Of a stretch of 64,000 nucleotides of DNA, positions 1 through 64,000 are shown piece by piece (positions within the stretch are counted from its first letter, which is position 1; each line of letters opens with the position of its first letter). This stretch comes from Actinoplanes lutulentus (GTDB lineage: Bacteria; Actinomycetota; Actinomycetes; Mycobacteriales; Micromonosporaceae): positions 248,001 through 312,000 of the forward strand of contig NZ_QLMJ01000001.1 in NCBI RefSeq assembly GCF_003259845.1, given 5' to 3'. The notes under the pieces are model-generated. The model saw nothing but the letters and a program-made list of their open reading frames with translations, was not told the origin of the DNA and made no database searches. The position numbers and the translations under genes are program-made.

Positions 1-2089
1 TGCGCAGGTCACGGTGTCCCCGGACGGCCCGCTCGCGGGCCGAGCCCTCACCCGGCTCGGCCGGCAGGTCCAGCTCGACGGCCTCGACGACCTCGGCCTC
101 CTCCGCCTCGTCGGCCGCGATCGGCTCCAGGCGCAGCAGCGGCGCGCCCGCGTCGACCTTGCTGCCGACCGAGACGACGAGCTCCTTGAGCCGGCCCTTG
201 AAGGGGGCGCGGAGAACCGCCTCCATCTTCATGGCCTCGAGGACGAGCACCGGCGCGCCGGCCTCGACCTCGGCGCCGACCTCCAGCGGGGTGGCGACCA
301 CCAGCGCCGGCATCGGGGAGCGCAGCACGCCGCCCTCGTCCCGGCTGATCCGGTGGGTGACCCCGTCGACCTCGACCACGTGTGTCGACTTGTGGGTGCC
401 GGTGAGCAGCCGGTACCGCACGTTGTTGACCCGGATCTGGCCGGTGTGCCGGTCGAACCGGTCGAGCTCGACGTCGGCGACCCGCTCCTCGGCGCCCGAG
501 TCGATGCCGACCCGGAAACGCTGCGGTCCGACCCGGGCCACCCGCACCTTGTACGTGACACCGCGCAGCTTCAGGTCGAGCGGGCGCCCGCTCTCGTGCT
601 GCACCTGCGGACGGCCACCGAACGCGGTGGAGAGCAGCCGTTTCTGCTCGGCCTGCTCCTCCTCCTGGTAGACCTCGATGGCCGCGGCGGTCAGCGCGAC
701 GGCGGAGTGCCGGTTGGAGACGAGGCGGCCCTCGCCGCGTACCCGGTCGATCCAGCCGGTGTCGGCGCTCGCGTCGATCACCTCGGGCTGGTGCAGCAGG
801 TCGAGGACGAAGCTCTTGTTGGTGGCGCCACCCTCGATGACGACCATGGTCTCGGTCATCGCCCGGCGCAGCCGCCCGAGAGCCTCGTCCCGGTCCCGCC
901 CGTACGCAATGATCTTGGCAATCATCGAGTCGAAGTCGGCGGCGATGGTGTCGCCCTCGCTCACGCCGGTGTCGACCCGGATGCCGGGACCGGCGGGCAG
1001 GTCGAGGCGGGCGATCCGGCCCGGCGCCGGCGCGAAGTCACGGTCCGGGTCCTCGGCGTTGAGCCGGGCCTCGATGGCGTGACCGCGCTCGACCGGCGGC
1101 TCACCCTCCAGGCGGTTGCCGGACGCGACCCAGAGCTGCGCCTTGACCAGGTCGAACCCGGTGGTCGCCTCGGTGATCGGGTGCTCCACCTGGAGGCGGG
1201 TGTTGACCTCCAGGAAGGCGAGCAGGTCGTCGCCGGGGTGGTAGAGGAACTCGACGGTCGCGGCGCCGCGGTAACCGACCGCGACGGCGAGCCGCTCGGC
1301 GGAGGCCTTCAGCTCGGCGGACCGCTCAGCGCTGAGGACCGGCGACGCCGACTCCTCGATGACCTTCTGGTTGCGCCGCTGCACCGAGCAGTCGCGGACG
1401 CCGAGCGCCCACGCGGTGCCCTGGCCGTCCGCGATGACCTGGACCTCGACGTGCCGGGCGCCGGTGACCAGGCGCTCCAGGAACACGATGCCGCTGCCGA
1501 AGGCGCGAGCCGCCTCCTGGCTGGTCCGCTCGTAGACATCGGTCAGCTCGTCGGCGCTGCGGACCACGCGGATGCCCCGGCCGCCGCCACCGGCGGTCGC
1601 CTTCAGCATCAGCGGGTAACCGATCTGGTCGGCGGCCTCCTTGGCGGCCTCCAGCGTGGCGACCTCGCCACGGCTCCACGGCGCCACCGGGACGCCGACC
1701 TCCTCGGCGATCAGCTTCGAGCCGATCTTGTCGCCGAGCTTGCGCATCGCGTCCGGGCTCGGGCCGACGAACGTCACGCCGACCCGCTCACAGAGCTCGG
1801 CGAACGCCGGGTCCTCGGCGACGAAGCCCCAGCCGACCCACGCGGCGTCGGCCTTCGTCTCCACCAGGGCGCGCTCCAGGACCTTCAGGTCCAGGTACGG
1901 CCGGGCGGCCGCCGGACCCAGGTCATAGGCGACGTCGGCCTCGCGGACGAACGTGGCGTGCCGGTCGACGTCGGTGAACAGCGCGACGGTTTCGATCGGA
2001 GTCCCGGTCTCCGCGGACAGGTCTCTGGCCGCGTGGATGAGGCGCATGGCCGCCTCACCACGGTTGACGATCACGATACGACGGAACAC
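1..2089 (-). CDS. Biotin carboxylase / biotin carrier part of a fused acyl-CoA carboxylase (C-terminus outside window)
   Basis: Acyl-CoA carboxylase: the biotin carboxylase domain makes carboxybiotin from bicarbonate and ATP. The protein begins VFRRIVIVNRGEAAMRLIH, typical of the fused actinobacterial ACC-like enzymes, with an ATP-grasp domain over about residues 120-330. The biotinylation motif EAMKME has its lysine at about residue 621 (codon 227-229). After a Glu-rich, acidic linker the frame is still open at the window edge, so I infer, from family knowledge, that carboxyltransferase domains follow in the same chain (full-length relatives are about 1800 residues). I chose the GTG at 2089 because a purine-rich AAAGAGAAAGGG lies just upstream and the protein then starts exactly at the conserved VNRG strand. 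A long open frame on the opposite strand here is only a codon-bias shadow. Which acyl-CoA is used (acetyl or propionyl) cannot be told. Confidence 0.9.
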   Translation of the reverse strand, partial: MFRRIVIVNRGEAAMRLIHAARDLSAETGTPIETVALFTDVDRHATFVREADVAYDLGPAAARPYLDLKVLERALVETKADAAWVGWGFVAEDPAFAELCERVGVTFVGPSPDAMRKLGDKIGSKLIAEEVGVPVAPWSRGEVATLEAAKEAADQIGYPLMLKATAGGGGRGIRVVRSADELTDVYERTSQEAARAFGSGIVFLERLVTGARHVEVQVIADGQGTAWALGVRDCSVQRRNQKVIEESASPVLSAERSAELKASAERLAVAVGYRGAATVEFLYHPGDDLLAFLEVNTRLQVEHPITEATTGFDLVKAQLWVASGNRLEGEPPVERGHAIEARLNAEDPDRDFAPAPGRIARLDLPAGPGIRVDTGVSEGDTIAADFDSMIAKIIAYGRDRDEALGRLRRAMTETMVVIEGGATNKSFVLDLLHQPEVIDASADTGWIDRVRGEGRLVSNRHSAVALTAAAIEVYQEEEQAEQKRLLSTAFGGRPQVQHESGRPLDLKLRGVTYKVRVARVGPQRFRVGIDSGAEERVADVELDRFDRHTGQIRVNNVRYRLLTGTHKSTHVVEVDGVTHRISRDEGGVLRSPMPALVVATPLEVGAEVEAGAPVLVLEAMKMEAVLRAPFKGRLKELVVSVGSKVDAGAPLLRLEPIAADEAEEAEVVEAVELDLPAEPGEGSARERAVRGHRDLR

Positions 2090-2324
2090 CGAATCGAACC
2101 CTTTCTCTTTCCTGGCATCGGCCGGCGGCCTGCTCTGATGCGAGCTGGTGACGACCGGTCCGGACTGTAGTAAACCGTGCCCGCCGGAAGGCCTTCAGAT
2201 TTCTTGCCTACTCGTTAGTAGGACATTCCTTGAAAGCGTCCCCGGCCTCTGATTCAACGACTGTCGCCACCCTCCGACTCTATGCGTCCTCCGGCGTTTC
2301 ATCGACAGCCATGCAATCAGCCCA

Positions 2325-2353
2325 TTGACAAGGCGAGAAGCGGATCCTAACGT
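2325..2353 (+). promoter_or_regulatory. Sigma70-like promoter of the GH127 gene
   Basis: A perfect -35 TTGACA (2325-2330) is separated by 17 bases from TAACGT (2348-2353). The spacing is ideal and the transcript would start about 2360, inside the palindrome at 2357-2370, which is a classic repression geometry. The -10 element is only a partial match. Confidence 0.6.
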
Positions 2354-2356
2354 CGG

Positions 2357-2370
2357 CGAAAACGTTTTCG
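2357..2370. promoter_or_regulatory. LacI-family operator palindrome
   Basis: CGAAAACGTTTTCG is a perfect 14-base palindrome with the central CG typical of LacI/GalR operators. It lies right after the -10 element and 30 bases before the GH127 start codon, so a bound repressor would block transcription start. No LacI gene is in the window, so the regulator must be encoded elsewhere. Confidence 0.6.
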
Positions 2371-2399
2371 GTGTTTTCGTGTTTGCTCAGGAGCGCCCG

Positions 2400-3923
2400 A
2401 TGAATCAGGGTCCCGTCCTCCCCACCAGCCAGGCGCTGTCCACCCTCCGGCCCCTGCCCGCCGACGCGGTCCAGCTCACCCCGGGCGGTCTCCTCGGCGA
2501 CTGGCAGGCCACTTTCGAGGCCCCTTCCGAGGTCTCTCCTGAGGTCTCCCCTGAGGCCTTTTTTGAAGCCGCTCCGGGCCAGCCGTCCCAGCATCCCGGC
2601 ACCGAATCAGCGCTGGTCGAGCTCTACCGGCAGACCGGCCATCGCCCCCACCTCGACCTGGCCGCCCGCCTGCTGGACAACCGAGGCCACAGCCGCCTGG
2701 ACCCCGGCGAATTCGGGTCGGCGCACCACCAAGACCATGTGCCGCTGCGCCAGGCCACCGCGGTCACCGGCCACGTGCTCAGCCAGCTCCAACTGCTCGC
2801 CGGCGCCGTGGACGTGGCCGTCGAGACCCGAGACCTCGCACTGCTCGCCGCGGCCGAACGCCTCTGGGAGTCCGCACAGACCTCCCGCACCTACCTCACC
2901 GGCGGCCAGGGCTCCCGGCACCGCGACGAGTCCTTCGGCGATCCCTACGAGCTGCCGCCCGACCGCGCCTACGCCGAGACCTGCGCCGCGATCGCCAGTT
3001 TCGGACTGTCCTGGCGCCTGCTGCTGGCCACCGGCGACGTCCGTTACGCCGACGAGATGGAACGCGTCCTGCACAACGGCATCGCCGCCGCCGTCTCCGT
3101 GGACGGAAAGTCGTTCTTCCACACCAACCCGCTGCAGACCCGCACCGGCCGAACCCGCACCCCCGCGACCCCCGGCGCCTGCTGCCCACTCACCCTCGCG
3201 CGTCTCATGACCTCACTGCATGGGTACGCCGCCACCGGCGGCCCGTCCGGACTACACATCCATCTGTACGGGTCATCCGCGATCAGTTCCGGAAACAGAA
3301 CCGTGGAGGTCGACACCCGGTACCCCTGGGACGAACAGATCACCGTGACCATCACGGCCACCGACGCCGAACCGTGGGCCCTCGCCCTGCGCGTACCCAC
3401 CTGGTGCACCGATCTGCGCCTGACGATCAACGGCGCCCCCGCCCCGGCCCGCCGCCTGGTCGAGAAGGGATATCTGCGCCTGCACCGGGCCTGGCACCCC
3501 GGCGACCAGATCACCCTGACCCTGGCCATGCCGGCCCGCCGCATCACCGCCCACCCTCGGGTGGACGCCACCCGAGGCACAGCGGCCCTGGTCCGGGGCC
3601 CACTGGTCTACTGCCTGGAGGAGGCGGACCTCCCGACGACGGGCAAGCTGGCCGGTGCGGCCCTGGAGGATCTGGAGCTGGACCAGTCCGCACCGCTGGC
3701 CGTCGCCTATCACACGTCCGGCATCTCCCCGGTGACGCTGCAGGCCCCGGTCCGCCTCCGCCCACCGGCAGCCGAGGCCCCGCTGTACCGCCCGCTGCCC
3801 GCCGCCGCGAACGTGAGCCCGACAGCAGCGGTGGCGACGGCGATCCCCTACTTCCTCTGGGCCAACCGCACCCCAGGCCCGATGCGGGTCTGGCTCCCCC
3901 TGTCCCCCAGCCACCGCCCCTGA
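2400..3923 (+). CDS. Glycoside hydrolase family 127 (beta-L-arabinofuranosidase type), shortened N-terminus
   Basis: GH127 (former DUF1680) enzymes release beta-L-arabinofuranose from plant glycans through a zinc-held cysteine nucleophile. The active-site set can be placed by comparison with Bifidobacterium HypBA1: acid/base Glu at about residue 177 (DESF), the zinc ligands Glu193 and Cys195 (AETC), and Cys261-Cys262 (GACCP). The ATG at 2400 follows AGGAG; an upstream in-frame extension to 2325 would run through the promoter and is not used. At 507 residues the protein is clearly shorter than the usual 640-660. About 100 residues of the N-terminal (alpha/alpha)6 barrel are missing, and the gap is spanned by a low-complexity stretch with a 12-base tandem repeat at 2529-2552 (EVSP twice). 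No signal peptide is seen, so it is probably cytoplasmic. It may be active on short oligosaccharides or be a decaying copy. Confidence 0.85.
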   Translation: MNQGPVLPTSQALSTLRPLPADAVQLTPGGLLGDWQATFEAPSEVSPEVSPEAFFEAAPGQPSQHPGTESALVELYRQTGHRPHLDLAARLLDNRGHSRLDPGEFGSAHHQDHVPLRQATAVTGHVLSQLQLLAGAVDVAVETRDLALLAAAERLWESAQTSRTYLTGGQGSRHRDESFGDPYELPPDRAYAETCAAIASFGLSWRLLLATGDVRYADEMERVLHNGIAAAVSVDGKSFFHTNPLQTRTGRTRTPATPGACCPLTLARLMTSLHGYAATGGPSGLHIHLYGSSAISSGNRTVEVDTRYPWDEQITVTITATDAEPWALALRVPTWCTDLRLTINGAPAPARRLVEKGYLRLHRAWHPGDQITLTLAMPARRITAHPRVDATRGTAALVRGPLVYCLEEADLPTTGKLAGAALEDLELDQSAPLAVAYHTSGISPVTLQAPVRLRPPAAEAPLYRPLPAAANVSPTAAVATAIPYFLWANRTPGPMRVWLPLSPSHRP

Positions 3924-3934
3924 CCCCCGCCCGC

Positions 3935-3979
3935 TGTGTGTCGAGTTGAGGGGCGTACCGAACCCGAAGTCGACACACA
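3935..3979. repeat. Family A dispersed hairpin, copy 1
   Basis: The arms TGTGTGTCGA and TCGACACACA flank a core with CGTACCGAACCCGAA. The element sits between the convergent ends of the GH127 and kinase genes, so its RNA hairpin could act as a two-way terminator. Six further copies of this family occur at other intergenic sites in the window. Confidence 0.85.
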
Positions 3980-4010
3980 CGCCCTGGCCTGCGCGATCTC
4001 GGGGGCAGGG

Positions 4011-4646
4011 TCAGCAGTCGCTCAGGATGGGGTGGTTCAGCTCGGCGGTTACCACCAGGTCGGCTCGGTTGCGGGTGGCCTCGACCAGCGTGGCGTTGTG
4101 TTCGTCGGTGCCCTCGGCCCAGGCGATCGCGTCGGCGGCGTCCTTACCGAACATCATGTGGCGGCGGACCAGCCGGCGCATGCGCTCGCCGGAGTCCAGG
4201 TCGACGTACCAGATCTCGTCGAACATCTCGCGGACCCCGGACCAGCGCGGATCGTCGAGCAGCAGATAGTTCCCCTCGCTGACGATCAGCCTGGTCGACG
4301 GGGGCACCGGGATCGCCCCGGCGATCGGTTGCTCGAGGGTGCGCTCGAAGCTTGGGGCGTACAGAATCTCGTCCTGATCCTGGCGGAAGCGGCGCAGTGA
4401 GGCCGCGTACCCGAAAGCGTCGAAGGTCTCGGGAGCGCCCTTGCGCGACCGGAGGCCGAGGCGGTCGAGCTCGATGTCGGCCAGGTGGAAGCCATCCATC
4501 GGCACGTGCGCGACCCCTTCGCCGAGTGCTCTGATCAGCGCTTCGGCGAGGGTGGTCTTGCCGGCGCCGGGCGGGCCGGTGATGCCGAGGACCGCGCGGC
4601 GGCCGTTGCCGGTCAGCGCGCGGGCCCGGTCCAGCAGGTGGTTCAT
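4011..4646 (-). CDS. P-loop nucleoside/sugar kinase (uridine kinase / FrcK-like)
   Basis: A small ATP-dependent kinase of the phosphoribulokinase/uridine kinase fold. Walker A is GITGPPGAGKTT near residue 20, followed by the PMDGFH motif typical of this group and by VSEGNYLLL (Walker B region). Related genes of the FrcK type accompany fructose ABC importers, and this one is the last gene of a five-gene transport operon, so phosphorylation of the imported sugar or of its isomerised product is inferred. The ATG at 4646 overlaps the stop of the preceding epimerase gene by ATGA, which suggests translational coupling; a GTG three codons earlier (4655) is the alternative. Confidence 0.8.
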   Translation of the reverse strand: MNHLLDRARALTGNGRRAVLGITGPPGAGKTTLAEALIRALGEGVAHVPMDGFHLADIELDRLGLRSRKGAPETFDAFGYAASLRRFRQDQDEILYAPSFERTLEQPIAGAIPVPPSTRLIVSEGNYLLLDDPRWSGVREMFDEIWYVDLDSGERMRRLVRRHMMFGKDAADAIAWAEGTDEHNATLVEATRNRADLVVTAELNHPILSDC

Positions 4647-5509
4647 CGTGGGCACGCCGTAAGCATGGTGGCGATGTACGCGCGGGCGTGCCGGGCCAGG
4701 TCCTCGCCGTCGCTCCAGAGGTTCCGCCAGATCGCCAGGTCGTTGGAGAGGCCCTCCATGACGACGGCGGACGAGAACGACTCGAACGTGATCGGGCCGG
4801 TGTATCCGACGTCGCCGAGCGCGTGGAAGAACGACGTGAAGTCGAGGTGCCCGGAGCCGAGGTAGCCACGGTGGTTCTCGCCGATGTGCACGTATCCGAG
4901 GCGGTCGCCGACCTCCAGCACCGGGCGTACGAAGTCGTCCTCCTCGATGTTCATGTGGTACGTGTCGAGGTGGATCAGGACGTTGTCCTCGCCGATGTCG
5001 TCGGCCAGGCGCAGCGCGTCGTGGGCGGTGTTGATGACGTTGGTCTCGTACCGGTTGCAGATCTCCAGGCCGAGGGTCATGTTTTTCGACCGGGCCTCTT
5101 TGGCGAGCTGTCGCAGGACGGTGACGACGTTGCGGCGTCCGCTGTCGGTGAGCGGCGCTGAATACTTGCCGAGGGCACTGTAGAGAGCACCGGTGAAGAT
5201 TTTTCCGCCGAGGCCGTAGGTGAGCGCCAGCGAGTCATGCAACAGTTTTTCACCTTTTTTCACGACATCCAGGTCTTCACTGGATACATCGGCATCGAAC
5301 GCCAGTCCCCGTGAGCAGGCGATCTTCAGGCCGGCGTCGTCGAGTGCGGCCCGCGCATCGGCGACATCCAGATTCAACGAGTCATGCAGCGACAACTCCA
5401 GCAAGTCGAACCCGGCGAGCTTGCTCTGCGCCACCGCGTACCGGACCGACGCCGGCGACGTGTCGCCCGTCCAGACCAGAGCGTGCACACCGATCGGATT
5501 CTCAGCCAT
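4643..5509 (-). CDS. Sugar phosphate isomerase/epimerase, TIM-barrel (AP endonuclease-like fold)
   Basis: A 288-residue xylose-isomerase-like TIM barrel. The fold is shown by metal-ligand type segments such as LGLEICNRYETNV (Glu near 150), HLDTYHMNIEE (Asp/His near 185) and HIGENHRG with a late Glu in ITFESF. Enzymes of this family interconvert ketoses such as tagatose, psicose (allulose) and fructose, or act on inositol derivatives. Its place between an ABC ATPase and a sugar kinase gene suggests that the imported sugar is a ketose that is epimerised before or after phosphorylation. The start overlaps the end of the ATPase gene by 8 bases. The exact substrate is unknown. Confidence 0.85.
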   Translation of the reverse strand: MAENPIGVHALVWTGDTSPASVRYAVAQSKLAGFDLLELSLHDSLNLDVADARAALDDAGLKIACSRGLAFDADVSSEDLDVVKKGEKLLHDSLALTYGLGGKIFTGALYSALGKYSAPLTDSGRRNVVTVLRQLAKEARSKNMTLGLEICNRYETNVINTAHDALRLADDIGEDNVLIHLDTYHMNIEEDDFVRPVLEVGDRLGYVHIGENHRGYLGSGHLDFTSFFHALGDVGYTGPITFESFSSAVVMEGLSNDLAIWRNLWSDGEDLARHARAYIATMLTACPR

Positions 5510-6236
5510 TCTTAGCTCCCGTGATCAGGGCGACGATCTCTTCGCCGCTGGTTGCCTCGGTGCGGCGCCCGCCGACACAACGGCCGGCGCGCATCACCCA
5601 CACCTGGTTGGACAGGCGCATGACCTGCGCGAAGTTATGACTGATCAGCAGGACGGCATGCCCCTCGTCGCGCAGCCGCAGGATCAGCTCCTCGACCCGC
5701 GCGGTCTCCTGGACACCGAGCGCCGCGGTCGGCTCGTCCATGATCACGAGCCGGGAGCTGAAGCTCGCCGCCCGGCAGATCGCAACGGCCTGCCGCTGCC
5801 CGCCGGAGAGCCGGCGGACCCGGTTACGCACCGCGGGGACGTTGACCGCGAGGGTGGAGACCATCTCCTTGGCCTGCCGCTGCATGCCGCGCTTGTCGAG
5901 CACGGCGAACGGCCCGATCCGGTGCACGAGCTCCCGGTTGAGGAACAGGTTCTGCCAGACGGTCAGGTCCTCGACCAGGGCCAGGTTCTGGTGCACGGTC
6001 TCGATGCCGGCTTCGCGGGCTTCCTCGGGGTTCTTGAAGTGCAGCGGCTCGCCGTCGAGCGAGATGGTGCCGGACTGCGGGCGGTGGATGCCGCTGATGC
6101 AGCGGACCAGGGTGGACTTGCCGGCGCCGTTGTCGCCGACGAGTGCGGTGATCTCGCCCTTGTTGATGGTGAGCGAGACATCGACGAGAGCGCGCACGCT
6201 GCCGAAAGAAAGGGAGACACTGTCAACATTGATCAT
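5502..6236 (-). CDS. Sugar ABC transporter ATP-binding protein (FrcA-like)
   Basis: A single-domain ABC ATPase of 244 residues: Walker A GDNGAGKST near residue 35, Q-loop at VHQNLALV, signature LSGGQRQAV near 145, Walker B LVIMDEPTAAL, and the switch His in LLISHNF. Most carbohydrate importers of this CUT2 class carry a double ATPase of about 500 residues. A single-domain ATPase together with one permease and one binding protein is the FrcBCA (fructose) arrangement. The ATG overlaps the permease stop codon (ATGA). It powers uptake from the cytoplasmic face of the membrane. Confidence 0.9.
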   Translation of the reverse strand: MINVDSVSLSFGSVRALVDVSLTINKGEITALVGDNGAGKSTLVRCISGIHRPQSGTISLDGEPLHFKNPEEAREAGIETVHQNLALVEDLTVWQNLFLNRELVHRIGPFAVLDKRGMQRQAKEMVSTLAVNVPAVRNRVRRLSGGQRQAVAICRAASFSSRLVIMDEPTAALGVQETARVEELILRLRDEGHAVLLISHNFAQVMRLSNQVWVMRAGRCVGGRRTEATSGEEIVALITGAKNG

Positions 6237-7198
6237 TTCTGGAACCTCGTCAGGAGAGCGGCCAGAACCACGACCAGGCCGACGGCCAGCGGCTGGTAGA
6301 ACTGCGAGACACCGAGCAGCGTGAGCCCGTTGGTGAGCGCGGTGAGCAGCAGCGCGCCGATCACCGGACCGAGGATCGTGGCCCGCCCACCGAGCAGGCT
6401 GACCCCGCCGAGCACCACGGCGGCCACCGAGTTGAGCAGGAACGACGTGTTCGAGGCGGGTTCAGCGGCGCCGACCCGGGCGATCAGCAGGATCGCGCCG
6501 ACACCGGCGAGCAGCCCGGCGATCGTGTAGACCGCGATCTTCACGCGGCCGGTGCTGATGCCGGTCGCGGTGGCCGCCTCAGCGGATCCACCGGTCGCCA
6601 GCACATGCGTGCCGAACCGGGTCCAGAACAGCAGCCCGTGCGCCGCGACCGCGATCACGATCGCGATGATCACCGGCCAGCCGAAGATGCCGATGCCGCC
6701 GGTGGCGAGCTTCAGCAGGAACGTGTCGACGATGGTCACCGGCTTGCCATCCGCCAGGATCAGCGCGGCACCGGACGCGGCCGACAGCATGCCGAGCGTC
6801 ACGATGAAGTCGGTGATCCGCCCCTTCGCGATGATCAAGCCGTTGGCCAGCCCCGCGAGACTTCCCGCGACCACAGCGCCAAGACAAGATCCGATCAAGC
6901 CCCACCCCATCGTGTACGCCTGACCGAACACGACCGCCCCGAGCGTCATCACCGAGGCGACCGAGAGATCGATGCCTCCGGTGGCGACCACGAACGTCTG
7001 ACCGACCGCGAGAATGACCAGGATGGCCGCGGCAACAAGCATCGACGCGATGTTGCCGCTGCTCAGGAACGTCGGGTTGAGGATCTGGAAGACGACGACC
7101 AGCAGGACCAGGCCGACGGCGGCGGCCCACTCGGCCCAGAAACCGAGATCGGTGAGCCGGTGTTCTTTCTTGGCGGGGAGCACGGCTGCGGCGGTCAT
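6233..7198 (-). CDS. Sugar ABC transporter permease (RbsC/FrcC-like)
   Basis: A 321-residue CUT2 permease of the BPD_transp_2 family with about 8-10 hydrophobic helices. It contains the FVVATGGIDLSVASVM segment diagnostic of ribose/fructose-type permeases near residue 70 and ATATGISTGRVKI in the cytoplasmic loop that contacts the ATPase. It lies 3 bases after the binding-protein gene and overlaps the ATPase gene by 4 bases, so the three are one transcription unit. The predicted partner proteins are the lipoprotein upstream and the single-domain ATPase downstream. Confidence 0.92.
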   Translation of the reverse strand: MTAAAVLPAKKEHRLTDLGFWAEWAAAVGLVLLVVVFQILNPTFLSSGNIASMLVAAAILVILAVGQTFVVATGGIDLSVASVMTLGAVVFGQAYTMGWGLIGSCLGAVVAGSLAGLANGLIIAKGRITDFIVTLGMLSAASGAALILADGKPVTIVDTFLLKLATGGIGIFGWPVIIAIVIAVAAHGLLFWTRFGTHVLATGGSAEAATATGISTGRVKIAVYTIAGLLAGVGAILLIARVGAAEPASNTSFLLNSVAAVVLGGVSLLGGRATILGPVIGALLLTALTNGLTLLGVSQFYQPLAVGLVVVLAALLTRFQK

Positions 7199-7201
7199 CG
7201 C

Positions 7202-8221
7202 TCAGCCGATCAATGACGTGAACGGGTCGGCGTACTCGCCGAACGGCTTCGGGGTGGCGGCGAGCGCCTTGTCGGCGTTCTCCTTGGTGACCACCTCGAC
7301 CGGTGCTTCCACGCTGGCCGGCAGGGTGGCGCCCTTCGCGGCGGCCTGGCAGGCCTCCATGCCCATCTGCCCGATCGCGTACGGGTACTGCGCCACGACC
7401 GCGTCGACCTGCCCGGCCTTCACGGCTTCCAGGGCGTCCTTGATGCCGTCGACGCTGATCACCTTGACCTGGCCGGTCTTGCCGGCGGTGGCGACGGCGC
7501 GGGCCACGCCGAGACCCATGTCGTCGTTGGCGACGAAGAACCCGGCGAGATCCGGCTGGGCACGCAGGATGTTGGTGGCCTGGGTGAGCGCTTCCTGGCG
7601 TTCCCAGTTCGCCGCGACCGTCTGAACGAGCTCAAGCTTGCCGGTGACAGCGGTGGTGAATCCCTCGACGCGGGCGCCGGAGGTGACGTCACCGGCGGTG
7701 CCGCCGATGGCGGCGACCTTGCCGCCGCCGGGCAGCAGGGTCAGCATCTGCTCACCGGCTTTCTGCCCCGCCGAGACGTTGTTGGTGCCGATGTACGTGG
7801 CCGGTGTCGCGTTTGCCGCCTTCGCCGCCTCGGCGTCCACCGGACTGTCGATGTTGACGATCGTCTTCTTCTGCGCGGCGAGCTGCGCGATGCCCTGGAT
7901 CAGGTTGGTGCCGGAGATCGGGTTGACGATGTAGCAGCCGAAGTCCTGCCCGGCCAGGCCGGTGAGCTTGTCGGCCTGCCCGGTGGTGTCGCTGATCGAG
8001 TTGGCGGCCTGCACGGTGACGGTGGTGCCGGACGTCTTGGCCTGGTCGTTGATGCCCGCTTCCATGCTCTGGAAGAACGGGTTGTCGAGACCCTTGATGA
8101 CCGCGGCGACCTTCGCGTCGCCACCGGCGGTCGTGCCTTCATCGCCTGAGCCGCAGGCGGAGACGAGTACGAGGGCGGCGACAGTGGATCCGGCCGCTAT
8201 GCACCGACGGGTTCTACCCAT
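7202..8221 (-). CDS. Periplasmic-type sugar-binding lipoprotein (FrcB-like)
   Basis: A type I periplasmic-binding-protein fold of the ribose/galactose/fructose-binding family, 339 residues. The N-terminus has a positively charged start, a hydrophobic helix and the lipobox LVSAC, so it should be a membrane-anchored lipoprotein. Characteristic segments are AAVIKGLDNPFFQSMEAG at the first beta strand, VNPISGTNL and VANDDMGLGVARAV in the hinge and ligand cleft. It is the first gene of the import operon and is transcribed away from the ROK regulator gene. The ligand is probably a monosaccharide; fructose is suggested only by the operon layout. Confidence 0.9.
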   Translation of the reverse strand: MGRTRRCIAAGSTVAALVLVSACGSGDEGTTAGGDAKVAAVIKGLDNPFFQSMEAGINDQAKTSGTTVTVQAANSISDTTGQADKLTGLAGQDFGCYIVNPISGTNLIQGIAQLAAQKKTIVNIDSPVDAEAAKAANATPATYIGTNNVSAGQKAGEQMLTLLPGGGKVAAIGGTAGDVTSGARVEGFTTAVTGKLELVQTVAANWERQEALTQATNILRAQPDLAGFFVANDDMGLGVARAVATAGKTGQVKVISVDGIKDALEAVKAGQVDAVVAQYPYAIGQMGMEACQAAAKGATLPASVEAPVEVVTKENADKALAATPKPFGEYADPFTSLIG

Positions 8222-8260
8222 GGGAGGGGTCCTGTCTATGTGTCGTTGGGGTTACGTCGA

Positions 8261-8309
8261 TTGAAAGGCCGACTTATGACGGCTGTCAAGCAAAAGTTGG
8301 CGACCTTTC
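8261..8309. promoter_or_regulatory. Divergent promoter/operator between importer operon and ROK gene
   Basis: On the minus strand TTGACA (8289-8284) is 17 bases from TTTCAA (8266-8261), a plausible promoter for the importer operon. An inverted repeat overlaps it exactly: GAAAGGCCG (8263-8271) and CGACCTTTC (8301-8309), with ACTT/AAGTT inner bases. This is the natural binding site for the adjacent ROK regulator, which would then control its own gene and the importer. Confidence 0.55.
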
Positions 8310-8340
8310 GTTTGATGGATGAACGTAATAGGATCGCGGC

Positions 8341-9804
8341 GTGTCCATGACCGCGTCGCCCCTAGCCGTCGCAGCCGGTCTCGGCGACGTCCTGCAGCTC
8401 TTCCGGACCCAGCCGACCCTCACTCGCGCCGATGTCATGGCGCAGACCGGGCTGTCCCGATCGACCGTCAACCAGCGGCTCGACGCGCTGCTCGGCGCCG
8501 CCCTGGTGGTGCCGAGTGGTGAGGGCGCGCCCACCGGCGGCCGCCCGGCCAGCCGGTTCGCGTTCAACAGCGACCGCGGCGTGCTGCTGGTCGCGGACAT
8601 CGGGGCGAGCGGCATGCGGATCGCCCTGTGCAACCTGCGCGGCGAGGTACGCCACGAGCGCGAACAGGACATCGACGTCGCCGACGGCCCGTCACCGGTG
8701 CTCACCGCCGTGGACAGCGCGTTCCGGGCGCTGCTGGCGTCGGCGGGCTGCGACCCGGCCGACGTGCACGGCATCGGCATCGACGTGCCCGGCCCGGTCG
8801 ACTTCGACAGCGGCCAGGTGGTGAGCCCGCCGATAATGAGTGGCTGGGACCGATACGACATCCCGGCGTGGTTCACCGGCCGCTACGACTGCCCGGTCCT
8901 GGTCGACAAGGACGTCAACGCGATGGCCGTGGGCGAGCACCGCAGCGTCCACCCGCACGTGCGCCAGCTCCTGATGATCAAAGCAGGCACCGGCATCGGC
9001 GCCGGCATGATCATCGACGGCGGCGTCTACCGGGGCGCCGACGGCGCGGCCGGCGACATCGGCCACATCCAGCTCTCCGTGGTCCCAGATCGCCTTGCCG
9101 GGCCCGGGCCACTCGCAGGCTCCGGGCTTGCGGGCTCTGGGCTCGCAGGCCCCGGGCTCGCAGGCCCCGGGCTCGCAGGCCCCGGGCTCGCAGGCCCCGG
9201 GCTCGCAGGCCCCGGGCTCGCAGGCCCCGGGCTCGCAGGCCCCGGGCTCGCAGGCCCCGGGCTCGCAGGCCCCGGGCTCGCAGGCCCCGGGCTCGCAGGC
9301 TCCGGGCTTGCGGGCTCTGGGTTTGCGGGCTCCGGCACCCGGTCGGCCTTCGGCGGCGAGGGCGAGCCGGTCTGCCGCTGCGGCAACACGGGCTGCGTAG
9401 AGGCGTACGCCGGCGGCTGGGCCCTGGTCCGCGACCTGACCGAGGCGGGCCGCAACGTGCGTACCGTCTCCGACGCCGTCGCCCTGATCCGCACCGGCGA
9501 CGTGACAGCGGTCCGCCTGGCCCGCCGAGCGGGCCGCATCCTCGGCCACGCCATCGCCGACTCGGTGAGCCTGCTCAACCCGAGCGTCGTCGTGGTCGGC
9601 GGCCAGCTAGCCGAGATCGAGGAGCAGTTGTTCGCGGGCATCCGCGAGATGGTCTACCGCCGCTCCCTACCGCTGGCAACCCGAAAACTGACCATCGTCG
9701 CGACAACGCTGGGCCCCCGTTCAGGCCTGGTGGGCATGGCCCTGCTGCTGGCCGACAGCATCTTCGCACCCCCAAGGGTGGAGACCCTGATAGCCCGCCA
9801 ATAA
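8341..9804 (+). CDS. ROK-family transcriptional regulator with pentapeptide-repeat insertion
   Basis: ROK proteins are winged-helix repressors fused to a sugar-kinase-like sensor domain. The HTH covers about residues 10-70 (SRSTVNQRLDALLGAALV), the sensor starts at VLLVADIGASGMRIAL, and the zinc motif CRCGNTGCVEAYAGG lies near residue 345. Between the GHIQ segment and the zinc motif, normally a few residues apart, lies an insertion of roughly 80 residues of repeating LAGPG/LAGSG encoded by 15-base repeats. Apart from the insertion the protein has normal length (about 400). GTG at 8341 or ATG at 8347 could be the start. Divergent orientation suggests it senses the sugar brought in by the adjacent importer. 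Confidence 0.88.
   Translation: MSMTASPLAVAAGLGDVLQLFRTQPTLTRADVMAQTGLSRSTVNQRLDALLGAALVVPSGEGAPTGGRPASRFAFNSDRGVLLVADIGASGMRIALCNLRGEVRHEREQDIDVADGPSPVLTAVDSAFRALLASAGCDPADVHGIGIDVPGPVDFDSGQVVSPPIMSGWDRYDIPAWFTGRYDCPVLVDKDVNAMAVGEHRSVHPHVRQLLMIKAGTGIGAGMIIDGGVYRGADGAAGDIGHIQLSVVPDRLAGPGPLAGSGLAGSGLAGPGLAGPGLAGPGLAGPGLAGPGLAGPGLAGPGLAGPGLAGPGLAGPGLAGSGLAGSGFAGSGTRSAFGGEGEPVCRCGNTGCVEAYAGGWALVRDLTEAGRNVRTVSDAVALIRTGDVTAVRLARRAGRILGHAIADSVSLLNPSVVVVGGQLAEIEEQLFAGIREMVYRRSLPLATRKLTIVATTLGPRSGLVGMALLLADSIFAPPRVETLIARQ
9106..9330 (+). repeat. Coding 15-base minisatellite inside the ROK gene
   Basis: Fifteen consecutive 15-base units. The central ten (9151-9300) are identical copies of CCCGGGCTCGCAGGC; the flanking units are diverged in a mirrored way, with TCCGGGCTTGCGGGC at both 9121 and 9301. 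The unit length is a multiple of three, so copy-number change keeps the frame and adds or removes LAGPG. Ten perfect units indicate recent expansion. Confidence 0.95.
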
Positions 9805-10074
9805 CCCCCGGCACCCCCGCGCGCCGCCGCCCACGCACCCAACCCGCCGCCCGCACACTCACGCCGCCGCCCACCCCGCGCGCCCACGCCGCCGCACACC
9901 CCGCGCGCCCACGCCGCCGCACACACGTGCCCAGGCCAACGCCCGCGCGTGCCCACACCGCCGCCCGGGGGTGCCCACACCGCCGCTCGCATGCCTAGGG
10001 TGCCGCCCGCGCGTGCCCACACCGCCGCCCGCGCGTGCCCAGGCCACCGCCCGCGTGCCCAGGCGACCGCCCAC
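9805..10074. repeat. Degenerate GC-rich tandem repeat block
   Basis: Just after the ROK stop codon the sequence consists of imperfect units of about 22-24 bases around CCGCCCGCGCGTGCCCACAC. Several frames remain open through it on both strands, but none has a ribosome binding site or a protein-like composition. I see no gene here. Confidence 0.75.
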
Positions 10075-10121
10075 GTGCGTGTCGATTTCCGGTTCAATAC
10101 GCACCCGAACTCGACACGCAC
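10075..10121. repeat. Family A dispersed hairpin, copy 2
   Basis: Perfect 11-base arms GTGCGTGTCGA and TCGACACGCAC enclose a 25-base core. It is the best-paired outer stem of the family in this window. Confidence 0.85.
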
Positions 10122-10139
10122 CCCGTGGAGACGCCCGCT

Positions 10140-10180
10140 CGTGTCGGCTTCAGGCGCGGGCCGAACCGAAAATCGACACG
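10140..10180. repeat. Family A dispersed hairpin, copy 3 (diverged)
   Basis: CGTGTCGG and ATCGACACG form the arms and the core again contains CCGAACCGAAAA. It begins 19 bases after copy 2, so the two form a pair in direct orientation. Confidence 0.75.
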
Positions 10181-10354
10181 CACACAGGCCGCACCCTCCC
10201 AAGGCAGCGCCAGCCGTAGCGGAGACCCGTTATCCGTCGGTATTTCCGTGGCTGGCCTACGGCTCGCGGCGCCGAACCGTAGCGGGGGCACGCTATGGCC
10301 TGGGCTTTCGGTGTCTGAGCTACGGCTCGCGCGCCGGCCCGCCTTTCGGGACAA

Positions 10355-10898
10355 ATCTTGTGAGGTTTCGCCGCCCCGGCAACCACAACCTCACAAGATC
10401 GCGCGGAAAGCCGCCTGCCCGCCTGCCCGCCTGCCCGCCTGCCCGCCTGCCCGCCTGCCCGCCTGCGGATCTTGTGAGGTTTCGCCGTCCCGGCAACCAC
10501 AAGCTCACAAGATCCCGCGGAAGGCCGGCGGCACCACCTGCCCGCCTGCCTGCCCGACTGCCCGACTGCCCGGCGGCGGTTCTTGTGCGGTTTCGCCGCC
10601 CCGGCAACCACAAGCTCACAAGATCGCGCGGAAGGCCGACGGCACCACCTGCCCACCTGCCCACGTGCGAATCTTGTGCGGTTTCGCCGCAACGGCAACC
10701 ACAAGCTCACAAGATCGCGCGGAAGGCCGACGGCACCACCTGCCCACCTGCCCACGTGCGAATCTTGTGCGGTTTCGCCGCAACGGCAACCGCAACCTCA
10801 CTAGATCGCGCGGAAGGCCGGCGGCACCGCCTGGCTGGCTGGCTGGCTGGGGATCTTGTGCGGTTTCGCCGGGGCGGCAGCCACAAGCTCACAAGATC
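10355..10898. repeat. Family B hairpin array, six tandem copies
   Basis: Six inverted repeats of 44-47 bases start at 10355, 10468, 10580, 10671, 10762 and 10852. The arms are ATCTTGTGAGGTT / AACCTCACAAGAT or close variants, with a core of TTCGCCGNNNCGGCAACCAC type. They are separated by spacers rich in CCTGCCCGC or in GGAAGGCCGGCGGCACC. Copies 3 to 5 repeat with an exact 91-base period including the spacer, showing tandem duplication. There are no cas genes and the spacers are themselves repeats, so this is not a CRISPR array. Confidence 0.9.
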
Positions 10899-11213
10899 TG
10901 TGTGGAGAGGGCGGGCGGTGCGGTGCCCTGGGGGAGGCGGTGCGGTGTTTGTAGGGCGGGCGGGGCGGTGCGGTGCGGGAGGCGGTGCGGTGTTTGTAAG
11001 GCGGGCGGTGCTGGGTCTGCGGGAGGCTTGCGGTGTTTGTGCCGGTTCGTGTGGTGGGGGGTTGGTGCGGCGGGGAGTGATAGGAGGAGGGCGTGACCAT
11101 TTGCTCAGGTCGCTCGGTGCGGGGAGCGTAGCGAGCCCGCGCCGGGCCCTCGGCGGGAGCGGCGGTCTGTACCCACCGCCCCGCTGCGACCTGAAGTTGA
11201 TCTTGAGGGGTTT
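10899..11213. other. Non-coding G-rich tail of the repeat block
   Basis: From 10905 to about 11045 the top strand is strongly G-rich with imperfect repeats of GGCGGTGCGGTGTTTGTA (near 10933 and 10983) that could form G-quadruplexes on this strand. From 11100 to 11213 the sequence is ordinary GC-rich DNA ending in a T-run at 11211-11215 that abuts the pectate lyase stop codon. No gene is evident. Confidence 0.6.
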
Positions 11214-12584
11214 TTAGAGGCCTAGTTTTCCGGTTCCGGCGCCTGCGGTGACGATCGATTTCACCGCGCTGGCCGTGTCGAGGGTGTAGGAGTACGGGAT
11301 CGCGTTGACCGTGCCGTTCGTGGCCGGCGTGCCGGAGTTGACGAAGTGGTTGTTGCGCTGGACCAGGTTGCCGTTGGGGGATGTGCCCTGGGCGAGGGTC
11401 GTGGGGCGGGATACGTTTTCGAAGTAGTTGCCCTCGACCAGGACGCCGGCCTCGGTCGTGGAGGCCACGCCATAGCTGGTCACGCCGTCGTAGTAGTTGT
11501 TGTAGACGTGGACCGGGTTGCCGAAACGGACGCGCGGGTGGCGCTGGTTGGTGCCGTCGAACCAGTTGTGGTGGTAGGAGACGCGCAGCTTGCCGCGGTC
11601 GCCGGTGTTGTCGTCGGCCGAGCCGAGCAGCATGGTCTTGTCGTGGCTGCGGGTGATGTTCCAGGAGACGGTGACGTAATCCGAGGCGAGCCGGATGTCG
11701 ACCAGGCCGTCATACGCCGATGAGAACGTGTTGTGGTCCACCCAGACGTGGTGCGAGCCGTCCTGGATGTTGACGGCGTCGTCGCTGGAGCCGGTGAAGT
11801 TCAGGTTCTGGATGATGACGTTGCTGACGCCGGAGAGGGTGAGTCCACCGCCGCTGAGACCCGAGCTGGAGCCGACGCCCTGGATGGTCTTGTTCGAGGC
11901 CACCCGGTGCATGCCGGTCAGCGCGATCGTGCCGGAGATCTTGATGATGCGGGCATCGGTGGCCTGCAACGCGCTGTCCAGAGCGGAAGCGGTGGTCACG
12001 GTGGTGGTCGAGCCGCCCGCGCCGCCGGTGGTGCCGGCGCCCCAGCCGACCGCGCCGGACGCGGCCGCGCCGACCTGCGTGAACGCCCACTGCTTGTTCG
12101 AGTTCGCCGTGCAGGTCTCCTGGATGATCGCCGCGCCGGAAGCCGTTGACGCGTCCTTGTCGCTGACGCAGAGGCCGCTGTTCACGTTGATGATCTGGAA
12201 GGTGTTCGTGCCGCTGGCGGCCAGCCGGAACTGCTGATTGGTCTGTGAGGCCACGCAGCCCCACTGCTGCAACTGGACGCCGGAGCTGGTCGAACCGGCC
12301 GGGACGTCGATGCATTTGCCGCTGGAGATGTTCTGCAGCAGGTAGTTGGATCCGGCCGCGACGAGCTTGAACTGCTGCCATTTCGCGCCGTCGGTGCAAC
12401 CCCACTGCTGGAGCAGGGCGCCGTTGGCCGCCGAGGCGCCGGGTACGTCGATGCACTTGCCGCTCTTGGTGACCTTGAGCGTGTAGGTGGCGCCGGTGGC
12501 GGGGAGGACCGCGGCGTCCGAGGGCAGGATCGACCAGCCGATGAGGGCGAGCGGGACGATCAGGAGGAGCGCGAGCTTTCTCAC
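11214..12584 (-). CDS. Secreted pectate lyase (PL1) with N-terminal ricin-type CBM13
   Basis: Cleaves polygalacturonate by beta-elimination outside the cell. From a GTG start at 12584 (ribosome binding site AAGGAG just upstream) the 456-residue protein has a signal peptide (RKLALLLIVPLALIGW, cleavage near SDA-AV), a ricin B/CBM13 trefoil with three QQW/QQF repeats over about residues 30-170, and a PL1 beta-helix from about 185. Seen in the beta-helix are WVDHNTF with calcium-binding Asp residues, the YDGLVDI segment, and HHNWFDG followed by RHPRVRFG, which carries the catalytic arginine. It is transcribed divergently from a second pectate lyase, with an operator palindrome in between. The longer reading from 12647 would place 21 residues before the signal peptide and is unlikely. 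Confidence 0.9.
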   Translation of the reverse strand: MRKLALLLIVPLALIGWSILPSDAAVLPATGATYTLKVTKSGKCIDVPGASAANGALLQQWGCTDGAKWQQFKLVAAGSNYLLQNISSGKCIDVPAGSTSSGVQLQQWGCVASQTNQQFRLAASGTNTFQIINVNSGLCVSDKDASTASGAAIIQETCTANSNKQWAFTQVGAAASGAVGWGAGTTGGAGGSTTTVTTASALDSALQATDARIIKISGTIALTGMHRVASNKTIQGVGSSSGLSGGGLTLSGVSNVIIQNLNFTGSSDDAVNIQDGSHHVWVDHNTFSSAYDGLVDIRLASDYVTVSWNITRSHDKTMLLGSADDNTGDRGKLRVSYHHNWFDGTNQRHPRVRFGNPVHVYNNYYDGVTSYGVASTTEAGVLVEGNYFENVSRPTTLAQGTSPNGNLVQRNNHFVNSGTPATNGTVNAIPYSYTLDTASAVKSIVTAGAGTGKLGL

Positions 12585-12709
12585 GGGGGACTCCTTAATG
12601 AAGGGGATACCCGGTAGATGTGGGATCGCTCCCATCGACAACAACAAACCTGCAACTAATTTGGCCCGGATGTTTCTTGCTGGTTAATCGATGCGGCTCT
12701 ATCGTTCGT

Positions 12710-12727
12710 CAGGAAAGCGCTTTCCTG
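12710..12727. promoter_or_regulatory. LacI-type operator between divergent pectate lyase genes
   Basis: CAGGAAAGCGCTTTCCTG is a perfect 18-base palindrome with the AGCGCT centre common in LacI-family operators of actinomycetes. It lies 38 bases before the downstream lyase start and 126 bases before the divergent one, so one repressor could control both genes. Confidence 0.65.
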
Positions 12728-12764
12728 CACCTCGACGACATCCCCAAGCTTGAGTGAGGCATGC

Positions 12765-14324
12765 ATGAAACGAGCACTTGCGATCAGCATCGGCACGGGC
12801 CTGGTTGCCGCCGCCGCCCTGGCCCTCCCCCTGGCCCAGGCGAACGCGGCGGCCGTCGGGAGCGCCACCGGATTCGCTGCGGCGAACGGCGGCACCACCG
12901 GTGGCAATGGCGGAACGACCGTCCGGGCGACGACCGGCACCGCGATCCACACCGCCCTCTGCACCCGGGCCAGCGCCAGCACCCCGATCACCATCGAGGT
13001 CGAAGGCACCATCAACCACGGCAACACGGCGAAGGTGTCCGGCGACAGCTGCAACACGGCGGCCGGCGTGATCGAGCTCAAGGAGATCAGCAACGTCACG
13101 ATCATCGGGGTGGGCGGCGGGGCGATCTTCGACCAGCTCGGCATCCACATCCGGGACTCCAGCAACATCATCATCCAGAACGTGACGGTGCGGAACGTCA
13201 AGAAGTCCGGCTCCCCCACGTCCAACGGCGGCGACGCCATCGGCATGGAGAGCACGGTCCGTAACGTCTGGGTGGACCACGTCACCCTGGAGGCGTCGGG
13301 TGGCGAGTCGGAGGGTTACGACGGACTGTTCGACGTGAAGAACGACGTCGAGTACGTGACGCTGTCCTACGCCATCCTGCGCAACTCCGGCCGTGGCGGT
13401 CTGATCGGTTCGAGTGAGACCGACACCGGCAGCGGGAACATCACGTTCCACCACAACAAGTACGAGAACATCGACTCGCGTACGCCGTTGCTGCGGGGCG
13501 GGATCGCGCACATCTACAACAACCACTACGTCAGCCTGAACGAGTCCGGGATCAACTCGCGGGCCGGCGCGAAGGCCAAGGTGGACAACAACTACTTCGA
13601 GGACTCGAAGGACGTGCTCGGCACGTTCTACACCGACGCTGCGGGATATTGGCAGGTCAGCGGCAACATCTTCGACAACGTGACATGGTCGTCGCCTGGC
13701 ACGGACAACAACCCGGCCGGCCCGAACCCGGTGTCGAACACGACCGTGAGCGTGCCGTACTCGTACACGCTGGACAACGCCAGCTGTGTGCCGTCGATCG
13801 TGGCGCTGACGGCCGGCGCGAACAAGGGGATCAAGACGTCGACGGGGACGTGTTCGACGACGTCGCAGCCGTCGAGCAGCCCGACGACAAGCCCGTCGAC
13901 GAGCCCGTCGACGAGCGCTAGCCCCAGCCCTTCGACGAGCACGAGTCCGACGAGCCCGTCCGGCACCAACCTCAGCATCGGCGCCGGTTCGGACGGCTCC
14001 AGCAAGGCGAGCGGCACGAGTTACGGCAACGTCCGCGACGCCAACCTCGCCACGTACTGGTCGCCCAACGGCACCACCGGCGACATCTCGATCAAGTGGG
14101 ACGCTGCCAAGACGATCTCGCGCATCAACATCCGCGAGACCAGCGGCGGCGGCGCGATCGGCGCGTACCAGGTACTCAACGGCGCCACCGGCGCGGTCCT
14201 GACCAGCGGCTCCGGCTCCGGAGTCATCTCCTTCACCGCGACATCAACCACCAAGATCACGTTCAAAATCAACAGCGCCTCGGGTACGCCCAGAGTAGGC
14301 GAGTTCGAAACCTACGCCTCCTGA
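12765..14324 (+). CDS. Secreted pectate lyase (PL1) with C-terminal carbohydrate-binding domain
   Basis: A 519-residue extracellular lyase. The ATG at 12765 follows GAGTGAGG and begins a signal peptide (KRALAISIGTGLVAAAALA, cleavage after ANA). The PL1 beta-helix spans about residues 35-345 and contains NVWVDHVTLEA, the EGYDGLFDVK segment and HHNKYENIDSRTPLLRGG with the catalytic arginine region. A Ser/Thr/Pro linker of about 45 residues leads to a discoidin-like (F5/8-type) domain of about 115 residues (VRDANLATYWSPNG, KTISRINIRE), probably sugar binding. It differs from the divergent lyase in binding-module type and position. Co-regulation through the palindrome at 12710 is inferred. Confidence 0.9.
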   Translation: MKRALAISIGTGLVAAAALALPLAQANAAAVGSATGFAAANGGTTGGNGGTTVRATTGTAIHTALCTRASASTPITIEVEGTINHGNTAKVSGDSCNTAAGVIELKEISNVTIIGVGGGAIFDQLGIHIRDSSNIIIQNVTVRNVKKSGSPTSNGGDAIGMESTVRNVWVDHVTLEASGGESEGYDGLFDVKNDVEYVTLSYAILRNSGRGGLIGSSETDTGSGNITFHHNKYENIDSRTPLLRGGIAHIYNNHYVSLNESGINSRAGAKAKVDNNYFEDSKDVLGTFYTDAAGYWQVSGNIFDNVTWSSPGTDNNPAGPNPVSNTTVSVPYSYTLDNASCVPSIVALTAGANKGIKTSTGTCSTTSQPSSSPTTSPSTSPSTSASPSPSTSTSPTSPSGTNLSIGAGSDGSSKASGTSYGNVRDANLATYWSPNGTTGDISIKWDAAKTISRINIRETSGGGAIGAYQVLNGATGAVLTSGSGSGVISFTATSTTKITFKINSASGTPRVGEFETYAS

Positions 14325-14340
14325 CAGGTGTTGCCTCGTC

Positions 14341-14368
14341 GGCCCGCCCGGTCTCCACCGGACGGGCC
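14341..14368. terminator. Hairpin between convergent lyase and GH43 genes
   Basis: GGCCCGCCCGGT pairs with ACCGGACGGGCC around a CTCC loop, with one mismatch in a 12-base stem. It lies 17 bases after the lyase stop and 10 bases before the opposing GH43 stop, so it can terminate both transcripts. There is no T-run, as is usual in actinomycetes. Confidence 0.7.
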
Positions 14369-14377
14369 GGCGCCGCG

Positions 14378-15880
14378 TTACGCCACGATGTTCCACTGCT
14401 GGCAGGCGTTGCCGAGGGACGCCCACTGGCGGACTGCCACGCCGTCGCCGGTGCCGCAGTTCGTCACGTCGAGGACCAGGCCATTGCCCCGGTTGGCGAT
14501 CAGATAGCCCCCACTGATCGGCGTGAGGCTCCACTCCTGGCAGGCGTTGCCCAGCGACGCCCACAGGTCCACGGCCGTCCCGTTCGCCGCGCCGCAGTTC
14601 ACCGAGTCGAGGACCGTGCCGCTGTTGGCGTTGGTGATCCGGTAGTAGTTACTTGTCGTCTTCGTGAACGTCCACTGCTGGCAGGCGTTGCCGAGCGACG
14701 TCCACTGCTGGATCGCGGTCCCGTTGGCGGTGCCGCAGTTCTGCGCGTCGAGCACCTTGCCGCTGGCCTGGTTGACCAGGCGATAGCGGGTGCCGGAAAC
14801 CGGGAACGACACGCTGCCACCCGGATCACCGGCCGGAGCCGTCAGCGACGTGGAGAGTTTGTCCGGGGTGCCGAGGTTCGGCGTGCCGTCGGAGTTCCAG
14901 CTCACCTTCTTGATCCGGGTCGTGCGGGTGGCGCCGCAGCCCTGCGCGGTGGTCTCGTTCGCGTGGTACGCCATCCACGTCTCACTGCCGTCCGGCGAGG
15001 TGAAGAACGAGTGGTGGCCGGGGCCGTACACGCTGTTGGCGTCGCTGCGCTGGAACAGCGGGGTGCTCTTCTTCGTCCACGACGACGCGGCCAGCGGGTT
15101 GCTGCCGGTCAGGGTCAGCATGCCGATCTTGTAGTCGGGGGTGTTGCAGGAGCTGGCCGAGAACGTCAGGAACGTCTGCCCGTTGCGCTGCAGAATGTAC
15201 GGGCCCTCGTCGGTGTTGCCGCCGACCTTCTCCCAGTCGTACGTCGGGTAGGAGATCCGGGTTCCGTACGCGGAAACCGTCCACGGGTTGCTCATCGGCG
15301 CGATGAACAGGCTCTGCAGGTCGCCGACCCAGGACGAGTAGAGGAAGTAGTTCGTCCCGTTGATCGTCGCGACGCTGCCGTCGATCGCCCAGCCGTTGCC
15401 GGCCTGGACGTTGAGCTGACCCTTGAACGTGTACGGCCCCAGCGGGCTGGTGCCGGTGCTCTCCAGCACGAACGACCGCTGACCGTCACAGCAGGCGGTG
15501 GTTCCTGCCGAGTAGTAGAGGTACCAGCGGGTCCCGTTCGGGCCGGTCAGCTTGTGCATCGACGGCGCCCACACGTTGCAGCAGCTGGCGGCTGCCGTGC
15601 CGGTGTAGACGACGGTCTCGGTGGCGCCGGGCAGCGCCGCCACCGAGGTGGCCCGCTTGATCACAACCTGCGAGTTCCAGGTCGTGGCGGCCACGTAGTA
15701 GTAGCCGTTGTCGTACCCCATCCACGGGTCAGCGCCGTACGGCGCCTGCGCGACCGGGTTGGTGAACGCGACGGCCGCCTCGCTCTTGCGCGGCTGGAGG
15801 ACGACCGCGGTGAGGGCCGCGGCAATCATGAGGATGACGACGAGGCCCGCCCGGAGACGGCGGGGTATCGCAAGGGACAT
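14378..15880 (-). CDS. Secreted GH43 arabinofuranosidase-type enzyme with C-terminal ricin CBM13
   Basis: A 500-residue secreted glycosidase. The ATG at 15880 follows GGAAGGA and starts an N-terminal hydrophobic signal (LVVILMIAAALTAVVL). The five-bladed propeller of GH43 shows its three acidic residues: Asp50 in YGADPWM (base), Asp in AIDGSV (pKa modulator) and Glu in NTDEGPYI (acid). From about residue 365 three repeats of the type NCGTANGTAIQQW make up a CBM13 trefoil. Likely substrates are arabinan or arabinoxylan side chains, consistent with the neighbouring pectate lyases; arabinose side chains occur on pectin. A GH43 enzyme may equally be a xylosidase, so the substrate is inferred from context. 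Confidence 0.88.
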   Translation of the reverse strand: MSLAIPRRLRAGLVVILMIAAALTAVVLQPRKSEAAVAFTNPVAQAPYGADPWMGYDNGYYYVAATTWNSQVVIKRATSVAALPGATETVVYTGTAAASCCNVWAPSMHKLTGPNGTRWYLYYSAGTTACCDGQRSFVLESTGTSPLGPYTFKGQLNVQAGNGWAIDGSVATINGTNYFLYSSWVGDLQSLFIAPMSNPWTVSAYGTRISYPTYDWEKVGGNTDEGPYILQRNGQTFLTFSASSCNTPDYKIGMLTLTGSNPLAASSWTKKSTPLFQRSDANSVYGPGHHSFFTSPDGSETWMAYHANETTAQGCGATRTTRIKKVSWNSDGTPNLGTPDKLSTSLTAPAGDPGGSVSFPVSGTRYRLVNQASGKVLDAQNCGTANGTAIQQWTSLGNACQQWTFTKTTSNYYRITNANSGTVLDSVNCGAANGTAVDLWASLGNACQEWSLTPISGGYLIANRGNGLVLDVTNCGTGDGVAVRQWASLGNACQQWNIVA

Positions 15881-15970
15881 GGGGATGTTCCTTCCATGAG
15901 GACGGTTGCAACCCAAGTGGCTGGGAGGGCCGCGAAGGTTGCTCGTAACATCCCAGAAAAAATTGATAAA

Positions 15971-15984
15971 TGTTAGCGCTCTCC
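15971..15984. promoter_or_regulatory. LacI-type operator candidate upstream of GH43
   Basis: TGTTAGCGCTCTCC contains the AGCGCT centre and one good half-site (TGTTAGC), about 90 bases before the GH43 start. The other half is poorly conserved, so this is a weak or asymmetric site. Confidence 0.4.
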
Positions 15985-16033
15985 TGAGTCAGATCCCGCA
16001 ATTCGTGGCGATCCGTGTCAACGCGAACATTCG

Positions 16034-16597
16034 TCAGCGTCGACCCGGAACGAGCTCTCCCGGCACTGGGTCGCAGGCCGCCACCGGCCCGTTGGCCAGC
16101 CTGATCGCCGCGCGCTGGTCACCCTTCTTCATCTGTACGGTGTAGACGAAGGTCTGCCCCGGCCCGATGTACTCCGGGTGGACCTTGAAGTAGTGGTCCT
16201 CGCTCGCCAGCGGCGCCCAGTCGACCATGGCGAGCGGCATCTCCGCGGCCGGCACGAAGTCGGCGCGCGACTCCCGGCAGGTCATCCCGGCCGGTAGGTA
16301 ATCGACCGCGGCCGGAATGCCGAACGCCTCGATCCGTTTCTCCAGCCCCGCCGGGTCCCGGTAGTCGTAGACCGAGATGCGGATCGACCCGTCGGGCTCG
16401 CGGAACACCGCGAATGCCGGGGACGTGTTCACGCCGATCAGGATCGAGACGGTCGCGGCGACGACAGCTGCGACGGCCGCGGCGACCACCAGCCGGAGAC
16501 GCGACCTTTTTAGAGCAGCCGGAGCCGGAGCCGGACGGGACTCGACCACCTCCCGCAGTTCGGTGAGCAGACGGTCCTCGAAGTTACGCGTACCCAT
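16034..16597 (-). CDS. Membrane-anchored partner of ECF sigma factor (possible anti-sigma)
   Basis: A 187-residue protein with about 30 cytoplasmic residues (ENRNFEDRLL-type start with acidic, arginine-rich sequence), one transmembrane helix (LVVAAAVAAVVAATVSILIGV near 32-54) and an extracellular domain with two cysteines (TCRES and ACDP). It overlaps the sigma factor gene by 14 bases. This arrangement is typical for ECF sigma/anti-sigma pairs, but the short cytoplasmic part lacks an obvious zinc-binding HxxxCxxC anti-sigma motif, so the role is inferred from context only. Confidence 0.7.
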   Translation of the reverse strand: MGTRNFEDRLLTELREVVESRPAPAPAALKRSRLRLVVAAAVAAVVAATVSILIGVNTSPAFAVFREPDGSIRISVYDYRDPAGLEKRIEAFGIPAAVDYLPAGMTCRESRADFVPAAEMPLAMVDWAPLASEDHYFKVHPEYIGPGQTFVYTVQMKKGDQRAAIRLANGPVAACDPVPGELVPGRR

Positions 16598-17168
16598 GGG
16601 CTTCTCCTGTGGAAGTCGGGAGCGCGACCTGGTCGCGCAGGTGTTTGCGAACGCGGTGCAGCCGGACCCGGGCGGCGATCGGCGACATGCCGAGCGCGGC
16701 GGCCGCCTCGGTCACGGCGAGACCGTCGACGGCGACCAGCTCCAGCAAGCGGCGGGTCGGGTCGGGCACGTCGGCCAGCGCCCGGTAGATCTCGCGGGCG
16801 GCGTTCTCGGCATCGATGCGTTCCTCGATGCGGGCGATGTCGGCGGGTTCGAGCAGCCGACGCCCGGCTATCCGCCGGGTCGCGGCCGTCTCCCGGCGCG
16901 CGCGCCGTCGTTCGGCGGCCAGGACGTTGTACGCGACACCGAACATCCAGCCGACGACACTGCCCCGCTCCGGCCGGTAGGTGTGCGCCGAGTCGATGAC
17001 CAGCAGGAACACATCCGCGGTCAGATCGGCGGCGAGATAGGGATCGTCGACGCGCCGCGCGATGAAGCGGCCGACCAGCTCGACGTTGCTGCGGTAGAAC
17101 AGTTCGAACGCATCCGGATCATGCGCGATGTCAGCGAGCTGATGCTCTGTCCGGGCGGGTTCCGCCAC
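16584..17168 (-). CDS. ECF RNA polymerase sigma factor
   Basis: Group 4 sigma factor. Region 2 covers about residues 15-80 (FYRSNVELVGRFIARR, the -10 melting segment ADLTADVFLLVI and RGSVVGWMFGVAYN) and region 4 is LGMSPIAARVRLHRVRKHL near the end. I chose GTG at 17168 because AGGAGG lies 4 bases upstream; a start 11 codons earlier (17201) would put that ribosome binding site inside the gene. It is followed by a membrane protein gene overlapping by 14 bases, its probable regulator. No target promoter can be identified within the window. Confidence 0.88.
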   Translation of the reverse strand: MAEPARTEHQLADIAHDPDAFELFYRSNVELVGRFIARRVDDPYLAADLTADVFLLVIDSAHTYRPERGSVVGWMFGVAYNVLAAERRRARRETAATRRIAGRRLLEPADIARIEERIDAENAAREIYRALADVPDPTRRLLELVAVDGLAVTEAAAALGMSPIAARVRLHRVRKHLRDQVALPTSTGEAHGYA

Positions 17169-17230
17169 AGGGCCTCCTGAGTGGTTGTCGACATCCTTCA
17201 CTCAGTTATTGGCCGGCGGGCCCATCGGTG

Positions 17231-17761
17231 TTACATCGGCCCGACGAAGGTGATCGGTTTCGGCAGGCGCAGTTCGCGGGTGGCGGGGATACCCAGCCAG
17301 CTCACCGTGAAGCGGAAGGTGTCGATCTCCCTGATGTCGCCCTCGGCCATCGACGGGGCGGTCGTCATGTCGATCGCCCAGAGGACTGTCGCCTCCTCGC
17401 CCGGCGCCAGCGTGATCTCGGGGTCGGCATTGGCCATCGACGAATCACTGAGATCGATCCCCGGCTTGAAGGCGACCCGCTGCTGGGCGAACCAGAAATC
17501 CTCACCGGAATCGTCGAGATCGTGCACCGTGAACGGCAGCCGGCCGTCGTTGCGGATGCTGAAGGTGGCGGTCGGGTCGCCGTGCGACCTGTCACGGACC
17601 ACCATGCGGGTCTGGTCGACGCCGTCGTCCGCCCAGGTCATGTTCTCCCCCGAGCCGTAGACACTGCCCTCGCCCATCTGAGGCCGTCCCCACCAGGCGA
17701 CGATTCCGGCGATCAGGACGGCGGCAAGGACGGCCAGCACCAGCAGACGTTTTCGCGACAT
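17231..17761 (-). CDS. Membrane-anchored hypothetical protein
   Basis: A 176-residue protein with an N-terminal transmembrane helix (RLLVLAVLAAVLIAGIVAWW) and an extracellular part of mostly beta-strand character (TATFSIRNDGRLPFTV, EITLAPGEEATVLW, DTFRFTVSWLGI), which resembles the immunoglobulin-like folds of small exported proteins. I do not recognise the family. The ATG at 17761 starts MSRKR; a start six codons upstream is possible. It lies between the sigma factor gene and an AEC transporter gene on the same strand, without overlap. Confidence 0.7.
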   Translation of the reverse strand: MSRKRLLVLAVLAAVLIAGIVAWWGRPQMGEGSVYGSGENMTWADDGVDQTRMVVRDRSHGDPTATFSIRNDGRLPFTVHDLDDSGEDFWFAQQRVAFKPGIDLSDSSMANADPEITLAPGEEATVLWAIDMTTAPSMAEGDIREIDTFRFTVSWLGIPATRELRLPKPITFVGPM

Positions 17762-17814
17762 GACCACAACCGTGATCATTCCGTGCGGACCGCGAGCAGC
17801 GTCGATACTGTCCG

Positions 17815-18711
17815 TTACCTGACGAGGAGGGTGATCAGCAGCATCACCGGGAGGCAGAGCACTGTGGACAGGAAGATGGCGTCCCGGACCAGGATCAGCG
17901 GAGTCTCGGCGCGCTGGGCGTACAGGAACAGGTTCTGCGCCGTCGGCAGCGCCGCCAGCACGGTCACCGTGTAGATCGCCTCGTCCGACAAGTGGAAAGC
18001 CAAAGCCAGCAGAAACGCCACGGTCGGCATGACCAGCAGCTTCAGGGTCACGGCCAGCACCGTCGGCAGCCGGTCGGGGCCGGGCGCCAGCACCCGCCGG
18101 CCGGACAGCGACATGCCGAACGCGATCAGGACCACCGGCACCGCCGCCTGACCCACGGTGACGATCGGGTCGAGGAGCACGCTCGGTACGCGTACCCCGG
18201 TGATGTTGACCAACGCACCCAGGGTGACCGCCGCGACCAGCGGGTTTGCCGCGGGTCCGGACAGCGCGGAGCGCAGGGAGCCGCGTGCCTCCAGCAGCAT
18301 CAGTGCGAGCGGGGTGATGATCAGCAGCTGCAGCAAGACGATCGGGATGACCAGCGAGGCGTCGCCGAGCACGTATGTCGCGACAGGAATGCCGATGTAG
18401 TTGGCGTTGGTGTACCCGCCGGCGAGCGCGCCGAGGATGCGCGTGGCGCGGTCGCGTCGGAAAAAGATCAGCGCGAAGATCGCGAAGCAGATGACCGCGG
18501 CGAGCGTCGACACCAGCAGCGGTCCGCTGATCAGCAGATGCAGGTCGGCGCTGACGGTGCCTTCGAAGAGCAGGCAGGGCGCGAGGGCGGTGTACGCGAG
18601 CCGGCCCAGCACCGCCTCCGCGTTCTCCGGCAACCGTCCCCAACGGCGCAAAGACCAGCCGATCAGGACGATGACCGCGAGAAGGAAGAACCCGGACAGC
18701 GCGTTGGTCAC
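17815..18711 (-). CDS. AEC-family transporter (auxin efflux carrier type)
   Basis: A 298-residue integral membrane protein with about ten helices. The N-terminal half shows FLLAVIVLIGWSLRRWGRL and YTALAPCLLFEG, and the GGYTNANYIGIPV motif with its conserved Asn and Pro residues identifies the AEC (PIN-like) family. Bacterial members export or take up small organic acids such as malate or malonate. It lies 25 bases from the MMPL gene on the same strand, but there is no overlap, so co-transcription is only possible. Substrate unknown. Confidence 0.88.
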   Translation of the reverse strand: MTNALSGFFLLAVIVLIGWSLRRWGRLPENAEAVLGRLAYTALAPCLLFEGTVSADLHLLISGPLLVSTLAAVICFAIFALIFFRRDRATRILGALAGGYTNANYIGIPVATYVLGDASLVIPIVLLQLLIITPLALMLLEARGSLRSALSGPAANPLVAAVTLGALVNITGVRVPSVLLDPIVTVGQAAVPVVLIAFGMSLSGRRVLAPGPDRLPTVLAVTLKLLVMPTVAFLLALAFHLSDEAIYTVTVLAALPTAQNLFLYAQRAETPLILVRDAIFLSTVLCLPVMLLITLLVR

Positions 18712-18736
18712 CGTCGCACGGTTTCACAGACCCGGG

Positions 18737-20887
18737 TCAGGCCGCTGCGGCCGGAATCTCACTCCCGGAGTCCGGCCGGGACTCCTCGTGCAGACGGCGG
18801 GTGAGCTCCTCACCTTCGACGTCGACGTTCGGCAGGATCCGGTCGAGCCAGCCGGGCAGCCACCACGCGGCCCGGCCGAACAGCGACAGCAACGCCGGCA
18901 CGATGGTCATCCGGACCAGGAACGCGTCGACGGCCACGCCGAACGCAAGCGCGAAACCGAGCGATTTGATGATCGTGTCGGCGGCCAGGATGAAGCCGGC
19001 GAACACGCTCATCATGATCAACGCGGCGGCGGTGACCACCCGTGCGCCGTGCCTCATGCCGCTGATCACCGCGTCGTCGGGGGCGGCGCCGTGCACGTAC
19101 TCCTCCCGGGTACGCGTCACCAGGAAGACCTCGTAGTCCATCGCGAGCCCGAAAAGGATCCCGATCAGGAAGATCGGCATGATGCTCACGAGCGGCCCGG
19201 TCGTCTCCAGCCCGATCAGGCCGGCCAGATGGCCCTTCTGGAAGACCGCGACGAGCGCTCCGAACGCGGCCGCCACCGACAGCAGGAACCCGATCGTCGC
19301 CTTGAGCGGCACCAGGATGCTGCGGAACACCAGCATGAGCAGCACAAAGGCAAGACCCACGACAATCGCCAGGTACGGAACCAGCGCGTTTGTCAGCTTC
19401 TCCGACACATCGATGTTGACAGCCGTGGCGCCGGTGACCGCCATCGTCGCACCGACCAGCGAGTGCGCGCGGATGTCGTGCACCAGATCCTTCGTCGCCT
19501 CGCTGGTCGCGCTGCTGTCCGGGATGACCGTGAGCATCGCGGTGTCGCCGGCCCCGTTCGCGACCGGATCGCTGACCGTCACCACGTCGTCGAGGTCGCC
19601 GATCAGCTGCTGCGCCTGGATCGCCGCGGCCTGGGCGGCGCCGGCGCCCGCTTCGATCACGATGACCAGCGGGCCGTTGAAGCCGGCGCCGAACCCGGCG
19701 GCCAGCTGGTCGTACGCCTTGCGCTGGGTGGAGTCCTCGGCCGCGGTGCTGTCGTCGGGAAGCGCGAGCCGCAGGTCCAGCGCCGGCAGGGCCACCGCCC
19801 CGATCACCACGAGCGAGGCGACCAGCGCGATCCAGCGGTGCCGGAGCACGTTGCGCGCCCACATCTCGCCGAACGGCACCTTCGCGTGGTGTTCCACGGC
19901 GGCCGGATCGGCGCGGTGCTTGCGGGGCAGGATCCGCATGCCGGCGAAGCCGAGAACGGCCGGCACCAGGCTCAGCGTGATCAGCACGGCGACACCGACC
20001 GTGAAGGCCGCGGCCACACCCATCGCGGTGAGGAACGGCACGCCGGTCACCGAGAGTGCCACCAGCGCGATGATCACGGTGAGGCCGGCGAAGACGACAG
20101 CGGAACCGGCCGTGCCGACGGCCCGACCGGCCGCCTCCTCGCCACCTCGGCCGGCGGCGATCTCGTGCCGGTACCGGGAGACGACGAACAGTGCGTAGTC
20201 GATGCCGACCGCGAGGCCGAGCATGGTGGCGAGCGCCGAGGTGGAGCTGGACAAATCGAAGAAGCCGGTCGCGATCTCGATGCCGAGCATCCCGACGCCG
20301 ACCCCGACGATCGCGGTGACCAGCGGCAGGCCGGCCGCGACCAGCGAGCCGAACGTGATCAGCAGGACGAACGCGGCCACGATGATGCCGAGGGCCTCGG
20401 ACGCGTGGCTCTCCTCGACGGTCTTGGTGACCTCACCGGAGAACTCGGCGTTGACGCCCCCGGTCCGCCCGGCGGCGATCAGCTTCTCCCGGTCCGCGAT
20501 GCTGACGTCGGTGACGGGCACGTCGTAGGTGACTGTCACGTACGCGGTCTGCTTGTTCGAGGAGTAGACCGGGTCGGCCACCGCCGCCAGGTCGTTCAGC
20601 TTCTTCAGCGCGGTGACGGCCGGTTCCAGCTCAGCGGCGGTCAGCTCGGCCGACGAGGTGAACACCACCTTCGCCGAGGCGTTGTCCGAGCTCGCGCCGA
20701 ACTTCTCGGCAATCACGTCCATGGCCCGCGAGGACTCGGTGCCGGGGATGGAGAAGGCGCTGGTGGTGGGCGCGGACAGGGTGACCGCTCCGACCCCGAA
20801 TGCGATGAGCAGCAGCACCCAGGCCCCGAGGGTCAGCCCGCGCCGGCGAAACGAGAACCGGCCCAGCCGATACAGAAGTGTCGCCAC
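18737..20887 (-). CDS. MMPL/RND-family exporter
   Basis: About 716 residues with two repeats of a transmembrane helix, a large extracytoplasmic loop and five further helices, the MmpL-type RND architecture. The motif GIDYALFVVSRYRHE (first half) and GLAMDYEVFLVTRTREEY (second half) carry the proton-relay Asp-Tyr pairs of this family. Such pumps export lipids, siderophores, or drugs across the membrane of actinomycetes. GTG at 20887 or TTG at 20893 is the start; no strong ribosome binding site is seen. The stop is 25 bases from the AEC gene. No regulator gene is adjacent. Confidence 0.9.
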   Translation of the reverse strand: MATLLYRLGRFSFRRRGLTLGAWVLLLIAFGVGAVTLSAPTTSAFSIPGTESSRAMDVIAEKFGASSDNASAKVVFTSSAELTAAELEPAVTALKKLNDLAAVADPVYSSNKQTAYVTVTYDVPVTDVSIADREKLIAAGRTGGVNAEFSGEVTKTVEESHASEALGIIVAAFVLLITFGSLVAAGLPLVTAIVGVGVGMLGIEIATGFFDLSSSTSALATMLGLAVGIDYALFVVSRYRHEIAAGRGGEEAAGRAVGTAGSAVVFAGLTVIIALVALSVTGVPFLTAMGVAAAFTVGVAVLITLSLVPAVLGFAGMRILPRKHRADPAAVEHHAKVPFGEMWARNVLRHRWIALVASLVVIGAVALPALDLRLALPDDSTAAEDSTQRKAYDQLAAGFGAGFNGPLVIVIEAGAGAAQAAAIQAQQLIGDLDDVVTVSDPVANGAGDTAMLTVIPDSSATSEATKDLVHDIRAHSLVGATMAVTGATAVNIDVSEKLTNALVPYLAIVVGLAFVLLMLVFRSILVPLKATIGFLLSVAAAFGALVAVFQKGHLAGLIGLETTGPLVSIMPIFLIGILFGLAMDYEVFLVTRTREEYVHGAAPDDAVISGMRHGARVVTAAALIMMSVFAGFILAADTIIKSLGFALAFGVAVDAFLVRMTIVPALLSLFGRAAWWLPGWLDRILPNVDVEGEELTRRLHEESRPDSGSEIPAAAA

Positions 20888-20938
20888 AAACAACCGTTCG
20901 GCAACCGATCCGCACTACTGAGCCGGTCCTCCGCCTGC

Positions 20939-22288
20939 TCAGTGGGTTTCTTCGAGGGTACGGTCGTGCCGAAGCGACGTCCGCGCCGTCTCCTTGGCGA
21001 GCAGCACCGCCACGATGGTCAGCACCGACGCGACCGTCATGTAGATCGCCACGGCCGTCGTGTTCGGGTCGTCGACGTCGCCCAGCAGGCGCAGCGCGAT
21101 GATCGGGGCCAGCGCACCGGCCAGGATCGAGGCGAGCTGATAGCCGACCGACGCGCCCGTGTACCGCACCGACGTGCCGAACAGTTCGGAGAAGAACGCG
21201 GCCTGGGGTGCGTACATCAGAGCGTGCAGGAGCAGGCCGACCAGGATCGCCAGGATGATCAGCGGCTCGGAGCGGCTGCCGATCAGGTCGAAGAAGAAGT
21301 ACATCCAGATCGCGATGCCGGCCGCGCCGGTCAGGTACAGCGGGCGGCGGCCGACCCGGTCGGAGAGCCCGCCGAGCAGCGGGATGACGAAGAACTGGAC
21401 CGCGGAGCCGATCAGCAGCGCGCTGAGGATCATCCCCTTGTCCGAGGCGTCGCCGGCGAACGTGGTCAGGTAGGTGATCGAGATGACGGTGACCAGGTAG
21501 TACGAGATGTTCTCGGCCAGCCGCATGCCCATCGCGAGCAGGATCTCCCGGGGATAGCGGCGGATCACTTCGAGCAGCGGCTGATGACGCTCTTTCTTGG
21601 CGGCCAGCTGCTCCTGCGCCTGCTTGAAGATCGGCGACTCCTCGACGGTCAGCCGCACCCAGAGGCCGACCAGCACCAGGACCGCGCTGAGCAGGAACGG
21701 GATCCGCCAGCCCCACGACTCGAACGCCTCGTCGGACTGCACCAGCGCGAGAATCCACAGCACACCGGTGGCGAGCAGGTTGCCGAGCGCCACGCCGGCC
21801 TGCGGCCAGGACGACCAGAATCCGCGCCGGGCGTCGTCGCCGTGTTCGGCCGCCATCAGCACGGCGCCGCCCCACTCGCCGCCGACCGCGAAGCCCTGCA
21901 GCAGCCGGCAGGTCAGGAGCAGGATCGGCGCGGCGATGCCGATCGTCGCGTACGTCGGCAGCAGTCCGATCGCGACGGTCGCGACACCCATCAGCATGAG
22001 CGAGACGACAAGCATCTTCTTGCGGCCGAGCCGGTCGCCGAAGTGTCCGAAGATGACACCGCCGAGCGGGCGGGCCACGAAGCCCAGGGCGTACGTGCCG
22101 AACGCCAGCAGCGTGCCGGTGACCGGATCGGACTTGGGGAAGAACAGGGTGCCGAAGATGAGGGCGGCCGCTGATCCGTAGAGGAAGAAGTCGTACCACT
22201 CGACAGCGGTGCCGACCAGGGACGCGAAGACGACTTTGACGATGGGTGCACGCCGAGCGTCCGTCTCGGGTGTGGCGGTGGTGGACAT
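20939..22288 (-). CDS. MHS-family MFS transporter (metabolite:proton symporter)
   Basis: A 449-residue twelve-helix transporter. The N-terminus has GTAVEWYDFFLYGSAAAL and the loop motif GHFGDRLGRKKML, and helix 5-6 shows GFAVGGEWGGAV: all features of the MHS subfamily with KgtP, ProP and ShiA. The ATG follows GAGAGGAG. A GAF/PucR regulator and a 3-hydroxybutyrate dehydrogenase gene lie directly upstream on the same strand, so uptake of a short hydroxy- or keto-acid is the reasonable guess. Substrate is not shown by the sequence itself. Confidence 0.88.
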   Translation of the reverse strand: MSTTATPETDARRAPIVKVVFASLVGTAVEWYDFFLYGSAAALIFGTLFFPKSDPVTGTLLAFGTYALGFVARPLGGVIFGHFGDRLGRKKMLVVSLMLMGVATVAIGLLPTYATIGIAAPILLLTCRLLQGFAVGGEWGGAVLMAAEHGDDARRGFWSSWPQAGVALGNLLATGVLWILALVQSDEAFESWGWRIPFLLSAVLVLVGLWVRLTVEESPIFKQAQEQLAAKKERHQPLLEVIRRYPREILLAMGMRLAENISYYLVTVISITYLTTFAGDASDKGMILSALLIGSAVQFFVIPLLGGLSDRVGRRPLYLTGAAGIAIWMYFFFDLIGSRSEPLIILAILVGLLLHALMYAPQAAFFSELFGTSVRYTGASVGYQLASILAGALAPIIALRLLGDVDDPNTTAVAIYMTVASVLTIVAVLLAKETARTSLRHDRTLEETH

Positions 22289-22394
22289 GCTGCTCCTCTC
22301 GGGCGATCAGCCAGGTGTTAACGGGACGTTACGTTCGTCACGCCCGAGAACCCATGGATCGCGCCCACACATTGAGGCCCGCCGGTATGTGGCT

Positions 22395-24275
22395 TCAGCG
22401 CAGCCGATGCAGCCGAAGCGCCAATTGCAGGTCGAGGACCCGGCTCGGCTGGTCCCAGTCATCACCGAGCAGCTGCGCCACCCGGTCCAGTCGCTGCGTC
22501 ACCGTGTTGACGTGCACATGCAGCGATTCGGCGGCCTTCGCCAGCCCGCCGCCCGCCGCGAAATACGCTTCGAGCGTGCGGATCAGCGCGGTCCCCCGCC
22601 GCTCGTCGTACTCGATCACCGGACCGGCCGCACGCCGCACGAACCCGGCGACATCACGTCCATCCCCGAGCAACAACCCGACGAACCCCAGGTCACCGAC
22701 GTGACCGCCGCTTCCGGCGCGGCCGAGAGCGATGAGCGCGTCAAGGCACTGCCCGGCCTCACGGTAGGCGTCGGCGACGCCTTCGGCGCCGCGTGCCGGT
22801 CCCGCTCCGCCTGCCGTGACAGCCTGCCCGAGGGTACGCGTCAACTCGGCCGCCACCAGTTTCGCGGTACCGGCCGGATCCTCCCCGGGCAGCAGCAGCG
22901 CCACCCGTCCTTGAAGCATCACGGCGAGCCCTCGGCGGTTCGCGGCGAACGTCCGCGCCCACGACGCCGCCCGCTGGCGCAGCCCTTCACCGCTGTCGTC
23001 ACCGGCCGCGACCACGACGTACGGCGCGTCGACGTCGAGTCCGAGCCGGGCGGCCCGGGATCGGACCGCGTCGGGTTCGCGGACCGGCCGGCTGATCAGG
23101 TCGTCGAGCAGGTCGCCACGGACCTGCGCCTCGGCGTCGGCGACGGTACGCCGGAACAGCAGCAGCAACGCCGTGATCTGTGCGGCCCGCTCGAGAATCC
23201 GCTGGTCGGCCCCGGTCAGCGGCCGGCCGGGACGGAACAGCAACGCGCCGAGGTTGTCGGCACCGGCGACTACTGCGGCGATGACCAGGCCGTCCCGGCG
23301 TACGCTGCGCCCCTCGGATCGTGAAGCCGCCACCGCCTCACCCACCTCGACCCCCGCGGGGTCGGGAAGACCGGCCGCCGAGCCCGGCGTGTGCGCGGTG
23401 GCGACAGTGCGGCCCTGCGCGTCGATCACCACGAGGGCGCCGTCGAGGACACCGACCAGGTCAGCGGCCACATCGTCCACTCCCCCGCCGCGCAGCACGA
23501 CGGCGGTCATCCGGTCGTGGGCGTCGGCCGCTCGCTCCACCGACTCGCTGTGCGCCTGGATCACCGCGTTGGCGGTGGAGAGTTCGGCGAGCGCGGTCTG
23601 CGTCTCGCTGAGCAGGCGGGCCGTGTCCAGCGCGACGGCGGCATGCGCCGCCAAGGACGAGAGCAACGCGACCTCTTCGCGGGCGAACGGCCGTTCGGCG
23701 CGATTCGCCGCGAACAACACACCGATCACTGCCGATCCAAGCCTCAAGGGTACGCCGAGAATCGCCACCAGCCCCTCGTCAGCAACCCCTTCGTCGATCT
23801 CCGTGGTGTGCTGAAACCGGGGATCGGTCGGATAGTTCGCGGTCGCGTACGGTGTGCCGGTGAGCGCGACGAGCCCACCCAGCCCGGCGCCCGGAGGCAG
23901 TCTGAGCTGCTGAAAGCTGGCCGCCACCGACCCGTCGGTGATCCGCATGTAGGTGTCGCCGCGCTCCGCGTCGTTGAGCGTCAGATAGGAGACGTCGACG
24001 CCGAGCAGCGTGCGAACCCGGTGCACGATGGCCCGCAGCACCGCATCCACGTCCCGCAGCCCGGCCAGGTCACCGGCCGTGTCGTACAGCGCGGACAGCT
24101 CCTCCTCACGCCGCCGCCGGCGTTCCAGCAGCGCGCGAACCCGCAGCGCGAGCACTTTCGCCCGCTCCAGATCGTCGAGATCGGGCGCGCCGGCGGTCCG
24201 CGCGGCCACCACCGGCCGTTCGAACTCGACCAGCGCGGCCTCACGGGCCAGCAACTCCAGAAACTCGTCGGTCAT
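22395..24275 (-). CDS. GAF-domain PucR/CdaR-type transcriptional regulator
   Basis: A 626-residue regulator. After a short coiled segment, a GAF domain spans about residues 60-215 (SALYDTAGDLAGLRDVDAVL to HAAVALDTARLL). A second, more diverged sensor region lies at about 255-370 (LDGALVVIDAQGRTVATA), and the C-terminus carries the PucR-type HTH (LIRTLEAYFAAGGGLAKAAE, VHVNTVTQRLDRV). The ATG follows the stop codon of the dehydrogenase gene with no gap (TAA-ATG), so the two are co-translated. Likely role is activation of this catabolic gene set in response to a small-molecule effector bound by GAF. Confidence 0.9.
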   Translation of the reverse strand: MTDEFLELLAREAALVEFERPVVAARTAGAPDLDDLERAKVLALRVRALLERRRRREEELSALYDTAGDLAGLRDVDAVLRAIVHRVRTLLGVDVSYLTLNDAERGDTYMRITDGSVAASFQQLRLPPGAGLGGLVALTGTPYATANYPTDPRFQHTTEIDEGVADEGLVAILGVPLRLGSAVIGVLFAANRAERPFAREEVALLSSLAAHAAVALDTARLLSETQTALAELSTANAVIQAHSESVERAADAHDRMTAVVLRGGGVDDVAADLVGVLDGALVVIDAQGRTVATAHTPGSAAGLPDPAGVEVGEAVAASRSEGRSVRRDGLVIAAVVAGADNLGALLFRPGRPLTGADQRILERAAQITALLLLFRRTVADAEAQVRGDLLDDLISRPVREPDAVRSRAARLGLDVDAPYVVVAAGDDSGEGLRQRAASWARTFAANRRGLAVMLQGRVALLLPGEDPAGTAKLVAAELTRTLGQAVTAGGAGPARGAEGVADAYREAGQCLDALIALGRAGSGGHVGDLGFVGLLLGDGRDVAGFVRRAAGPVIEYDERRGTALIRTLEAYFAAGGGLAKAAESLHVHVNTVTQRLDRVAQLLGDDWDQPSRVLDLQLALRLHRLR

Positions 24276-25031
24276 TTAGTGCGCGGTCCATCCACCGTCG
24301 ATCGGTATCGACGCGCCGGTGATCAGATCGGCGGCCGGCGTGCACAGGTAGGCCACCAGTTCGGCAACCTCCTCCGGGGCGATCAGCCGCTTGATCGCGG
24401 CGCGCTCCAGCATGATCTGCTCGACGACCTGCTCCTCACCGATGCCGTGCAATCTGGCCTGGTCGGCGATCTGCTTGTCGACAAGCGGCGTGCGGACGAA
24501 GGCCGGCTCCACACAGTTCGACGTGACCCCGTGCTCGGCGCCTTCCAGCGCGACCGTTTTCGACAGCCCTTCAAGCCCGTGCTTGGCGGTGACGTAGGCG
24601 GCCTTGTACGGCGAGGCGATCAGCCCGTGCACCGAGGAGATGTTGACGACGCGGCCCCACCGCTGGGCGTACATATGCGGCAGCACCCGCCGCACCAGCC
24701 GGAACGGCGCCTCCACCATGACCCGCTGCAGATAGGCGAACCGCTCCGGCGGAAACTCGGTCAACGCGGCGACATGCTGCAGCCCGGCGTTGTTGACCAG
24801 CACGTCCACGGCGGCATCGATGTCGTCAGCGGTCTCCGGCCGAGACAGATCAGCAACGACCGCCCGCCCGCCGATCTGGCCGGCGACCTCCTTGGCCGAG
24901 CCTTCGTCCACATCAGCGACGAGCACTGTCGCACCGGCCCGCGCCAGCCGAACCGCACAGGCCTTTCCGATGCCACTACCCGCACCGGTCACGAGCGCGA
25001 CCCGCCCACCGAGATCGAGGTTGACCACCAT
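24276..25031 (-). CDS. 3-hydroxybutyrate dehydrogenase (SDR family)
   Basis: Classical short-chain dehydrogenase of 251 residues. It has the cofactor motif TGAGSGIGKACA, the Asp (VADVDE) that selects NAD, NNAG near residue 85, and the catalytic Ser-Tyr-Lys in ISSVHGLIASPYKAAYVTAKHG. That segment, LVDKQI and the IDGGWTAH ending are characteristic of D-3-hydroxybutyrate dehydrogenases, which oxidise D-3-hydroxybutyrate to acetoacetate during use of polyhydroxybutyrate or external hydroxybutyrate. A GGGAGG ribosome binding site suggests GTG at 25028 or 25025 as the true start. It is followed without a gap by the PucR regulator gene. Confidence 0.88.
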   Translation of the reverse strand: MVVNLDLGGRVALVTGAGSGIGKACAVRLARAGATVLVADVDEGSAKEVAGQIGGRAVVADLSRPETADDIDAAVDVLVNNAGLQHVAALTEFPPERFAYLQRVMVEAPFRLVRRVLPHMYAQRWGRVVNISSVHGLIASPYKAAYVTAKHGLEGLSKTVALEGAEHGVTSNCVEPAFVRTPLVDKQIADQARLHGIGEEQVVEQIMLERAAIKRLIAPEEVAELVAYLCTPAADLITGASIPIDGGWTAH

Positions 25032-25155
25032 CCTCCCACCCTACGAGCGACCCACCCCGCATACCTATGTGCGCCCACCCCACGCCGAACCCCCCACCCA
25101 TGTACCGCCAGAACACACCAGGTTTCCCGGGCCCCGGATCACGGCGTGGTCGAGC

Positions 25156-25179
25156 GAGGTCATCGGGCCGGATGACCTC
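25156..25179. repeat. Family D hairpin, copy at 25156
   Basis: GAGGTCATC pairs perfectly with GATGACCTC around GGGCCG. The flanking bases CGAGC...CTCTCTGGGCGACGGCTC resemble the outer arms of the copy at 28512, in diverged form. Confidence 0.7.
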
Positions 25180-25265
25180 TCTGGGCGACGGCTCCCCCCG
25201 CGGTCCGGCCCAGCCCGCCGCAAACCAAAGCCCAGCCGCCACCCACCGGGCAGAGCCCTCGCCGC

Positions 25266-25304
25266 GTGTCGATTTAGGGCGCGAACCGAACCCAAAGTCG
25301 ACAC
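25266..25304. repeat. Family A dispersed hairpin, copy 4
   Basis: GTGTCGATTT pairs with AAAGTCGACAC with one mismatch, and the core is GCGCGAACCGAACCC. Confidence 0.85.
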
Positions 25305-25375
25305 AAGCGGGGAACGCGGCCGCGCTTCCCGGCAGAGTCTTTGATCAAGAGATGCGAAGTGGCGTCGAGCCACGG

Positions 25376-25622
25376 CCGGCTTGTGCCCGCGGTCGTGCGG
25401 AGGCCGAAATCGCGACCACAAGCGCAAGCCGGCAGGCTCTGGCTTGTGCTCGTGGTCGCGTTTGCCGTCTTGGAACGACCGTAAGCGCAAGCCGGCACGC
25501 TCTGGCTTGCGCTTGTGGTCGCGTGAAGACGACTAACACGACCGTAAGCGCAAGCCGGCAGGCTCTGGCTCGTGCTTGTGGTCGCTCCAAGACGACAAAC
25601 GCGACCGTAAGCGCGAGCCGGC
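25376..25622. repeat. Family C hairpin array, four tandem copies
   Basis: Four inverted repeats of about 55-60 bases (starting near 25376, 25441, 25503 and 25566) with a 62-base period. The arms are CGGCTTGTGCTCGTGGTCGCG-type on the left and GCGACCGTAAGCGCAAGCCGG on the right, and the inner loops differ between copies, whereas the linker CAGGCTCTGG is shared. Changes in one arm are often matched in the other (TTGTGC/GCACAA versus TTGCGC/GCGCAA), suggesting that the fold is maintained. Confidence 0.88.
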
Positions 25623-25800
25623 CCTGACCAGCTGCCGGCCCGGAACAGCGGCCGGCCCTGAGCAGCTGCCGGCTCGCCGCTGAGCGACCACGTCAACTGC
25701 GGCGGCGCCAGCTGCGACCACGCCCTGCTGTGACGGCGCTGCGGCAGGCATGTATTGGCAGGACATGGTTGGGTCGGGGCGGGCGCGGCACCGTTCAAGC

Positions 25801-26706
25801 ATGAACACAGTGACTATCGACCCGATGCCTGATCTCGGCGGCCGGCTTGCTCTCGTCACCGGCGCGAGCAGTGGGCTTGGGCTGGGCCTTGCGACGCGGC
25901 TTGCGGCCGCGGGTGCGGAGGTTCTTCTTGGGGTACGCGACGAAGCCCGCGGACAGTCGGCGCTGGATCGCATTCGACGCGAGGTGCCCGGCGCCCGGAT
26001 CTCGCTGCGGACGATGGATCTCGCGTCGCTGCGCTCGGTCGCCGAGATGGCGGACGGGCTGCTCGACGAGGGGCGGCCGCTCGACATCCTGGTCAACAAC
26101 GCCGGCGTGATGGCGCCGCCGGTCCGGCAGGTGACCGCCGACGGATTCGAGCTGCAGTTCGGTACGAACTATCTCGGTCACGTGGCACTGACCACCCGGC
26201 TGTTGCCGCTGCTGAAGGGCGGGCGGGTCACGACGATGACCAGCAGTGCGGCCCGGCAGGCCACACTCAACTGGGCCGATCTGCAGGGCGAGCGGAAGTA
26301 CGCGGCGGTTCGCGCGTACGGGCAGTCGAAGCTGGCGAACCTGCTCTTCGCGCTCGAATTGGATCGGCGGAAGCTGGGAGTGGTGAGTAATGCGGCACAC
26401 CCCGGGACCACGCTGACCGGGCTTTATGCGGCCGGGCCGAACCTGGGCCGATCGAAGCCCGCCCCGCACGAGGCGATCATGACGAGACTGGCCGGGTGGG
26501 GTGTTCTGGTTCACGGGGTGGAGCAGGGTGTGCTGCCGGCTCTCTATGCGGCCGCCAGTCCGGCAGCGATGGGGGGACGCTTGTACGGGCCGGACGGGAT
26601 CGGGCAGTTCACCGGCGGACCCGCTGAACTGGCGATCTATCGATCGGCACGGGACCGGGATTCAGCCGCTCGTCTCTGGGACTGGTCGATGGACGTCGTT
26701 CTTTAG
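25801..26706 (+). CDS. SDR oxidoreductase (retinol dehydrogenase-like)
   Basis: A 301-residue short-chain dehydrogenase: cofactor motif [12 protein letters not shown] near residue 20, NNAGVM near 95, the extended [14 protein letters not shown] segment, and the active site Tyr-x-x-x-Lys in YGQSKLANL. The [21 protein letters not shown] segment belongs to the retinol/WW-domain oxidoreductase-like branch of SDRs, whose bacterial substrates are mostly unknown. The start could be ATG 25801 or ATG 25825, neither with a strong ribosome binding site. The XRE-type regulator follows 25 bases downstream on the same strand and may share the transcript. Confidence 0.85.
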
Positions 26707-26731
26707 CGCGTACCCAAGAAGGGGTTTTGAA

Positions 26732-27562
26732 GTGGATCGTGCTCGGCTTGCGGACTATCTGCGGAGCCGCCGGGAAGCGTTGCAGCCCGAGGACGTCGGG
26801 CTTCCGCGCGGGCAGCGGCGGCGGACCAAGGGGTTGCGCCGTGAGGAGGTCGCGGTGCTCAGCGACATGTCGATCGACTACTACAGCCGGCTCGAACAGC
26901 CGCGCGGCCCGCACCCGTCCGAGCAGATGCTCGGCGCCCTCGCCCGCGGACTGCGTCTCTCGATGGAGGAGCGCGACCACCTCTTCCAGCTCGGTGGGTA
27001 CGCGACACCGCCCCGCACGGCCGATTCTGATCACGTCAACCCGGGCCTGATGCGGATCTTCGACGGGTTGCGGGACTCGGCCGCTCAGGTGGTCAGCCAC
27101 CTGGGCGAGACGCTGATGCAGACGCCGCTGTCGGTGGCGCTGCTCGGTGATCTCAGTACGCACACCGGGCTGGCGCGCAGCATGCATTATCGCTGGTTCA
27201 CCGATCCGGCGACCCGGCTGATGCATCCGGACGAGGAGCGGCTTATCGTCGCCGACCTGCACGCCTCGTTCCTGCGGGACGGTCCTGGCTCGCGGGCCGG
27301 TGCGATCGTGACGGCGCTGCTGGCGGCAAGCAACGATTTTTCGGATTTATGGCGACAGCACCCGGTGGCCGGGCGGTATTGCGGCGTCAAGCAGCTGGTA
27401 CACCCGACGCTCGGCCCGCTGGAACTCGACTGTCAGCGGCTGATCGACCCTGACCAGTCACAACAGCTCGTCGTCTACACGGCGACGCCCGGATCCGCGA
27501 GCGCCGAGAAACTTCTTCTCCTCCAGCTGTCACAAAGCCTCACGCCATCCGGTCTTGGCTGA
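26732..27562 (+). CDS. XRE-family regulator with MmyB-like ligand-binding domain
   Basis: A 276-residue regulator with an N-terminal HTH (DYLRSRREALQPEDVGL, TKGLRREEVAVLSDMSIDYY, RLEQPRGPHPSEQML) and the MmyB-type C-terminal PAS-like domain starting about residue 105 (DGLRDSAAQVVSHLGETL). GTG at 26732 has AAGAAGGGG 7 bases upstream. Regulators of this type often control an adjacent oxidoreductase, frequently divergently encoded; here the genes on both sides are an SDR (upstream) and an NmrA-like protein (downstream), all in one direction. Confidence 0.9.
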   Translation: MDRARLADYLRSRREALQPEDVGLPRGQRRRTKGLRREEVAVLSDMSIDYYSRLEQPRGPHPSEQMLGALARGLRLSMEERDHLFQLGGYATPPRTADSDHVNPGLMRIFDGLRDSAAQVVSHLGETLMQTPLSVALLGDLSTHTGLARSMHYRWFTDPATRLMHPDEERLIVADLHASFLRDGPGSRAGAIVTALLAASNDFSDLWRQHPVAGRYCGVKQLVHPTLGPLELDCQRLIDPDQSQQLVVYTATPGSASAEKLLLLQLSQSLTPSGLG

Positions 27563-27609
27563 CGAACGGGATGGCACAGGGTCGCCCGGCTCTCACGGAG
27601 GTTCCAGTC

Positions 27610-28353
27610 ATGAAGGTTGTGGTCATCGGCGGTACCGGTCTGATCGGCTCCAAGGTCGTGGCGCTGCTCGGTGCGCACGGGCACACGGCGGTCGCGGCCT
27701 CGCCGAACACCGGTGTCAACACGATCACCGGGGAGGGCCTCGCCGACGTTCTCACCGGTGCCGACGTGGTCATCGACGTCTCGAACTCGCCGTCGTTCGC
27801 CGACGACGACGTGCTTTCGTTCTTCCGTACGTCCACCGGCAACCTCCTGGAGGCCTCGGCTGCCGCCGGGGTGGAGCACTACGTGGCGCTCTCGGTCGTC
27901 GGCACCTCGCGGCTGCAGGAAAGCGGGTATTTCCGGGCGAAGCTGGCCCAGGAAGAGCTGATCCAGAAGTCCGGTGTCCCGTACTCGATCGTGCACGCCA
28001 CCCAGTTCTTCGAGTTCGCGAAGGCGATGGTGGCCGCTGCCACCGACGGCGACGTGGTGCGGTTCGCGCCGGTGCTGTTCCAGCCGATCGCGAGTGACGA
28101 CGTCGCGGCGGCGGTCGGCCGGACCGCGGTGGGCGCCCCGCTGAACACGACGATCGAGGTAGCGGGCCCGGAGCAGTTCCGGATGGACGAGTTCTTCCGG
28201 GCCGGCCTGTCTCGCCTGGGCGACCCGCGCGAGGTGCTGGCCGACCCGGAGGCCCGCTACTTCGGCGCTCCGCTGGAGGAGACGACGCTGGTCCCGGGCG
28301 CGGGCGCGGTGCTGGGCGAGCTCAGCTACGAGACGTGGAAGGCCGCCCAGTAG
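27610..28353 (+). CDS. NmrA-like NAD(P)-binding protein (atypical SDR)
   Basis: A 247-residue Rossmann protein starting KVVVIGGTGLIGSKVV, the glycine motif of atypical SDR/NmrA proteins. There is no NNAG and no Tyr-x3-Lys active-site set, so it is more likely a redox sensor or uses another mechanism. Other segments are VGTSRLQESGYFRAKLAQEEL and SIVHATQFFEFAKAM, both common in sugar-epimerase-like NmrA members. GGAGG lies 9 bases before the ATG. It follows the XRE regulator gene by 47 bases. Confidence 0.85.
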   Translation: MKVVVIGGTGLIGSKVVALLGAHGHTAVAASPNTGVNTITGEGLADVLTGADVVIDVSNSPSFADDDVLSFFRTSTGNLLEASAAAGVEHYVALSVVGTSRLQESGYFRAKLAQEELIQKSGVPYSIVHATQFFEFAKAMVAAATDGDVVRFAPVLFQPIASDDVAAAVGRTAVGAPLNTTIEVAGPEQFRMDEFFRAGLSRLGDPREVLADPEARYFGAPLEETTLVPGAGAVLGELSYETWKAAQ

Positions 28354-28449
28354 CGGGCTGACCGCTGCGGTCGGTGCGTCCAGGCGCAGCGTGACCGAGG
28401 CACCCGGTCTACTTCGCGCCGCCCACGTCGAACCGCGGCCAGGCGCGTT

Positions 28450-28507
28450 CTCGTCACCGCAGGTCTCGTCACCGCAAGTCTCGTCACCGCAAGTCTCGTC
28501 GCCGCGG
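28450..28507. repeat. 15-base tandem repeat, about four units
   Basis: CTCGTCACCGCAAGT or a one-base variant starts at 28450, 28465 and 28480, with a partial fourth unit at 28495 that runs straight into the family D hairpin. Confidence 0.85.
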
Positions 28508-28511
28508 GGGC

Positions 28512-28565
28512 GAGCCGTAGCTCCGATAGGTCATCGGGGCTGATGACCTATCTGAGCTACGGCTC
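28512..28565. repeat. Family D hairpin, long copy
   Basis: Outer arms GAGCCGTAGCT / AGCTACGGCTC and inner arms ATAGGTCATC / GATGACCTAT are both perfect, separated only by CCG/CTG, giving a 21-base-pair helix with one internal loop and a hexanucleotide loop. It may terminate the transcript of the NmrA-like gene. Confidence 0.85.
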
Positions 28566-28651
28566 AGGTCCAGCAGCCGGCTCGCCCCGCGGCCGGGTCC
28601 GGTCCGCTTGGCGGTCCGCCGGCATCACGCCACGAGCAACCCGCCCGGTGC

Positions 28652-28690
28652 GTGTCGAGTTGAGGCGCGTAGTGAACCCGAAATCGACAC
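28652..28690. repeat. Family A dispersed hairpin, copy 5
   Basis: GTGTCGAGTT and AAATCGACAC flank GGCGCGTAGTGAACCCG. It is separated by 22 bases from copy 6. Confidence 0.85.
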
Positions 28691-28712
28691 AGCGCAGGCG
28701 AACCACGGGTGT

Positions 28713-28750
28713 GTGTCGATTTTGGGGCGTAGCGAACCCGAAGTCGACAC
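28713..28750. repeat. Family A dispersed hairpin, copy 6
   Basis: GTGTCGATTTTGG and CCCGAAGTCGACAC flank GGCGTAGCGAA. Copies 5 and 6 lie in direct orientation. Confidence 0.85.
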
Positions 28751-28901
28751 GCCCGCCTGGGCCTGCGCGATCTTGGGCCGCCGTTCCCATCGGGGTGTGG
28801 TTCGGGGACCACGATCGCCACGGGCGGCCCGGGGCGGAAGTCGAGACCGTGTGTCCGCTGGTCAACCGGGATTCAACGCGTACGGGGAACAGCTGACACA
28901 G

Positions 28902-28938
28902 CGATGCCCCAGCCGCAGGGGGATCGGCTGGGGCATCG
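28902..28938 (-). terminator. Strong terminator hairpin after the CAP gene
   Basis: CGATGCCCCAGCCG pairs perfectly (14 base pairs) with CGGCTGGGGCATCG around a 9-base loop, 26 bases beyond the stop codon of the minus-strand CAP gene. Stem and position fit a terminator. Confidence 0.85.
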
Positions 28939-28963
28939 CGGGTCTTTCAGGGGGTCAGAGACC

Positions 28964-29458
28964 TCAGTAGCCGAAGTCCTGGGTGTAGTACGGGGTGCCG
29001 TTGGCGGAGAACACCGCGCCGACGCCGACCGTCTTCGACTTGCAGTTCAGGATGTTCGTGCGGTGGCCCGGTGACTTCATCCAGCCGTTGACGACCTGGG
29101 CGGCGGTCCGGTAACCGTAGGCGACGTTCTCCGCCGACGGCTTGGCGTAACCCGCGGCCTTCGCCCGAGCCACGAAGTTCGAGTTGCCACGCCCCGTGTG
29201 CGAGAACTTCCCGGTCTGCGCCATGAACGCGCTGTGCCCACGAGCGGCAACGGTCAGCTTGGCGTCCACCTTCAGCGCCGCGCAGCCGTTCGACGTGCGC
29301 TGGACGTTGATGAGGCGGTTGATCTCGGTCTGCAGGACGGTCTCGCTGGTCTTCGCCGGTGCTGCCTGGGCGGGGCTGGCAGACATCGTGGCGAGGCCGA
29401 GGGCGGCCGGGGCGATGAGGGCAGCGGCCAGGGCGAAGCGGCGAAGAACGTTGCGCAA
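28964..29458 (-). CDS. Secreted CAP-domain (SCP/PR-1) protein
   Basis: A 164-residue exported protein: signal peptide RFALAAALIAPAALGLATMS with cleavage near AQA-AP, then a compact CAP domain. Family marks are NRLINVQRTSNGCAALKVD, the histidine-containing segments ARGHSAFMAQTGKFSHTGRG and ENVAYGY (His and Glu of the CAP cavity), and WMKSPGHRTNILN with the second His. Bacterial CAP proteins are extracellular with largely unknown function. Two cysteines (NGCAAL and ILNCKS) could form a disulfide. The TTG at 29458 follows AAAGGGA; a strong terminator lies behind the gene. Confidence 0.88.
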   Translation of the reverse strand: MRNVLRRFALAAALIAPAALGLATMSASPAQAAPAKTSETVLQTEINRLINVQRTSNGCAALKVDAKLTVAARGHSAFMAQTGKFSHTGRGNSNFVARAKAAGYAKPSAENVAYGYRTAAQVVNGWMKSPGHRTNILNCKSKTVGVGAVFSANGTPYYTQDFGY

Positions 29459-29570
29459 GAGGTCCCTTTCGGCAGGTCAATGTTGCTTGCGCTGTTCTCT
29501 TCGGCCCTGCCGGGGCGGACTGGATTAGCGAGCTGGTGCGCGTCGGTCACCGTATGGTTGCCGACGATCG

Positions 29571-29653
29571 AGGCCAAGGCCGGAATCGAACCGGTCGCCC
29601 TCCCGGGAACCCGTTTTGCAGACGGGTGGCTCCACCAGGAACCCGCCGAGGCC
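29571..29653 (-). tRNA. Non-canonical tRNA-Cys(GCA)-like gene with tRNA-Sec-type D arm and long variable arm
   Basis: Read on the minus strand, an 83-base cloverleaf can be drawn. The acceptor is GGCCTCGG / CCTTGGCC (8 positions; two mismatches at positions 5 and 6). The D arm has a 6-base-pair stem GGTTCC / GGAGCC with a TGGT tetraloop, as in tRNA-Sec. The anticodon arm is CCCGT-CTGCAAA-ACGGG with anticodon GCA (29617-29619). The variable arm CCC-GGGA-GGG is long, as in class II tRNAs. The T arm is CCGG-TTCGATT-CCGG. An 8/4 acceptor/T-stem split removes the A-C mismatch that the ordinary 7/5 split would create. The discriminator is U, a cysteine identity base together with GCA. CCA is not encoded. 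It could be an active minor cysteine tRNA or a decaying one. Confidence 0.6.
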
Positions 29654-29795
29654 ATGAAAGTGCCAGCGGACAGCTAGCAGCAACACTCCTGGAGACCACG
29701 ACAGATCGACATCGCTGGCCTCCTCCGGCTCGTCGGGAACGTAGAAGTCACGCTAGACACGACCGATAGTGGCCACAAGCGGATTAAATAGCGGG

Positions 29796-30308
29796 ATGGC
29801 TAGCTATGCGGTCCTGCTACGCGGGATCAATCTCGGCAAGAACCGGCGCATCGCGATGGCCGACCTCAAGACGACACTGACCGAGGCCGGCTATACGAAC
29901 GTCACCACCCTCCTGCAGAGCGGCAACGTGGTGCTCGGATCCGATCTCCCCGCCGCCAAGCTGGCCCCCGCTCTGGAGCAGCTGATCGAGGAACGGTTCG
30001 GCTTCTTTTCCGACGTGATTCTGCGCAGCCGCGACGAGCTGGCCCGCGTCGTGGCGCACAACCCGCTCGGTGATGTGGCGAACGACGGTTCCCGCTACTT
30101 CGTGTCGTTCGCCAAGGATGACTCGGCCCCGTTCGACGGGGTGACCGACGGCGAGGAGCGTTATGTGGTGGACGGCGCCGAGACGTACATCTGGTGTCCG
30201 TACGGCATGCGCGACAGTCCACTGATCAAGGCGCTCGGCAAGATCAAGACGCCACCGGCGACCATGCGCAACTGGAACACGGTGGAGAAGATCCTCGCCC
30301 TGATGTAA
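29796..30308 (+). CDS. DUF1697 family protein
   Basis: A 170-residue cytoplasmic protein starting ASYAVLLRGINLGKNRRIAM, the hallmark N-terminus of the DUF1697 family, followed by NVTTLLQSGNVV and the C-terminal MRNWNTVEKILALM. The family is widespread in actinomycetes with no established function. The ATG at 29796 is preferred over a GTG nine codons earlier because the conserved YAVLLRG begins there. The VOC gene follows after 9 bases, so the two are probably one operon. Confidence 0.88.
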   Translation: MASYAVLLRGINLGKNRRIAMADLKTTLTEAGYTNVTTLLQSGNVVLGSDLPAAKLAPALEQLIEERFGFFSDVILRSRDELARVVAHNPLGDVANDGSRYFVSFAKDDSAPFDGVTDGEERYVVDGAETYIWCPYGMRDSPLIKALGKIKTPPATMRNWNTVEKILALM

Positions 30309-30317
30309 AACGGACCA

Positions 30318-30710
30318 ATGCCACCGGTCGAAGAAGTCAAAGAAGTCAAAAAGTTCCAGGTCACCTTCGACTGCGCGGACCCGGAGCGGGTGGCCCGCTT
30401 CTGGTGCGAGGCCCTGGGTTACGTGCTGGCGAAGAACACGACGGTCGCGTGCGTCGACCCCAACGGTGTCGGCCCGCGGCTCTATTTCCAGCGCGTCCCC
30501 GAGGGCAAGGTCGTCAAGAACCGCGTGCACCTCGACGTGCGGGTCGGCACCGGTCTCGTCGGCGCGGAGCGCCTGGCCGCGCTGGAGGCCGAGTGCGCCC
30601 GCCTGCTCCCCCTCGGCGCGACCCGGGGCCTGCTGCTGCTGGCCGACGACGAGAACGAGTCCTGCCTGAACATGCAGGACATCGAAGGCAACGAGTTCTG
30701 CCTGGACTAA
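30318..30710 (+). CDS. VOC-superfamily (glyoxalase-like) protein
   Basis: A 130-residue vicinal oxygen chelate fold: VTFDCADPERVARFWCEALGY at the start, RLYFQRVPEGKVVKNRVHLDV in the middle with the likely metal-ligand His, and the final MQDIEGNEFCLD with the Glu ligand. The pattern is that of the glyoxalase-like domain found in many actinobacterial proteins of unknown substrate. It follows the DUF1697 gene by 9 bases. The stop codon lies inside a short tandem repeat. Confidence 0.85.
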   Translation: MPPVEEVKEVKKFQVTFDCADPERVARFWCEALGYVLAKNTTVACVDPNGVGPRLYFQRVPEGKVVKNRVHLDVRVGTGLVGAERLAALEAECARLLPLGATRGLLLLADDENESCLNMQDIEGNEFCLD

Positions 30711-30770
30711 AACGCCCGCCTGACGCGGGACTAAAGCGCCCGCCTGATGCGGGACTTCAGCGCCCGCCGG
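30704..30770. repeat. Tandem repeat of 23-24 bases across convergent gene ends
   Basis: Three units of GGACTAAAGCGCCCGCCTGA type start at 30704, 30727 and 30751. The first contains the VOC stop codon and the second contains the TetR stop codon on the other strand. Each unit includes CGCCCGCCTGACGCGGGA, which folds into a small hairpin, so the array can serve as a two-way terminator. Confidence 0.75.
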
Positions 30771-31357
30771 GCCAGCGGCCCCAGTTCGTCCACCACCTCG
30801 ACCAGCACCGCCAGCTGGTCGAGGGCTTCGAGGGCCCGCTGCGCACCCTCCGGATCGATGCCCTCATAGAGCTCGATCCCCACGAAAGCCGCGGCCACCG
30901 CCCGGGACAGCCCCTGGATGTCAGCCACCTCGGCCACCGGCGAATCCGCCAGCAACCGGTTCAGAACTGCCTCGATCTCGTCGGTCCACAGTTGAAAAGC
31001 GGTAGCCGTCGGTGCCGCGAGCCGATCACCGGTCTGCGCCGCCGCGAGCAGCTGGGCCAGCACCGACACGTTCCCCTGCGCCAGTTCGGCGGCATGTAGA
31101 TCCCGGCCCACCTGCAACAACTCCCGCAGCGAACCGACCGCCGCGAACCGGTCCGCGAACGCACCGACCCGCTGCCGCGTCGCCTCCTGGCAGGCCGCGC
31201 CGAGCAACTCGTCGACCGAGCCGTAGTGGTAGAAGACGAGCGCCTGATTCACCCCCGCCGCGGCCGCGATCGTGCGCGCCGACGCTCCCGCCACGCCGTG
31301 CTCGCGCATCGCTGCCAGCGCGCCGTCGACCAGTCGCTGTTTCGTGTCCCCGCTCAT
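30731..31357 (-). CDS. TetR-family regulator
   Basis: A 208-residue TetR protein. The N-terminal HTH is LVDGALAAMREHGVAGASARTIAAAAGVNQALVFYHYGSVDEL, recognisable by the VNxxLVFYHYGS type ending of helix 3, followed by an all-helical ligand domain. It is the last gene of a three-gene unit whose members overlap by 4 bases each. Two similar palindromes in front of the unit (33496 and 33531) are its likely operators, giving autoregulation and control of the divergent MpaB-type gene. Confidence 0.88.
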   Translation of the reverse strand: MSGDTKQRLVDGALAAMREHGVAGASARTIAAAAGVNQALVFYHYGSVDELLGAACQEATRQRVGAFADRFAAVGSLRELLQVGRDLHAAELAQGNVSVLAQLLAAAQTGDRLAAPTATAFQLWTDEIEAVLNRLLADSPVAEVADIQGLSRAVAAAFVGIELYEGIDPEGAQRALEALDQLAVLVEVVDELGPLARRALKSRIRRAL

Positions 31358-32592
31358 CGCACGCCATTCTTTCCCACCGCCGGGTGCGGCGGCGCGATCA
31401 GGGCGTCGGTCACCAGCTGGGCGAGGCGGTCCAGGCCCGGGAGCAGCAAAAACCAGCTTGGGTACGCGTAAAGCAGCCCCCGATGCTCCATACCCCGAGC
31501 CACGGCGGCGACCCCCGAAGCGGTGTGCCCGTCATCCGCCTCGTAGCGGGCGCGCCACAACGCCGGGCCGGGAAACGCGGACGCCGGTTCAAGACGCAGC
31601 GACCTGCCGGAGAGCCGATCCCGCACCGCCGCGCACGGACCGCAGTCGTCGTCGAGCCAGAGCCGCCCGGGCACGATCATCGAGGCGGGGCGCGTGCGGG
31701 GCCACCAATCGCGCACTTCACGGCGATAGGCGAGCCACGCTGAGGCGTACCGTCGCTGTAGATCTTGATCTTCGGAGGCCTTGGCCAGTCCGGTGGCGAA
31801 AGCCGCCCCGCTGAGCGCGGCGAACGCCAGGCTCGCGCTGCGGGTCGCGACCGCGAGCAGAAGGAGCAGGAGTATCGCGCTGACCTGCATCGGGTTGGCG
31901 ATGTAGGCATAGGGGCCGCTGGTGACGAGCCGGACCGGCGGATCCCACGGGAACGGCGTCCCACCGCCACGCAGGGCGAACTCGCGCACCGCCGCGAGTG
32001 CGGGCACCGCGATGAGGAAGCCGGCTTGCCCGTACAAAAACCATTGTCCGGACAGATGCTCCCAGCCACCGTCGCCAAGGGTGAAAGCCACGCTCGGGAT
32101 CAGCCAGAGCAGCAGTACCGCGAAGAGCCCGACCTGCAGCAGCACTCGCGGGATCAGCCGCCGGCCATCAGCGGTCCAACGGCCGAGCAGCTGAGCCGGC
32201 AACGCCACCGCGACCAGGCCGATCGCTTCGCCGAGCAGCCAGTGCGGGCCGAGCGAGACCAGTGGGGAGAGGGCCGGCATGGCGACCGCGTCGATCCAGA
32301 GCAGCAGTCCGAGCGCAATCGGCAGCGGCAGAACCCGGCGCAGCAGCACCGGAATCGGCCCCCACAGCACCGCCCAGCCCAGCCAGAGATCCACCGGGAA
32401 TCCGCGGTACGCGCCGTCGACCGCCGCGAACGTCCACCAGCCGGCCGCCGTGGCGATCTCGTGCAGCACGGCGAGACCGACGGCCGCCGCGATGAGGGAG
32501 AGCGCCGGCCCGGCCCGTCCTCGATCACAGCGGGCCGCCACCAGCACGCCGATCGCTGGAACCAGCAGACACAGGTACCGGGCGACGATCAC
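31354..32592 (-). CDS. Fused isoprenylcysteine methyltransferase-like membrane protein and DCC thiol-disulfide domain
   Basis: A 412-residue membrane protein. The first 220 residues contain about seven hydrophobic helices; then VTSGPYAYIANPMQVSAILL matches the signature of ICMT/PEMT-type membrane methyltransferases, followed by YASAWLAYRREVRDWWP. From about residue 315 a DUF393 domain begins (LWLDDDCGPCAAVRDRL, with the CxxC pair of the DCC family of thiol-disulfide oxidoreductases). I have not seen this fusion described. It overlaps both neighbours by 4 bases (ATGA) and is surely co-translated with the upstream SRPBCC-like and downstream TetR genes. A lipid or quinone modification is conceivable but not shown. 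Confidence 0.8.
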   Translation of the reverse strand: MIVARYLCLLVPAIGVLVAARCDRGRAGPALSLIAAAVGLAVLHEIATAAGWWTFAAVDGAYRGFPVDLWLGWAVLWGPIPVLLRRVLPLPIALGLLLWIDAVAMPALSPLVSLGPHWLLGEAIGLVAVALPAQLLGRWTADGRRLIPRVLLQVGLFAVLLLWLIPSVAFTLGDGGWEHLSGQWFLYGQAGFLIAVPALAAVREFALRGGGTPFPWDPPVRLVTSGPYAYIANPMQVSAILLLLLLAVATRSASLAFAALSGAAFATGLAKASEDQDLQRRYASAWLAYRREVRDWWPRTRPASMIVPGRLWLDDDCGPCAAVRDRLSGRSLRLEPASAFPGPALWRARYEADDGHTASGVAAVARGMEHRGLLYAYPSWFLLLPGLDRLAQLVTDALIAPPHPAVGKNGVR

Positions 32593-33467
32593 GACAGGCT
32601 CAACATATCCAAGAAGTGCTCAGCACCGGCATGCATGAGCCGGTCCTGGAGCGGGCCGAAGTACCACGACGGATCCAGCCCACGCCGGTAATCGATACGC
32701 AGCGTCACCTCGGTCCCGCCACCCTCCCCCGCGCGCCAACTGAGTGTGGCGTCCCGCAGGCCGACCCAGCGGCCGGTGATCGAGCTGTCCTCCAGCACCG
32801 CGAACGTGATCTCCTGCGGCCCGGCGGCGATCACCTCGGTGACGATCTGCCCGCCGGGGCCGTGTGAGCTGCCGTGATATCCGAACATCCACCGGTCGCC
32901 GACGGCCAGGCCGCTGCCGTGCACGTGCTCCGGCACCGGTACGCCGAGCAGGCTCAACACCAGCGGCCGGGCGTCCTGCGGCTGCGGACCGGCCGTCAAC
33001 AGAGCCGGCAGCGCGGCCGGGCCGGCCACGATGTCCCGGGTCACGCGTACCGATTGATCGGGGTTGACCCGCCACTCGGGTTGCACGCCTTCCACGCCGG
33101 TGAGCAGCAGCGGAATCGGCAGCAGCACCCGCAGCGCCGGGTTCCCCCCGAACCGGCGGACCAGGCCGGTGATGCCGTGGGCGACGGCGTACACCAGCGG
33201 CGCGGCGAGCACGACGCAGATCGCTCCCTCGTGCAGCGCCACGGCCGCCAGCAGCAGGCTGATCGTGGTGAGCCGGAAGACCCGGCCGTGCGTGCTCTTT
33301 CCCGGCGACAGCGCCAGGCCGAACGCGACAGCGATCGGCAGCACGACGAACAGCAGCGCGCTGTTGGTCCGCCCGGATCGCACCGTGGCCCAGAAGAACA
33401 CCACCCCGAAAAACAGGATGATCGCGGCCAGCATGACGTTCGCCGGCCGGAATCGGACACGTTCCAC
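32589..33467 (-). CDS. Membrane protein with C-terminal SRPBCC-like domain
   Basis: A 292-residue protein. Residues 8-125 hold several helices (NVMLAAIILFFGVVFFWATV, ALLFVVLPIAVAFGLAL, RLTTISLLLAAVALH). The remainder, from about 140, reads like a START/SRPBCC polyketide-cyclase-type ligand pocket domain (VRVTRDIVAGPAALPALL, EITFAVLEDSSITGRWVGLRD, EVTLRIDYRRG). GTG at 33467 has GGGGGAGG 6 bases upstream and is preferred over a start 12 codons earlier. First gene of the TetR unit. Function unknown; a hydrophobic ligand is plausible. Confidence 0.75.
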   Translation of the reverse strand: MERVRFRPANVMLAAIILFFGVVFFWATVRSGRTNSALLFVVLPIAVAFGLALSPGKSTHGRVFRLTTISLLLAAVALHEGAICVVLAAPLVYAVAHGITGLVRRFGGNPALRVLLPIPLLLTGVEGVQPEWRVNPDQSVRVTRDIVAGPAALPALLTAGPQPQDARPLVLSLLGVPVPEHVHGSGLAVGDRWMFGYHGSSHGPGGQIVTEVIAAGPQEITFAVLEDSSITGRWVGLRDATLSWRAGEGGGTEVTLRIDYRRGLDPSWYFGPLQDRLMHAGAEHFLDMLSLS

Positions 33468-33495
33468 GATCAACCTCCCCCGTTGGCGAGCTCTT

Positions 33496-33511
33496 TTAAG
33501 CACTCGCTCAA
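33496..33511. promoter_or_regulatory. TetR-type operator, site 1
   Basis: TTAAGCACTCGCTCAA is an inverted repeat (TTAAGC / GCTCAA, one mismatch, 4-base spacer). Its centre is 35 bases from that of site 2. Confidence 0.5.
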
Positions 33512-33530
33512 GACGGAACCGTAGACGCTT

Positions 33531-33546
33531 TTGAGCGACTGCTCAA
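33531..33546. promoter_or_regulatory. TetR-type operator, site 2
   Basis: TTGAGCGACTGCTCAA is a perfect inverted repeat (TTGAGC / GCTCAA) with a 4-base spacer, 27 bases before the divergent MpaB-type gene. Both sites lie in the shared promoter region of this gene and the SRPBCC-ICMT-TetR unit. Confidence 0.6.
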
Positions 33547-33573
33547 GTCACTTCAAGACATTAAAATCGACCG

Positions 33574-34419
33574 ATGGACCGCTTCGCCCGGGTACGCCGC
33601 ATCGAGGCGCTCGACCCGGAGACCGACCACCGCGAGATCACGACACTCTTCTACGAGGACTTCGCGACGATCATGTTGTTGCAGGCGGTGACCGGGAACC
33701 TGATGACGTTCGCCGTCCCGCGGATGTCCCGGATCCTCAGCGCTACCGGCCAGTTCGAGCACCACACCGCGAAACGGTTCATCGACACCACGCTGCTCAC
33801 CGGCGCGGTCCTGGAACACGGCCTCGAACCCGGCCCCGGCCGCGAAGCCGCCCGCCGGGTCAACGCGATGCACCGCTCCTACGACATCCACCCGGACGAC
33901 TTCGTCGCGGTCGGCTGCGATATCCCGCTCATGTCCCTGGAGATCGCCGGCCGCTTCGGCTGGCGCCCGGTGACCGAAAACGAGCGCGAAGCCCTGCGTT
34001 TGCACTACAGCCACGAGGCACGCGCGTTCGGCTCCCACCGCCCGCTCCCGCCGTCACTCTCCGCGATGCGCGAGTTCTGGGAGCACTACCTCGACACGCA
34101 GACCGCTTACGAACCGCAGAACCGCCGGCTCACCGACGCCTTCATGAATTACCTGGTCACGCTGCTGCCGCGCCCGCTGCGCCCGATGATCCGCCCGATC
34201 CTGCTGGCCCAGGTCGACCCCCGAGTCCTGCGAGCCTGCGGACTTCGGTCACCCTCAGCGACTCGCCGCCGGCTTTCCGGAGCGGTCATGGGTACGGTCG
34301 GACGAGCCGGCCCCCAGGAGAACACATCGCAGGTGATCGAGCGCCTGACCAGCGCCGTCTATCCACACGGCTGGACCGTCGCGACGCTGGGCACCCATCC
34401 GAAACCACCGTCTATGTAG
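33574..34419 (+). CDS. MpaB-type oxygenase (DUF2236)
   Basis: A 281-residue protein of the DUF2236/MpaB family, heme-dependent oxygenases that include latex-cleaving proteins and the fungal MpaB. Typical segments are ALDPETDHREITTLFYEDF, FEHHTAKRFIDTTLL, NAMHRSYDIHPDDFVAVG and PLPPSLSAMREFWEHY. Histidines in EHH and MHRSY are candidates for the family's conserved metal/heme ligands. It is transcribed divergently from the ICMT/DCC unit, with TetR sites between. The C-terminal 60 residues are less conserved. Confidence 0.82.
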   Translation: MDRFARVRRIEALDPETDHREITTLFYEDFATIMLLQAVTGNLMTFAVPRMSRILSATGQFEHHTAKRFIDTTLLTGAVLEHGLEPGPGREAARRVNAMHRSYDIHPDDFVAVGCDIPLMSLEIAGRFGWRPVTENEREALRLHYSHEARAFGSHRPLPPSLSAMREFWEHYLDTQTAYEPQNRRLTDAFMNYLVTLLPRPLRPMIRPILLAQVDPRVLRACGLRSPSATRRRLSGAVMGTVGRAGPQENTSQVIERLTSAVYPHGWTVATLGTHPKPPSM

Positions 34420-34458
34420 CATGACGGACCAGCAAAATGTGAACGTGAAAGGCGCGGC

Positions 34459-36123
34459 ATGTCTGATCCGGTGGCGGGGGACAAAAAGGATCAGGAGGAG
34501 CCTCTGATTCCGGACGAATCAGCAGCTCCGGAGGAGCCGTCGGGTTCGGCTTCGGCTTTTAAGGAGCCGTCGGCTTCGGCTTCGGAGGATTCAGAGGTCG
34601 AGGCTCCGGCCGCTGCCGCGTTTGTCCCCGGTGTCGCGCCGGCTGCTGATCCCGAGCCGGCGACTGAGGTCGTGGTGGCGCGTTCTGATCAGCCTTACGG
34701 TGACCCGGTCGACCCCTGGGCGGGGCACGCGGCGGGCTTCAACACTCCGGTTGACGGGCATTACGCGTACCCGAAGGAAGAAATCGCGGAGCGCAAGCCG
34801 CGTCGCCGGACCTGGCTTGTCGTCGTGCTCGCGTCGCTGCTGACCATGGTGCTGGCGGTCGCGACGGCGGCGGTCGTCTATTTCTGGCCGCGTTATCCGG
34901 CGCTCGATTTCGAACGGCTCGCCGAGGGCCAGCACTTCTCGCCTGTCGTGCCGGTGAGTTCGGCCTGGTCGGACGCTACCGTGTCGGGCGACCGGATCTA
35001 TTTCGCGAGTTCCGACGTGAAGGGTGCCGTCGGGCTGACCGCGGTCGACGGTTACTCGACGCAGCCGTCCTGGAGCAGCACGGCGGCCGGCACCGCGAAG
35101 CGCTGGACCGGCATGATGGCGCTCTCCTACGGCGTGATGATCACCGGCACCACCGGGGTGAAGACCACCCCGAAACGAACCGTGGTGCTCGGCTCGGAAC
35201 AGGGCCAGCTGCTCTGGGACATCCTGCTCGGCAAGGACGACCAGATGATCTTCGGCAAGGACGTGGCGGTGCGCGTCGACGCGTCCGGCCACCGGCTGAT
35301 CGGCCTGGACGCGACGACCGGAAATGAACGCTGGCGCCTTCCCGACCTTTCGGACACCGGCACCCGCACGCTCCCGATCAGCGCGCCCGAGGACCTCACC
35401 GGTCCGACCAGCGGCCGCGGCCGCCCGTTCAGCCCCGCCTTCACCGACCAGCGGCTCGTGCAGATCAACGCCGACCATTCGGTACGCCTGGTCGACATGA
35501 ACTCCGGCACCGTCGGCAAAAGCTGGCAGACCGGAGCCGTCGCCGACGACCAGGTGTACGCCCACAACGGCCAGCTGATCATCCGTGAGTCCGGAAACGT
35601 TCAGCGCATCGTTGCCTACGACCTGGAGACGGGCAGCCCGAACCTGCTCTACACCGCCGAGCCCGACACCGAGTTGACCGGCTTGGCCCCGTGCGGCGAC
35701 GACCTGGTCTGCTTCGTGAAAACGGTCGACGGCGCGAAGACGCAGACCGTGGTCAGGCTGTCCCTGTCCGGCGCGCCGGCCTGGGAAAGTGGCGCCCTGA
35801 CCGAGATCATCAGGGTCTTCCCGATCGGCAACACGGTCATCGTGCAGAGCGAGACGAACACGACCCTGCTCGACGACAAGGGCGCGACGTCCTGGACGCA
35901 CCCGGGCTCGGTAGCCCGCATCGACTCGGGCAACATGCTCCGCTTCGGCCACATCTTCACCGCCGAACCGATCGACGAGTCCCTGTCCGGCCAGCACGTG
36001 GGCGACCCGCCGGTGGAGCTGGGCGCGGCCTACGACGTCCGCACCGAAACCTGCGCGTGGACAACGAGAGTGCTCGGCTGCGTGACCGAAAAGGACTACG
36101 TGACGCAGAGGTTCGCCAAGTAG
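34459..36123 (+). CDS. Membrane-anchored PQQ-type beta-propeller protein
   Basis: A 554-residue protein. The first 115 residues are acidic, low-complexity and probably disordered (PSGSASAFKEPSASASEDS), then an Arg-rich stop KPRRRTW and one helix (LVVVLASLLTMVLAVATAAVVYF) place the rest outside the cell. The outer part has propeller blades with the PQQ-repeat pattern (RTVVLGSEQGQLLWDILLG, RLIGLDATTGNERWRLPD, VRLVDMNSGTVGKSW, IVAYDLETGSPNLLY). No enzymatic residue set is evident, so a binding or assembly role is likely. No operon partner on the same strand. Confidence 0.85.
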   Translation: MSDPVAGDKKDQEEPLIPDESAAPEEPSGSASAFKEPSASASEDSEVEAPAAAAFVPGVAPAADPEPATEVVVARSDQPYGDPVDPWAGHAAGFNTPVDGHYAYPKEEIAERKPRRRTWLVVVLASLLTMVLAVATAAVVYFWPRYPALDFERLAEGQHFSPVVPVSSAWSDATVSGDRIYFASSDVKGAVGLTAVDGYSTQPSWSSTAAGTAKRWTGMMALSYGVMITGTTGVKTTPKRTVVLGSEQGQLLWDILLGKDDQMIFGKDVAVRVDASGHRLIGLDATTGNERWRLPDLSDTGTRTLPISAPEDLTGPTSGRGRPFSPAFTDQRLVQINADHSVRLVDMNSGTVGKSWQTGAVADDQVYAHNGQLIIRESGNVQRIVAYDLETGSPNLLYTAEPDTELTGLAPCGDDLVCFVKTVDGAKTQTVVRLSLSGAPAWESGALTEIIRVFPIGNTVIVQSETNTTLLDDKGATSWTHPGSVARIDSGNMLRFGHIFTAEPIDESLSGQHVGDPPVELGAAYDVRTETCAWTTRVLGCVTEKDYVTQRFAK

Positions 36124-36425
36124 CCCTCAAGCGCGTCCCGCCAGGCCGCCCGCACTCAGCCGGTCCCCCGCCGGGCCGCCCGTCGCCCTGGCGCCCCGTC
36201 GCCCTGGCGTCCGCCTACTCGTGAGTTTGCGGTCGATCGGCCGGCCGAACCGCACAAGATCTGAACAACGCCTCCCACCGAGAGCCGCCGCGCCGCTCGA
36301 ACCCGCCACCGATCCACAGAACGGCAAACTCGAAACAGCCGATACTTGCCAGTTCGAGAAGGGACGAGCGGCGAGGAGGCAGCGGGCGAACGCACTGAAT
36401 CGCGCGGGTGGTTCGCCGCTGAAGG
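36124..36425. other. Intergenic region with dispersed repeat, convergent gene ends
   Basis: The 302 bases between the propeller gene and the thioesterase gene contain short CCCGTCGCCCTGGCG repeats (36175-36210) and a 115-base repeat that recurs at 59490. No gene is seen. Confidence 0.65.
36216..36330. repeat. Family B-related dispersed block, copy 1
   Basis: Begins with CTCGTGAGTTTGCGGTCG, whose TGCGGT pairs with ACCGCA, and continues through ACCGCACAAGATC, CGAGAGCCGCCGCGCCGCTC and ACCGATCCACAGA. The same order of segments occurs at 59490-59605, so both are copies of one element of about 110 bases. The first 45 bases resemble the family B hairpins. Confidence 0.75.
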
Positions 36426-36881
36426 TTAGCTGGGCTGGAGGATTGTGGTGGCCAGGGTGCGGGCGTGGTCGGTCCACGGGGAGGGGCGCATCGTGGCCGG
36501 GTCCAGGCGGACGTTCACGCGGCGGCCCTCGGCGTACACCGTCTCGCCGTCCGTGGAGGTCACGCGGAAGCGGTAGGTCGCGCTCGACGTGCCGAGTTTC
36601 TCCAGCCAGAAGTGGACGGTCACGTTGCCGGTGCCGAGGACCGGGCGGTTGAACGTGATCCCGTACTCCCGGACCACGTTGAACGCGTCCGGGGTGGTCG
36701 GGCGGCCGCCGGCGAACGAGACGCCGCGTTCGGCCCACCAGAGGGAGATGGCGCGCTCGACCAGCACCGCGTACCGGGAGTTGTGCAGCATCCCCATCGC
36801 GTCCAGGTCGTCGAAGTGGACGGGAACGTGCACGACATCCCCAAAGGAAACCGAGGAAACGGACGAAAGCGCGGCGGTCAT
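36426..36881 (-). CDS. Acyl-CoA thioesterase, 4-hydroxybenzoyl-CoA thioesterase type (hotdog fold)
   Basis: A 151-residue hotdog protein: VPVHFDDLDAMGMLHNSRYAVLVERA contains the catalytic Asp and the HNxxY stretch of the 4HBT family, then the central helix YGITFNRPVLGTGNVTV and VYAEGRRVNVRLD. Such enzymes hydrolyse acyl- or aroyl-CoA thioesters. ATG at 36881 overlaps the stop of the TetR gene by 4 bases (ATGA), so the pair is co-translated and probably controlled by that regulator. Confidence 0.85.
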   Translation of the reverse strand: MTAALSSVSSVSFGDVVHVPVHFDDLDAMGMLHNSRYAVLVERAISLWWAERGVSFAGGRPTTPDAFNVVREYGITFNRPVLGTGNVTVHFWLEKLGTSSATYRFRVTSTDGETVYAEGRRVNVRLDPATMRPSPWTDHARTLATTILQPS

Positions 36882-37513
36882 GTCAGCTCCGGGAGGGTCG
36901 TGGGGTCGGTGACGATCGAGTGCAGATGTTCGAGCAGGGCCTGGCGGGCGCGGTGGAACGTCGGTTCCGTCCCGAAGACCGGCGCCTGCATGACGGCGCA
37001 AATCCCCAAAGACTCCGTTTGGTACGCGAGACCGTCCGGGCTCACGTCAGCACGAACCTCCCCGAGGCTTACCGCGTCGGCGGCTGTCCTGGTCAGGAAG
37101 GCCATCCAGTCGCGCAGTTCGGCGGCGAGGCGTTCGCGGATCACGCCGGGCCGGGCGTTGAACTCGAAGTGCGCGTTCGCGAAGAAGCAGCCACCGGGCA
37201 GAACCCGGGACTCGTAGAAGGCGAGCCGGCAGTCGTGCACGGCCCACAGCCGCTGTACGCCCGCCGGCGCCGACCGGGCGGGCCCGATCACCAGCGAGGT
37301 CCACTGGGCCCGGGCGTGGTCGATCACGGCGAGCTGGAGGGCCTCTTTCGACCGCCAGTGCGCGAAGAGGCCGGACTTGCTGACGCCGAGCGCGTCGGCG
37401 ACCTGGCTGAGCGACAGCCCGTCGAGCCCGTTGACGGTGGCGAGCAGCAGCGCCTGATCGAGCACGGCGGTGCGGGTCCGCTCGCCCCGGATCAGCCTGC
37501 CGTCCTGAGTCAT
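36878..37513 (-). CDS. TetR-family regulator of the thioesterase operon
   Basis: A 211-residue TetR protein with the HTH TRTAVLDQALLLATVNGLDGLSLSQVADALGVSKSGLFAHWRSKEALQ and C-terminal GGCFFANAHFEFNARPGVI, which is common in the TetR_C_6-like YcdC/TetR subgroup. A palindromic site about 20 bases upstream of the start (37530) suggests autoregulation. Co-translated with the thioesterase gene, which suggests an acyl- or aromatic-CoA as ligand. Confidence 0.85.
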   Translation of the reverse strand: MTQDGRLIRGERTRTAVLDQALLLATVNGLDGLSLSQVADALGVSKSGLFAHWRSKEALQLAVIDHARAQWTSLVIGPARSAPAGVQRLWAVHDCRLAFYESRVLPGGCFFANAHFEFNARPGVIRERLAAELRDWMAFLTRTAADAVSLGEVRADVSPDGLAYQTESLGICAVMQAPVFGTEPTFHRARQALLEHLHSIVTDPTTLPELT

Positions 37514-37529
37514 GCCCCGACCCTACAAA

Positions 37530-37545
37530 ACGACCGACCGTTCGT
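37530..37545 (-). promoter_or_regulatory. TetR operator candidate
   Basis: ACGACCGACCGTTCGT is an imperfect palindrome of the kind often bound by TetR regulators (ACGA...TCGT ends), located 17 bases upstream of the TetR start codon, just after an AT-rich stretch AAATATAAT that can hold the promoter. Confidence 0.5.
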
Positions 37546-37573
37546 AAATATAATCCGGCCCACAAACACGGCA

Positions 37574-37602
37574 GGGCCCGGCGCGCGATGCACGCCGGGC
37601 CC
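37574..37602 (-). terminator. Terminator after fprA
   Basis: GGGCCCGGCG pairs perfectly with CGCCGGGCCC around 9 bases, 51 bases beyond the stop codon of the minus-strand fprA gene. Confidence 0.75.
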
Positions 37603-37604
37603 GA

Positions 37605-37644
37605 AAAGCCGTAAAGCCGTAAAGCTGTAAAGCTGTAAAGCCGT
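37605..37644. repeat. 8-base tandem repeat, five units
   Basis: AAAGCCGT / AAAGCTGT repeats five times, between the fprA stop codon and its terminator hairpin. Confidence 0.85.
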
Positions 37645-37652
37645 AAAACAGA

Positions 37653-38999
37653 TCAGCCGTTGCAGATGTTGGTCATCTCGTCGCGGGCGACGACCTTGAC
37701 CCGCTTGCGGCCGTGCGGCTCGCCGAGGGTGACCTCGTGGGCGTCCAGCTTCTGCCAGCCCTCCCAGTCGGTGAAGTCGACGTCGCGCGAGCGCAGGTAG
37801 TCCAGCACCGCCGAGGCGGACGGCTCGACCGGAGCCGGCAGCTTCTCGGTGTCGGCCAGCAGGCTCTGGACGGTCTCGTTGGCGTCACCCTTGGTGTGGC
37901 CGATCAGGCCGACCGGGCCGCGCTTGATCCAGCCGGTGACGTACATGCCGGGGATGTGCTCGCCGTCGAGGTCGAGGATCCGGCCCGCCTCGTGCGGGAT
38001 GGTGCCGGTCTTGGTGTCGAACGGCAGGTCGGGCAGCGCGGTGCTGAGGTACCCGACGGCGCGGTATACGGCCTGGACCGGCCAGTCGGTGAACTCGCCG
38101 GTGCCGCGGACCCAGCCGTCGCCGGTCAGTTCCTGGGTCTCGGTACGCAGACCGACCACCTTGCCGTCCTCACCGAGCACCTCGACCGGGGCCTGGAGGA
38201 AGTACAGGTGCAGGCGGCGCGGACGGTCCCGCGGGTCGCGGACGGCCCAGTTCTGCAGGATGTCGACGCACATCTTGACGTGCCGGGTGTCGCGCATCGC
38301 CTGGAGGCTGCCCTCGTCGAACTCGATGCCCTCGGGGTGGACGATCACCTCGACGTTCGGCGAGTGGTCGAGCTCGCGCAGCTCCAGCGGGGTGAACTTG
38401 ACCTGCGCCGGGCCACGACGGGAGAACAGGTGCACGTCGGTGACCGGGCTGGTCTTCAGACCCTGGTACACGTTGTCCGGGATCTCGGTGACCAGCAGCT
38501 CGTCGGCGGTCTTCGCGAGGATCCGGGCCACGTCGACGGCCACGTTGCCGGCGCCGATGACGGCGACCTCGGTGGCTTCGAGCGGCCACTCACGGGCCAC
38601 GTCGGGGTGGCCGTTGTACCAGGAGGCGAAGTCAGCGGCGCCGTAGCTGCCGTTGAGCTCGACGCCGGGGATGTCGAGCGCCCGGTCCTTCTCGGCGCCG
38701 GACGCGATGATCGTGGCGTCGTAGAAGCGGCTGAGCTCCTCGGGCTTGACGTCGGTGCCGTACTCGACGTTGCCGATGAAGCGGATCCGCTCGTTGTTCA
38801 GGATCCGGGTGAGCGCGTTGACGATCTCCTTGATCCGCGGGTGGTCGGGTGCCACTCCGTACCGAATCAGGCCGTAGGGGGTGGGAAGTTTGTCGAAAAT
38901 GTCGACGGTGACCGTTTCCGAAGCCTTGATCAGGTGATCGGCGGCGTAGATGCCGGCCGGTCCCGCACCGATGACAGCAACCCGCAGGGGGCGATCCAT
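37653..38999 (-). CDS. fprA: FprA-type ferredoxin/adrenodoxin NADP reductase
   Basis: A 448-residue FAD enzyme that passes electrons between NADPH and ferredoxin, for example to support cytochromes P450. The two dinucleotide motifs VIGAGPAGIYAADHL (FAD) and VIGAGNVAVDVARIL (NADP), the GLIRYGVAPDHP segment and the C-terminal YVTGWIKRGPVGLIGHTKGD match adrenodoxin reductase-type FprA. Length is close to mycobacterial FprA (about 456). ATG at 38999 is the start that begins right at the FAD motif. The promoter upstream has the 19-base spacing of MerR/SoxR-controlled genes, so induction by oxidants or a metal is possible. Confidence 0.93.
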   Translation of the reverse strand: MDRPLRVAVIGAGPAGIYAADHLIKASETVTVDIFDKLPTPYGLIRYGVAPDHPRIKEIVNALTRILNNERIRFIGNVEYGTDVKPEELSRFYDATIIASGAEKDRALDIPGVELNGSYGAADFASWYNGHPDVAREWPLEATEVAVIGAGNVAVDVARILAKTADELLVTEIPDNVYQGLKTSPVTDVHLFSRRGPAQVKFTPLELRELDHSPNVEVIVHPEGIEFDEGSLQAMRDTRHVKMCVDILQNWAVRDPRDRPRRLHLYFLQAPVEVLGEDGKVVGLRTETQELTGDGWVRGTGEFTDWPVQAVYRAVGYLSTALPDLPFDTKTGTIPHEAGRILDLDGEHIPGMYVTGWIKRGPVGLIGHTKGDANETVQSLLADTEKLPAPVEPSASAVLDYLRSRDVDFTDWEGWQKLDAHEVTLGEPHGRKRVKVVARDEMTNICNG

Positions 39000-39061
39000 A
39001 GGTAAATCCCTCACTCGCGCTTGAGTCCGGCCACGCCGATGATCGACAGGAAACCGCCAAG

Positions 39062-39092
39062 ACTCTAAAACTTGAACCTAGGTTGAGATCAA
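39062..39092 (-). promoter_or_regulatory. MerR/SoxR-type promoter of fprA
   Basis: On the minus strand the -35 TTGATC (39092-39087) and the -10 TAGAGT (39067-39062) are separated by 19 bases rather than 17, and the spacer is centred on the palindrome AACCTAGGTT. This over-long spacing with a central dyad is characteristic for MerR-family activated promoters, including SoxR targets. The MerR protein itself is not in the window. Confidence 0.6.
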
Positions 39093-39120
39093 GTCGATCT
39101 CATGGGCCCGAACCGGTTCA

Positions 39121-39696
39121 TCAGCGGACAGAATGGCCGAACTCGCCTACTAGCACGGTAAGGTTAGGCTGCCCAAACTCCCTGGTTAGCGCGCTGAAAC
39201 GGCCCGGCTTGTCCGCTCCGAACCGACTGATCGACGCCATAAATGTGTTAGTGGTCACGAACGACGGCGGCGTCGATTTGCTGTGGAATTTGTCCGCATA
39301 CATCACGAGACGTTCCTCGGCGGTCTCGGCGAGGTAATCGGCCGGCGCCAGCGGCAGCCCCTGCCGGACCACGTCCTCGGCGGAGATACCGACCCCGGTG
39401 TGGTGCGAGCAGAACCGGGAGAGCACGTCCGGGAGCCCCAGCTCGCGCAGCAGCTCCTCCCCCAGCACGCCGTGCCGGACGTAGTTGTCGTCCGGAGCGA
39501 GCCGGTAGACCCCGATGTCATGCAGCAGGCAGCCGGCCTTCACCAGATCGACATCAAGTTGATCTTCCTTTGCATGAAGAAGCTGCGCCGCGACACCCCA
39601 GACGATCTGACAATGCGTCCACACCGAGTCGAACGCCTCACGGCTCGGCGCGGCCTGCCGGTGCATCTCGCGGATCTGGGTCTCGGTCGGAATCAC
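39121..39696 (-). CDS. HD-domain phosphohydrolase-like protein
   Basis: A 191-residue HD-superfamily protein. His near residue 28 (THCQIVW), the HD pair in AGCLLHDIGVYRL and later CSHHTGV and YADKFHSK supply the metal ligands H...HD...D of HD hydrolases. The ending TREFGQPNLTVLVGEFGHSVR is not known to me. It starts inside the end of the LysR gene, which suggests co-transcription. Confidence 0.82.
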   Translation of the reverse strand: MIPTETQIREMHRQAAPSREAFDSVWTHCQIVWGVAAQLLHAKEDQLDVDLVKAGCLLHDIGVYRLAPDDNYVRHGVLGEELLRELGLPDVLSRFCSHHTGVGISAEDVVRQGLPLAPADYLAETAEERLVMYADKFHSKSTPPSFVTTNTFMASISRFGADKPGRFSALTREFGQPNLTVLVGEFGHSVR

Positions 39697-40606
39697 GTAG
39701 AGAAGATGCCACGTCGCCCAGAGCCGCGAGAAAGGCGGTCAGGGCCGGCGCCTCCGGGCCCTCCCTGGTGACCACGTAGAGCCGTCGTCCCAGGCTCTGC
39801 TCGGCGACGTCGCGAAAGGCCACCGCCGGGTCGGAGGCGGGCAGGGTCAGCAGCGGCAGCAGAGCCACCGCGCCGGCCTGCCGGACCAGCTCCAGTTGCA
39901 CCTCCGCGTCGTAACAGCGGTGCCGCAGATCCGGATCGAACCCGCCCAGGGAACGGCAGGTGCCGACGACCATGGCGTGGTGGCCGGTCCCCGGATCGGA
40001 GGTGGTCCAGACCTCGTCACGCAGCGCCGCGATCGGCACCGGCGAGCCCGCGGCGGCGAGCGGATGACTGACCGGCAGCACCAGTTTCAGCGGCTCGGTG
40101 TGCAGCAGCGCGAACCGCAGGCCGGCCGGGCGCGGGCGGGGGTGGCCGTCGTACTCGTCGCTGATCAGCAGATCGACCGAGCCGAGTCGCAGCTCCGGCA
40201 GCGCCTGCTCGACCTCCAGCTCGCGCACCTCGGCACGGATGCCGGGTGAGGACAGCGCCAGCCTCGCGACCGCCGGGACCAGCAGGCGGCGGGCGGCGGA
40301 CTGGAGGCCGGACAGACGTACGGTTCCGCGTACAAAATCGGTCTGGGCCGCGAGATCCGCCATGGCCGCGTCGGCGGCAGTGAGAAGGAGCCCCGCGTGG
40401 CTCGCCAGAAGGCGACCCGCGTCCGTGAGGCGCACGCCGCGCCCGGACTTCTCGAAGAGCGTGGCGCCCGTCTCCTTCTCCAGCAGCGTCAGCTGCTGCG
40501 AGATCGCCGACGGGCTGTAACCGAGGGCCGTCGCGACCGCGCCCAGCGTGCCACGCACTTCGAACTCACGGAGGAAGCGCAACCGGCGAAGATCGAGCGT
40601 GACCAT
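39638..40606 (-). CDS. LysR-family regulator
   Basis: A 322-residue LysR protein: HTH at the N-terminus (LRRLRFLREFEVRGTLGAVATALGYSPSAISQQLTLLEKETG) and a periplasmic-binding-like effector domain. It is divergent from an EamA exporter gene 73 bases away, so it is the probable regulator of that exporter. Start ATG 40606; a TTG two codons earlier is possible. Its 3' end overlaps the HD-domain gene by 59 bases, with the last residues proline- and charge-rich, so the last part may not be essential. Confidence 0.88.
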   Translation of the reverse strand: MVTLDLRRLRFLREFEVRGTLGAVATALGYSPSAISQQLTLLEKETGATLFEKSGRGVRLTDAGRLLASHAGLLLTAADAAMADLAAQTDFVRGTVRLSGLQSAARRLLVPAVARLALSSPGIRAEVRELEVEQALPELRLGSVDLLISDEYDGHPRPRPAGLRFALLHTEPLKLVLPVSHPLAAAGSPVPIAALRDEVWTTSDPGTGHHAMVVGTCRSLGGFDPDLRHRCYDAEVQLELVRQAGAVALLPLLTLPASDPAVAFRDVAEQSLGRRLYVVTREGPEAPALTAFLAALGDVASSLRDSDRDPDPRDAPAGRAEP

Positions 40607-40679
40607 GCACAAATCCTAACCAGTCAGCTCCATCAATCATCACTGGACGTGACGAGTCAGCGGGGCAAAGCTCGACGTC

Positions 40680-41615
40680 ATGGGTCCCGTTCTCTGCCTC
40701 GTCTCCGCGGTCTGCTTCGGCGCGCTGGGCATCTTCGGCAAGCTCGCCTTCGAAGCCGGCGTCTCCCCCGCCGCGCTGCTGCTGATCCGTTTCGGTCTGG
40801 CAGCGGTGGTCATGGCCGCCTTCCTCGCCATCCGGCGAGAGAAGCGGAAGATCAAGACCCCCGGCCGGCTTCTGGCCGCGGCCCTCACTCTCGGAGCCCT
40901 GGGGTACGCGGCCCAGGCGAGCCTGTATTTCGCAGCGCTGCACCGGATGGACGCGTCGCTGCTGTCGCTGGTCTTCTACCTGTATCCGCTGCTCGTGACG
41001 GTGACGGCGGTGGTGCTCGGCCGGGACAGGCTGACGCCCGGGAGGGTCGCCGCGCTGCTCGCCGCGTCCGCCGGGGTGCTGCTGGTCCTGCTCGGCGCGG
41101 GCGGTGTGCCGATCGATCCGATCGGGGTGATCCTGGCGTTCGCGTCGGCGGTCACCTACACCGTGTACATCCTCTGCTCGGACCGGGTCGTGCGGCGGAT
41201 GCCGCCGCTGCTGCTGACCACACTGGTGCTGACCGGCGCGGCCGCGGCGCTGGGAATCCGTTCGCTGATCGGCGGCGGTGTCGACCTGAGATTCGGCGCC
41301 GAGGGCTGGCTCTGGCTGGGCTGCATCGTCGTGGTCTCCACAGTGCTGCCGATCATGGCGTTCTTCGCGGGTCTGCGCCGGACCGGACCGTCGACGGCGG
41401 CGATCCTCTCCACGTTCGAGCCGGTGGTCACGACGGCACTGGCGGCGATGTTGCTGCACGAGTCGCTGACGGCCATCCAATCGGCCGGTGGCCTGCTGGT
41501 CCTCTCGTCAGTTGTCATCCTCCAATTGAGATCTGGTCGTGACGGAAAGACGTCAATATCATCAGCGCTTGATTCTCAAAGTAAGTACCGGGTTGGAAAC
41601 GCTGTGGGACGATAG
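40680..41615 (+). CDS. EamA/DMT-family exporter
   Basis: A 311-residue membrane protein with ten helices in two EamA repeats (VLCLVSAVCFGALGIFGKLAF and GVILAFASAVTYTVYILCSD). Members export amino acids, purines and other small metabolites. It is divergent from the LysR gene and shares its control region, so it is probably induced with it. Its stop codon lies 110 bases before the fxs operon, on the same strand, and a hairpin follows the stop. Confidence 0.88.
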   Translation: MGPVLCLVSAVCFGALGIFGKLAFEAGVSPAALLLIRFGLAAVVMAAFLAIRREKRKIKTPGRLLAAALTLGALGYAAQASLYFAALHRMDASLLSLVFYLYPLLVTVTAVVLGRDRLTPGRVAALLAASAGVLLVLLGAGGVPIDPIGVILAFASAVTYTVYILCSDRVVRRMPPLLLTTLVLTGAAAALGIRSLIGGGVDLRFGAEGWLWLGCIVVVSTVLPIMAFFAGLRRTGPSTAAILSTFEPVVTTALAAMLLHESLTAIQSAGGLLVLSSVVILQLRSGRDGKTSISSALDSQSKYRVGNAVGR

Positions 41616-41620
41616 TGGGT

Positions 41621-41645
41621 GGTTCGCGCCCTGAACCAGCGAACC
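41621..41645 (+). terminator. Hairpin after the exporter gene
   Basis: GGTTCGC pairs with GCGAACC around 11 bases, 5 bases after the EamA stop codon. The stem is short (7 base pairs); it would insulate the fxs operon. Confidence 0.45.
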
Positions 41646-41725
41646 CGGACCAGCGATAACCAATCCGGCGCAATCTCCGTTGAGCCGGTCGCGAGACCTC
41701 GAATCTGATATGACCTGGAGATATC

Positions 41726-41899
41726 GTGAACACCGAAGTCGCGACCGCGGACAACCTGGTCGGGCCGCTGGCCGTCATCAATGAGACGCCGCTGCGGGAC
41801 ATCCGCGCCGAGCAGGCCGACCGCGTGGTCCGGCGGATCGTCGACAAGGAAGCCCTTCTGAAGCGGTTGGATGTGGCCGCGTTCCAGTCAGCACACTGA
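41726..41899 (+). CDS. fxsA: FxsA: FxSxx-COOH cyclophane RiPP precursor peptide
   Basis: A 57-residue peptide gene. GTG at 41726 has the ribosome binding site GGAG 6 bases before it. The leader ends with the hydrophobic, charged stretch KEALLKRLDV and the C-terminus is AAFQSAH: the F-x-S-x-x-COOH signature of the FxsA family. In the three-residue cyclophane class the maturase links the Phe ring to the beta carbon of the third residue, here probably Phe53 to Ser55, leaving Ala-His free. ILE/PLRDI near residue 23 resembles the conserved leader of such peptides. The stop codon overlaps the maturase start by one base (TGATG). This gene is below usual gene-finder size limits. Confidence 0.88.
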   Translation: MNTEVATADNLVGPLAVINETPLRDIRAEQADRVVRRIVDKEALLKRLDVAAFQSAH

Positions 41900-44253
41900 T
41901 GCCCGGCCCGGCGGGCGGTGACGCCGGCGGAGCCCATCCGCTGAGCCAGTTCGTTCTGAAGGTGCACGGCCGGTGCGACCTGAAGTGCGACCACTGCTAC
42001 GTCTACGAGCACGCTGACCAGAGCTGGAAAACCAAGCCCCGGGCCATGTCGCGCGACGTCGCCCGGGCCGCCGCGCGCCGGATCGCCGAGCACGCCGCCC
42101 GCTGGGAACTGCCCCGGGTTCGCGTGGTCGTGCACGGCGGCGAGCCCCTGCTCCTCGGCGCCGCCGGGCTGGACGAACTGATCACCACGATCCGGGAACC
42201 GATCGAAGAGGTCACCCGTCTCTCGCTGACCATGCAGACGAACGGCGTGCGGTTCGGCCCGGAGACCGCTGACGTGCTCAAGCGCCACGGCGTGCGGGTC
42301 GGTGTCTCGCTCGACGGCGACCGGGAAGCCAACGACCGGCACCGCCGGTTCGCGAACGGCGCCGGCAGCTTCGACCAGGTGCGGACCGCCCTGGCGCTGC
42401 TGCGAACCCCCGCCTACCGCGAGCTGTACGCCGGACTGCTCTGCACGATCGACGTCCGCAACTCCCCGGACCGGGTCTACGAGGCTCTGCTCGCCGAGCG
42501 CCCGCCCGCCGTCGACTTCCTGCTCCCGCACGCCACCTGGGACGATCCGCCGCTGCGTCCGGACGGTGATCCCACGCCCTATGCGAGTTGGCTGTCCGTG
42601 ATCCACCGCCGCTGGCTGGCCGACGGGCGACCCATGCGGATCCGGCTCTTCGACGGCCTGCACTCCACCGCGAGTGGCGGCCCGAGCGGTTCCGAGCAAC
42701 TCGGCGCGGACACCGTCGACATGGTCGTCATCGAGACCAGCGGGGCGTACGAGCAGGCCGACTCGGTGAAGACCGCGTACGACGGCGCGCCCGCGACCGG
42801 CCTGAGCGTGCTCACCCACCCGGTCGACGACGTCTCCCGGCTGCGGCCGATCGCGGTCCGGCAGACCGGGATCACCGGCCTCGGCGCCGTCTGCCGTACC
42901 TGCCCGGTCGTCCAGCAGTGCGCCGGTGGCCTCTACGCCCACCGGTACCGCACCGGCCACGGATTCGACAACCCGTCGGTCTACTGCGCCGACCTGCGCG
43001 TCCTGATCGACCGGACCAACGAGGAGAGCCGGATGCACGCGGATGCCGCGGCGGAACACACCGGTCCTGCCGACGTGATCGCCCAGATCGCCTCGGGCTT
43101 CGGCGACGAGGCGACGATCACCTGGCTGGCCGAGCAGCAGCAGTCGGTCACCCGCGCGCTGGTCGCCGCGACGATCGACCAGTTCGGCGAGACCGCCGGC
43201 TGGCGAGCGCTCACCGACCTGGAGATCGGGCACGCCGAGGCGGTACGCCAGGTGCTCGCCCATCCGTACGTCCGGGCCTGGGCGGTCGGCATGCTCCGGA
43301 CCGGCGATCCGGCGGGACTGCCCTACCTGGGCGGGCTCGCCGCCGCGGCGGCCGTGCACGCGAACGTGCCGATGGAGACCGACGTGCGGATCGACCGCGG
43401 CGTGGTCGCCCTGCCGACGGTCGGCACGCTGTACTGGCCGGACGCGGTCACCGCCGGCGCCCGGATCGCCGTCGACCACGGCAAGCTGCGGCTCACCGGG
43501 CCGGACCACGAGGTACTCACCGTCGATCTGTCCCAGCAGGAGTCGTCGGCGCACTGGCAGCCGGCCCGGCACGTCGCGCGGGACGGCTGGAGTGTGCGCA
43601 TCGAGGACGCCGACCCGGCCCGTGACTGTCACGGCTGGACACCCGCGGGACGGCTGGACGAACCGGCCGCCGCACGGTGGCGCGACTCGCTGACGGAGGC
43701 CTGGCGACTGATCGACACGGAGCTGCCGGCGTACGCCCCGGCGCTCCGTACCGGACTGAAAGTGATCATGCCGCTGGAGCAGGACCCGGCCGGGAAGCAG
43801 CGCGCGTCCACGGCGATGGACGCGTTCGGCTCGTTCTCCGCCGCGCCGGCCGGCCCGGCCGATCTCGCGGTGCTGCTGGTCCACGAGTTCCAGCACGCCA
43901 AGCTGGGCGCGCTGTGCGACCTCTACGACCTGCACGACCCCGACTCGCAGGCGTCGATCACCGTCGGCTGGAAAACCGAGTCCCGGCCGGTCGAGGCGGC
44001 CTTGCAGGGCGTTTACGCGCACGCCGCGGTGGCCGACGTCTGGCGCCTGCGGGCCGGCCGCGATCCGCGTGCGCCCGAGCTCTACGCGATGTACCACCGC
44101 TGGACCGTCGACGCGATCGCCGCACTGCGCGCGACCGGCGCCCTGACTCCCCTGGGTACGTCATTCGTCGACGGGATGGCCGCGACGCTCGATTCCTGGG
44201 AGAGCGGGGCTTTCAAGGAGACCGCGGCTTTTAAGGAGACCGCGGGGCCGTGA
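41899..44253 (+). CDS. fxsB: FxsB: radical SAM/SPASM cyclophane-forming maturase with C-terminal HExxH domain
   Basis: A 784-residue peptide maturase. The radical SAM motif CDLKCDHC has Cys26, Cys30 and Cys33, followed by MSRDVA and VVVHGGEPLLLG. The SPASM half binds auxiliary iron-sulfur clusters through cysteines near 332-341 (CRTCPVVQQCAGG) and in the segment GFDNPSVYCADL, both diagnostic of FxsB. After about residue 400 the chain continues into a second domain with HEFQH (residues 662-666), an HExxH metal site known from putative RiPP-modifying proteins that usually are separate from or fused to FxsB. Expected reaction: C-C cross-link in FQSAH, plus a second metal-dependent change. It overlaps fxsA by one base and the acetyltransferase gene by four. 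Confidence 0.93.
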   Translation: MPGPAGGDAGGAHPLSQFVLKVHGRCDLKCDHCYVYEHADQSWKTKPRAMSRDVARAAARRIAEHAARWELPRVRVVVHGGEPLLLGAAGLDELITTIREPIEEVTRLSLTMQTNGVRFGPETADVLKRHGVRVGVSLDGDREANDRHRRFANGAGSFDQVRTALALLRTPAYRELYAGLLCTIDVRNSPDRVYEALLAERPPAVDFLLPHATWDDPPLRPDGDPTPYASWLSVIHRRWLADGRPMRIRLFDGLHSTASGGPSGSEQLGADTVDMVVIETSGAYEQADSVKTAYDGAPATGLSVLTHPVDDVSRLRPIAVRQTGITGLGAVCRTCPVVQQCAGGLYAHRYRTGHGFDNPSVYCADLRVLIDRTNEESRMHADAAAEHTGPADVIAQIASGFGDEATITWLAEQQQSVTRALVAATIDQFGETAGWRALTDLEIGHAEAVRQVLAHPYVRAWAVGMLRTGDPAGLPYLGGLAAAAAVHANVPMETDVRIDRGVVALPTVGTLYWPDAVTAGARIAVDHGKLRLTGPDHEVLTVDLSQQESSAHWQPARHVARDGWSVRIEDADPARDCHGWTPAGRLDEPAAARWRDSLTEAWRLIDTELPAYAPALRTGLKVIMPLEQDPAGKQRASTAMDAFGSFSAAPAGPADLAVLLVHEFQHAKLGALCDLYDLHDPDSQASITVGWKTESRPVEAALQGVYAHAAVADVWRLRAGRDPRAPELYAMYHRWTVDAIAALRATGALTPLGTSFVDGMAATLDSWESGAFKETAAFKETAGP

Positions 44254-45044
44254 CCGGGCTGCTCCTCACCAAGACCTCCCTCGTCGCCGATCTGACCGCG
44301 CTCGGCGTCGGCGAGGGCGGCGCCCTGCTGGTGCACTGCTCGATGCGCCGGATCGGCTGGGTCGACGGCGGGCCGGCCACCCTGCTGGCCGCGCTGCGCG
44401 AGGTGACCGGGCCCACCGGGACGATCGTGGTGCCCGCCCAGACGCCGAACAACTCGCTGACCAGCCCGGTCCACCGGACCGCCACGGCCGGGATGAGCAA
44501 CGCCGCCCGAGCCCGGTACGTGGCCGGGATGCCGGGCTTCCAGCCGGACAGCACACCGTCGTACGGCGTCGGGAGCTTCGCCGAGCACATCCGTTCGCAT
44601 CCGGGCGCGCTGCGCAGCCGGCACCCGCAGACCTCCTTCGCGGCGCTGGGCCCGGACGCCGCCGCGATCGTCCGCGACCACGATCTCCGCTCGCACCTCG
44701 GTGAGCGCTCGCCGCTGGGCGCGCTCTACCAGGGCGGGGCCTCGATTCTGCTGCTCGGCGTCGGCATGGAGAAGTGCACGGCGCTGCACCTCGCCGAATA
44801 CCGGCTTCCGCAGCCTGCGAAGGTCATGGAGTACTCCTGCTTCGTGACCGAAAATGGTCAGCGCCGGATGGAGCGGTTCGAAGCGCTGAAGCTCGACGAC
44901 AGCGACTTCGGCGAAGCGGGACGAGATCTTCTCCGGCAGCCCTGGGCGACCACCGGCCGGGTGGGCGGCGCGGCGGCTCACCTGATCCCACTGGCACCGG
45001 CGGTGGATCAGGCCGAGGAATGGTTCACCACCAATCGCGGTTGA
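44250..45044 (+). CDS. AAC(3)-family N-acetyltransferase in the fxs operon
   Basis: A 264-residue protein of the aminoglycoside 3-N-acetyltransferase fold. Visible marks: LLVHCSMRRIGWVDGG, TGTIVVPAQTPNNSLTSP, MPGFQPDSTPSYGVGSFAEHIR, and GERSPLGALYQGGASILLLGVG. Usual family length is 260-280. The start GTG overlaps the fxsB stop codon (GTGA), so it is translationally coupled to the maturase and is more likely a modifying enzyme of the RiPP, or acting on another operon product, than a resistance gene. Active-site His of the family cannot be assigned with confidence. No aminoglycoside cluster is nearby. Confidence 0.82.
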   Translation: MTGLLLTKTSLVADLTALGVGEGGALLVHCSMRRIGWVDGGPATLLAALREVTGPTGTIVVPAQTPNNSLTSPVHRTATAGMSNAARARYVAGMPGFQPDSTPSYGVGSFAEHIRSHPGALRSRHPQTSFAALGPDAAAIVRDHDLRSHLGERSPLGALYQGGASILLLGVGMEKCTALHLAEYRLPQPAKVMEYSCFVTENGQRRMERFEALKLDDSDFGEAGRDLLRQPWATTGRVGGAAAHLIPLAPAVDQAEEWFTTNRG

Positions 45045-45204
45045 TCCGCGCTTCGCCTCACCCTGGCATTGATCTCCGTCGGTGACACAGTGGAACGGGA
45101 CCGTTACGCTGAACTCCGGGTCGTAACTGGATCGGGGATCGGAGCGAACGTGCGCGTTGCGGGAAACATGCCCGGCCTCCGGGCACCGTGATCGGATCTC
45201 GACC

Positions 45205-46248
45205 GTGCCGGCGCCCGACCTGTACTTCGCGCTGATCCATGCGCGCACGTCGGTCCCGAACCAATGGGTCGAGGGGTTCTATCACCGGCTCGACCTGGAG
45301 GTGCAGCGCCGCGCCGACCCGCCGTACGGTCTGCGCCGCGGCTCGCTCTACTTCGCCACCGCCGGCGACGCCCGCAAGGCGCTGGCGAACGGTGTCCCGC
45401 GGGTGCGGGTGCTCGTACCCCTCTACAGCCGGGAGTTTCTGCACGAGCCGCCGGCCGACTTCGGCAACCGGCTGCATCGCCTCAACGACTCCGACGAGCC
45501 GCCCTTCGTGCACCCGGTCCTCTGGGAGCCGCACCTTCCGGCACGCCGGGTCAACGGCCTCGCCCAGGCCACCTCGCTGGGTGCCGCCGTCCAGGAGTAC
45601 GCGGAGTACGGGATGGTCTCGATCTGCCGGCTCAGCGCGTACACCGCGGAGCTGCGGCAGATCATCGAGGAGCTCGCGGACCGTGTGGTGTCCGCCGCCG
45701 AGGACCCCGACCAGGTGCCGCTCTGGATCCGCAGCCGCCCGGCGCTGCCGATGCCCGCCCGGTCACCGGCGGCCCGATTCCTGATCACCGTGGTGCGGCC
45801 GCACGGGCGCGGTGTCGACTGGTCGCCGTTCGGCACCGACACGGGCTGGGTGACCGATCACGCCCGGCACGCCGCGCAGCGGCTGTCGCTGCTGCCCGAG
45901 ATCGTGCTCGCCCCGGCGGCGCCGGGCACCGCCAACGGCTTCCACGAGTCGGCCGGCGTGCTGCTGCTCGACTCCGCGGTGCTCGACGACCCGAACGCCC
46001 GCTCGATCGCCGAACGGATACTCCGGGACATGCCGCCGTGGATGACCGTGGTGATGGTGATCCGCCCGGAAGGCGCCGGCCGGGCACACGATCTGGCCGC
46101 CCGGGCGAGAGCCATGACGCGCAACGGCGTGCAGATCGCCCGGGATGCCCCGGAACTTCAGCGAGCCATCGACGAGGCGGTCACCAAGGCCCGCCGGAAC
46201 TTTCTTCGCAGCAGGCGTTCGCGAGGACCGTGGGAGGACTTGCCATGA
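45205..46248 (+). CDS. fxsC: FxsC: TIR-like protein
   Basis: A 347-residue soluble protein of the FxsC family. The N-terminal half is TIR-like (LYFALIHARTSVPNQWVEGF, RVRVLVPLYSREFLHEP) and the second half, from about residue 190, is a FxsC-specific domain (FLITVVRPHGRGVDWSPFG, DMPPWMTVVMVIRPEGAGRAHD). GTG at 45205 begins right at the TIR-like strand; TTG at 45157 gives a 16-residue longer version. Its stop codon overlaps the start of fxsT (ATGA). TIR folds act in signalling or NAD cleavage; I cannot see an unambiguous catalytic Glu, so enzyme activity is undecided. Confidence 0.85.
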   Translation: MPAPDLYFALIHARTSVPNQWVEGFYHRLDLEVQRRADPPYGLRRGSLYFATAGDARKALANGVPRVRVLVPLYSREFLHEPPADFGNRLHRLNDSDEPPFVHPVLWEPHLPARRVNGLAQATSLGAAVQEYAEYGMVSICRLSAYTAELRQIIEELADRVVSAAEDPDQVPLWIRSRPALPMPARSPAARFLITVVRPHGRGVDWSPFGTDTGWVTDHARHAAQRLSLLPEIVLAPAAPGTANGFHESAGVLLLDSAVLDDPNARSIAERILRDMPPWMTVVMVIRPEGAGRAHDLAARARAMTRNGVQIARDAPELQRAIDEAVTKARRNFLRSRRSRGPWEDLP

Positions 46249-49200
46249 GCAGAGGGCGCAACGGACAGGTCGTCACGTTCTACTCCTACAAGGGCGGCAC
46301 CGGCCGCACGATGGCCCTCGCCAACATCGCCTGGATCCTGGCGGCGAACGGCCACCGGGTCCTCGCCGTCGACTGGGACCTCGAGTCGCCCGGCCTGCAC
46401 CGGTACTTCGCGCCGTTCATGGACCTGCGATTCCTGGCCAGCACCGGCGGCGTCGTCGACATGATCAACCGGTACGAGTGGGACTCGTCCGAAGAGACCT
46501 GGGACCCCGCCCAGCTCAACAGTTATGCCAGCGTCCAGCAGCACTCCTTCTCGCTGGAGTGGGAACACTTCCCGGACGGCGGCACCCTCGACTTCCTCTC
46601 CGCCGGCCGGCAGAACCCGGCGTACGACGGCGGGCTCAGCCAGATCAAGTGGGACGAGTTCTACGAGGATCGGGGCGGCGGCCGGTTCTTCGACGCGATG
46701 CGCGCCGACATGAAGGACCGCTACGACTTCACCCTGATCGACAGCCGGACCGGGCACAGCGACATCGCCGGGATCTGCACCGGCCATCTGCCGGACGTGC
46801 TGGTGGACTGCTTCACGTTCAGCGACCAGGGCATCGAGGGTGCGGCCCGGATGGCACGGCAGCTGCACAGCCCCCGGGACATCCGGGTGCTGCCCGTGCC
46901 GATGCGGGTGGACCCGGCCGAGAAGCGTAAGGCCGACATCGGGCGGACGGTAGCGATGCGGGAGTTCGCCGAGCTGCCGAGCGGTCTCGACGAGGGCCGG
47001 CGCCGGGCGTACTGGCACGGTGTCGAGGTGCCTTACCAGGCGTATTACGCGTACGAGGAGACGCTGGCGACCTTCGGTGACGCGCCGGGTGCCCGCGGGA
47101 CGCTCCTCAGCGCGTACGAGGCTCTGGCCTCGCACATCACCGAGGGGCAGGTCACCACGCTGCCGCCGATGAACACGAGCCTCCGCCAGCAGATCATCAC
47201 GCGGTTCGAGCGCAAGCCGTTCTCCGAGGCCGACACCGTGCTGCTCTCCGGCTCCGGCCTCGACCAGGTGTGGCTGGAGTGGGTGGAACACGTCCTGCTC
47301 GCCGGAGGGCTCCGGGTCGTGCACGCTCCGGACGGCGGCGGCGACAAGGACTCACCGCTGAACGCCCAGCACCTGAAGATCATCTCCAGGGCTGAGGGCG
47401 CCGATTACTTCACCGGCACGGCGGACGCGCTCACCCCGGACCCGGGACTGCGGGCGATCTACACGGCTGACATCACCCCGTGGCGGAGCATCCCGGCGGT
47501 GAACTCGGCGTTCATCGCCGGGCTCGGTGGCAGTGCCGCGGCCGAGGAGATCCTCAAGCTGATCGGCCGGCCCGCCGGCGATCTGGACGTCGTGCTGGCC
47601 GGCGCGCCGCGTTACCCCGGCGAGGAACCCCACCTGGTGGTGAACCTGCCGGCCCGCAACGCCCGCTTCACCGGGCGCGAAGCCGGACTGCGTGACCTGC
47701 GCGGGCGGCTGCGCTCCGGCGCGGCGGTGGTGCTCTTCGGTACCCAGGCGGTCAGCCTCCAGGGCATGGGCGGCGTCGGCAAGACCCAGATGGCACTGGA
47801 GTACGCCCACCGTTACCGCGCCGCGTACGACGTGGTGGCCTGGTTGAAGGCCGACACCGAGGAGAACCTGCAGAACGCCCTGCGCGAGCTCGGCGGGCGG
47901 CTGCACCTGCAGTCCGAGCAGTCCGGCCGGGAGTTCGCCCGGGCCGTCGTCCAGGAGCTCAGCCGGGACAAACGACGCTACCTGCTGATCCTGGACAACG
48001 CCGAGGAGCCCGACGCGATCCTCGACTACCTGCCCCACGGGACCGCGCACGTCCTCATCACCTCGCGAAACATCGCCTGGGGCGATCAGACCCAGCCGGT
48101 GCAGGTCGACGTCTTCACCCGGGCCGAGAGCATCGATCACCTGATGCAGCGGGTCAGGGGCATCGAGGAGCACGACGCCGGCCTCGTTGCGGAACAGCTC
48201 GACGACCTGCCGATCGCGATCGCCGCGGCCGCCGCACTGCTCGACGAGTCGAACACCCCGGTCGACCAGTACCTCGAACTGATCCAGGCGGAGGGCCCGA
48301 GCGTCGCGCTCGTCGACACCGCCGGCCGGCCCATCGCCCGGACCTGGGACCTGTCCCTGAACCGGCTGCGGGAACGGGACCGGGCGGCGTACCGGCTCTT
48401 CCAGCTGTGCAGTGTGCTGGCGCCGGAGATCTCGCTCGACCTGGTCTACAGCGACCAGATGGCGGAGTTCCTCAAACCGCACAACCCGGCGGTCTCCGAG
48501 CGGATGCTGCGCGGCGCACTGGTCCAGCAGATCAACCGGCTGGCGCTGCTCCGGCTGGACCAGCGGCCCAGCTCCCCCGGCAGCAGCGACCGCAGCGGTC
48601 AGATCCTGATCCACCAGGTGGTGCAGGACGCGGTCCGGGACCGGATGACCGAAGAGGAGCGCGCCGAAGCCCAGCGGCAGGTGCACCAGGTGCTCGCCAA
48701 GGCGCGGCCCGAGGGCGAGGTCGAGGACGCGGAGCACTGGCCCCGGTTCCGGATGATCTGGCCGCACCTCGACGCGTCCCGGTCGGTCTACAGCACCGAC
48801 GAGGCGGTACGCCAGCTGCTGATCGACCGGATCCGGTACTACTACGTCCAGGCCGACCTCGCCACCGGCCGGGCCCGGGCCGATTGGGTCGCCGGGATCT
48901 GGGAGAAGCAGCTCGAGGAGACCACCGACCCGGAGCAGGCCGGCATCCTGCGCCAGCAACTGCTCCAGCTCCGGTTCAACCTGGCCAACCTGCTGCGCGA
49001 CCTGGGCGAGTTCAAGGCCTCCCTGGAACTGGACGAGCGGGTGCTGGCCGAGCAGGAACGGCTGCTGGGCCCCGACCATCCGCACACCCTGATGACCCGC
49101 GGCAGTTACGCGGCCGACCTGCGCGGCCTGGGTCGTTACCCGGAGGCGCTCGACATCGACGTCGACACCTACCGCGCCTGGCAGGACCAGTACGGCGACA

Positions 49201-50162
49201 ACTTCCCGCGCACCCTGGCGGCGCAGAACAACCTCGCGGTCTCCTACCGTCTGATGGGCCAGTTCACGCTGGCCGGTCAGCACGACGAGGAGGCGTGGCT
49301 GCGGCGTCGTGAGGTCAACGGCGAGACCAGCCTCTGGACGCTCGGCACGGCCGCCTGCCTGGCCCGGGACTGGCGCGACGCGGGCGACTTCGACCGGTCC
49401 GCCGCCCTGCTCAAGCAGACCCTCGACGACCTGCTGGAGACCCGCGGGCCGGACTCCCGGTCGACGCTCACCACGAAGTCGAACTACGCGGTCTCGTTGC
49501 GCAGCATCGGCCGGATCGACGAGGCGCTCCAGCTGCACCACGAGTCGTACGACCGGCTCCTGCTGCTGTTCGGCGACAAGAACCCGGAGACGGTGAGCTG
49601 CCGGTTCAGCCGCGCGCTCACCCTGCACAGCGCCGGGGAGGGCGAGCAGGCGGTGGCCGAGCTGCTCGAGATCCACGCGTTCTGGAAGCGCACGCTCGGC
49701 GACCGGCACCCGTACACGCTCGTGTGCCGCAACGACCTGGCCATCGCCGAACGCCGGCTCGGCGACCTGCCGAAATCCCGGGCGTGGATCCGGCCCACGG
49801 TCCCGGAGATGATCGAGGTGCTGCGGCCGGATCATCCGTACACGCTGTCCGCGCAGATGAACCTGGCGATCTGCGAGGCGGAACCGTCCGAGGGCGGCAC
49901 CGGGCCGGAGGCGGCCCGGGAGACCCTGCTGTCGATCGCCGGCGACATCCGGCGGGTGTTCGGGCCGGAGCACCCGAACACCTTCCGGTACGAGGCCAAC
50001 CTCGCCCTCGTCGAGGAGGCGCTGGGTGGCGAGCCCGCCGACGACCGGCTCGCCGCGCTCCGCGAGCGGGTGGTCCTCCGGCTCGGCGGGGCGCATCCGA
50101 TCGTGAGCGGGCTCGACCGGCGCCGGTACCTGTACCGGATCATCGACCCTCACCAGTTCTAG
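46245..50162 (+). CDS. fxsT: FxsT: ParA-like NTPase, TIR-like, NB-ARC and TPR protein of the FxSxx-COOH system
   Basis: A 1305-residue multidomain protein. Residues 1-300: ParA/MinD-like ATPase with the deviant Walker A YKGGTGRT near 15 and DWDLESPGLHRYF. About 320-480: TIR-like segment (TVLLSGSGLDQVWLEWVEHVL). About 490-800: NB-ARC/STAND ATPase with P-loop GMGGVGKT near 510, Walker B RYLLILDNAE and the sensor VLITSRN. About 900-1305: a run of kinesin-light-chain-like TPRs (GPDHPHTLMTRGSYAADL, GDRHPYTLVCRNDLAIAE). The ATG follows GGGAGG and overlaps fxsC by 4 bases. This order is that of the 'FxSxx-COOH system tetratricopeptide repeat protein'. The architecture resembles NLR-type sensors: TPRs recognise, NB-ARC switches, TIR-like signals. 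Confidence 0.9.
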   Translation: MSRGRNGQVVTFYSYKGGTGRTMALANIAWILAANGHRVLAVDWDLESPGLHRYFAPFMDLRFLASTGGVVDMINRYEWDSSEETWDPAQLNSYASVQQHSFSLEWEHFPDGGTLDFLSAGRQNPAYDGGLSQIKWDEFYEDRGGGRFFDAMRADMKDRYDFTLIDSRTGHSDIAGICTGHLPDVLVDCFTFSDQGIEGAARMARQLHSPRDIRVLPVPMRVDPAEKRKADIGRTVAMREFAELPSGLDEGRRRAYWHGVEVPYQAYYAYEETLATFGDAPGARGTLLSAYEALASHITEGQVTTLPPMNTSLRQQIITRFERKPFSEADTVLLSGSGLDQVWLEWVEHVLLAGGLRVVHAPDGGGDKDSPLNAQHLKIISRAEGADYFTGTADALTPDPGLRAIYTADITPWRSIPAVNSAFIAGLGGSAAAEEILKLIGRPAGDLDVVLAGAPRYPGEEPHLVVNLPARNARFTGREAGLRDLRGRLRSGAAVVLFGTQAVSLQGMGGVGKTQMALEYAHRYRAAYDVVAWLKADTEENLQNALRELGGRLHLQSEQSGREFARAVVQELSRDKRRYLLILDNAEEPDAILDYLPHGTAHVLITSRNIAWGDQTQPVQVDVFTRAESIDHLMQRVRGIEEHDAGLVAEQLDDLPIAIAAAAALLDESNTPVDQYLELIQAEGPSVALVDTAGRPIARTWDLSLNRLRERDRAAYRLFQLCSVLAPEISLDLVYSDQMAEFLKPHNPAVSERMLRGALVQQINRLALLRLDQRPSSPGSSDRSGQILIHQVVQDAVRDRMTEEERAEAQRQVHQVLAKARPEGEVEDAEHWPRFRMIWPHLDASRSVYSTDEAVRQLLIDRIRYYYVQADLATGRARADWVAGIWEKQLEETTDPEQAGILRQQLLQLRFNLANLLRDLGEFKASLELDERVLAEQERLLGPDHPHTLMTRGSYAADLRGLGRYPEALDIDVDTYRAWQDQYGDNFPRTLAAQNNLAVSYRLMGQFTLAGQHDEEAWLRRREVNGETSLWTLGTAACLARDWRDAGDFDRSAALLKQTLDDLLETRGPDSRSTLTTKSNYAVSLRSIGRIDEALQLHHESYDRLLLLFGDKNPETVSCRFSRALTLHSAGEGEQAVAELLEIHAFWKRTLGDRHPYTLVCRNDLAIAERRLGDLPKSRAWIRPTVPEMIEVLRPDHPYTLSAQMNLAICEAEPSEGGTGPEAARETLLSIAGDIRRVFGPEHPNTFRYEANLALVEEALGGEPADDRLAALRERVVLRLGGAHPIVSGLDRRRYLYRIIDPHQF

Positions 50163-50174
50163 GGACGGCGGCCC

Positions 50175-51011
50175 ATGGCGGACAGGGAGAACACCGATAG
50201 CACCATCCCGTCGCTGATCTCCTCGGCGTGGCGGACCGCGCCGCCGGTGCTGCGCCGGTTCACGTACTGGGTGTGGAGTCTCGGCACCGTCGCGGTGATC
50301 CTGGCGATCACGGCGGACGTGCAGAACCGGTGGGGCAGCCTGCAGTTCGTCACGAACATCCTGGCCGAGCTGATCTGCGGGCTGTTCGCGCTGCCGCTGG
50401 CTCTCGTGATCATCGCGCGGCTGGCCGAGTACCAGGTGAAGGAGCTCGAACGGGTCCGGCTGAAGGCCCGGTACGGCGCGGCGCTCGAACAGCTGACCGC
50501 CTCGGTACGCACCACCAGCGACTACGTCCAGGACCTGGTCCAGGAGGTGAGCGCCTCCACGAACGCCTTCGTGGAAGCGGCCCGGGTGGTCAACGGCAGG
50601 CTCGCCGATCCGGAACGCGCGCTGGAGTCGGCCCATCTGCTCCAGGCTCACATGGACAGCCAGCAGTGGCTCTTCTACGAGCGGGTGGTGACGCCGCTGC
50701 GGATCGACGGGAACCACCTGCGCGCGCTGCTCAGCGAACGCGTCCGCAACGGGGAGCCGACCGTCGAGTCGGCCCGTTTCGAACGGATCTGGAACGAACT
50801 GGAGTCCGCGCTCCGGCACCAGCGGCAGATCATGTCCACCGGGCACCAGGAGCTGGCCCGGGGCGTACCCAATGCGAACAGGGCGACCCGCCTGCGCAAC
50901 GCCGCGATCGTCCATCTGCACAGCGTCGACCACCTGCTGCAGCTCTGTGGCGAACTGGAGGCGTTCGCCACCGAGGCACGGGAACTCCTGGCCGGCCCGG
51001 AATCACCGTGA
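50175..51011 (+). CDS. Membrane protein at the end of the fxs operon
   Basis: A 278-residue protein with two transmembrane helices at about residues 35-53 (VWSLGTVAVILAITADV) and 62-82 (ILAELICGLFALPLALVIIA), then about 190 residues of charged, helical, probably coiled-coil cytoplasmic sequence (RLAEYQVKELERVRLKARYG). It begins 12 bases after the fxsT stop codon with GGCGGCCC before its ATG, on the same strand, so I assign it to the operon. I do not recognise a family. It could anchor FxsT or FxsC to the membrane. Confidence 0.75.
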   Translation: MADRENTDSTIPSLISSAWRTAPPVLRRFTYWVWSLGTVAVILAITADVQNRWGSLQFVTNILAELICGLFALPLALVIIARLAEYQVKELERVRLKARYGAALEQLTASVRTTSDYVQDLVQEVSASTNAFVEAARVVNGRLADPERALESAHLLQAHMDSQQWLFYERVVTPLRIDGNHLRALLSERVRNGEPTVESARFERIWNELESALRHQRQIMSTGHQELARGVPNANRATRLRNAAIVHLHSVDHLLQLCGELEAFATEARELLAGPESP

Positions 51012-51044
51012 CAGAGCCGGCCGGGTCTCAGAGCAAGCTATGTC

Positions 51045-51923
51045 TCAGGCGGCGAGCCAGCTGAGGATCCTCGGCAGCACCTCCATGGCCCCGAAGTGCG
51101 CGGCGTCGTGCTGCACGTGCACCTCCGACCGCGGTATCCGCTGCGCCAGCCATCGGCTGTGGCTGGCCGGCGAGAACGTGTCGTGCGCGCCGTGCCAGAG
51201 CCGGACCGGCGGCACAATCGTGTCGAGGGCGAAACCCCACTGGCGGCGGAACGCCACGATGTCGTCGAGCCAGCCGTACGGCCCGTCGCGCAGCGCGTCC
51301 GCGTAGCTCTTCACCAGCAGACGCCGGTACAGCACGCTCTGCATGAACCGCAGGTCGGGCGCGGACATCTGGGAACGCAGCTCTTCCAGGAGACTCTTCG
51401 GGTCGGCGGCGGTCTGCTCGGCCAGGGCCCGCAGCTCGTGCATCATCTCCGCGGTGCCGCGGTCGGCCGCGACGTGCTTGCTGGCGTTCTCGTCGGCCAT
51501 CCCCTCGTACCAGTTGAGGTCGGCCGCCTCCCAGGGCGCGAGTCCGACCAGGACGGCGGCGCGCGCGACCCGGTGCGGCAGCACGGCGGCGCAGGCGAGC
51601 GCGTGCGGGCCGCCGCCGGAGCGGCCCACCACGGCGAACCGCTTGATCTCCAGCCGGTCGGCGATGGCCCGGACGTCACTGGCGGCGTCGACGACCCGGC
51701 GGTTCGGCAGCCGGGTGGAGCCGCCGTAACCCGGGCGGTCGTAACTGATCAACTGGATGCCCTGGCGATAGAGCACGCTGCTGCGGGGGCGAGGACCGGA
51801 GCCCGAGCCGGGGGTGCCGTGCAGCAGGAACACCGGAATCCCGTCGGCCGCGCCGGACACCTGAACCGCGAGAACCCTGGAGCCGACGCCGACCTCGAAC
51901 CGTGTCACCAAGGCAACCCTCAT
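51045..51923 (-). CDS. Alpha/beta hydrolase
   Basis: A 292-residue hydrolase with the complete triad: the nucleophile elbow VGRSGGG (Ser), an Asp in WHGAHDTFSP and a His in HDAAHFGAME, plus oxyanion-hole segment LLHGTPGSGSG. The ATG at 51923 is used; upstream sequence could extend the frame by 14 codons without support. It converges on the fxs operon from the other side and ends 33 bases from it. Members of this family include esterases, epoxide and carbon-carbon hydrolases, and lactonases; the substrate is unknown. The position next to the fxs operon may be accidental. Confidence 0.85.
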   Translation of the reverse strand: MRVALVTRFEVGVGSRVLAVQVSGAADGIPVFLLHGTPGSGSGPRPRSSVLYRQGIQLISYDRPGYGGSTRLPNRRVVDAASDVRAIADRLEIKRFAVVGRSGGGPHALACAAVLPHRVARAAVLVGLAPWEAADLNWYEGMADENASKHVAADRGTAEMMHELRALAEQTAADPKSLLEELRSQMSAPDLRFMQSVLYRRLLVKSYADALRDGPYGWLDDIVAFRRQWGFALDTIVPPVRLWHGAHDTFSPASHSRWLAQRIPRSEVHVQHDAAHFGAMEVLPRILSWLAA

Positions 51924-52161
51924 CCCCGACGCGCGAATTCGCGGTGGAACTGTCCCGCGCTCCATCGATGGTAATCGCCACGCAACAGTCCGTGAGGTTA
52001 TCCGGCACCCAGCAGGGCAGCGTGTGTGACCGCGGACCGTCCAGAGTGGCGATCAGGAGACGGGCTGCCGCGCCGGAGATCGCCGTGGCGTGCGGGTCGC
52101 CGGCACCGCCCTGTGGCGCCGGATGGCCGGCCCGGACAGCGTTTGCCGGCGAACCCGGAGA

Positions 52162-52216
52162 CGGCTTGTGCTTACGGTCGTGCGCGGGCCGAAAACACGA
52201 CCGTGAGCACAAGCCG
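52162..52216. repeat. Family C hairpin, single copy
   Basis: The left arm CGGCTTGTGCTTACGGTCG and the right arm CGACCGTGAGCACAAGCCG pair over 21 positions with one mismatch. It is the best-preserved member of family C and is 26 kb from the array at 25376. A diverged second copy follows at 52231-52279. Confidence 0.85.
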
Positions 52217-52307
52217 GCCGCAGGCGGCCAGCGCTTGCGGTCGCTGATGAGGCTCGACCACGACCACGAGCGCGAGCCGATCGGCCAGGGCGCGACTTGC
52301 GGACTGT

Positions 52308-52346
52308 GTGTCGAGTTCGGGCGCGTATCGAATCCGAAATCGACAC
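52308..52346. repeat. Family A dispersed hairpin, copy 7
   Basis: GTGTCGAGTTCGG and CCGAAATCGACAC pair over 13 positions with one mismatch around GCGCGTATCGAAT. This copy shows the full length of the stem best. Confidence 0.88.
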
Positions 52347-52458
52347 GGGAGAACGGACCGACACGGGAGAACGGATCGCGCGATCTTCGGGCGCAGTGCC
52401 CGTGACTGACAGCAGCGCGGTAGGCGGCCGGTGCCGGGAGTGTGTCTAATCTGAGCCG

Positions 52459-52884
52459 ATGGACCAGTTTGGAGTCGTTGTCAGCGCGGGTTCGCTTCAG
52501 GACGACGCCGGCGCCGGGGTTGTTCGGTTTCCGCATCGGTGGACCGACGCGGGCGTGACCGTCCGGGCTGACTTCACCGGGGCCCATCTGCTGCATCTCG
52601 CCGCCGCCGGCTGCGTGCTCAACGATCTCTACCGCGAGGCCGCCGGCCTCGGCATCCCGCTTGATGGGGTACGCGTAACCGCCGCCGGCGCCTTCGACAC
52701 GACAACCTGGACGTCGACCGGCATCACGTACACCGTGGAACTCGACTCCCCCGGCAACGACGGCGTTCTGGCCGGGCTGCTGGCCCGGGTGGACGAGATC
52801 GCGGAGATCCCGCGTGCCATCCGGGCTGGCGCGCAGGTGACCAGGAATTCGTCAAACGGTGCGTCAAACGCCGCCCCGCTCTGA
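52459..52884 (+). CDS. OsmC-family protein
   Basis: A 141-residue OsmC/Ohr-fold protein. HLLHLAAAGCVLNDLYREA holds the first reactive-type cysteine, and the central helix and strand follow (GVRVTAAGAFDTTTWTSTGI, TYTVELDSPG). The second cysteine of peroxidase-active OsmC proteins is not evident, so peroxidase activity is doubtful. Starts with ATG at 52459. The SCO4226-like gene follows 48 bases later on the same strand, possibly in one operon. Confidence 0.8.
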   Translation: MDQFGVVVSAGSLQDDAGAGVVRFPHRWTDAGVTVRADFTGAHLLHLAAAGCVLNDLYREAAGLGIPLDGVRVTAAGAFDTTTWTSTGITYTVELDSPGNDGVLAGLLARVDEIAEIPRAIRAGAQVTRNSSNGASNAAPL

Positions 52885-52931
52885 TGGGACCAGCCCGGGA
52901 AACGCCCGGGCCACCAAGGAGTGAGAACCAC

Positions 52932-53183
52932 ATGCCGCTGTTCATGGACATCCACCACGTCGACGGTGGAGTGAAAGGCTCCGACGTCGCCGCCGCCCAC
53001 GAGAAAGACCTTGCCACCCAGGGCGAGTACGGCGTCAACTACCTGAAGTACTGGGTCGACGAGGACGCCGGGAAGATCTTCTGCCTGGTCGACGCGCCCG
53101 ACGCCGAAGCGGCGAACACCGTGCACGCCAAGGCGCACGGCCTGGTCGCTGACGAGATCTACCCGATCAGCGCGAAAGGCTGA
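52932..53183 (+). CDS. SCO4226-like small (DUF4242) nickel-binding protein
   Basis: An 83-residue protein matching the SCO4226 family: PLFMDIHHVDGGVKGSDVAAAH at the start, YWVDEDAGKIFCLVDAPDAEA in the middle. In Streptomyces the founding member binds nickel. ATG at 52932 follows AAGGAG. It is followed after 8 bases by the BTAD regulator gene, so regulator and small protein share a transcript; the small protein may be a target or effector of the regulator's pathway. Confidence 0.88.
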   Translation: MPLFMDIHHVDGGVKGSDVAAAHEKDLATQGEYGVNYLKYWVDEDAGKIFCLVDAPDAEAANTVHAKAHGLVADEIYPISAKG

Positions 53184-53191
53184 CAGGACCC

Positions 53192-54910
53192 GTGGCGCTC
53201 ACTGTGCACCTGCTCGGTAGGCCGCATGTGGAAAAGCATGGGGCGAAAGCCGGTTATCAGGTGCGCAGCCGCAAGAGCTGGGCGCTGCTGGCCATGTTGC
53301 TGCTCGGCGACCGGCCGCCGCTGACCCGCGGCCGGCTCGCCGGGATGCTCTACCCCGAGGCGCAGGATCCGCTGCGGGCGCTGCGCTGGGGGCTCACCGA
53401 GGTCCGCCGCTGCCTGGGTGTGCCGGTGGACGGCGATCCGGTGACGCTGCGCCTGCCGGACGACGCGGTCGTCGACGTTCACGTGCTCAGCCACGGCGCG
53501 TGGACGGCGGCGGCGCGGCTGCCCGGGCTCGGCGCGGAACTGCTCGACGGGATCGAGGTCCGGGGTGCGCCCGCGTTCGAGTCGTGGCTGCTCTCCGAGC
53601 GGCGCCGGGTCGCTGCCGCGTCCGAGGCGATGCTGCACGAGGCCGCGCTGGGCCGGCTCGCCGAGGGTGAACCGGACGCGGCCCGCGACCTGGCGCTGCG
53701 GGCCGCCGCGATGAACCCGCTCGACGAGAACCATCAGGCGCTGGTGATCCGGCTGTACCGGCTGGCCGGCGACGACGTGGCCGCGAAACGGCAGTTCGCG
53801 GCGGTCACCGAGCTGTTCCGCGACGAACTCGGCGTGACGCCGGGCATTGCGGTCGAGCAGGCGATGCGCGAGGTCCGCCGGAAACCCGACGAGCCCGCCG
53901 ACGAGGCGTCAGTCGAGGCCATCGTCGAGTCCGGCGCGGCGGCGGTGGCGGCCGGCGCGGTCGACGCCGGCGTCCGGTCCCTGCGCGCGGCGGTCCGCCT
54001 CGCCGATCGGCTGGACGGGTCGGCGAACCTGCGCGTGACCGCCCGCCTCCGCCTCGCCGAGTCGCTGGTCCACTCGCTGCGGGGCATGGATGAGGAGGGT
54101 CTGGCGACCCTCCACGAAGCCGATCGGCTCGCTCTCACCGCGCACGATCAGGCCGCGTCGGCGCAGGCCAGAGCGGAGATTGGGTACGTGGATTTCCTGC
54201 GTGGCCGTTACGACCGAGCACACCACTGGCTCGACTGCGCCCTCACGGCCGCTGAGGGTTCGCCGGCGACCACGGCGCGGATCACCACCTATCTGGGCGC
54301 CGTGCACAGCGACCGCGGCGAATATCCGCAAGCCCGGGCCCTGCTCGAAAAGGCGATCAACCTGGCCCGCGACGCCGGCGACCCGCGAACCGGGGCATAC
54401 GCGTTGTCCATGCTGGGACGCGTACACCTGCTCCTGAATGATCTTGATCTTGCGGCCGCGCACCTCGCGAGGTCGGAGGAGATCGCTCAGGGTGACCATT
54501 GGCTGGCTTTTCTGCCGTGGCCGCAGGCGCTGCGCGGTGAGGTTCACCTCGCGGCCGGCGACGTGGAGGCCGCTGAGCGGGTGTTGCGGCAGGCGTTCGC
54601 GCGGGCGTGCCGGCTCGGTGATCCCTGCTGGGAGGGGATGGCGGCGCGTTCGCTCGCGCTGGTCGCGGAGGCGCGCGGGGACACCGAGCAGGCGTTCGCG
54701 CTGCTCAGCGAGGCGCGGACGCGGTCGAACCGGCTGGCTGATCCTTACGTCTGGCTCGACGCGCACATTCTCGACGCGCAGTGCGAGCTCGGTCTGCGGC
54801 ACGGCCGTCCGGAGGCGCCGGCGTGGATCGACGCCCTGCGGCTGCTGACGGCGCGCACCGGCATCGGCAGTCCTGCTCTCGACGCACTGCTAGGCGTTCA
54901 GCAGGCTTAG
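53192..54910 (+). CDS. BTAD/SARP-type transcriptional regulator with TPRs
   Basis: A 572-residue regulator. The N-terminal winged-helix DNA-binding domain (VHLLGRPHVEKHGAK, SRKSWALLAMLLLGDRPPLTRGRLAGMLYP) is followed by the BTAD domain (ENHQALVIRLYRLAGDDVAAKRQFAAVTELFRDELG) to about residue 230. The remainder consists of TPRs (YPQARALLEKAINLARDAGDPRTGAYA). Length is double that of classical SARPs because of the TPR part. GTG at 53192 is 8 bases after the small-protein gene. Its end overlaps the convergent gene by 21 bases. Confidence 0.87.
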   Translation: MALTVHLLGRPHVEKHGAKAGYQVRSRKSWALLAMLLLGDRPPLTRGRLAGMLYPEAQDPLRALRWGLTEVRRCLGVPVDGDPVTLRLPDDAVVDVHVLSHGAWTAAARLPGLGAELLDGIEVRGAPAFESWLLSERRRVAAASEAMLHEAALGRLAEGEPDAARDLALRAAAMNPLDENHQALVIRLYRLAGDDVAAKRQFAAVTELFRDELGVTPGIAVEQAMREVRRKPDEPADEASVEAIVESGAAAVAAGAVDAGVRSLRAAVRLADRLDGSANLRVTARLRLAESLVHSLRGMDEEGLATLHEADRLALTAHDQAASAQARAEIGYVDFLRGRYDRAHHWLDCALTAAEGSPATTARITTYLGAVHSDRGEYPQARALLEKAINLARDAGDPRTGAYALSMLGRVHLLLNDLDLAAAHLARSEEIAQGDHWLAFLPWPQALRGEVHLAAGDVEAAERVLRQAFARACRLGDPCWEGMAARSLALVAEARGDTEQAFALLSEARTRSNRLADPYVWLDAHILDAQCELGLRHGRPEAPAWIDALRLLTARTGIGSPALDALLGVQQA

Positions 54911-55426
54911 CTGCTCCTGGACCGCGGGGATGCCGACCGGCACCTGTCCGCAGGCGACCTGGCCCTGCCGGACGTGGCTGTCCATCGAACGCAGCACGGC
55001 GATCGCGTTCTTCACCAGGTCGACCTGGTCCTGGGCCTTTTCGGTCGTGGTCTGACCGGTCTTCTGGACGGTGGTGAACCGGGCCATGTCGTTGACCACC
55101 TGCTCCACCTGGACCATGTCGGCCGAGAAACCTTGCACTGCGGTGCGCAGGTCGGAGTTGAAGAGCAGCCGGCTCTCGGTACGGTCCAGCTCCTCACGCA
55201 GATCGGCCAGCTGCGTCGCGTCGGGCTGCGCCTCGGCCTCGGTCTGCGGCTTCACCTCGCCGGTCGCCAGCTCGACCATGTCCGTGCACACCCGGTCGGT
55301 GGTGTACCGGTCGACGGCGAACGCGCCCAGCCCGCCGAACGCCACCGCGGTTCCGGTGACGATGGCGGCCACGATGAGGATCTGCTTACGTGTCTCGCTG
55401 GCGCGAGTGCGGGTCTTGCTGGGCAT
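54890..55426 (-). CDS. Membrane-anchored hypothetical protein
   Basis: A 178-residue protein with an N-terminal charged segment, one transmembrane helix (ILIVAAIVTGTAVAFGGLGAFAV) and a helical external part with two cysteines (RVCTDMV, QVACGQV). Heptad-like runs (TQLADLREELDRTESRLL) suggest a coiled coil. I recognise no family. Start ATG 55426 is preferred over one four codons earlier. The 3' end overlaps the BTAD gene in convergent orientation. Confidence 0.7.
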   Translation of the reverse strand: MPSKTRTRASETRKQILIVAAIVTGTAVAFGGLGAFAVDRYTTDRVCTDMVELATGEVKPQTEAEAQPDATQLADLREELDRTESRLLFNSDLRTAVQGFSADMVQVEQVVNDMARFTTVQKTGQTTTEKAQDQVDLVKNAIAVLRSMDSHVRQGQVACGQVPVGIPAVQEQLSLLNA

Positions 55427-55536
55427 GGCGGCTCCCAACGTCGGGGTTCGTGCCCCGGGAGTCGGCCTCCTGCGCCCCTGGTTGAGAGGTGCCCGCCGTT
55501 AGCAATCGCACCGCAACTATTGCAGCGGTGAAAGGT

Positions 55537-56103
55537 TCAGCCGCCGAAGCTCTGCTTCAGGAAGTCCCGCAACTCGTCGGCCTCCGGGCCGCTGAGCCCG
55601 GCCGCCTCGATCCGGTCACGGATGTACTGCTCGACCTCTTCCTCGTCGGGAGCGTCGAAGTAGTCGAACGGCGCCACCAGCACGCCCTCGCAGATCCGGC
55701 GCGGGTCGTCCTCATCAGCGGCCGGGTCCAGGTCGCGGGGGCTGCGCGAGCCCACCGAGAAGAGCGCGAACCCGGGCTCGAAGCGGTACCCGATGTCGAT
55801 CTGCTCGCCCCGGTGCCCGCGGGCCGCGAGGTCGGCGACCACGTCGTCGAGGAACCGGTAGGTCAGCTGCACACCGTCGAACCACGCCTCCTCACCGCCG
55901 TCCCCGGAGTAAGCGATCTCCACGATCTCGACGGTGTCGATGTCGGTGTACGACAGCACCAGCATCGGCGAGGTCTGGTAGACGGCCCGGTCGAGCCGCC
56001 CGGGGTGAACGGGCGTGCCGAGCTTGCACTCGACGACCTCACGACTCTCCCCGATCTGAACCAGGGGGGTTCCGAGCCCCGGCAAAATTTCCATGCCGCG
56101 CAT
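55537..56103 (-). CDS. Hypothetical cytoplasmic protein
   Basis: A 188-residue acidic protein with no signal peptide or membrane helix. Segments such as PGLGTPLVQIGESREVVECKLG and LVLSYTDIDTVEIVEIAYSG look like a compact beta-rich domain, followed by an acidic C-terminus (DAPDEEEVEQYIRDRIEAAG). No family recognised. ATG at 56103 or ATG at 56094 could be used. It stands alone on the minus strand between unrelated genes. Confidence 0.65.
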   Translation of the reverse strand: MRGMEILPGLGTPLVQIGESREVVECKLGTPVHPGRLDRAVYQTSPMLVLSYTDIDTVEIVEIAYSGDGGEEAWFDGVQLTYRFLDDVVADLAARGHRGEQIDIGYRFEPGFALFSVGSRSPRDLDPAADEDDPRRICEGVLVAPFDYFDAPDEEEVEQYIRDRIEAAGLSGPEADELRDFLKQSFGG

Positions 56104-56197
56104 GATGCCACGCCGCGGCGGGCAAGGCGCTCGCTGTAGCGGGCACGGCGCCCGCCGTAGCTTTGACCGCGAAGATCGCAGTGGTCGGGAGGATCAG

Positions 56198-56788
56198 ATG
56201 CGCAAGCTCGTGTACTTCGTCGCCGCCACCGTCGACGGGTTCATCGCCGCACCGGACGGGTCGTGGGACTTCTTCGTGCTGCATGACGACGTCACGGCGT
56301 ACATGGTCGAGCGATATCCGGAGACGGTGCCCACGCACATCCGCAGCGCGGTCGGCATCACCGCGCCCAACCAGGCGTTCGACACCGTGCTGATGGGCCG
56401 GGGCACCTACGAGCCGGCCCTCGCCGAGGGCGTGACCAGCCCGTACGCGCACCTGCGCCAGGTCGTATTCTCGCGCACCATGACCGAATCGCCGGACCCG
56501 GCGGTGCAGGTCGTCGCCGACGATCCGGTCGCGTTCGCGGAAAAGCTGAAGCGTGAACCCGGACTCGACATCTGGCTCGCCGGGGGCGGCAGCCTCGCGG
56601 GTGCGCTGCTGCCGGCCATCGACGAGCTGGTGATCAAGCTGAACCCGGTGATCGCCGGCTCCGGTATCCCCCTGGCAGCGGCCGGCTTCCACCCGCACCG
56701 CCTCACCCTGACCGACGCGACCCCGCTGCCGAGCGGCGTCGTGGTGCTGCGCTATTCCGCTGATCGGGACGGTGGCTCGGTGGGATAG
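56198..56788 (+). CDS. Dihydrofolate reductase-like (RibD C-terminal domain) protein
   Basis: A 196-residue protein starting MRKLVYFVAATVDGFIA, the typical N-terminus of the DHFR/RibD_C family, with a middle TVLMGRGTYEPAL and DIWLAGGGSLAGALLP for NADPH binding. Members of this group of small reductases have mostly unknown substrates. The ATG at 56198 follows GGGAGG. The chitinase remnant starts 7 bases after its stop. Confidence 0.87.
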   Translation: MRKLVYFVAATVDGFIAAPDGSWDFFVLHDDVTAYMVERYPETVPTHIRSAVGITAPNQAFDTVLMGRGTYEPALAEGVTSPYAHLRQVVFSRTMTESPDPAVQVVADDPVAFAEKLKREPGLDIWLAGGGSLAGALLPAIDELVIKLNPVIAGSGIPLAAAGFHPHRLTLTDATPLPSGVVVLRYSADRDGGSVG

Positions 56789-56795
56789 TGCCAGG

Positions 56796-57423
56796 GTGCG
56801 CCGTGCCGCGATCCTTCTGCTGCTGCTCACCGGGGCGTGTGCGGCGGGCGACGAGGACGTCGAGGTCAGCGCGTCGGCGGCGGTGGCCGGGAGCAGCCGG
56901 GTGATGCCGTACGTCGACGTCGTCAGCGGTGCCGCGGACATCTCCGCGATCACGGCCGCCACCGGGCAGAAGGACTTCACCGCGGCGTTCGTGCTCGCCG
57001 GCGCGGGTGAGAGCTGCACGCCTGCCTGGTCCGGGACCACAGCGATCGACGACAGCGCGGTCCGGGCGAGTCTCGCCGAGATCGGCGGGGAGGTCGTCGC
57101 CGCCACGGGTGGGGCGGACGGGACGTACCTTGAGGCGGTCTGCTCGGCAGGCCGCCGACGACATCACCGCGATCTGGGGTGACGCCGTCGACATCAGCGT
57201 CACCCCGATGATCGGCGTGAACGACAGCGGCGCGGTCACCACCCTCGCCGACGCCGAGTCGCTGCTCACGCACGCGAAGACCGAGGGGTACGAGTCCGTC
57301 CGCTTCTGGTCAGCCGACCGGGACACCGGTGACTGCCCGGACGGCACGCTGAGCAGTACGTGCAGCGGCATCGCGCAGGATGACCACGCGTTCGCGAAGC
57401 TGTTCACAACGTTCAACGATTAG
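56796..57423 (+). pseudogene. GH18 chitinase-like lipoprotein, disrupted by an internal deletion and frame change
   Basis: Two halves of one GH18-type protein lie in different frames. The first (56796-57145) has a lipobox leader (LLLLLTGACAAGDE) and MPYVDVVSGAADISAITAATGQ, TAAFVLAGAGESCTPAW, GGEVVAATGG. The second (57148-57423) reads QAADDITAIWGDAVDISVTP, then MIGVNDSGAVTTLADAESLL and FWSADRDTGD, the usual C-terminal part. The central beta-strand with the catalytic DxxDxE motif is absent. At the junction near 57141-57150 the frame changes by one. The loss of about 120 codons cannot be a sequencing error, so the copy is inactive. GTG at 56796 begins the leader. Confidence 0.75.
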
Positions 57424-57505
57424 GGCCCGGCGCCCGTACCCGACGGTGGTTCCTCGTCCGGGACCCCGGCAACGGGCGGTTCGCAGAGTTAGGCAGGATG
57501 CACGG

Positions 57506-58387
57506 GTGCGTCGTTTCCTGATTCCGGTGGTGGCGGCCGGCGTGATGATCGGTGGCGGAGGTCTGATCTATTCCGGTCTGGGTTCCGGCACTTCGCCGTC
57601 GGTGACCGCGTTCGCCTCGCCGTCGCCGACCGGCCCCAGCCCCGAAGAGCTCGCCGCGGCCGAACGGGCCGCGCGGGTGAAGAAGCTCGACGCGGCGCTG
57701 AAGAAGGTGGCGGCCTCGTCGCCTGACTTCGCGGTCGCCGTACTCGACGCGACGACCGGGGAGACGTACCAATATCGGGGTTCGGAGAAGTTCGACACCG
57801 CCAGCATCGTGAAGGCGGACATCCTCGCCTGCATGCTGCTCAAGGCGCAGGACGCCGACCGCGAGCCCTCGACCCGGGAGCTGTCGCTGGCGAAACCGAT
57901 GATCCAGCTCAGCGACAACAACGCCACGACGTCGCTGTTCCAACGGATCGGCGGGAAGGCCGCGGTGACCAAGTGCAACAAGCGCTTCGGGCTGACCAAG
58001 ACCGCCATCGACGTGCACTGGGGGCTGACCCGGACCACGGCCGGTGATCAGGTGAAGCTGCTCACCCAGTTCGACTCCGCGCAGGGCACGTTGCTGGACG
58101 GGGATTCCCGGGAGACCGCTCTGGGTCTGATGACCACTGTCGACTCGGAGCAGGACTGGGGTGTGCCGGTGGTCGCCCGGGCCGGTGAGACGACGAGTGT
58201 GAAGAACGGGTGGGACACCCGGACGGCCGACGGCGGCAAGTGGGTGGTCAACTCGATCGGGCGGGTCACGTCGGACGAGGTGGACGTGTCGGTGGCCGTT
58301 CTGTCCCATGACAACACGTCGATGGAGAGCGGCATCACGCTGGTGGAGAAGGTCGCCAAGATGACCCGGCAGTATTTGAAGTACTAG
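57506..58387 (+). CDS. Class A beta-lactamase-like serine hydrolase, exported
   Basis: A 293-residue exported protein of the serine beta-lactamase/PBP fold. N-terminal helix RFLIPVVAAGVMIGGGGLIY is followed by a Ser/Pro-rich linker. The active-site motifs are SIVK (Ser100, Lys103), SDN (136-138) and KNG (near 233), the third replacing the usual KTG. The Glu166 Omega-loop motif of true class A enzymes is not obvious, so it may be a non-hydrolytic or peptidase-like homologue, as is common in actinomycetes. GTG at 57506 starts the gene. Confidence 0.83.
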   Translation: MRRFLIPVVAAGVMIGGGGLIYSGLGSGTSPSVTAFASPSPTGPSPEELAAAERAARVKKLDAALKKVAASSPDFAVAVLDATTGETYQYRGSEKFDTASIVKADILACMLLKAQDADREPSTRELSLAKPMIQLSDNNATTSLFQRIGGKAAVTKCNKRFGLTKTAIDVHWGLTRTTAGDQVKLLTQFDSAQGTLLDGDSRETALGLMTTVDSEQDWGVPVVARAGETTSVKNGWDTRTADGGKWVVNSIGRVTSDEVDVSVAVLSHDNTSMESGITLVEKVAKMTRQYLKY

Positions 58388-58500
58388 ATGGCCCCTGCGG
58401 GCCGTCGCGTCCTGGTCCTGGCCGGATTCTTAAGCCCGGCGGCGGGCGACCGATTCAAGGCGGCGCAACCGAACACGCCGTCGTCGAAAAGGAGCCTCTC

Positions 58501-58680
58501 GTGGAGCAGTTCAAGGTCCTCATCGCGTACCTGCGCACCGCGACCTCCTCCGACGAGGGTGCCACCGCCGTTGAGTACTCCCTGCTCGCGGCCCTGATCG
58601 CCGGCGGCCTGATCGTCGCGGTGACCGCGCTGCGCGACGACATCAAAACCATGATCGACAACCTGATCACCGCGATCTGA
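58501..58680 (+). CDS. Flp-family type IVb pilin (Tad pilus)
   Basis: A 59-residue gene, easily missed because of its size. GTG at 58501 is preceded by AAAAGGAGCCTCTC. The product has a 19-residue polar leader, the prepilin motif DEGATAVEYSLLAALIAGGL with Glu5-like position, and a hydrophobic helix (LLAALIAGGLIVAVTAL), then a short charged end. It is the major subunit type of Tad/Flp pili. No other tad gene is in this window, so the assembly genes are elsewhere. The family D hairpin 17 bases after its stop may be its terminator. Confidence 0.88.
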   Translation: MEQFKVLIAYLRTATSSDEGATAVEYSLLAALIAGGLIVAVTALRDDIKTMIDNLITAI

Positions 58681-58697
58681 CGGCTTGACGCCCTACC

Positions 58698-58733
58698 GAG
58701 CCGTAGGTCATCCCGGTTGATGACCTACGGCTC
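58698..58733. repeat. Family D hairpin, perfect copy (terminator candidate of pilin gene)
   Basis: GAGCCGTAGGTCATC and GATGACCTACGGCTC pair perfectly over 15 positions around CCGGTT. Confidence 0.85.
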
Positions 58734-58994
58734 GCGCTGTCCCGCCTACTCAGCCGCATCCCGCCCGGCCGCGATCTTGAATTCGCCCGCCCAGCGATCT
58801 TTCGGCTTTCGCCATGGTGCGGAGCCCAATGCCCGGAGAGGCCCGGATCGAGGTGGCGGCCACATAACGTCGCCGCGATCACGTCGCGGGGCGAGCCGGA
58901 CGAGAGCGTGGCCGGACGCGGGAGCTGGCCGGGTCGCGGCATGGATCAGGTCGCACATAACGTCACCGTGCGCCCGGGTCTACGCCCTGACCGC

Positions 58995-59031
58995 GATGAA
59001 GTCACACAAACCGCATCCGTGCGACTTCATC
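58995..59031. repeat. Inverted repeat
   Basis: GATGAAGTCACAC pairs with GTGCGACTTCATC with one mismatch (13 positions, 11-base loop). Confidence 0.75.
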
Positions 59032-59138
59032 CACGCCAGCCCGAGCATCCGTGCGCTCCCAGCCACGTCCACCCGAGCCCACCGTGTGCCCCCGACCTGC
59101 TTCCACGACGCTGACATTGATCAGCTGGCTCTGCGTGG

Positions 59139-59178
59139 CGAAATGGCGAAGGTCGAGCTCTCGACTTTCGCCATTTCG
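59139..59178. repeat. Long inverted repeat
   Basis: CGAAATGGCGAAGGTCGAG and CTCGACTTTCGCCATTTCG form a 19-position stem with only a G-T wobble and a 2-base centre. A related piece (TTTCGGCTTTCGCCATGG) lies at 58800. Confidence 0.8.
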
Positions 59179-59340
59179 GTAGCGGGTGCCCCAGGCCAGG
59201 GCGCTTTCGGCAGGAATTCTGGGTCCTGCCAGACGGTACGAGGTCCACGATTCCCGCCCGCTGTGGCCGGATTGTCGATCGGCGGCACTCGTCCCGACGA
59301 ACGGTCACGGTGGGTGAGCGTTAGGCCGGGATGGCGCCTT

Positions 59341-59409
59341 CGCCGGCCCAATCTTGGAGGTCTGGGGGGTGCAGGGTGCAGGACACCCACAGGCCTCCAA
59401 GATCCGGCG
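59341..59409. repeat. Nested inverted repeat
   Basis: Outer arms CGCCGG / CCGGCG and inner arms ATCTTGGAGG / CCTCCAAGAT, with GGGTGCAGGGTGCAGGACACCC in the loop forming a further small hairpin. Confidence 0.75.
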
Positions 59410-59489
59410 CTTTCCGCCTTCGGTGGTGGCAGCGCGTGACCGGGGTGCTCGCAGACCACCCGAAGTCGAGATGTCACGGGCGGCGAGCA

Positions 59490-59605
59490 CCGAAACTCGT
59501 GCGTTTGCGGTCGTTGGGACAGCCGAACCGCACAAGGTCCGGACGGCACCTCGCGACGAGAGCCGCCGCGCCGCTCAGCCCGTTACCGATCCACAGAGAG
59601 TCGAG
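59490..59605. repeat. Family B-related dispersed block, copy 2
   Basis: Shares with 36216-36330 the order CTCGTG(C)GTTTGCGGTCG, CCGAACCGCACAAG, CGAGAGCCGCCGCGCCGCTC and ACCGATCCACAGA. Internal segments differ by indels. Confidence 0.75.
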
Positions 59606-59816
59606 CGACCTGAACTCGACACCATCGCAGTAGGCCGGTTGCCGCCGCTGCCTCGTCGCGCGATCCAGGCAAGATGCACCCACATGTCAGCCCGAACTTG
59701 CCAAGGTCCGGATGCAACACGTCGGCCGCCCGCCGAACGCGGACGCAACACGCCGGCCTCCGGGCGCGGGCTGTTGAGCGTGAGTTCTCCGGCGCGATAA
59801 CTGGCCCGCTTGCTGG

Positions 59817-60173
59817 TCAGGGTTCGAAGAGGTGGTGGAGGCCGATCACGTCGAAGACCCGGCGGACGATGCCCAGCGCTCCGGCCAGGCGGAAGTCCAG
59901 GCCGGCGTCCTCGGCGGCCACGTAGCCGTCGAGGATGGCGGCGATCGCCTCCGAGTCGATGAAGCGGACACCCCGCAGGTCGATGATGATCCGTGGGACC
60001 TCACCCGCGCCCCCGCTGGCCGCCGGTTCGAGGACACGCGCCTCGGTCACCGCCGCCTTCAGGGCGTCGTGGATGTCGGTTCGGGCGCCCATGTCGAGGT
60101 CGCCGCTGAAGAGCAGCCGGACCGTTCCGGGGGTGGCCGGCGCCCGGGTGATCGTGAAGTAGTCGTCCGGCAC
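59817..60173 (-). CDS. STAS-domain protein (anti-anti-sigma factor type)
   Basis: A 118-residue STAS domain: RLLFSGDLDMGARTDIHDAL, IIIDLRGVRFIDSEAIAAIL with the conserved serine (SE) that is phosphorylated in SpoIIAA-type proteins, and FRLAGALGIVRRVFDVIGLHHLF. It would act in a partner-switching system with a kinase/anti-sigma factor encoded elsewhere. The start codon ATG at 60173. Stands alone between an intergenic block and the terminator of the M14 gene. Confidence 0.87.
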   Translation of the reverse strand: MPDDYFTITRAPATPGTVRLLFSGDLDMGARTDIHDALKAAVTEARVLEPAASGGAGEVPRIIIDLRGVRFIDSEAIAAILDGYVAAEDAGLDFRLAGALGIVRRVFDVIGLHHLFEP

Positions 60174-60218
60174 GATAATTGTCTACCAGCAAATATCGGA
60201 ATCGGCATCCCGAGGAAG

Positions 60219-60242
60219 AGGGACGCCCTTCCCGGCGTCCCT
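60219..60242 (-). terminator. Terminator after the carboxypeptidase gene
   Basis: AGGGACGCC pairs with GGCGTCCCT around CTTCCC, 12 bases after the stop codon of the minus-strand M14 gene. Confidence 0.75.
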
Positions 60243-60253
60243 CTACCCATCGG

Positions 60254-62704
60254 TCAGCTCTGCGACGCCCAGATCAGGGCCCGGCCCAGCTGGGACTGCA
60301 GGCCCTTCGCGTGCAGCCTCCAGATCGGGTCGGTGCCGATCAGCACCACCGGATTGCCCGCCGCGGTCGTGCTTCGCACGATCGAGGCCTGCCCGGCCGC
60401 CTCATTCTGGCCGCCGGTTCCGCCCGCCGCCGGCGCCCACCAGCCCGCCAGCAGCGGGTCGGCGGCGTACGACTGCTCGACCGTCACGTCCGCGCCGAGG
60501 CCGGTGTACCAGACCGGCTGCGCGATGAACGAGTGCGGGATCGCACCCGACGTGACCGGTCCGCCGTTGTTGACCACGTTGACCACGCCGCTGGCCAGGC
60601 TCGCCCCGGAGTGCGCGACGGTGCTGAGCAGGCCGGCCGCGTTGCTGAACGCCGGACCCGCGGTGTCCACGCCGACCACACCGCCGCCCCGGGCCAGGTA
60701 CGCGTCGAGCGCCGCCTTGTTCTCCGCGGTCAGCGTCGCCGGGTTCAGCGTGTTCGCCACCAGCAGCACGTCCACGTCGCCGGTCAGCGTGGTGGCGAGG
60801 GTCGCCGGGGTGACAGCGCGTGACGAGAAGCCGGTGTCCGCGAGGGTGTCCCGGACCTCGACACCGCCGACGTAACCGACCACGACCTCGTCGAGCAGCG
60901 TGCCCGTCCAGCGCTTCGGCGCGGCGGTAAAGGAAACCCCATAGCGGCGGACAGCCGACTTGATCAGACCCTGCGAGGACGACGACCACGGGACGACCAC
61001 CGACCCGTCGGCCAGCCGGTAGACCCGCGCACCCCCGGCGAGCAGGTCGTTGACGGCACGCAGGTCGGTCGCGTCCTGGATGTCGAGCGCGGAGGCGACG
61101 CGGCCGGACGGGTACGAGCCACGGGCCACCCCGTCGTAGATCCGGGTCAGCCGGGTCCGGGGCAGCGAGTCCCACAGGGTGTCGACCGTCGCGCCCCAGG
61201 TCAGGCCCTGACTCCAGCCGGCCGGTCCGGCGTACAGGTCGGAGACCCGGTCGGTGATGTCGGCGCCCGGTTCGAGCAGCGAGTTCACGATGCCGCGTTT
61301 CGGCTGGTGAAGATCAATGACATAAGAGCCACTTGGGTACGACGTACCGTTCGCCCGGAACGACGAGGACGCCTGCCAGACCCGGCCGCCACTGCCGATC
61401 AGCAGGTCGACGAGGCGGGCGGCAGCGGCGGGCGAGTGCTGACGGTCGCCGGCCGGGATCACGTACGAGCGGGGGAAGACGGTGCGGTAGTCGTCCTCGG
61501 GGCCCCAGCCGGGCACGTACTCGTCCGGGATGTCGCGCTGCGGCTCGCCGGCCCAGCCCCGCCGGTACACCTCGGCCTGGTCGTAGATGACCTGGCTGCG
61601 GTTGGCCTGGATGTACTCCAGGGACTTCTTGATCGCCACCTCGTGCACGTCGGTGTTGATGCCCGAGCGGCGCGACTTCTCGGCGGGCGTGAGGTTGCCG
61701 CGCGGGTTCAGCGGCGCCTCGATCGTGTACGGGATGCTCGACTGCAACAGCGAGAACGACGGTACGTAGATCGGCGGGAAGTCGTCCCAGACACCCGGTT
61801 CGTCGTCGCGGAACGGGATGCGGGCGCTCTGCGTTTCCGCGTACCCAAGGTCTTTGAGGCCCTGCTCGATGCCGAGAGCGTTCGGCAGAGCGTGCTTGAT
61901 GAAGAGGTCGTATTCGTTGTTGACGTTGTGCGGCGGGGTGCTCGGGTGCAGCAGGGTGGGGCTGACGTACCCGTGCAGGTCGAGCGTGATGATCGGCTTG
62001 ACGTCGACGGCGAGTTCGCGGATCAGGTTCGTCTCCGGTTGCGAGACGATCGTGAGGTCGCGGTTGAGGTCGTAACCGTTCGCGTTGGCCCGCGTTCCGG
62101 CGACCCGGCCGTCCGGGTTGGACGTGATGTTGAAGACCAGCCGGTTGCGCTGCAAGAGCGACGAGACAGCGGGATCGGTGCTGGTCGCGTACTCCGAGAT
62201 GACCCGCAGCGCCGCGTCGGTGCCCTCCCACTCGTTGCCGTGGATGTTGGCGTTGACGAACAGCGGGGTCTTGTAGTCGCGCAGCAGCTGCTTGTCGGTG
62301 CGCGCCCGGACCGGGTCGTCCTCGATGAGGCGCTTCCAGCGTTCCTGGCGCTGCGCCGAGGCAGCGGACTCGGGCGCGGTCACGGTGACCACGTAGAGGT
62401 CATACCCGCCGGCCGACTTTCCGGCGACCCGGGCGGAGACCCGGTCGCTGGCCGCCTGGAGGGTGTTGAGCGTCGGCGCGATGTCGTCGTACGCGATGAC
62501 GCCGATCGGGATCGAGGCGTCGGCGGGGTTGTCCGGCCAGACCGGGAGCACGTTCTGGCGGGGGTAACCGGTGATGTCGCCGATCGGGGTGGCCTTCGGC
62601 GGTACGGCGGGCAGGGCGTCGGCATGAGCGGGAGCGTTCCAGCCGGTGACGACGAGGACGGCTACCGCGGTGGAGACGGCAAGTCTTCGCAACATGATCG
62701 CCAT
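60254..62704 (-). CDS. Secreted M14-family zinc carboxypeptidase
   Basis: An 816-residue exported peptidase. The signal peptide is RRLAVSTAVAVLVVTGW with cleavage near AHA-DA. The M14 domain occupies about residues 75-370: His155 and Glu158 in NIHGNEWEG, His244 in LDLHGYV as zinc ligands, DGRVAGTRANANGYDLNRD as the substrate-binding Asn-Arg segment, and a glutamate in TIEAPLNP as catalytic base. The C-terminal 400 residues contain a class I glutamine amidotransferase-like or ThuA-like part (DVDVLLVANTLNPATLT, YLARGGGVVGVD), seen in other large M14 proteins. ATG at 62695 is a second possible start. It is divergent from the dipeptide-type ABC transporter genes, suggesting peptide use. Confidence 0.88.
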   Translation of the reverse strand: MAIMLRRLAVSTAVAVLVVTGWNAPAHADALPAVPPKATPIGDITGYPRQNVLPVWPDNPADASIPIGVIAYDDIAPTLNTLQAASDRVSARVAGKSAGGYDLYVVTVTAPESAASAQRQERWKRLIEDDPVRARTDKQLLRDYKTPLFVNANIHGNEWEGTDAALRVISEYATSTDPAVSSLLQRNRLVFNITSNPDGRVAGTRANANGYDLNRDLTIVSQPETNLIRELAVDVKPIITLDLHGYVSPTLLHPSTPPHNVNNEYDLFIKHALPNALGIEQGLKDLGYAETQSARIPFRDDEPGVWDDFPPIYVPSFSLLQSSIPYTIEAPLNPRGNLTPAEKSRRSGINTDVHEVAIKKSLEYIQANRSQVIYDQAEVYRRGWAGEPQRDIPDEYVPGWGPEDDYRTVFPRSYVIPAGDRQHSPAAAARLVDLLIGSGGRVWQASSSFRANGTSYPSGSYVIDLHQPKRGIVNSLLEPGADITDRVSDLYAGPAGWSQGLTWGATVDTLWDSLPRTRLTRIYDGVARGSYPSGRVASALDIQDATDLRAVNDLLAGGARVYRLADGSVVVPWSSSSQGLIKSAVRRYGVSFTAAPKRWTGTLLDEVVVGYVGGVEVRDTLADTGFSSRAVTPATLATTLTGDVDVLLVANTLNPATLTAENKAALDAYLARGGGVVGVDTAGPAFSNAAGLLSTVAHSGASLASGVVNVVNNGGPVTSGAIPHSFIAQPVWYTGLGADVTVEQSYAADPLLAGWWAPAAGGTGGQNEAAGQASIVRSTTAAGNPVVLIGTDPIWRLHAKGLQSQLGRALIWASQS

Positions 62705-62748
62705 GGTCGATGTGGACAGCCATGACAGTCAATGTCCAAGCACACATT

Positions 62749-62774
62749 GCCTATATGTAAGATAGGATATAGGC
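62749..62774. promoter_or_regulatory. AT-rich inverted repeat upstream of the ABC permease gene
   Basis: GCCTATAT and ATATAGGC are perfect arms around 10 bases containing TAAGATAGG. This is the most AT-rich stretch of the intergenic region between the divergent M14 and permease genes and may be an operator or promoter element. Confidence 0.4.
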
Positions 62775-62809
62775 TCCGCCATCACAGAGCCCTCCTCGGG
62801 AGTCTTCTC

Positions 62810-63775
62810 ATGGCGTCGGTACTCAGTCCACCCCTGCCCCGAACCTTCAGATTGCCGGTCAGCGGCCGCTATCTCGGCGGCCGTCTGCTCACCGGTCTCG
62901 TCGCCGTCTGGGGCGCGATCACCCTGGTGTTCTTCGCCCTCTACTCGACGGGCAACCCGGCGCTGCTGCTGGTGCCGCCGGACGCGCCGCCCGACGAGGT
63001 CGAACGGCTCACCCGGGTGCTCGGCTTCGACCGGCCGATCCCCGAGCAGTACGTCACGTTCCTCGGCACCGTCCTGACCGGACGCTTCCCGGACTCCATT
63101 CGGTACGGCGAGAACCCGCTGCCGATCGCGCTGGAGAAGGTCCCGGCCAGCCTCGCCCTCGGCGCGACCGGCCTGCTGATCGGCACCCTGCTCGGCGGTC
63201 TGATCGGCTATTGGTCGGCGACCGCCCGCTCGTCCTGGCTGCGCCGCGGCCCGCTCGGTGTCGCTGTCGCGTTCGAGTCGGTGCCGACGTTCTTCATCGG
63301 CATCCTGCTGGTGCTGGTCTTCGCGGTGAACCTGGGCTGGTTCCCCGCGACTAACGGCCGTGGACTGCCCGGCCTGGTGCTGCCGGCGGTCACCCTGGCC
63401 CTCGCGTTCATCCCGGCGATCGCCCGGGTCTTCCGGACCGCGCTGCTCGACGTGCTCCAGGCCGAACACATCCGCACGGCCCGCGCCAAGGGACTCCCCC
63501 ACCACCTCCTGGTACGCCGTCACGTCGTCGCCAACGCCCTCGGAACCACGCTCAATGTGGTCGGCATCCAGGCCGGCGTGATGCTCGGCGGCGCCGTGGT
63601 CACCGAGTCGGTCTTCGGCTGGCCCGGCATCGGCCAGCTCTCGATCAACGCGGTGCAGAACCGCGACTACCCCCTCGTCATCGTCTGCGTGCTGGTCATC
63701 GCGGCCGGCTTCGTCCTGATCAACCTGCTGGTCGACGTCCTGGCCGCGCTGGTGGAACCGAGGTTGCGCTCATGA
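62810..63775 (+). CDS. ABC transporter permease, dipeptide/oligopeptide/nickel type (DppB-like)
   Basis: A 321-residue permease: first helix TGLVAVWGAITLVFFALYS, the large outer loop PDEVERLTRVLGFDRPIPEQYV typical of DppB/OppB, and the coupling EAA-type loop AEHIRTARAKGLPHHLLVRRHVVANAL. ATG at 62810 has GGGAG upstream. The stop overlaps the next permease gene by ATGA. The binding protein and ATPases must follow beyond the window. Confidence 0.9.
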   Translation: MASVLSPPLPRTFRLPVSGRYLGGRLLTGLVAVWGAITLVFFALYSTGNPALLLVPPDAPPDEVERLTRVLGFDRPIPEQYVTFLGTVLTGRFPDSIRYGENPLPIALEKVPASLALGATGLLIGTLLGGLIGYWSATARSSWLRRGPLGVAVAFESVPTFFIGILLVLVFAVNLGWFPATNGRGLPGLVLPAVTLALAFIPAIARVFRTALLDVLQAEHIRTARAKGLPHHLLVRRHVVANALGTTLNVVGIQAGVMLGGAVVTESVFGWPGIGQLSINAVQNRDYPLVIVCVLVIAAGFVLINLLVDVLAALVEPRLRS

Positions 63776-64000
63776 CCACAGCGACGCTGCACAAGGGGCG
63801 AACCATCGGGATCGGCGGCTGGATCGGCGCCGGCATCCTCACCGTCGTCGTCGCCGCCACCGTCCTCGCACCCTGGATCACCGGCGACCCGCTGGAACAG
63901 CACCTGGAGATCCTGCTGCAGGCCCCGTCGGCCGCGCACCCGTTCGGCACCGACGATCTGGGCCGCGACCTGCTCACCCGGACCATCCATGGTGGACGTA
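63772..64000 (+). CDS. ABC transporter permease, DppC-like (5' part)
   Basis: The ATG overlaps the previous stop codon (ATGA). The first 76 residues show a short cytoplasmic leader, one helix (GWIGAGILTVVVAATVLAPW) and APSAAHPFGTDDLGRDLLTRTIHG, the conserved N-terminal sequence of DppC/OppC-type permeases. The gene runs past the window edge. Confidence 0.9.
   Translation, partial: MTTATLHKGRTIGIGGWIGAGILTVVVAATVLAPWITGDPLEQHLEILLQAPSAAHPFGTDDLGRDLLTRTIHGGR

Follow-up and report, generated by a model that had tools for sequence, protein, structure and literature searches.

The six genes described here, in the window (the 64,000-nucleotide stretch of Actinoplanes lutulentus DNA that was analysed), form a locus of the known Fxs (FxSxx-COOH) cyclophane kind, in a variant that includes a membrane protein. 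We tentatively propose that they encode an intracellular system in which a peptide tail is paired with an NLR-like sensor and a membrane protein has replaced the TIR effector. The clade to which this locus belongs makes the purpose of FxSxx-COOH peptides testable, through the hydroxylation site, the FxsT ligand and the swap of the TIR for a membrane protein. If the proposal is true, RiPP chemistry would be linked to NLR-type sensing.

All six genes lie on the forward strand at the coordinates given by an earlier sequence-only reading, and open reading frames (ORFs), curated models and a dN below dS over the alignable portion of each gene (in comparison with 10 relatives from the clade) indicate that they are real. 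The fxsA gene (41726-41899) has a GTG start and encodes 57 aa with the tail FQSAH-COOH (Phe53, Ser55 and His57); it overlaps by 1 base with fxsB (41899-44253, 784 aa), which in turn overlaps by 4 bases with the gene of an AAC(3)-like acetyltransferase (44250-45044). Beyond a 160-base gap, also described earlier and present in the ORF coordinates, lie fxsC (most likely 45205-46248), fxsT (46245-50162), which overlaps fxsC by 4 bases, and, 12 bases further on, the membrane-protein gene (50175-51011). Searches with the FxsA, FxsB, FxsC and FxsT models only partly bore out the proposed assignment, in that FxsA, FxsB and FxsT pass the NCBI curated models but FxsC fails. Likewise, the claim of a whole set stands insofar as all gene positions are filled, but FxsC, which is without WxxxE, fails its models and, among the loci compared, the membrane protein is limited to one clade. 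Genes for vWA and MoxR proteins, as in VMAP/MoxR-vWA ternary systems, had no Pfam match among the six operon proteins and the 20 neighbouring ORFs scanned.

The FxsB cut-off was passed in at least 64 of the 67 genomes of the genus searched and in none of 14 control genomes. We compared 36 fused-FxsB loci of the genus including the window, a sample rather than an exhaustive set: the 80 loci retrieved with flanks (35 fused and 45 others) were taken by open-frame length among the matches listed, and further long open frames, for example those of G031, G053, G058 and G030, fall outside the sample. Eleven of the 36 loci, the window among them, form a single clade with 100/100 support. This clade alone combines an FxsA ending in His or Pro, a two-helix membrane protein and an FxsC without WxxxE; since the three traits sit on one branch, their association counts as a single event and not as a statistical test.

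As earlier proposed, the ORF ending FQSAH is an FxsA precursor, passing TIGR04268 with 30 bits (cut-off 28), and it is conserved in all 11 clade loci. Moreover, each of the 36 fused loci has, immediately ahead of the fxsB start or overlapping it, an ORF whose last five residues are FxSxx, in a tail table compiled by hand from a script permitting 1-6 residues after FxS (33 loci) and from upstream translations (L032, L035 and L055). Together with the dN below dS, this indicates that the precursor is not a chance ORF. The last residue is His (8) or Pro (3) in the clade and Ile, Leu or Val in the other 25 loci, and the leader segments RVVRRIVD and RLDVAAF are identical in all 11 clade members. Because Gly occupies positions 2 and 4 of FxSxx in some of the 36 loci, a beta C-H besides that of Ser3 is always available only at Phe1 and at residue 5.

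FxsB is, as judged from its sequence, a radical SAM cyclophane maturase and an alpha-ketoglutarate HExxH peptide hydroxylase in one chain. The radical SAM/SPASM maturase domain claimed before is present (41899-43020, residues about 15-373), scoring 528.9 bits against TIGR04269 (cut-off 370) and matching the ChlB structure 9gm3 with 239 bits; the C-terminal HExxH domain (43090-44253) had been overlooked. This part scores 135.7 bits against TIGR04267 (cut-off 40, best stretch residues 599-760) with HEFQH intact, PDB chain 22nu_A aligns across residues 395-770 with 197.5 bits, and HE[FVY]QH is kept in 36 of 36 fused loci. Tests of clade FxsB proteins were not found in the literature searched; a study of actinobacterial maturases (Phan and Morinaka 2022) may cover FxsB relatives. 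For FxsA, the cross-link to be expected joins Phe53 and Ser55, a ring-to-Cbeta bond between residues i and i+2 as in triceptides; since FxsB also carries the hydroxylase, the mature product probably differs from the precursor by more than the corresponding 2-Da loss. Enzymes of the HExxH family hydroxylate in the reported cases (PMC12636437, PMC13060819), with His, Pro and Phe among the substrates (PMC13060819). The expected product would be a Phe53-Ser55 cyclophane with an added hydroxyl, most likely on His57 and otherwise on Phe53; residues preceding Phe53 are possible alternative sites.

Across the class, the window's FxsB was matched in 79 of 394 genomes at E 1e-40, most matches covering the radical SAM part only. 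Among the best 30 matches, one of them the window's own, the other 29 loci comprised 21 exact FxSxx tails, one FxSxxx (L139) and seven with none, a pattern match in L141 being counted as spurious; in L143, L153, L155, L156 and L158, about 375 aa separate the match start from the first stop. Ten of the 21 exact tails go with FxsB proteins without HE..H, eight of them ending in Leu, and ten with proteins containing HE..H, seven of them ending in Ile (L145 was unassigned). This is a hint, confounded by relatedness, that HExxH loss goes with Leu tails; Leu tails co-occur with HExxH in L032, L055, L058 and L131. In two cases, HESPH in L137 and HEVFH in L154, the pattern may have matched by chance. 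Class-level fusions without HExxH are still paired with FxSxx tails, and the window's own genome has a second FxsA beside a separate HExxH gene and an FxsT, where the 20-kb stretch retrieved contains no match to FxsB. Hydroxylation and cyclophane formation therefore need not always co-occur.

The enzyme encoded after fxsB is AAC(3)-like as predicted, with 251 bits to Pfam Antibiotic_NAT (PF02522, cut-off 25). Its best solved relative is FrbF (3sma), in alignment with which the HLAEYR motif is kept. A role in aminoglycoside resistance was set aside, the protein scoring 167 bits against the 270 of the aminoglycoside equivalog NF033082.

The operon had been expected to form one transcript, which is doubtful because a conserved promoter-like element, GTGACA-N17-TACGCT (45082-45110), sits in the 160-base gap. 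Its function is proposed from conservation among relatives, with just 3/6 matches to the -10 hexamer. The pattern occurs in 9 of 11 clade gaps, or 10 when the L046 copy, which overlaps the AAC(3) stop in the alignment, is counted, and is absent in L033; none of 20000 mononucleotide-shuffled gaps carries it, the pattern having been chosen after viewing the alignment. In 20 further fused loci, a relaxed pattern matched nothing within the 400 bases that precede fxsC. A sigma-70 consensus scan of 41300-51500 returned neither a promoter nor a terminator, and the alignment ahead of fxsA contains conserved blocks without convincing promoter hexamers. The element suggests two transcription units. Just upstream of the operon lies an EamA transporter gene, whose gap-side sequence is, by eye in the alignment, common only to L043, L049 and L052.

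FxsC appears to be a degenerate TIR-like protein. Against the N-terminal, TIR-like model NF040588 it scores 70.5 bits (cut-off 130), and two further clade members score 55.5 and 63.3, whereas six non-clade relatives pass with 132.8-160.3 bits. It also falls below the C-terminal model TIGR04276 (20.8 bits, cut-off 55), a failure not peculiar to the clade, since only two of the six non-clade relatives tested pass. In alignment, the WxxxE segment is found in 0 of 11 clade FxsC proteins versus 22 of 23 non-clade ones (19 of 20 in an alignment of the window's FxsC with 30 others, plus L047, L051 and L055 separately). The glutamate at this position is likewise absent from all 28 close FxsC homologues, a set overlapping the 11 clade members. 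One non-clade FxsC aligned weakly (E 0.13) with a TIR protein, 3h16, placing WPLRE on WPQKE. The TIR catalytic glutamate thus seems to be missing from clade FxsC proteins and the active site lost. The structure model is poor in the N-terminal half (mean pLDDT 59.6) and a Foldseek search with it returned nothing from the PDB at E <= 0.001, so the TIR nature of FxsC rests on sequence.

A membrane protein at the operon end had been foreseen, and indeed simple hydropathy gives two hydrophobic stretches, predicted membrane helices that are joined to a helical bundle in the AlphaFold model (pLDDT 83.7). No NCBIfam or Pfam family matched at E 0.1, and Foldseek found no fold match in the PDB at E <= 0.001. 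The homologue search yielded 22 proteins, itself included. This two-helix protein is encoded in 11 of 11 clade loci versus 0 of 25 others, which may have a different membrane gene after fxsT. Outside the window's own genome, 5 of the 394 class genomes gave weak matches, only three of which were seen again in 20-kb stretches; neither FxsB nor FxsT was found at E 0.01 in the stretches around the five. A crude scan of ORFs after fxsT misread the frame at several clade loci and was not used as evidence; in L051 it returned an ORF containing four hydrophobic segments.

The ParA/NB-ARC/TPR protein recognized earlier is FxsT, with 885.8 bits to NF040586 (cut-off 300) and 140.8 bits to NF047398. Its ParA/MinD domain has a KGGVGR variant in an alignment of 36 proteins, the NB-ARC P-loop (PF00931) is intact and TPR families were matched in Pfam. 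The middle region, for which Pfam gave no useful match, reads in the alignment as a putative degenerate TIR-like domain. In all 36 fused loci, the fxsT gene is on the fxsB strand. No PADLOC defence model covers the system; partial matches link pVip to FxsB and the candidate PDC-M28B to FxsT residues 8-57 and 8-73.

In the proposed mechanism, the radical SAM domain of FxsB would by homology link the Phe53 ring to the Ser55 Cbeta at the FxsA C-terminus, and the HExxH domain would then hydroxylate the tail, at a site predicted above. Full-length modified FxsA may remain inside the cell, where the TPR/NB-ARC part of FxsT would read its free C-terminal tail, which might be a ligand or a "healthy" mark under guard that depends on SAM, iron-sulphur, oxygen and alpha-ketoglutarate; the exact FxSxx ending of FxsA in 36 of 36 loci fits recognition of a free C-terminus. 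Comparison of the loci suggests that activated FxsT works via partners. That role would fall to FxsC, a TIR whose WxxxE glutamate is present, in the majority of the fused-FxsB relatives examined; in the clade, the effector would instead be the two-helix membrane protein, with FxsC acting as a pseudo-TIR adaptor. Either the peptide or a different small molecule may be what the AAC(3)-like enzyme acetylates. It is rather doubtful that the fullest version holds throughout, in which FxsT reads the oxidative state of a never-released tail and the clade swapped a TIR NADase for the membrane effector, with the inactive TIR retained as an adaptor and driven by its own promoter.

The locus might instead make a released RiPP, a short cyclophane peptide (roughly VAAFQSAH) that serves as an antibiotic or a signal, while FxsT, FxsC and the membrane protein provide regulation or immunity. 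Antibiotic activity is known for darobactin, another peptide cross-linked by a radical SAM enzyme (PMC9055067), the HExxH enzyme PflC additionally cuts a backbone oxidatively (PMC12636437), and a peptide toxin or signal was proposed by Kaur et al. (PMC7159879). We consider this unlikely: release of VAAFQSAH, as the sequence-only reading had it, is unsupported because NCBIfam and Pfam gave no protease or exporter family match among the six operon proteins, the gap-side sequence of the upstream EamA transporter gene is, by eye, common only to three other loci, and the FxsA leader is conserved across the clade along with the tail.

An NB-ARC/TPR sensor with a TIR-like partner and a clade-limited membrane protein would suit anti-phage or self-recognition defence, with FxsA and FxsB as a modification switch and abortive infection as the outcome; Kaur et al. 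place such systems among conflict systems (PMC7159879), and the ParA-like start of FxsT partly matches PDC-M28B. However, no complete PADLOC model fits, and we give this explanation only a small chance. A developmental or metabolic regulator seems improbable. FxsA modification would then report oxygen, alpha-ketoglutarate and SAM, which are the cofactors of the FxsB domains, and the membrane protein would be an ordinary signalling partner without killing. The FxsA/HExxH locus elsewhere in the window's genome does adjoin a GGDEF-EAL protein, but the WxxxE TIR in 22 of 23 non-clade FxsC proteins fits a damaging output better.

Compared with the Fxs system of NCBIfam (TIGR04268, TIGR04269, NF040588/TIGR04276 and NF040586), the window's FxsA, FxsB and FxsT pass, whereas its FxsC is below cut-off and lacks WxxxE, a membrane protein is added and FxsA ends in His. 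The standalone conflict systems for peptide processing that Kaur et al. 2020 (PMC7159879) describe in actinobacteria share the FxSxx peptide, the radical SAM/SPASM enzyme, the zincin-like domain and an AP-ATPase with TPRs and a ParA-like domain, the MinD/ParA-like domain being inactive in those systems. The section on these systems takes the zincin-like domain as a peptide-releasing peptidase, in contrast to our reading as a hydroxylase, and makes no mention of the AAC(3)-like and membrane genes. The two-domain fusions described in PMC12636437 and PMC13060819 join maturase and HExxH domain as FxsB does, and their hydroxylation requires a preinstalled cyclophane; unlike them, the window's locus adds an NLR-like sensor, and its hydroxylation site is a prediction. 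Finally, MscB, one of the enzymes that form three-residue cyclophanes, connects Phe C4 with Ser Cbeta (PMC11002830), which is also the bond expected in the window's FxsA.

The six open reading frames that the sequence-only reading had placed in the Fxs operon (41726-51011) were all found at their positions. Neighbouring genes overlap by 1 base at fxsA/fxsB (fxsA at 41726-41899), by 4 bases where fxsB meets the AAC(3)-like gene and by 4 bases at fxsC/fxsT; a gap of 160 bases precedes fxsC, whose most plausible start is GTG 45205, and one of 12 bases separates fxsT from the membrane-protein gene. Against curated models, the proposed identities of FxsA, FxsB and FxsT were borne out, but FxsC proved to be a divergent relative below the cut-off. 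FxsB (784 aa) is a radical SAM maturase as had been claimed, but its C-terminal part, which had been overlooked, is an alpha-ketoglutarate HExxH peptide hydroxylase with an intact HEFQH (TIGR04267, 135.7 bits, cut-off 40). Each half has a solved relative, ChlB 9gm3 in the case of the maturase domain and chain 22nu_A in that of the hydroxylase part. A BTAD-TPR regulator-like protein is encoded 2.2 kb downstream (window 53192-54910), beyond a convergent alpha/beta hydrolase.

The FxsB cut-off was passed by 64 of the 67 genus genomes searched. At E 0.001, FxsB matches appeared in 67/67 genus genomes but also in 11/14 control genomes, so only the cut-off was used as a criterion. Among a sample of 80 loci fetched, 35 had the fused form, giving 36 with the window. 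All 36 carry HE[FVY]QH, a same-strand FxsT with ParA-like and NB-ARC/TPR parts, and an FxsA ending in exact FxSxx (33 by script; those of loci L032, L035 and L055 read off upstream translations). FxsC matched above 50 bits in 31/36, the AAC(3)-like gene was found in 19/36 and the membrane protein in 11/36. At class level, ten FxsB fusions (L142, L144, L146-L152 and L157) kept FxSxx tails with no HE..H found; the tail residue was Leu in 8/10 of these and Ile in 7/10 fusions with HE..H. In L073, L074, L076, L077 and L078, two solo radical SAM enzymes lie some 7 kb from each other, both strands carry FxsT-like matches, and several of the small upstream ORFs end near FxNF; these loci are a double relative of the Fxs system.

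Homology gives good support for a predicted chemistry of cyclophane formation and hydroxylation at this locus. For the HExxH enzyme family, PMC12636437 and PMC13060819 give His, Asp, Phe, Gln and Pro as hydroxylated residues and, for the fused ChlBH-type enzyme, report a dependence of hydroxylation on the preinstalled cyclophane. Gly occurs at FxSxx positions 2 and 4 in part of the 36 fused loci, which leaves Phe1 and residue 5 as the only positions, apart from the cross-linked Ser3, with a beta C-H throughout. As residue 5 always offers this bond and His and Pro are known substrates, His57 would be our first guess for the hydroxylation site and Phe53 the second; residues before FxSxx might also serve.

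In a maximum-likelihood tree of the 36 FxsB proteins, the 11 membrane-protein loci formed one clade (100/100 support), with named members in Actinoplanes sp. DH11, A. philippinensis, A. regularis, A. xinjiangensis, Paractinoplanes ovalisporus, P. durhamensis and Jidongwangia harbinensis. The last FxsA residue is His in eight and Pro in three of the clade, and Ile in 21, Leu in three and Val in one of the other 25 fused loci; among the best 30 class-level matches, 21 besides the window's own gave an exact FxSxx tail, and none of these tails ended in His or Pro. The FxsA blocks RVVRRIVD and RLDVAAF are identical across the 11 loci. Comparing the window with its ten clade relatives, dN was below dS for the aligned part of each operon gene, and dN/dS was highest for the membrane protein (~0.7), followed by FxsC and the hydroxylase part (~0.6).

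With NF040588, the six non-clade FxsC proteins tested scored 132.8-160.3 bits (cut-off 130) and the clade members tested 55.5-70.5 bits. Pfam TIR_2 matched the same six (E 1.7e-6 to 0.027; one above the Pfam cut-off), and TIR models did not match the clade members tested. The C-terminal model TIGR04276 did not separate the groups cleanly, being passed by just 2/6 non-clade proteins and 0/3 clade members. The SPGYFNKSWPLRE segment of one non-clade FxsC aligned to WPQKE of TIR protein 3h16 (E 0.13; the sole PDB match). This W...E, with E four residues after W, occurs in 22/23 non-clade FxsC (19/20 in one alignment, plus L047, L051 and L055 separately); L031 lacks the W, and no FxsC was found between fxsB and fxsT at L040 and L061. 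In place of the W...E segment, all 11 clade rows have LHxPPxDF and a five-residue gap. LHxPPxDF fits 28/28 close FxsC homologues, a set that contains the window's protein and overlaps with the rest of the 11, and W...E fits 0/28. TIR enzymes require a catalytic glutamate (PMC10022894), and we infer that the glutamate of W...E corresponds to it. Loci L047, L051 and L055 have an extra ORF (216-236 aa, TIR-like start VFF[IM]SYAHRP) ahead of fxsC, between fxsB and fxsT.

The homologue search for the membrane protein gave 22 proteins, the query among them; those with a named source belong to Actinoplanes, Paractinoplanes, Jidongwangia or an unassigned Micromonosporaceae genome. Class-wide, 6/394 genomes matched, the window's and five weak ones, and the 20 kb stretches fetched around the weak matches gave no FxsB or FxsT match. 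In the structural model of the membrane protein (pLDDT 83.7), two helices suited to spanning the membrane are followed by long helices packed as a bundle; a fold search gave no informative match.

An element, (A/G)TGACA-17 bases-TAC(G/T)CT, lies in the pre-fxsC gap of 9/11 clade loci; of the other two, L046 has it overlapping the AAC(3) stop and L033 is without it. It has 15/29 columns identical among the nine and occurred in 0/20000 mononucleotide-shuffled gaps; because the pattern was picked after the alignment was seen and the loci are related, these figures speak for conservation and are not proof of a promoter. The element suggests that fxsC, fxsT and the membrane-protein gene can be transcribed separately from fxsA-fxsB-AAC(3), possibly with read-through. 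Between it and fxsC lies a 13-codon mini-ORF (window 45150-45191; GGAG before GTG), possibly a leader ORF; by eye in the alignment, several relatives have similar short ORFs, those of L033, L034 and L038 ending on the fxsC start.

We propose that the FxsA tail would stay intracellular and be read by FxsT, as suggested by the exact C-terminal FxSxx, the constant TPR/NB-ARC companion and the lack of any recognised protease or exporter in the operon. The pseudo-TIR FxsC, the membrane protein and the new tail on the same branch suggest an effector exchange there, a single evolutionary event that allows no statistical test. The same genome holds a second FxsA (L167:9572-9712; G000:C3 near 250577) with tail FNSAI (43.8 bits), followed by an HExxH hydroxylase encoded as its own gene (167.7 bits), a GGDEF-EAL protein and an FxsT in convergent orientation (785 bits). 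FxsB had no match in the 20 kb fetched there, so the hydroxylase may act on FxSxx tails by itself, or FxsB may serve them in trans.

Phan and Morinaka (2022) reportedly dealt with actinobacterial maturases, and a literature text search, with most subscription journals outside it, returned no paper on the clade, its membrane protein or FxsC degeneration. The published family, as described in a section of PMC7159879, comprises a peptide, a radical SAM enzyme, a zincin-like domain and an AP-ATPase with a ParA-like domain, and is read as a conflict system. That section takes the zincin-like domain for a peptidase.
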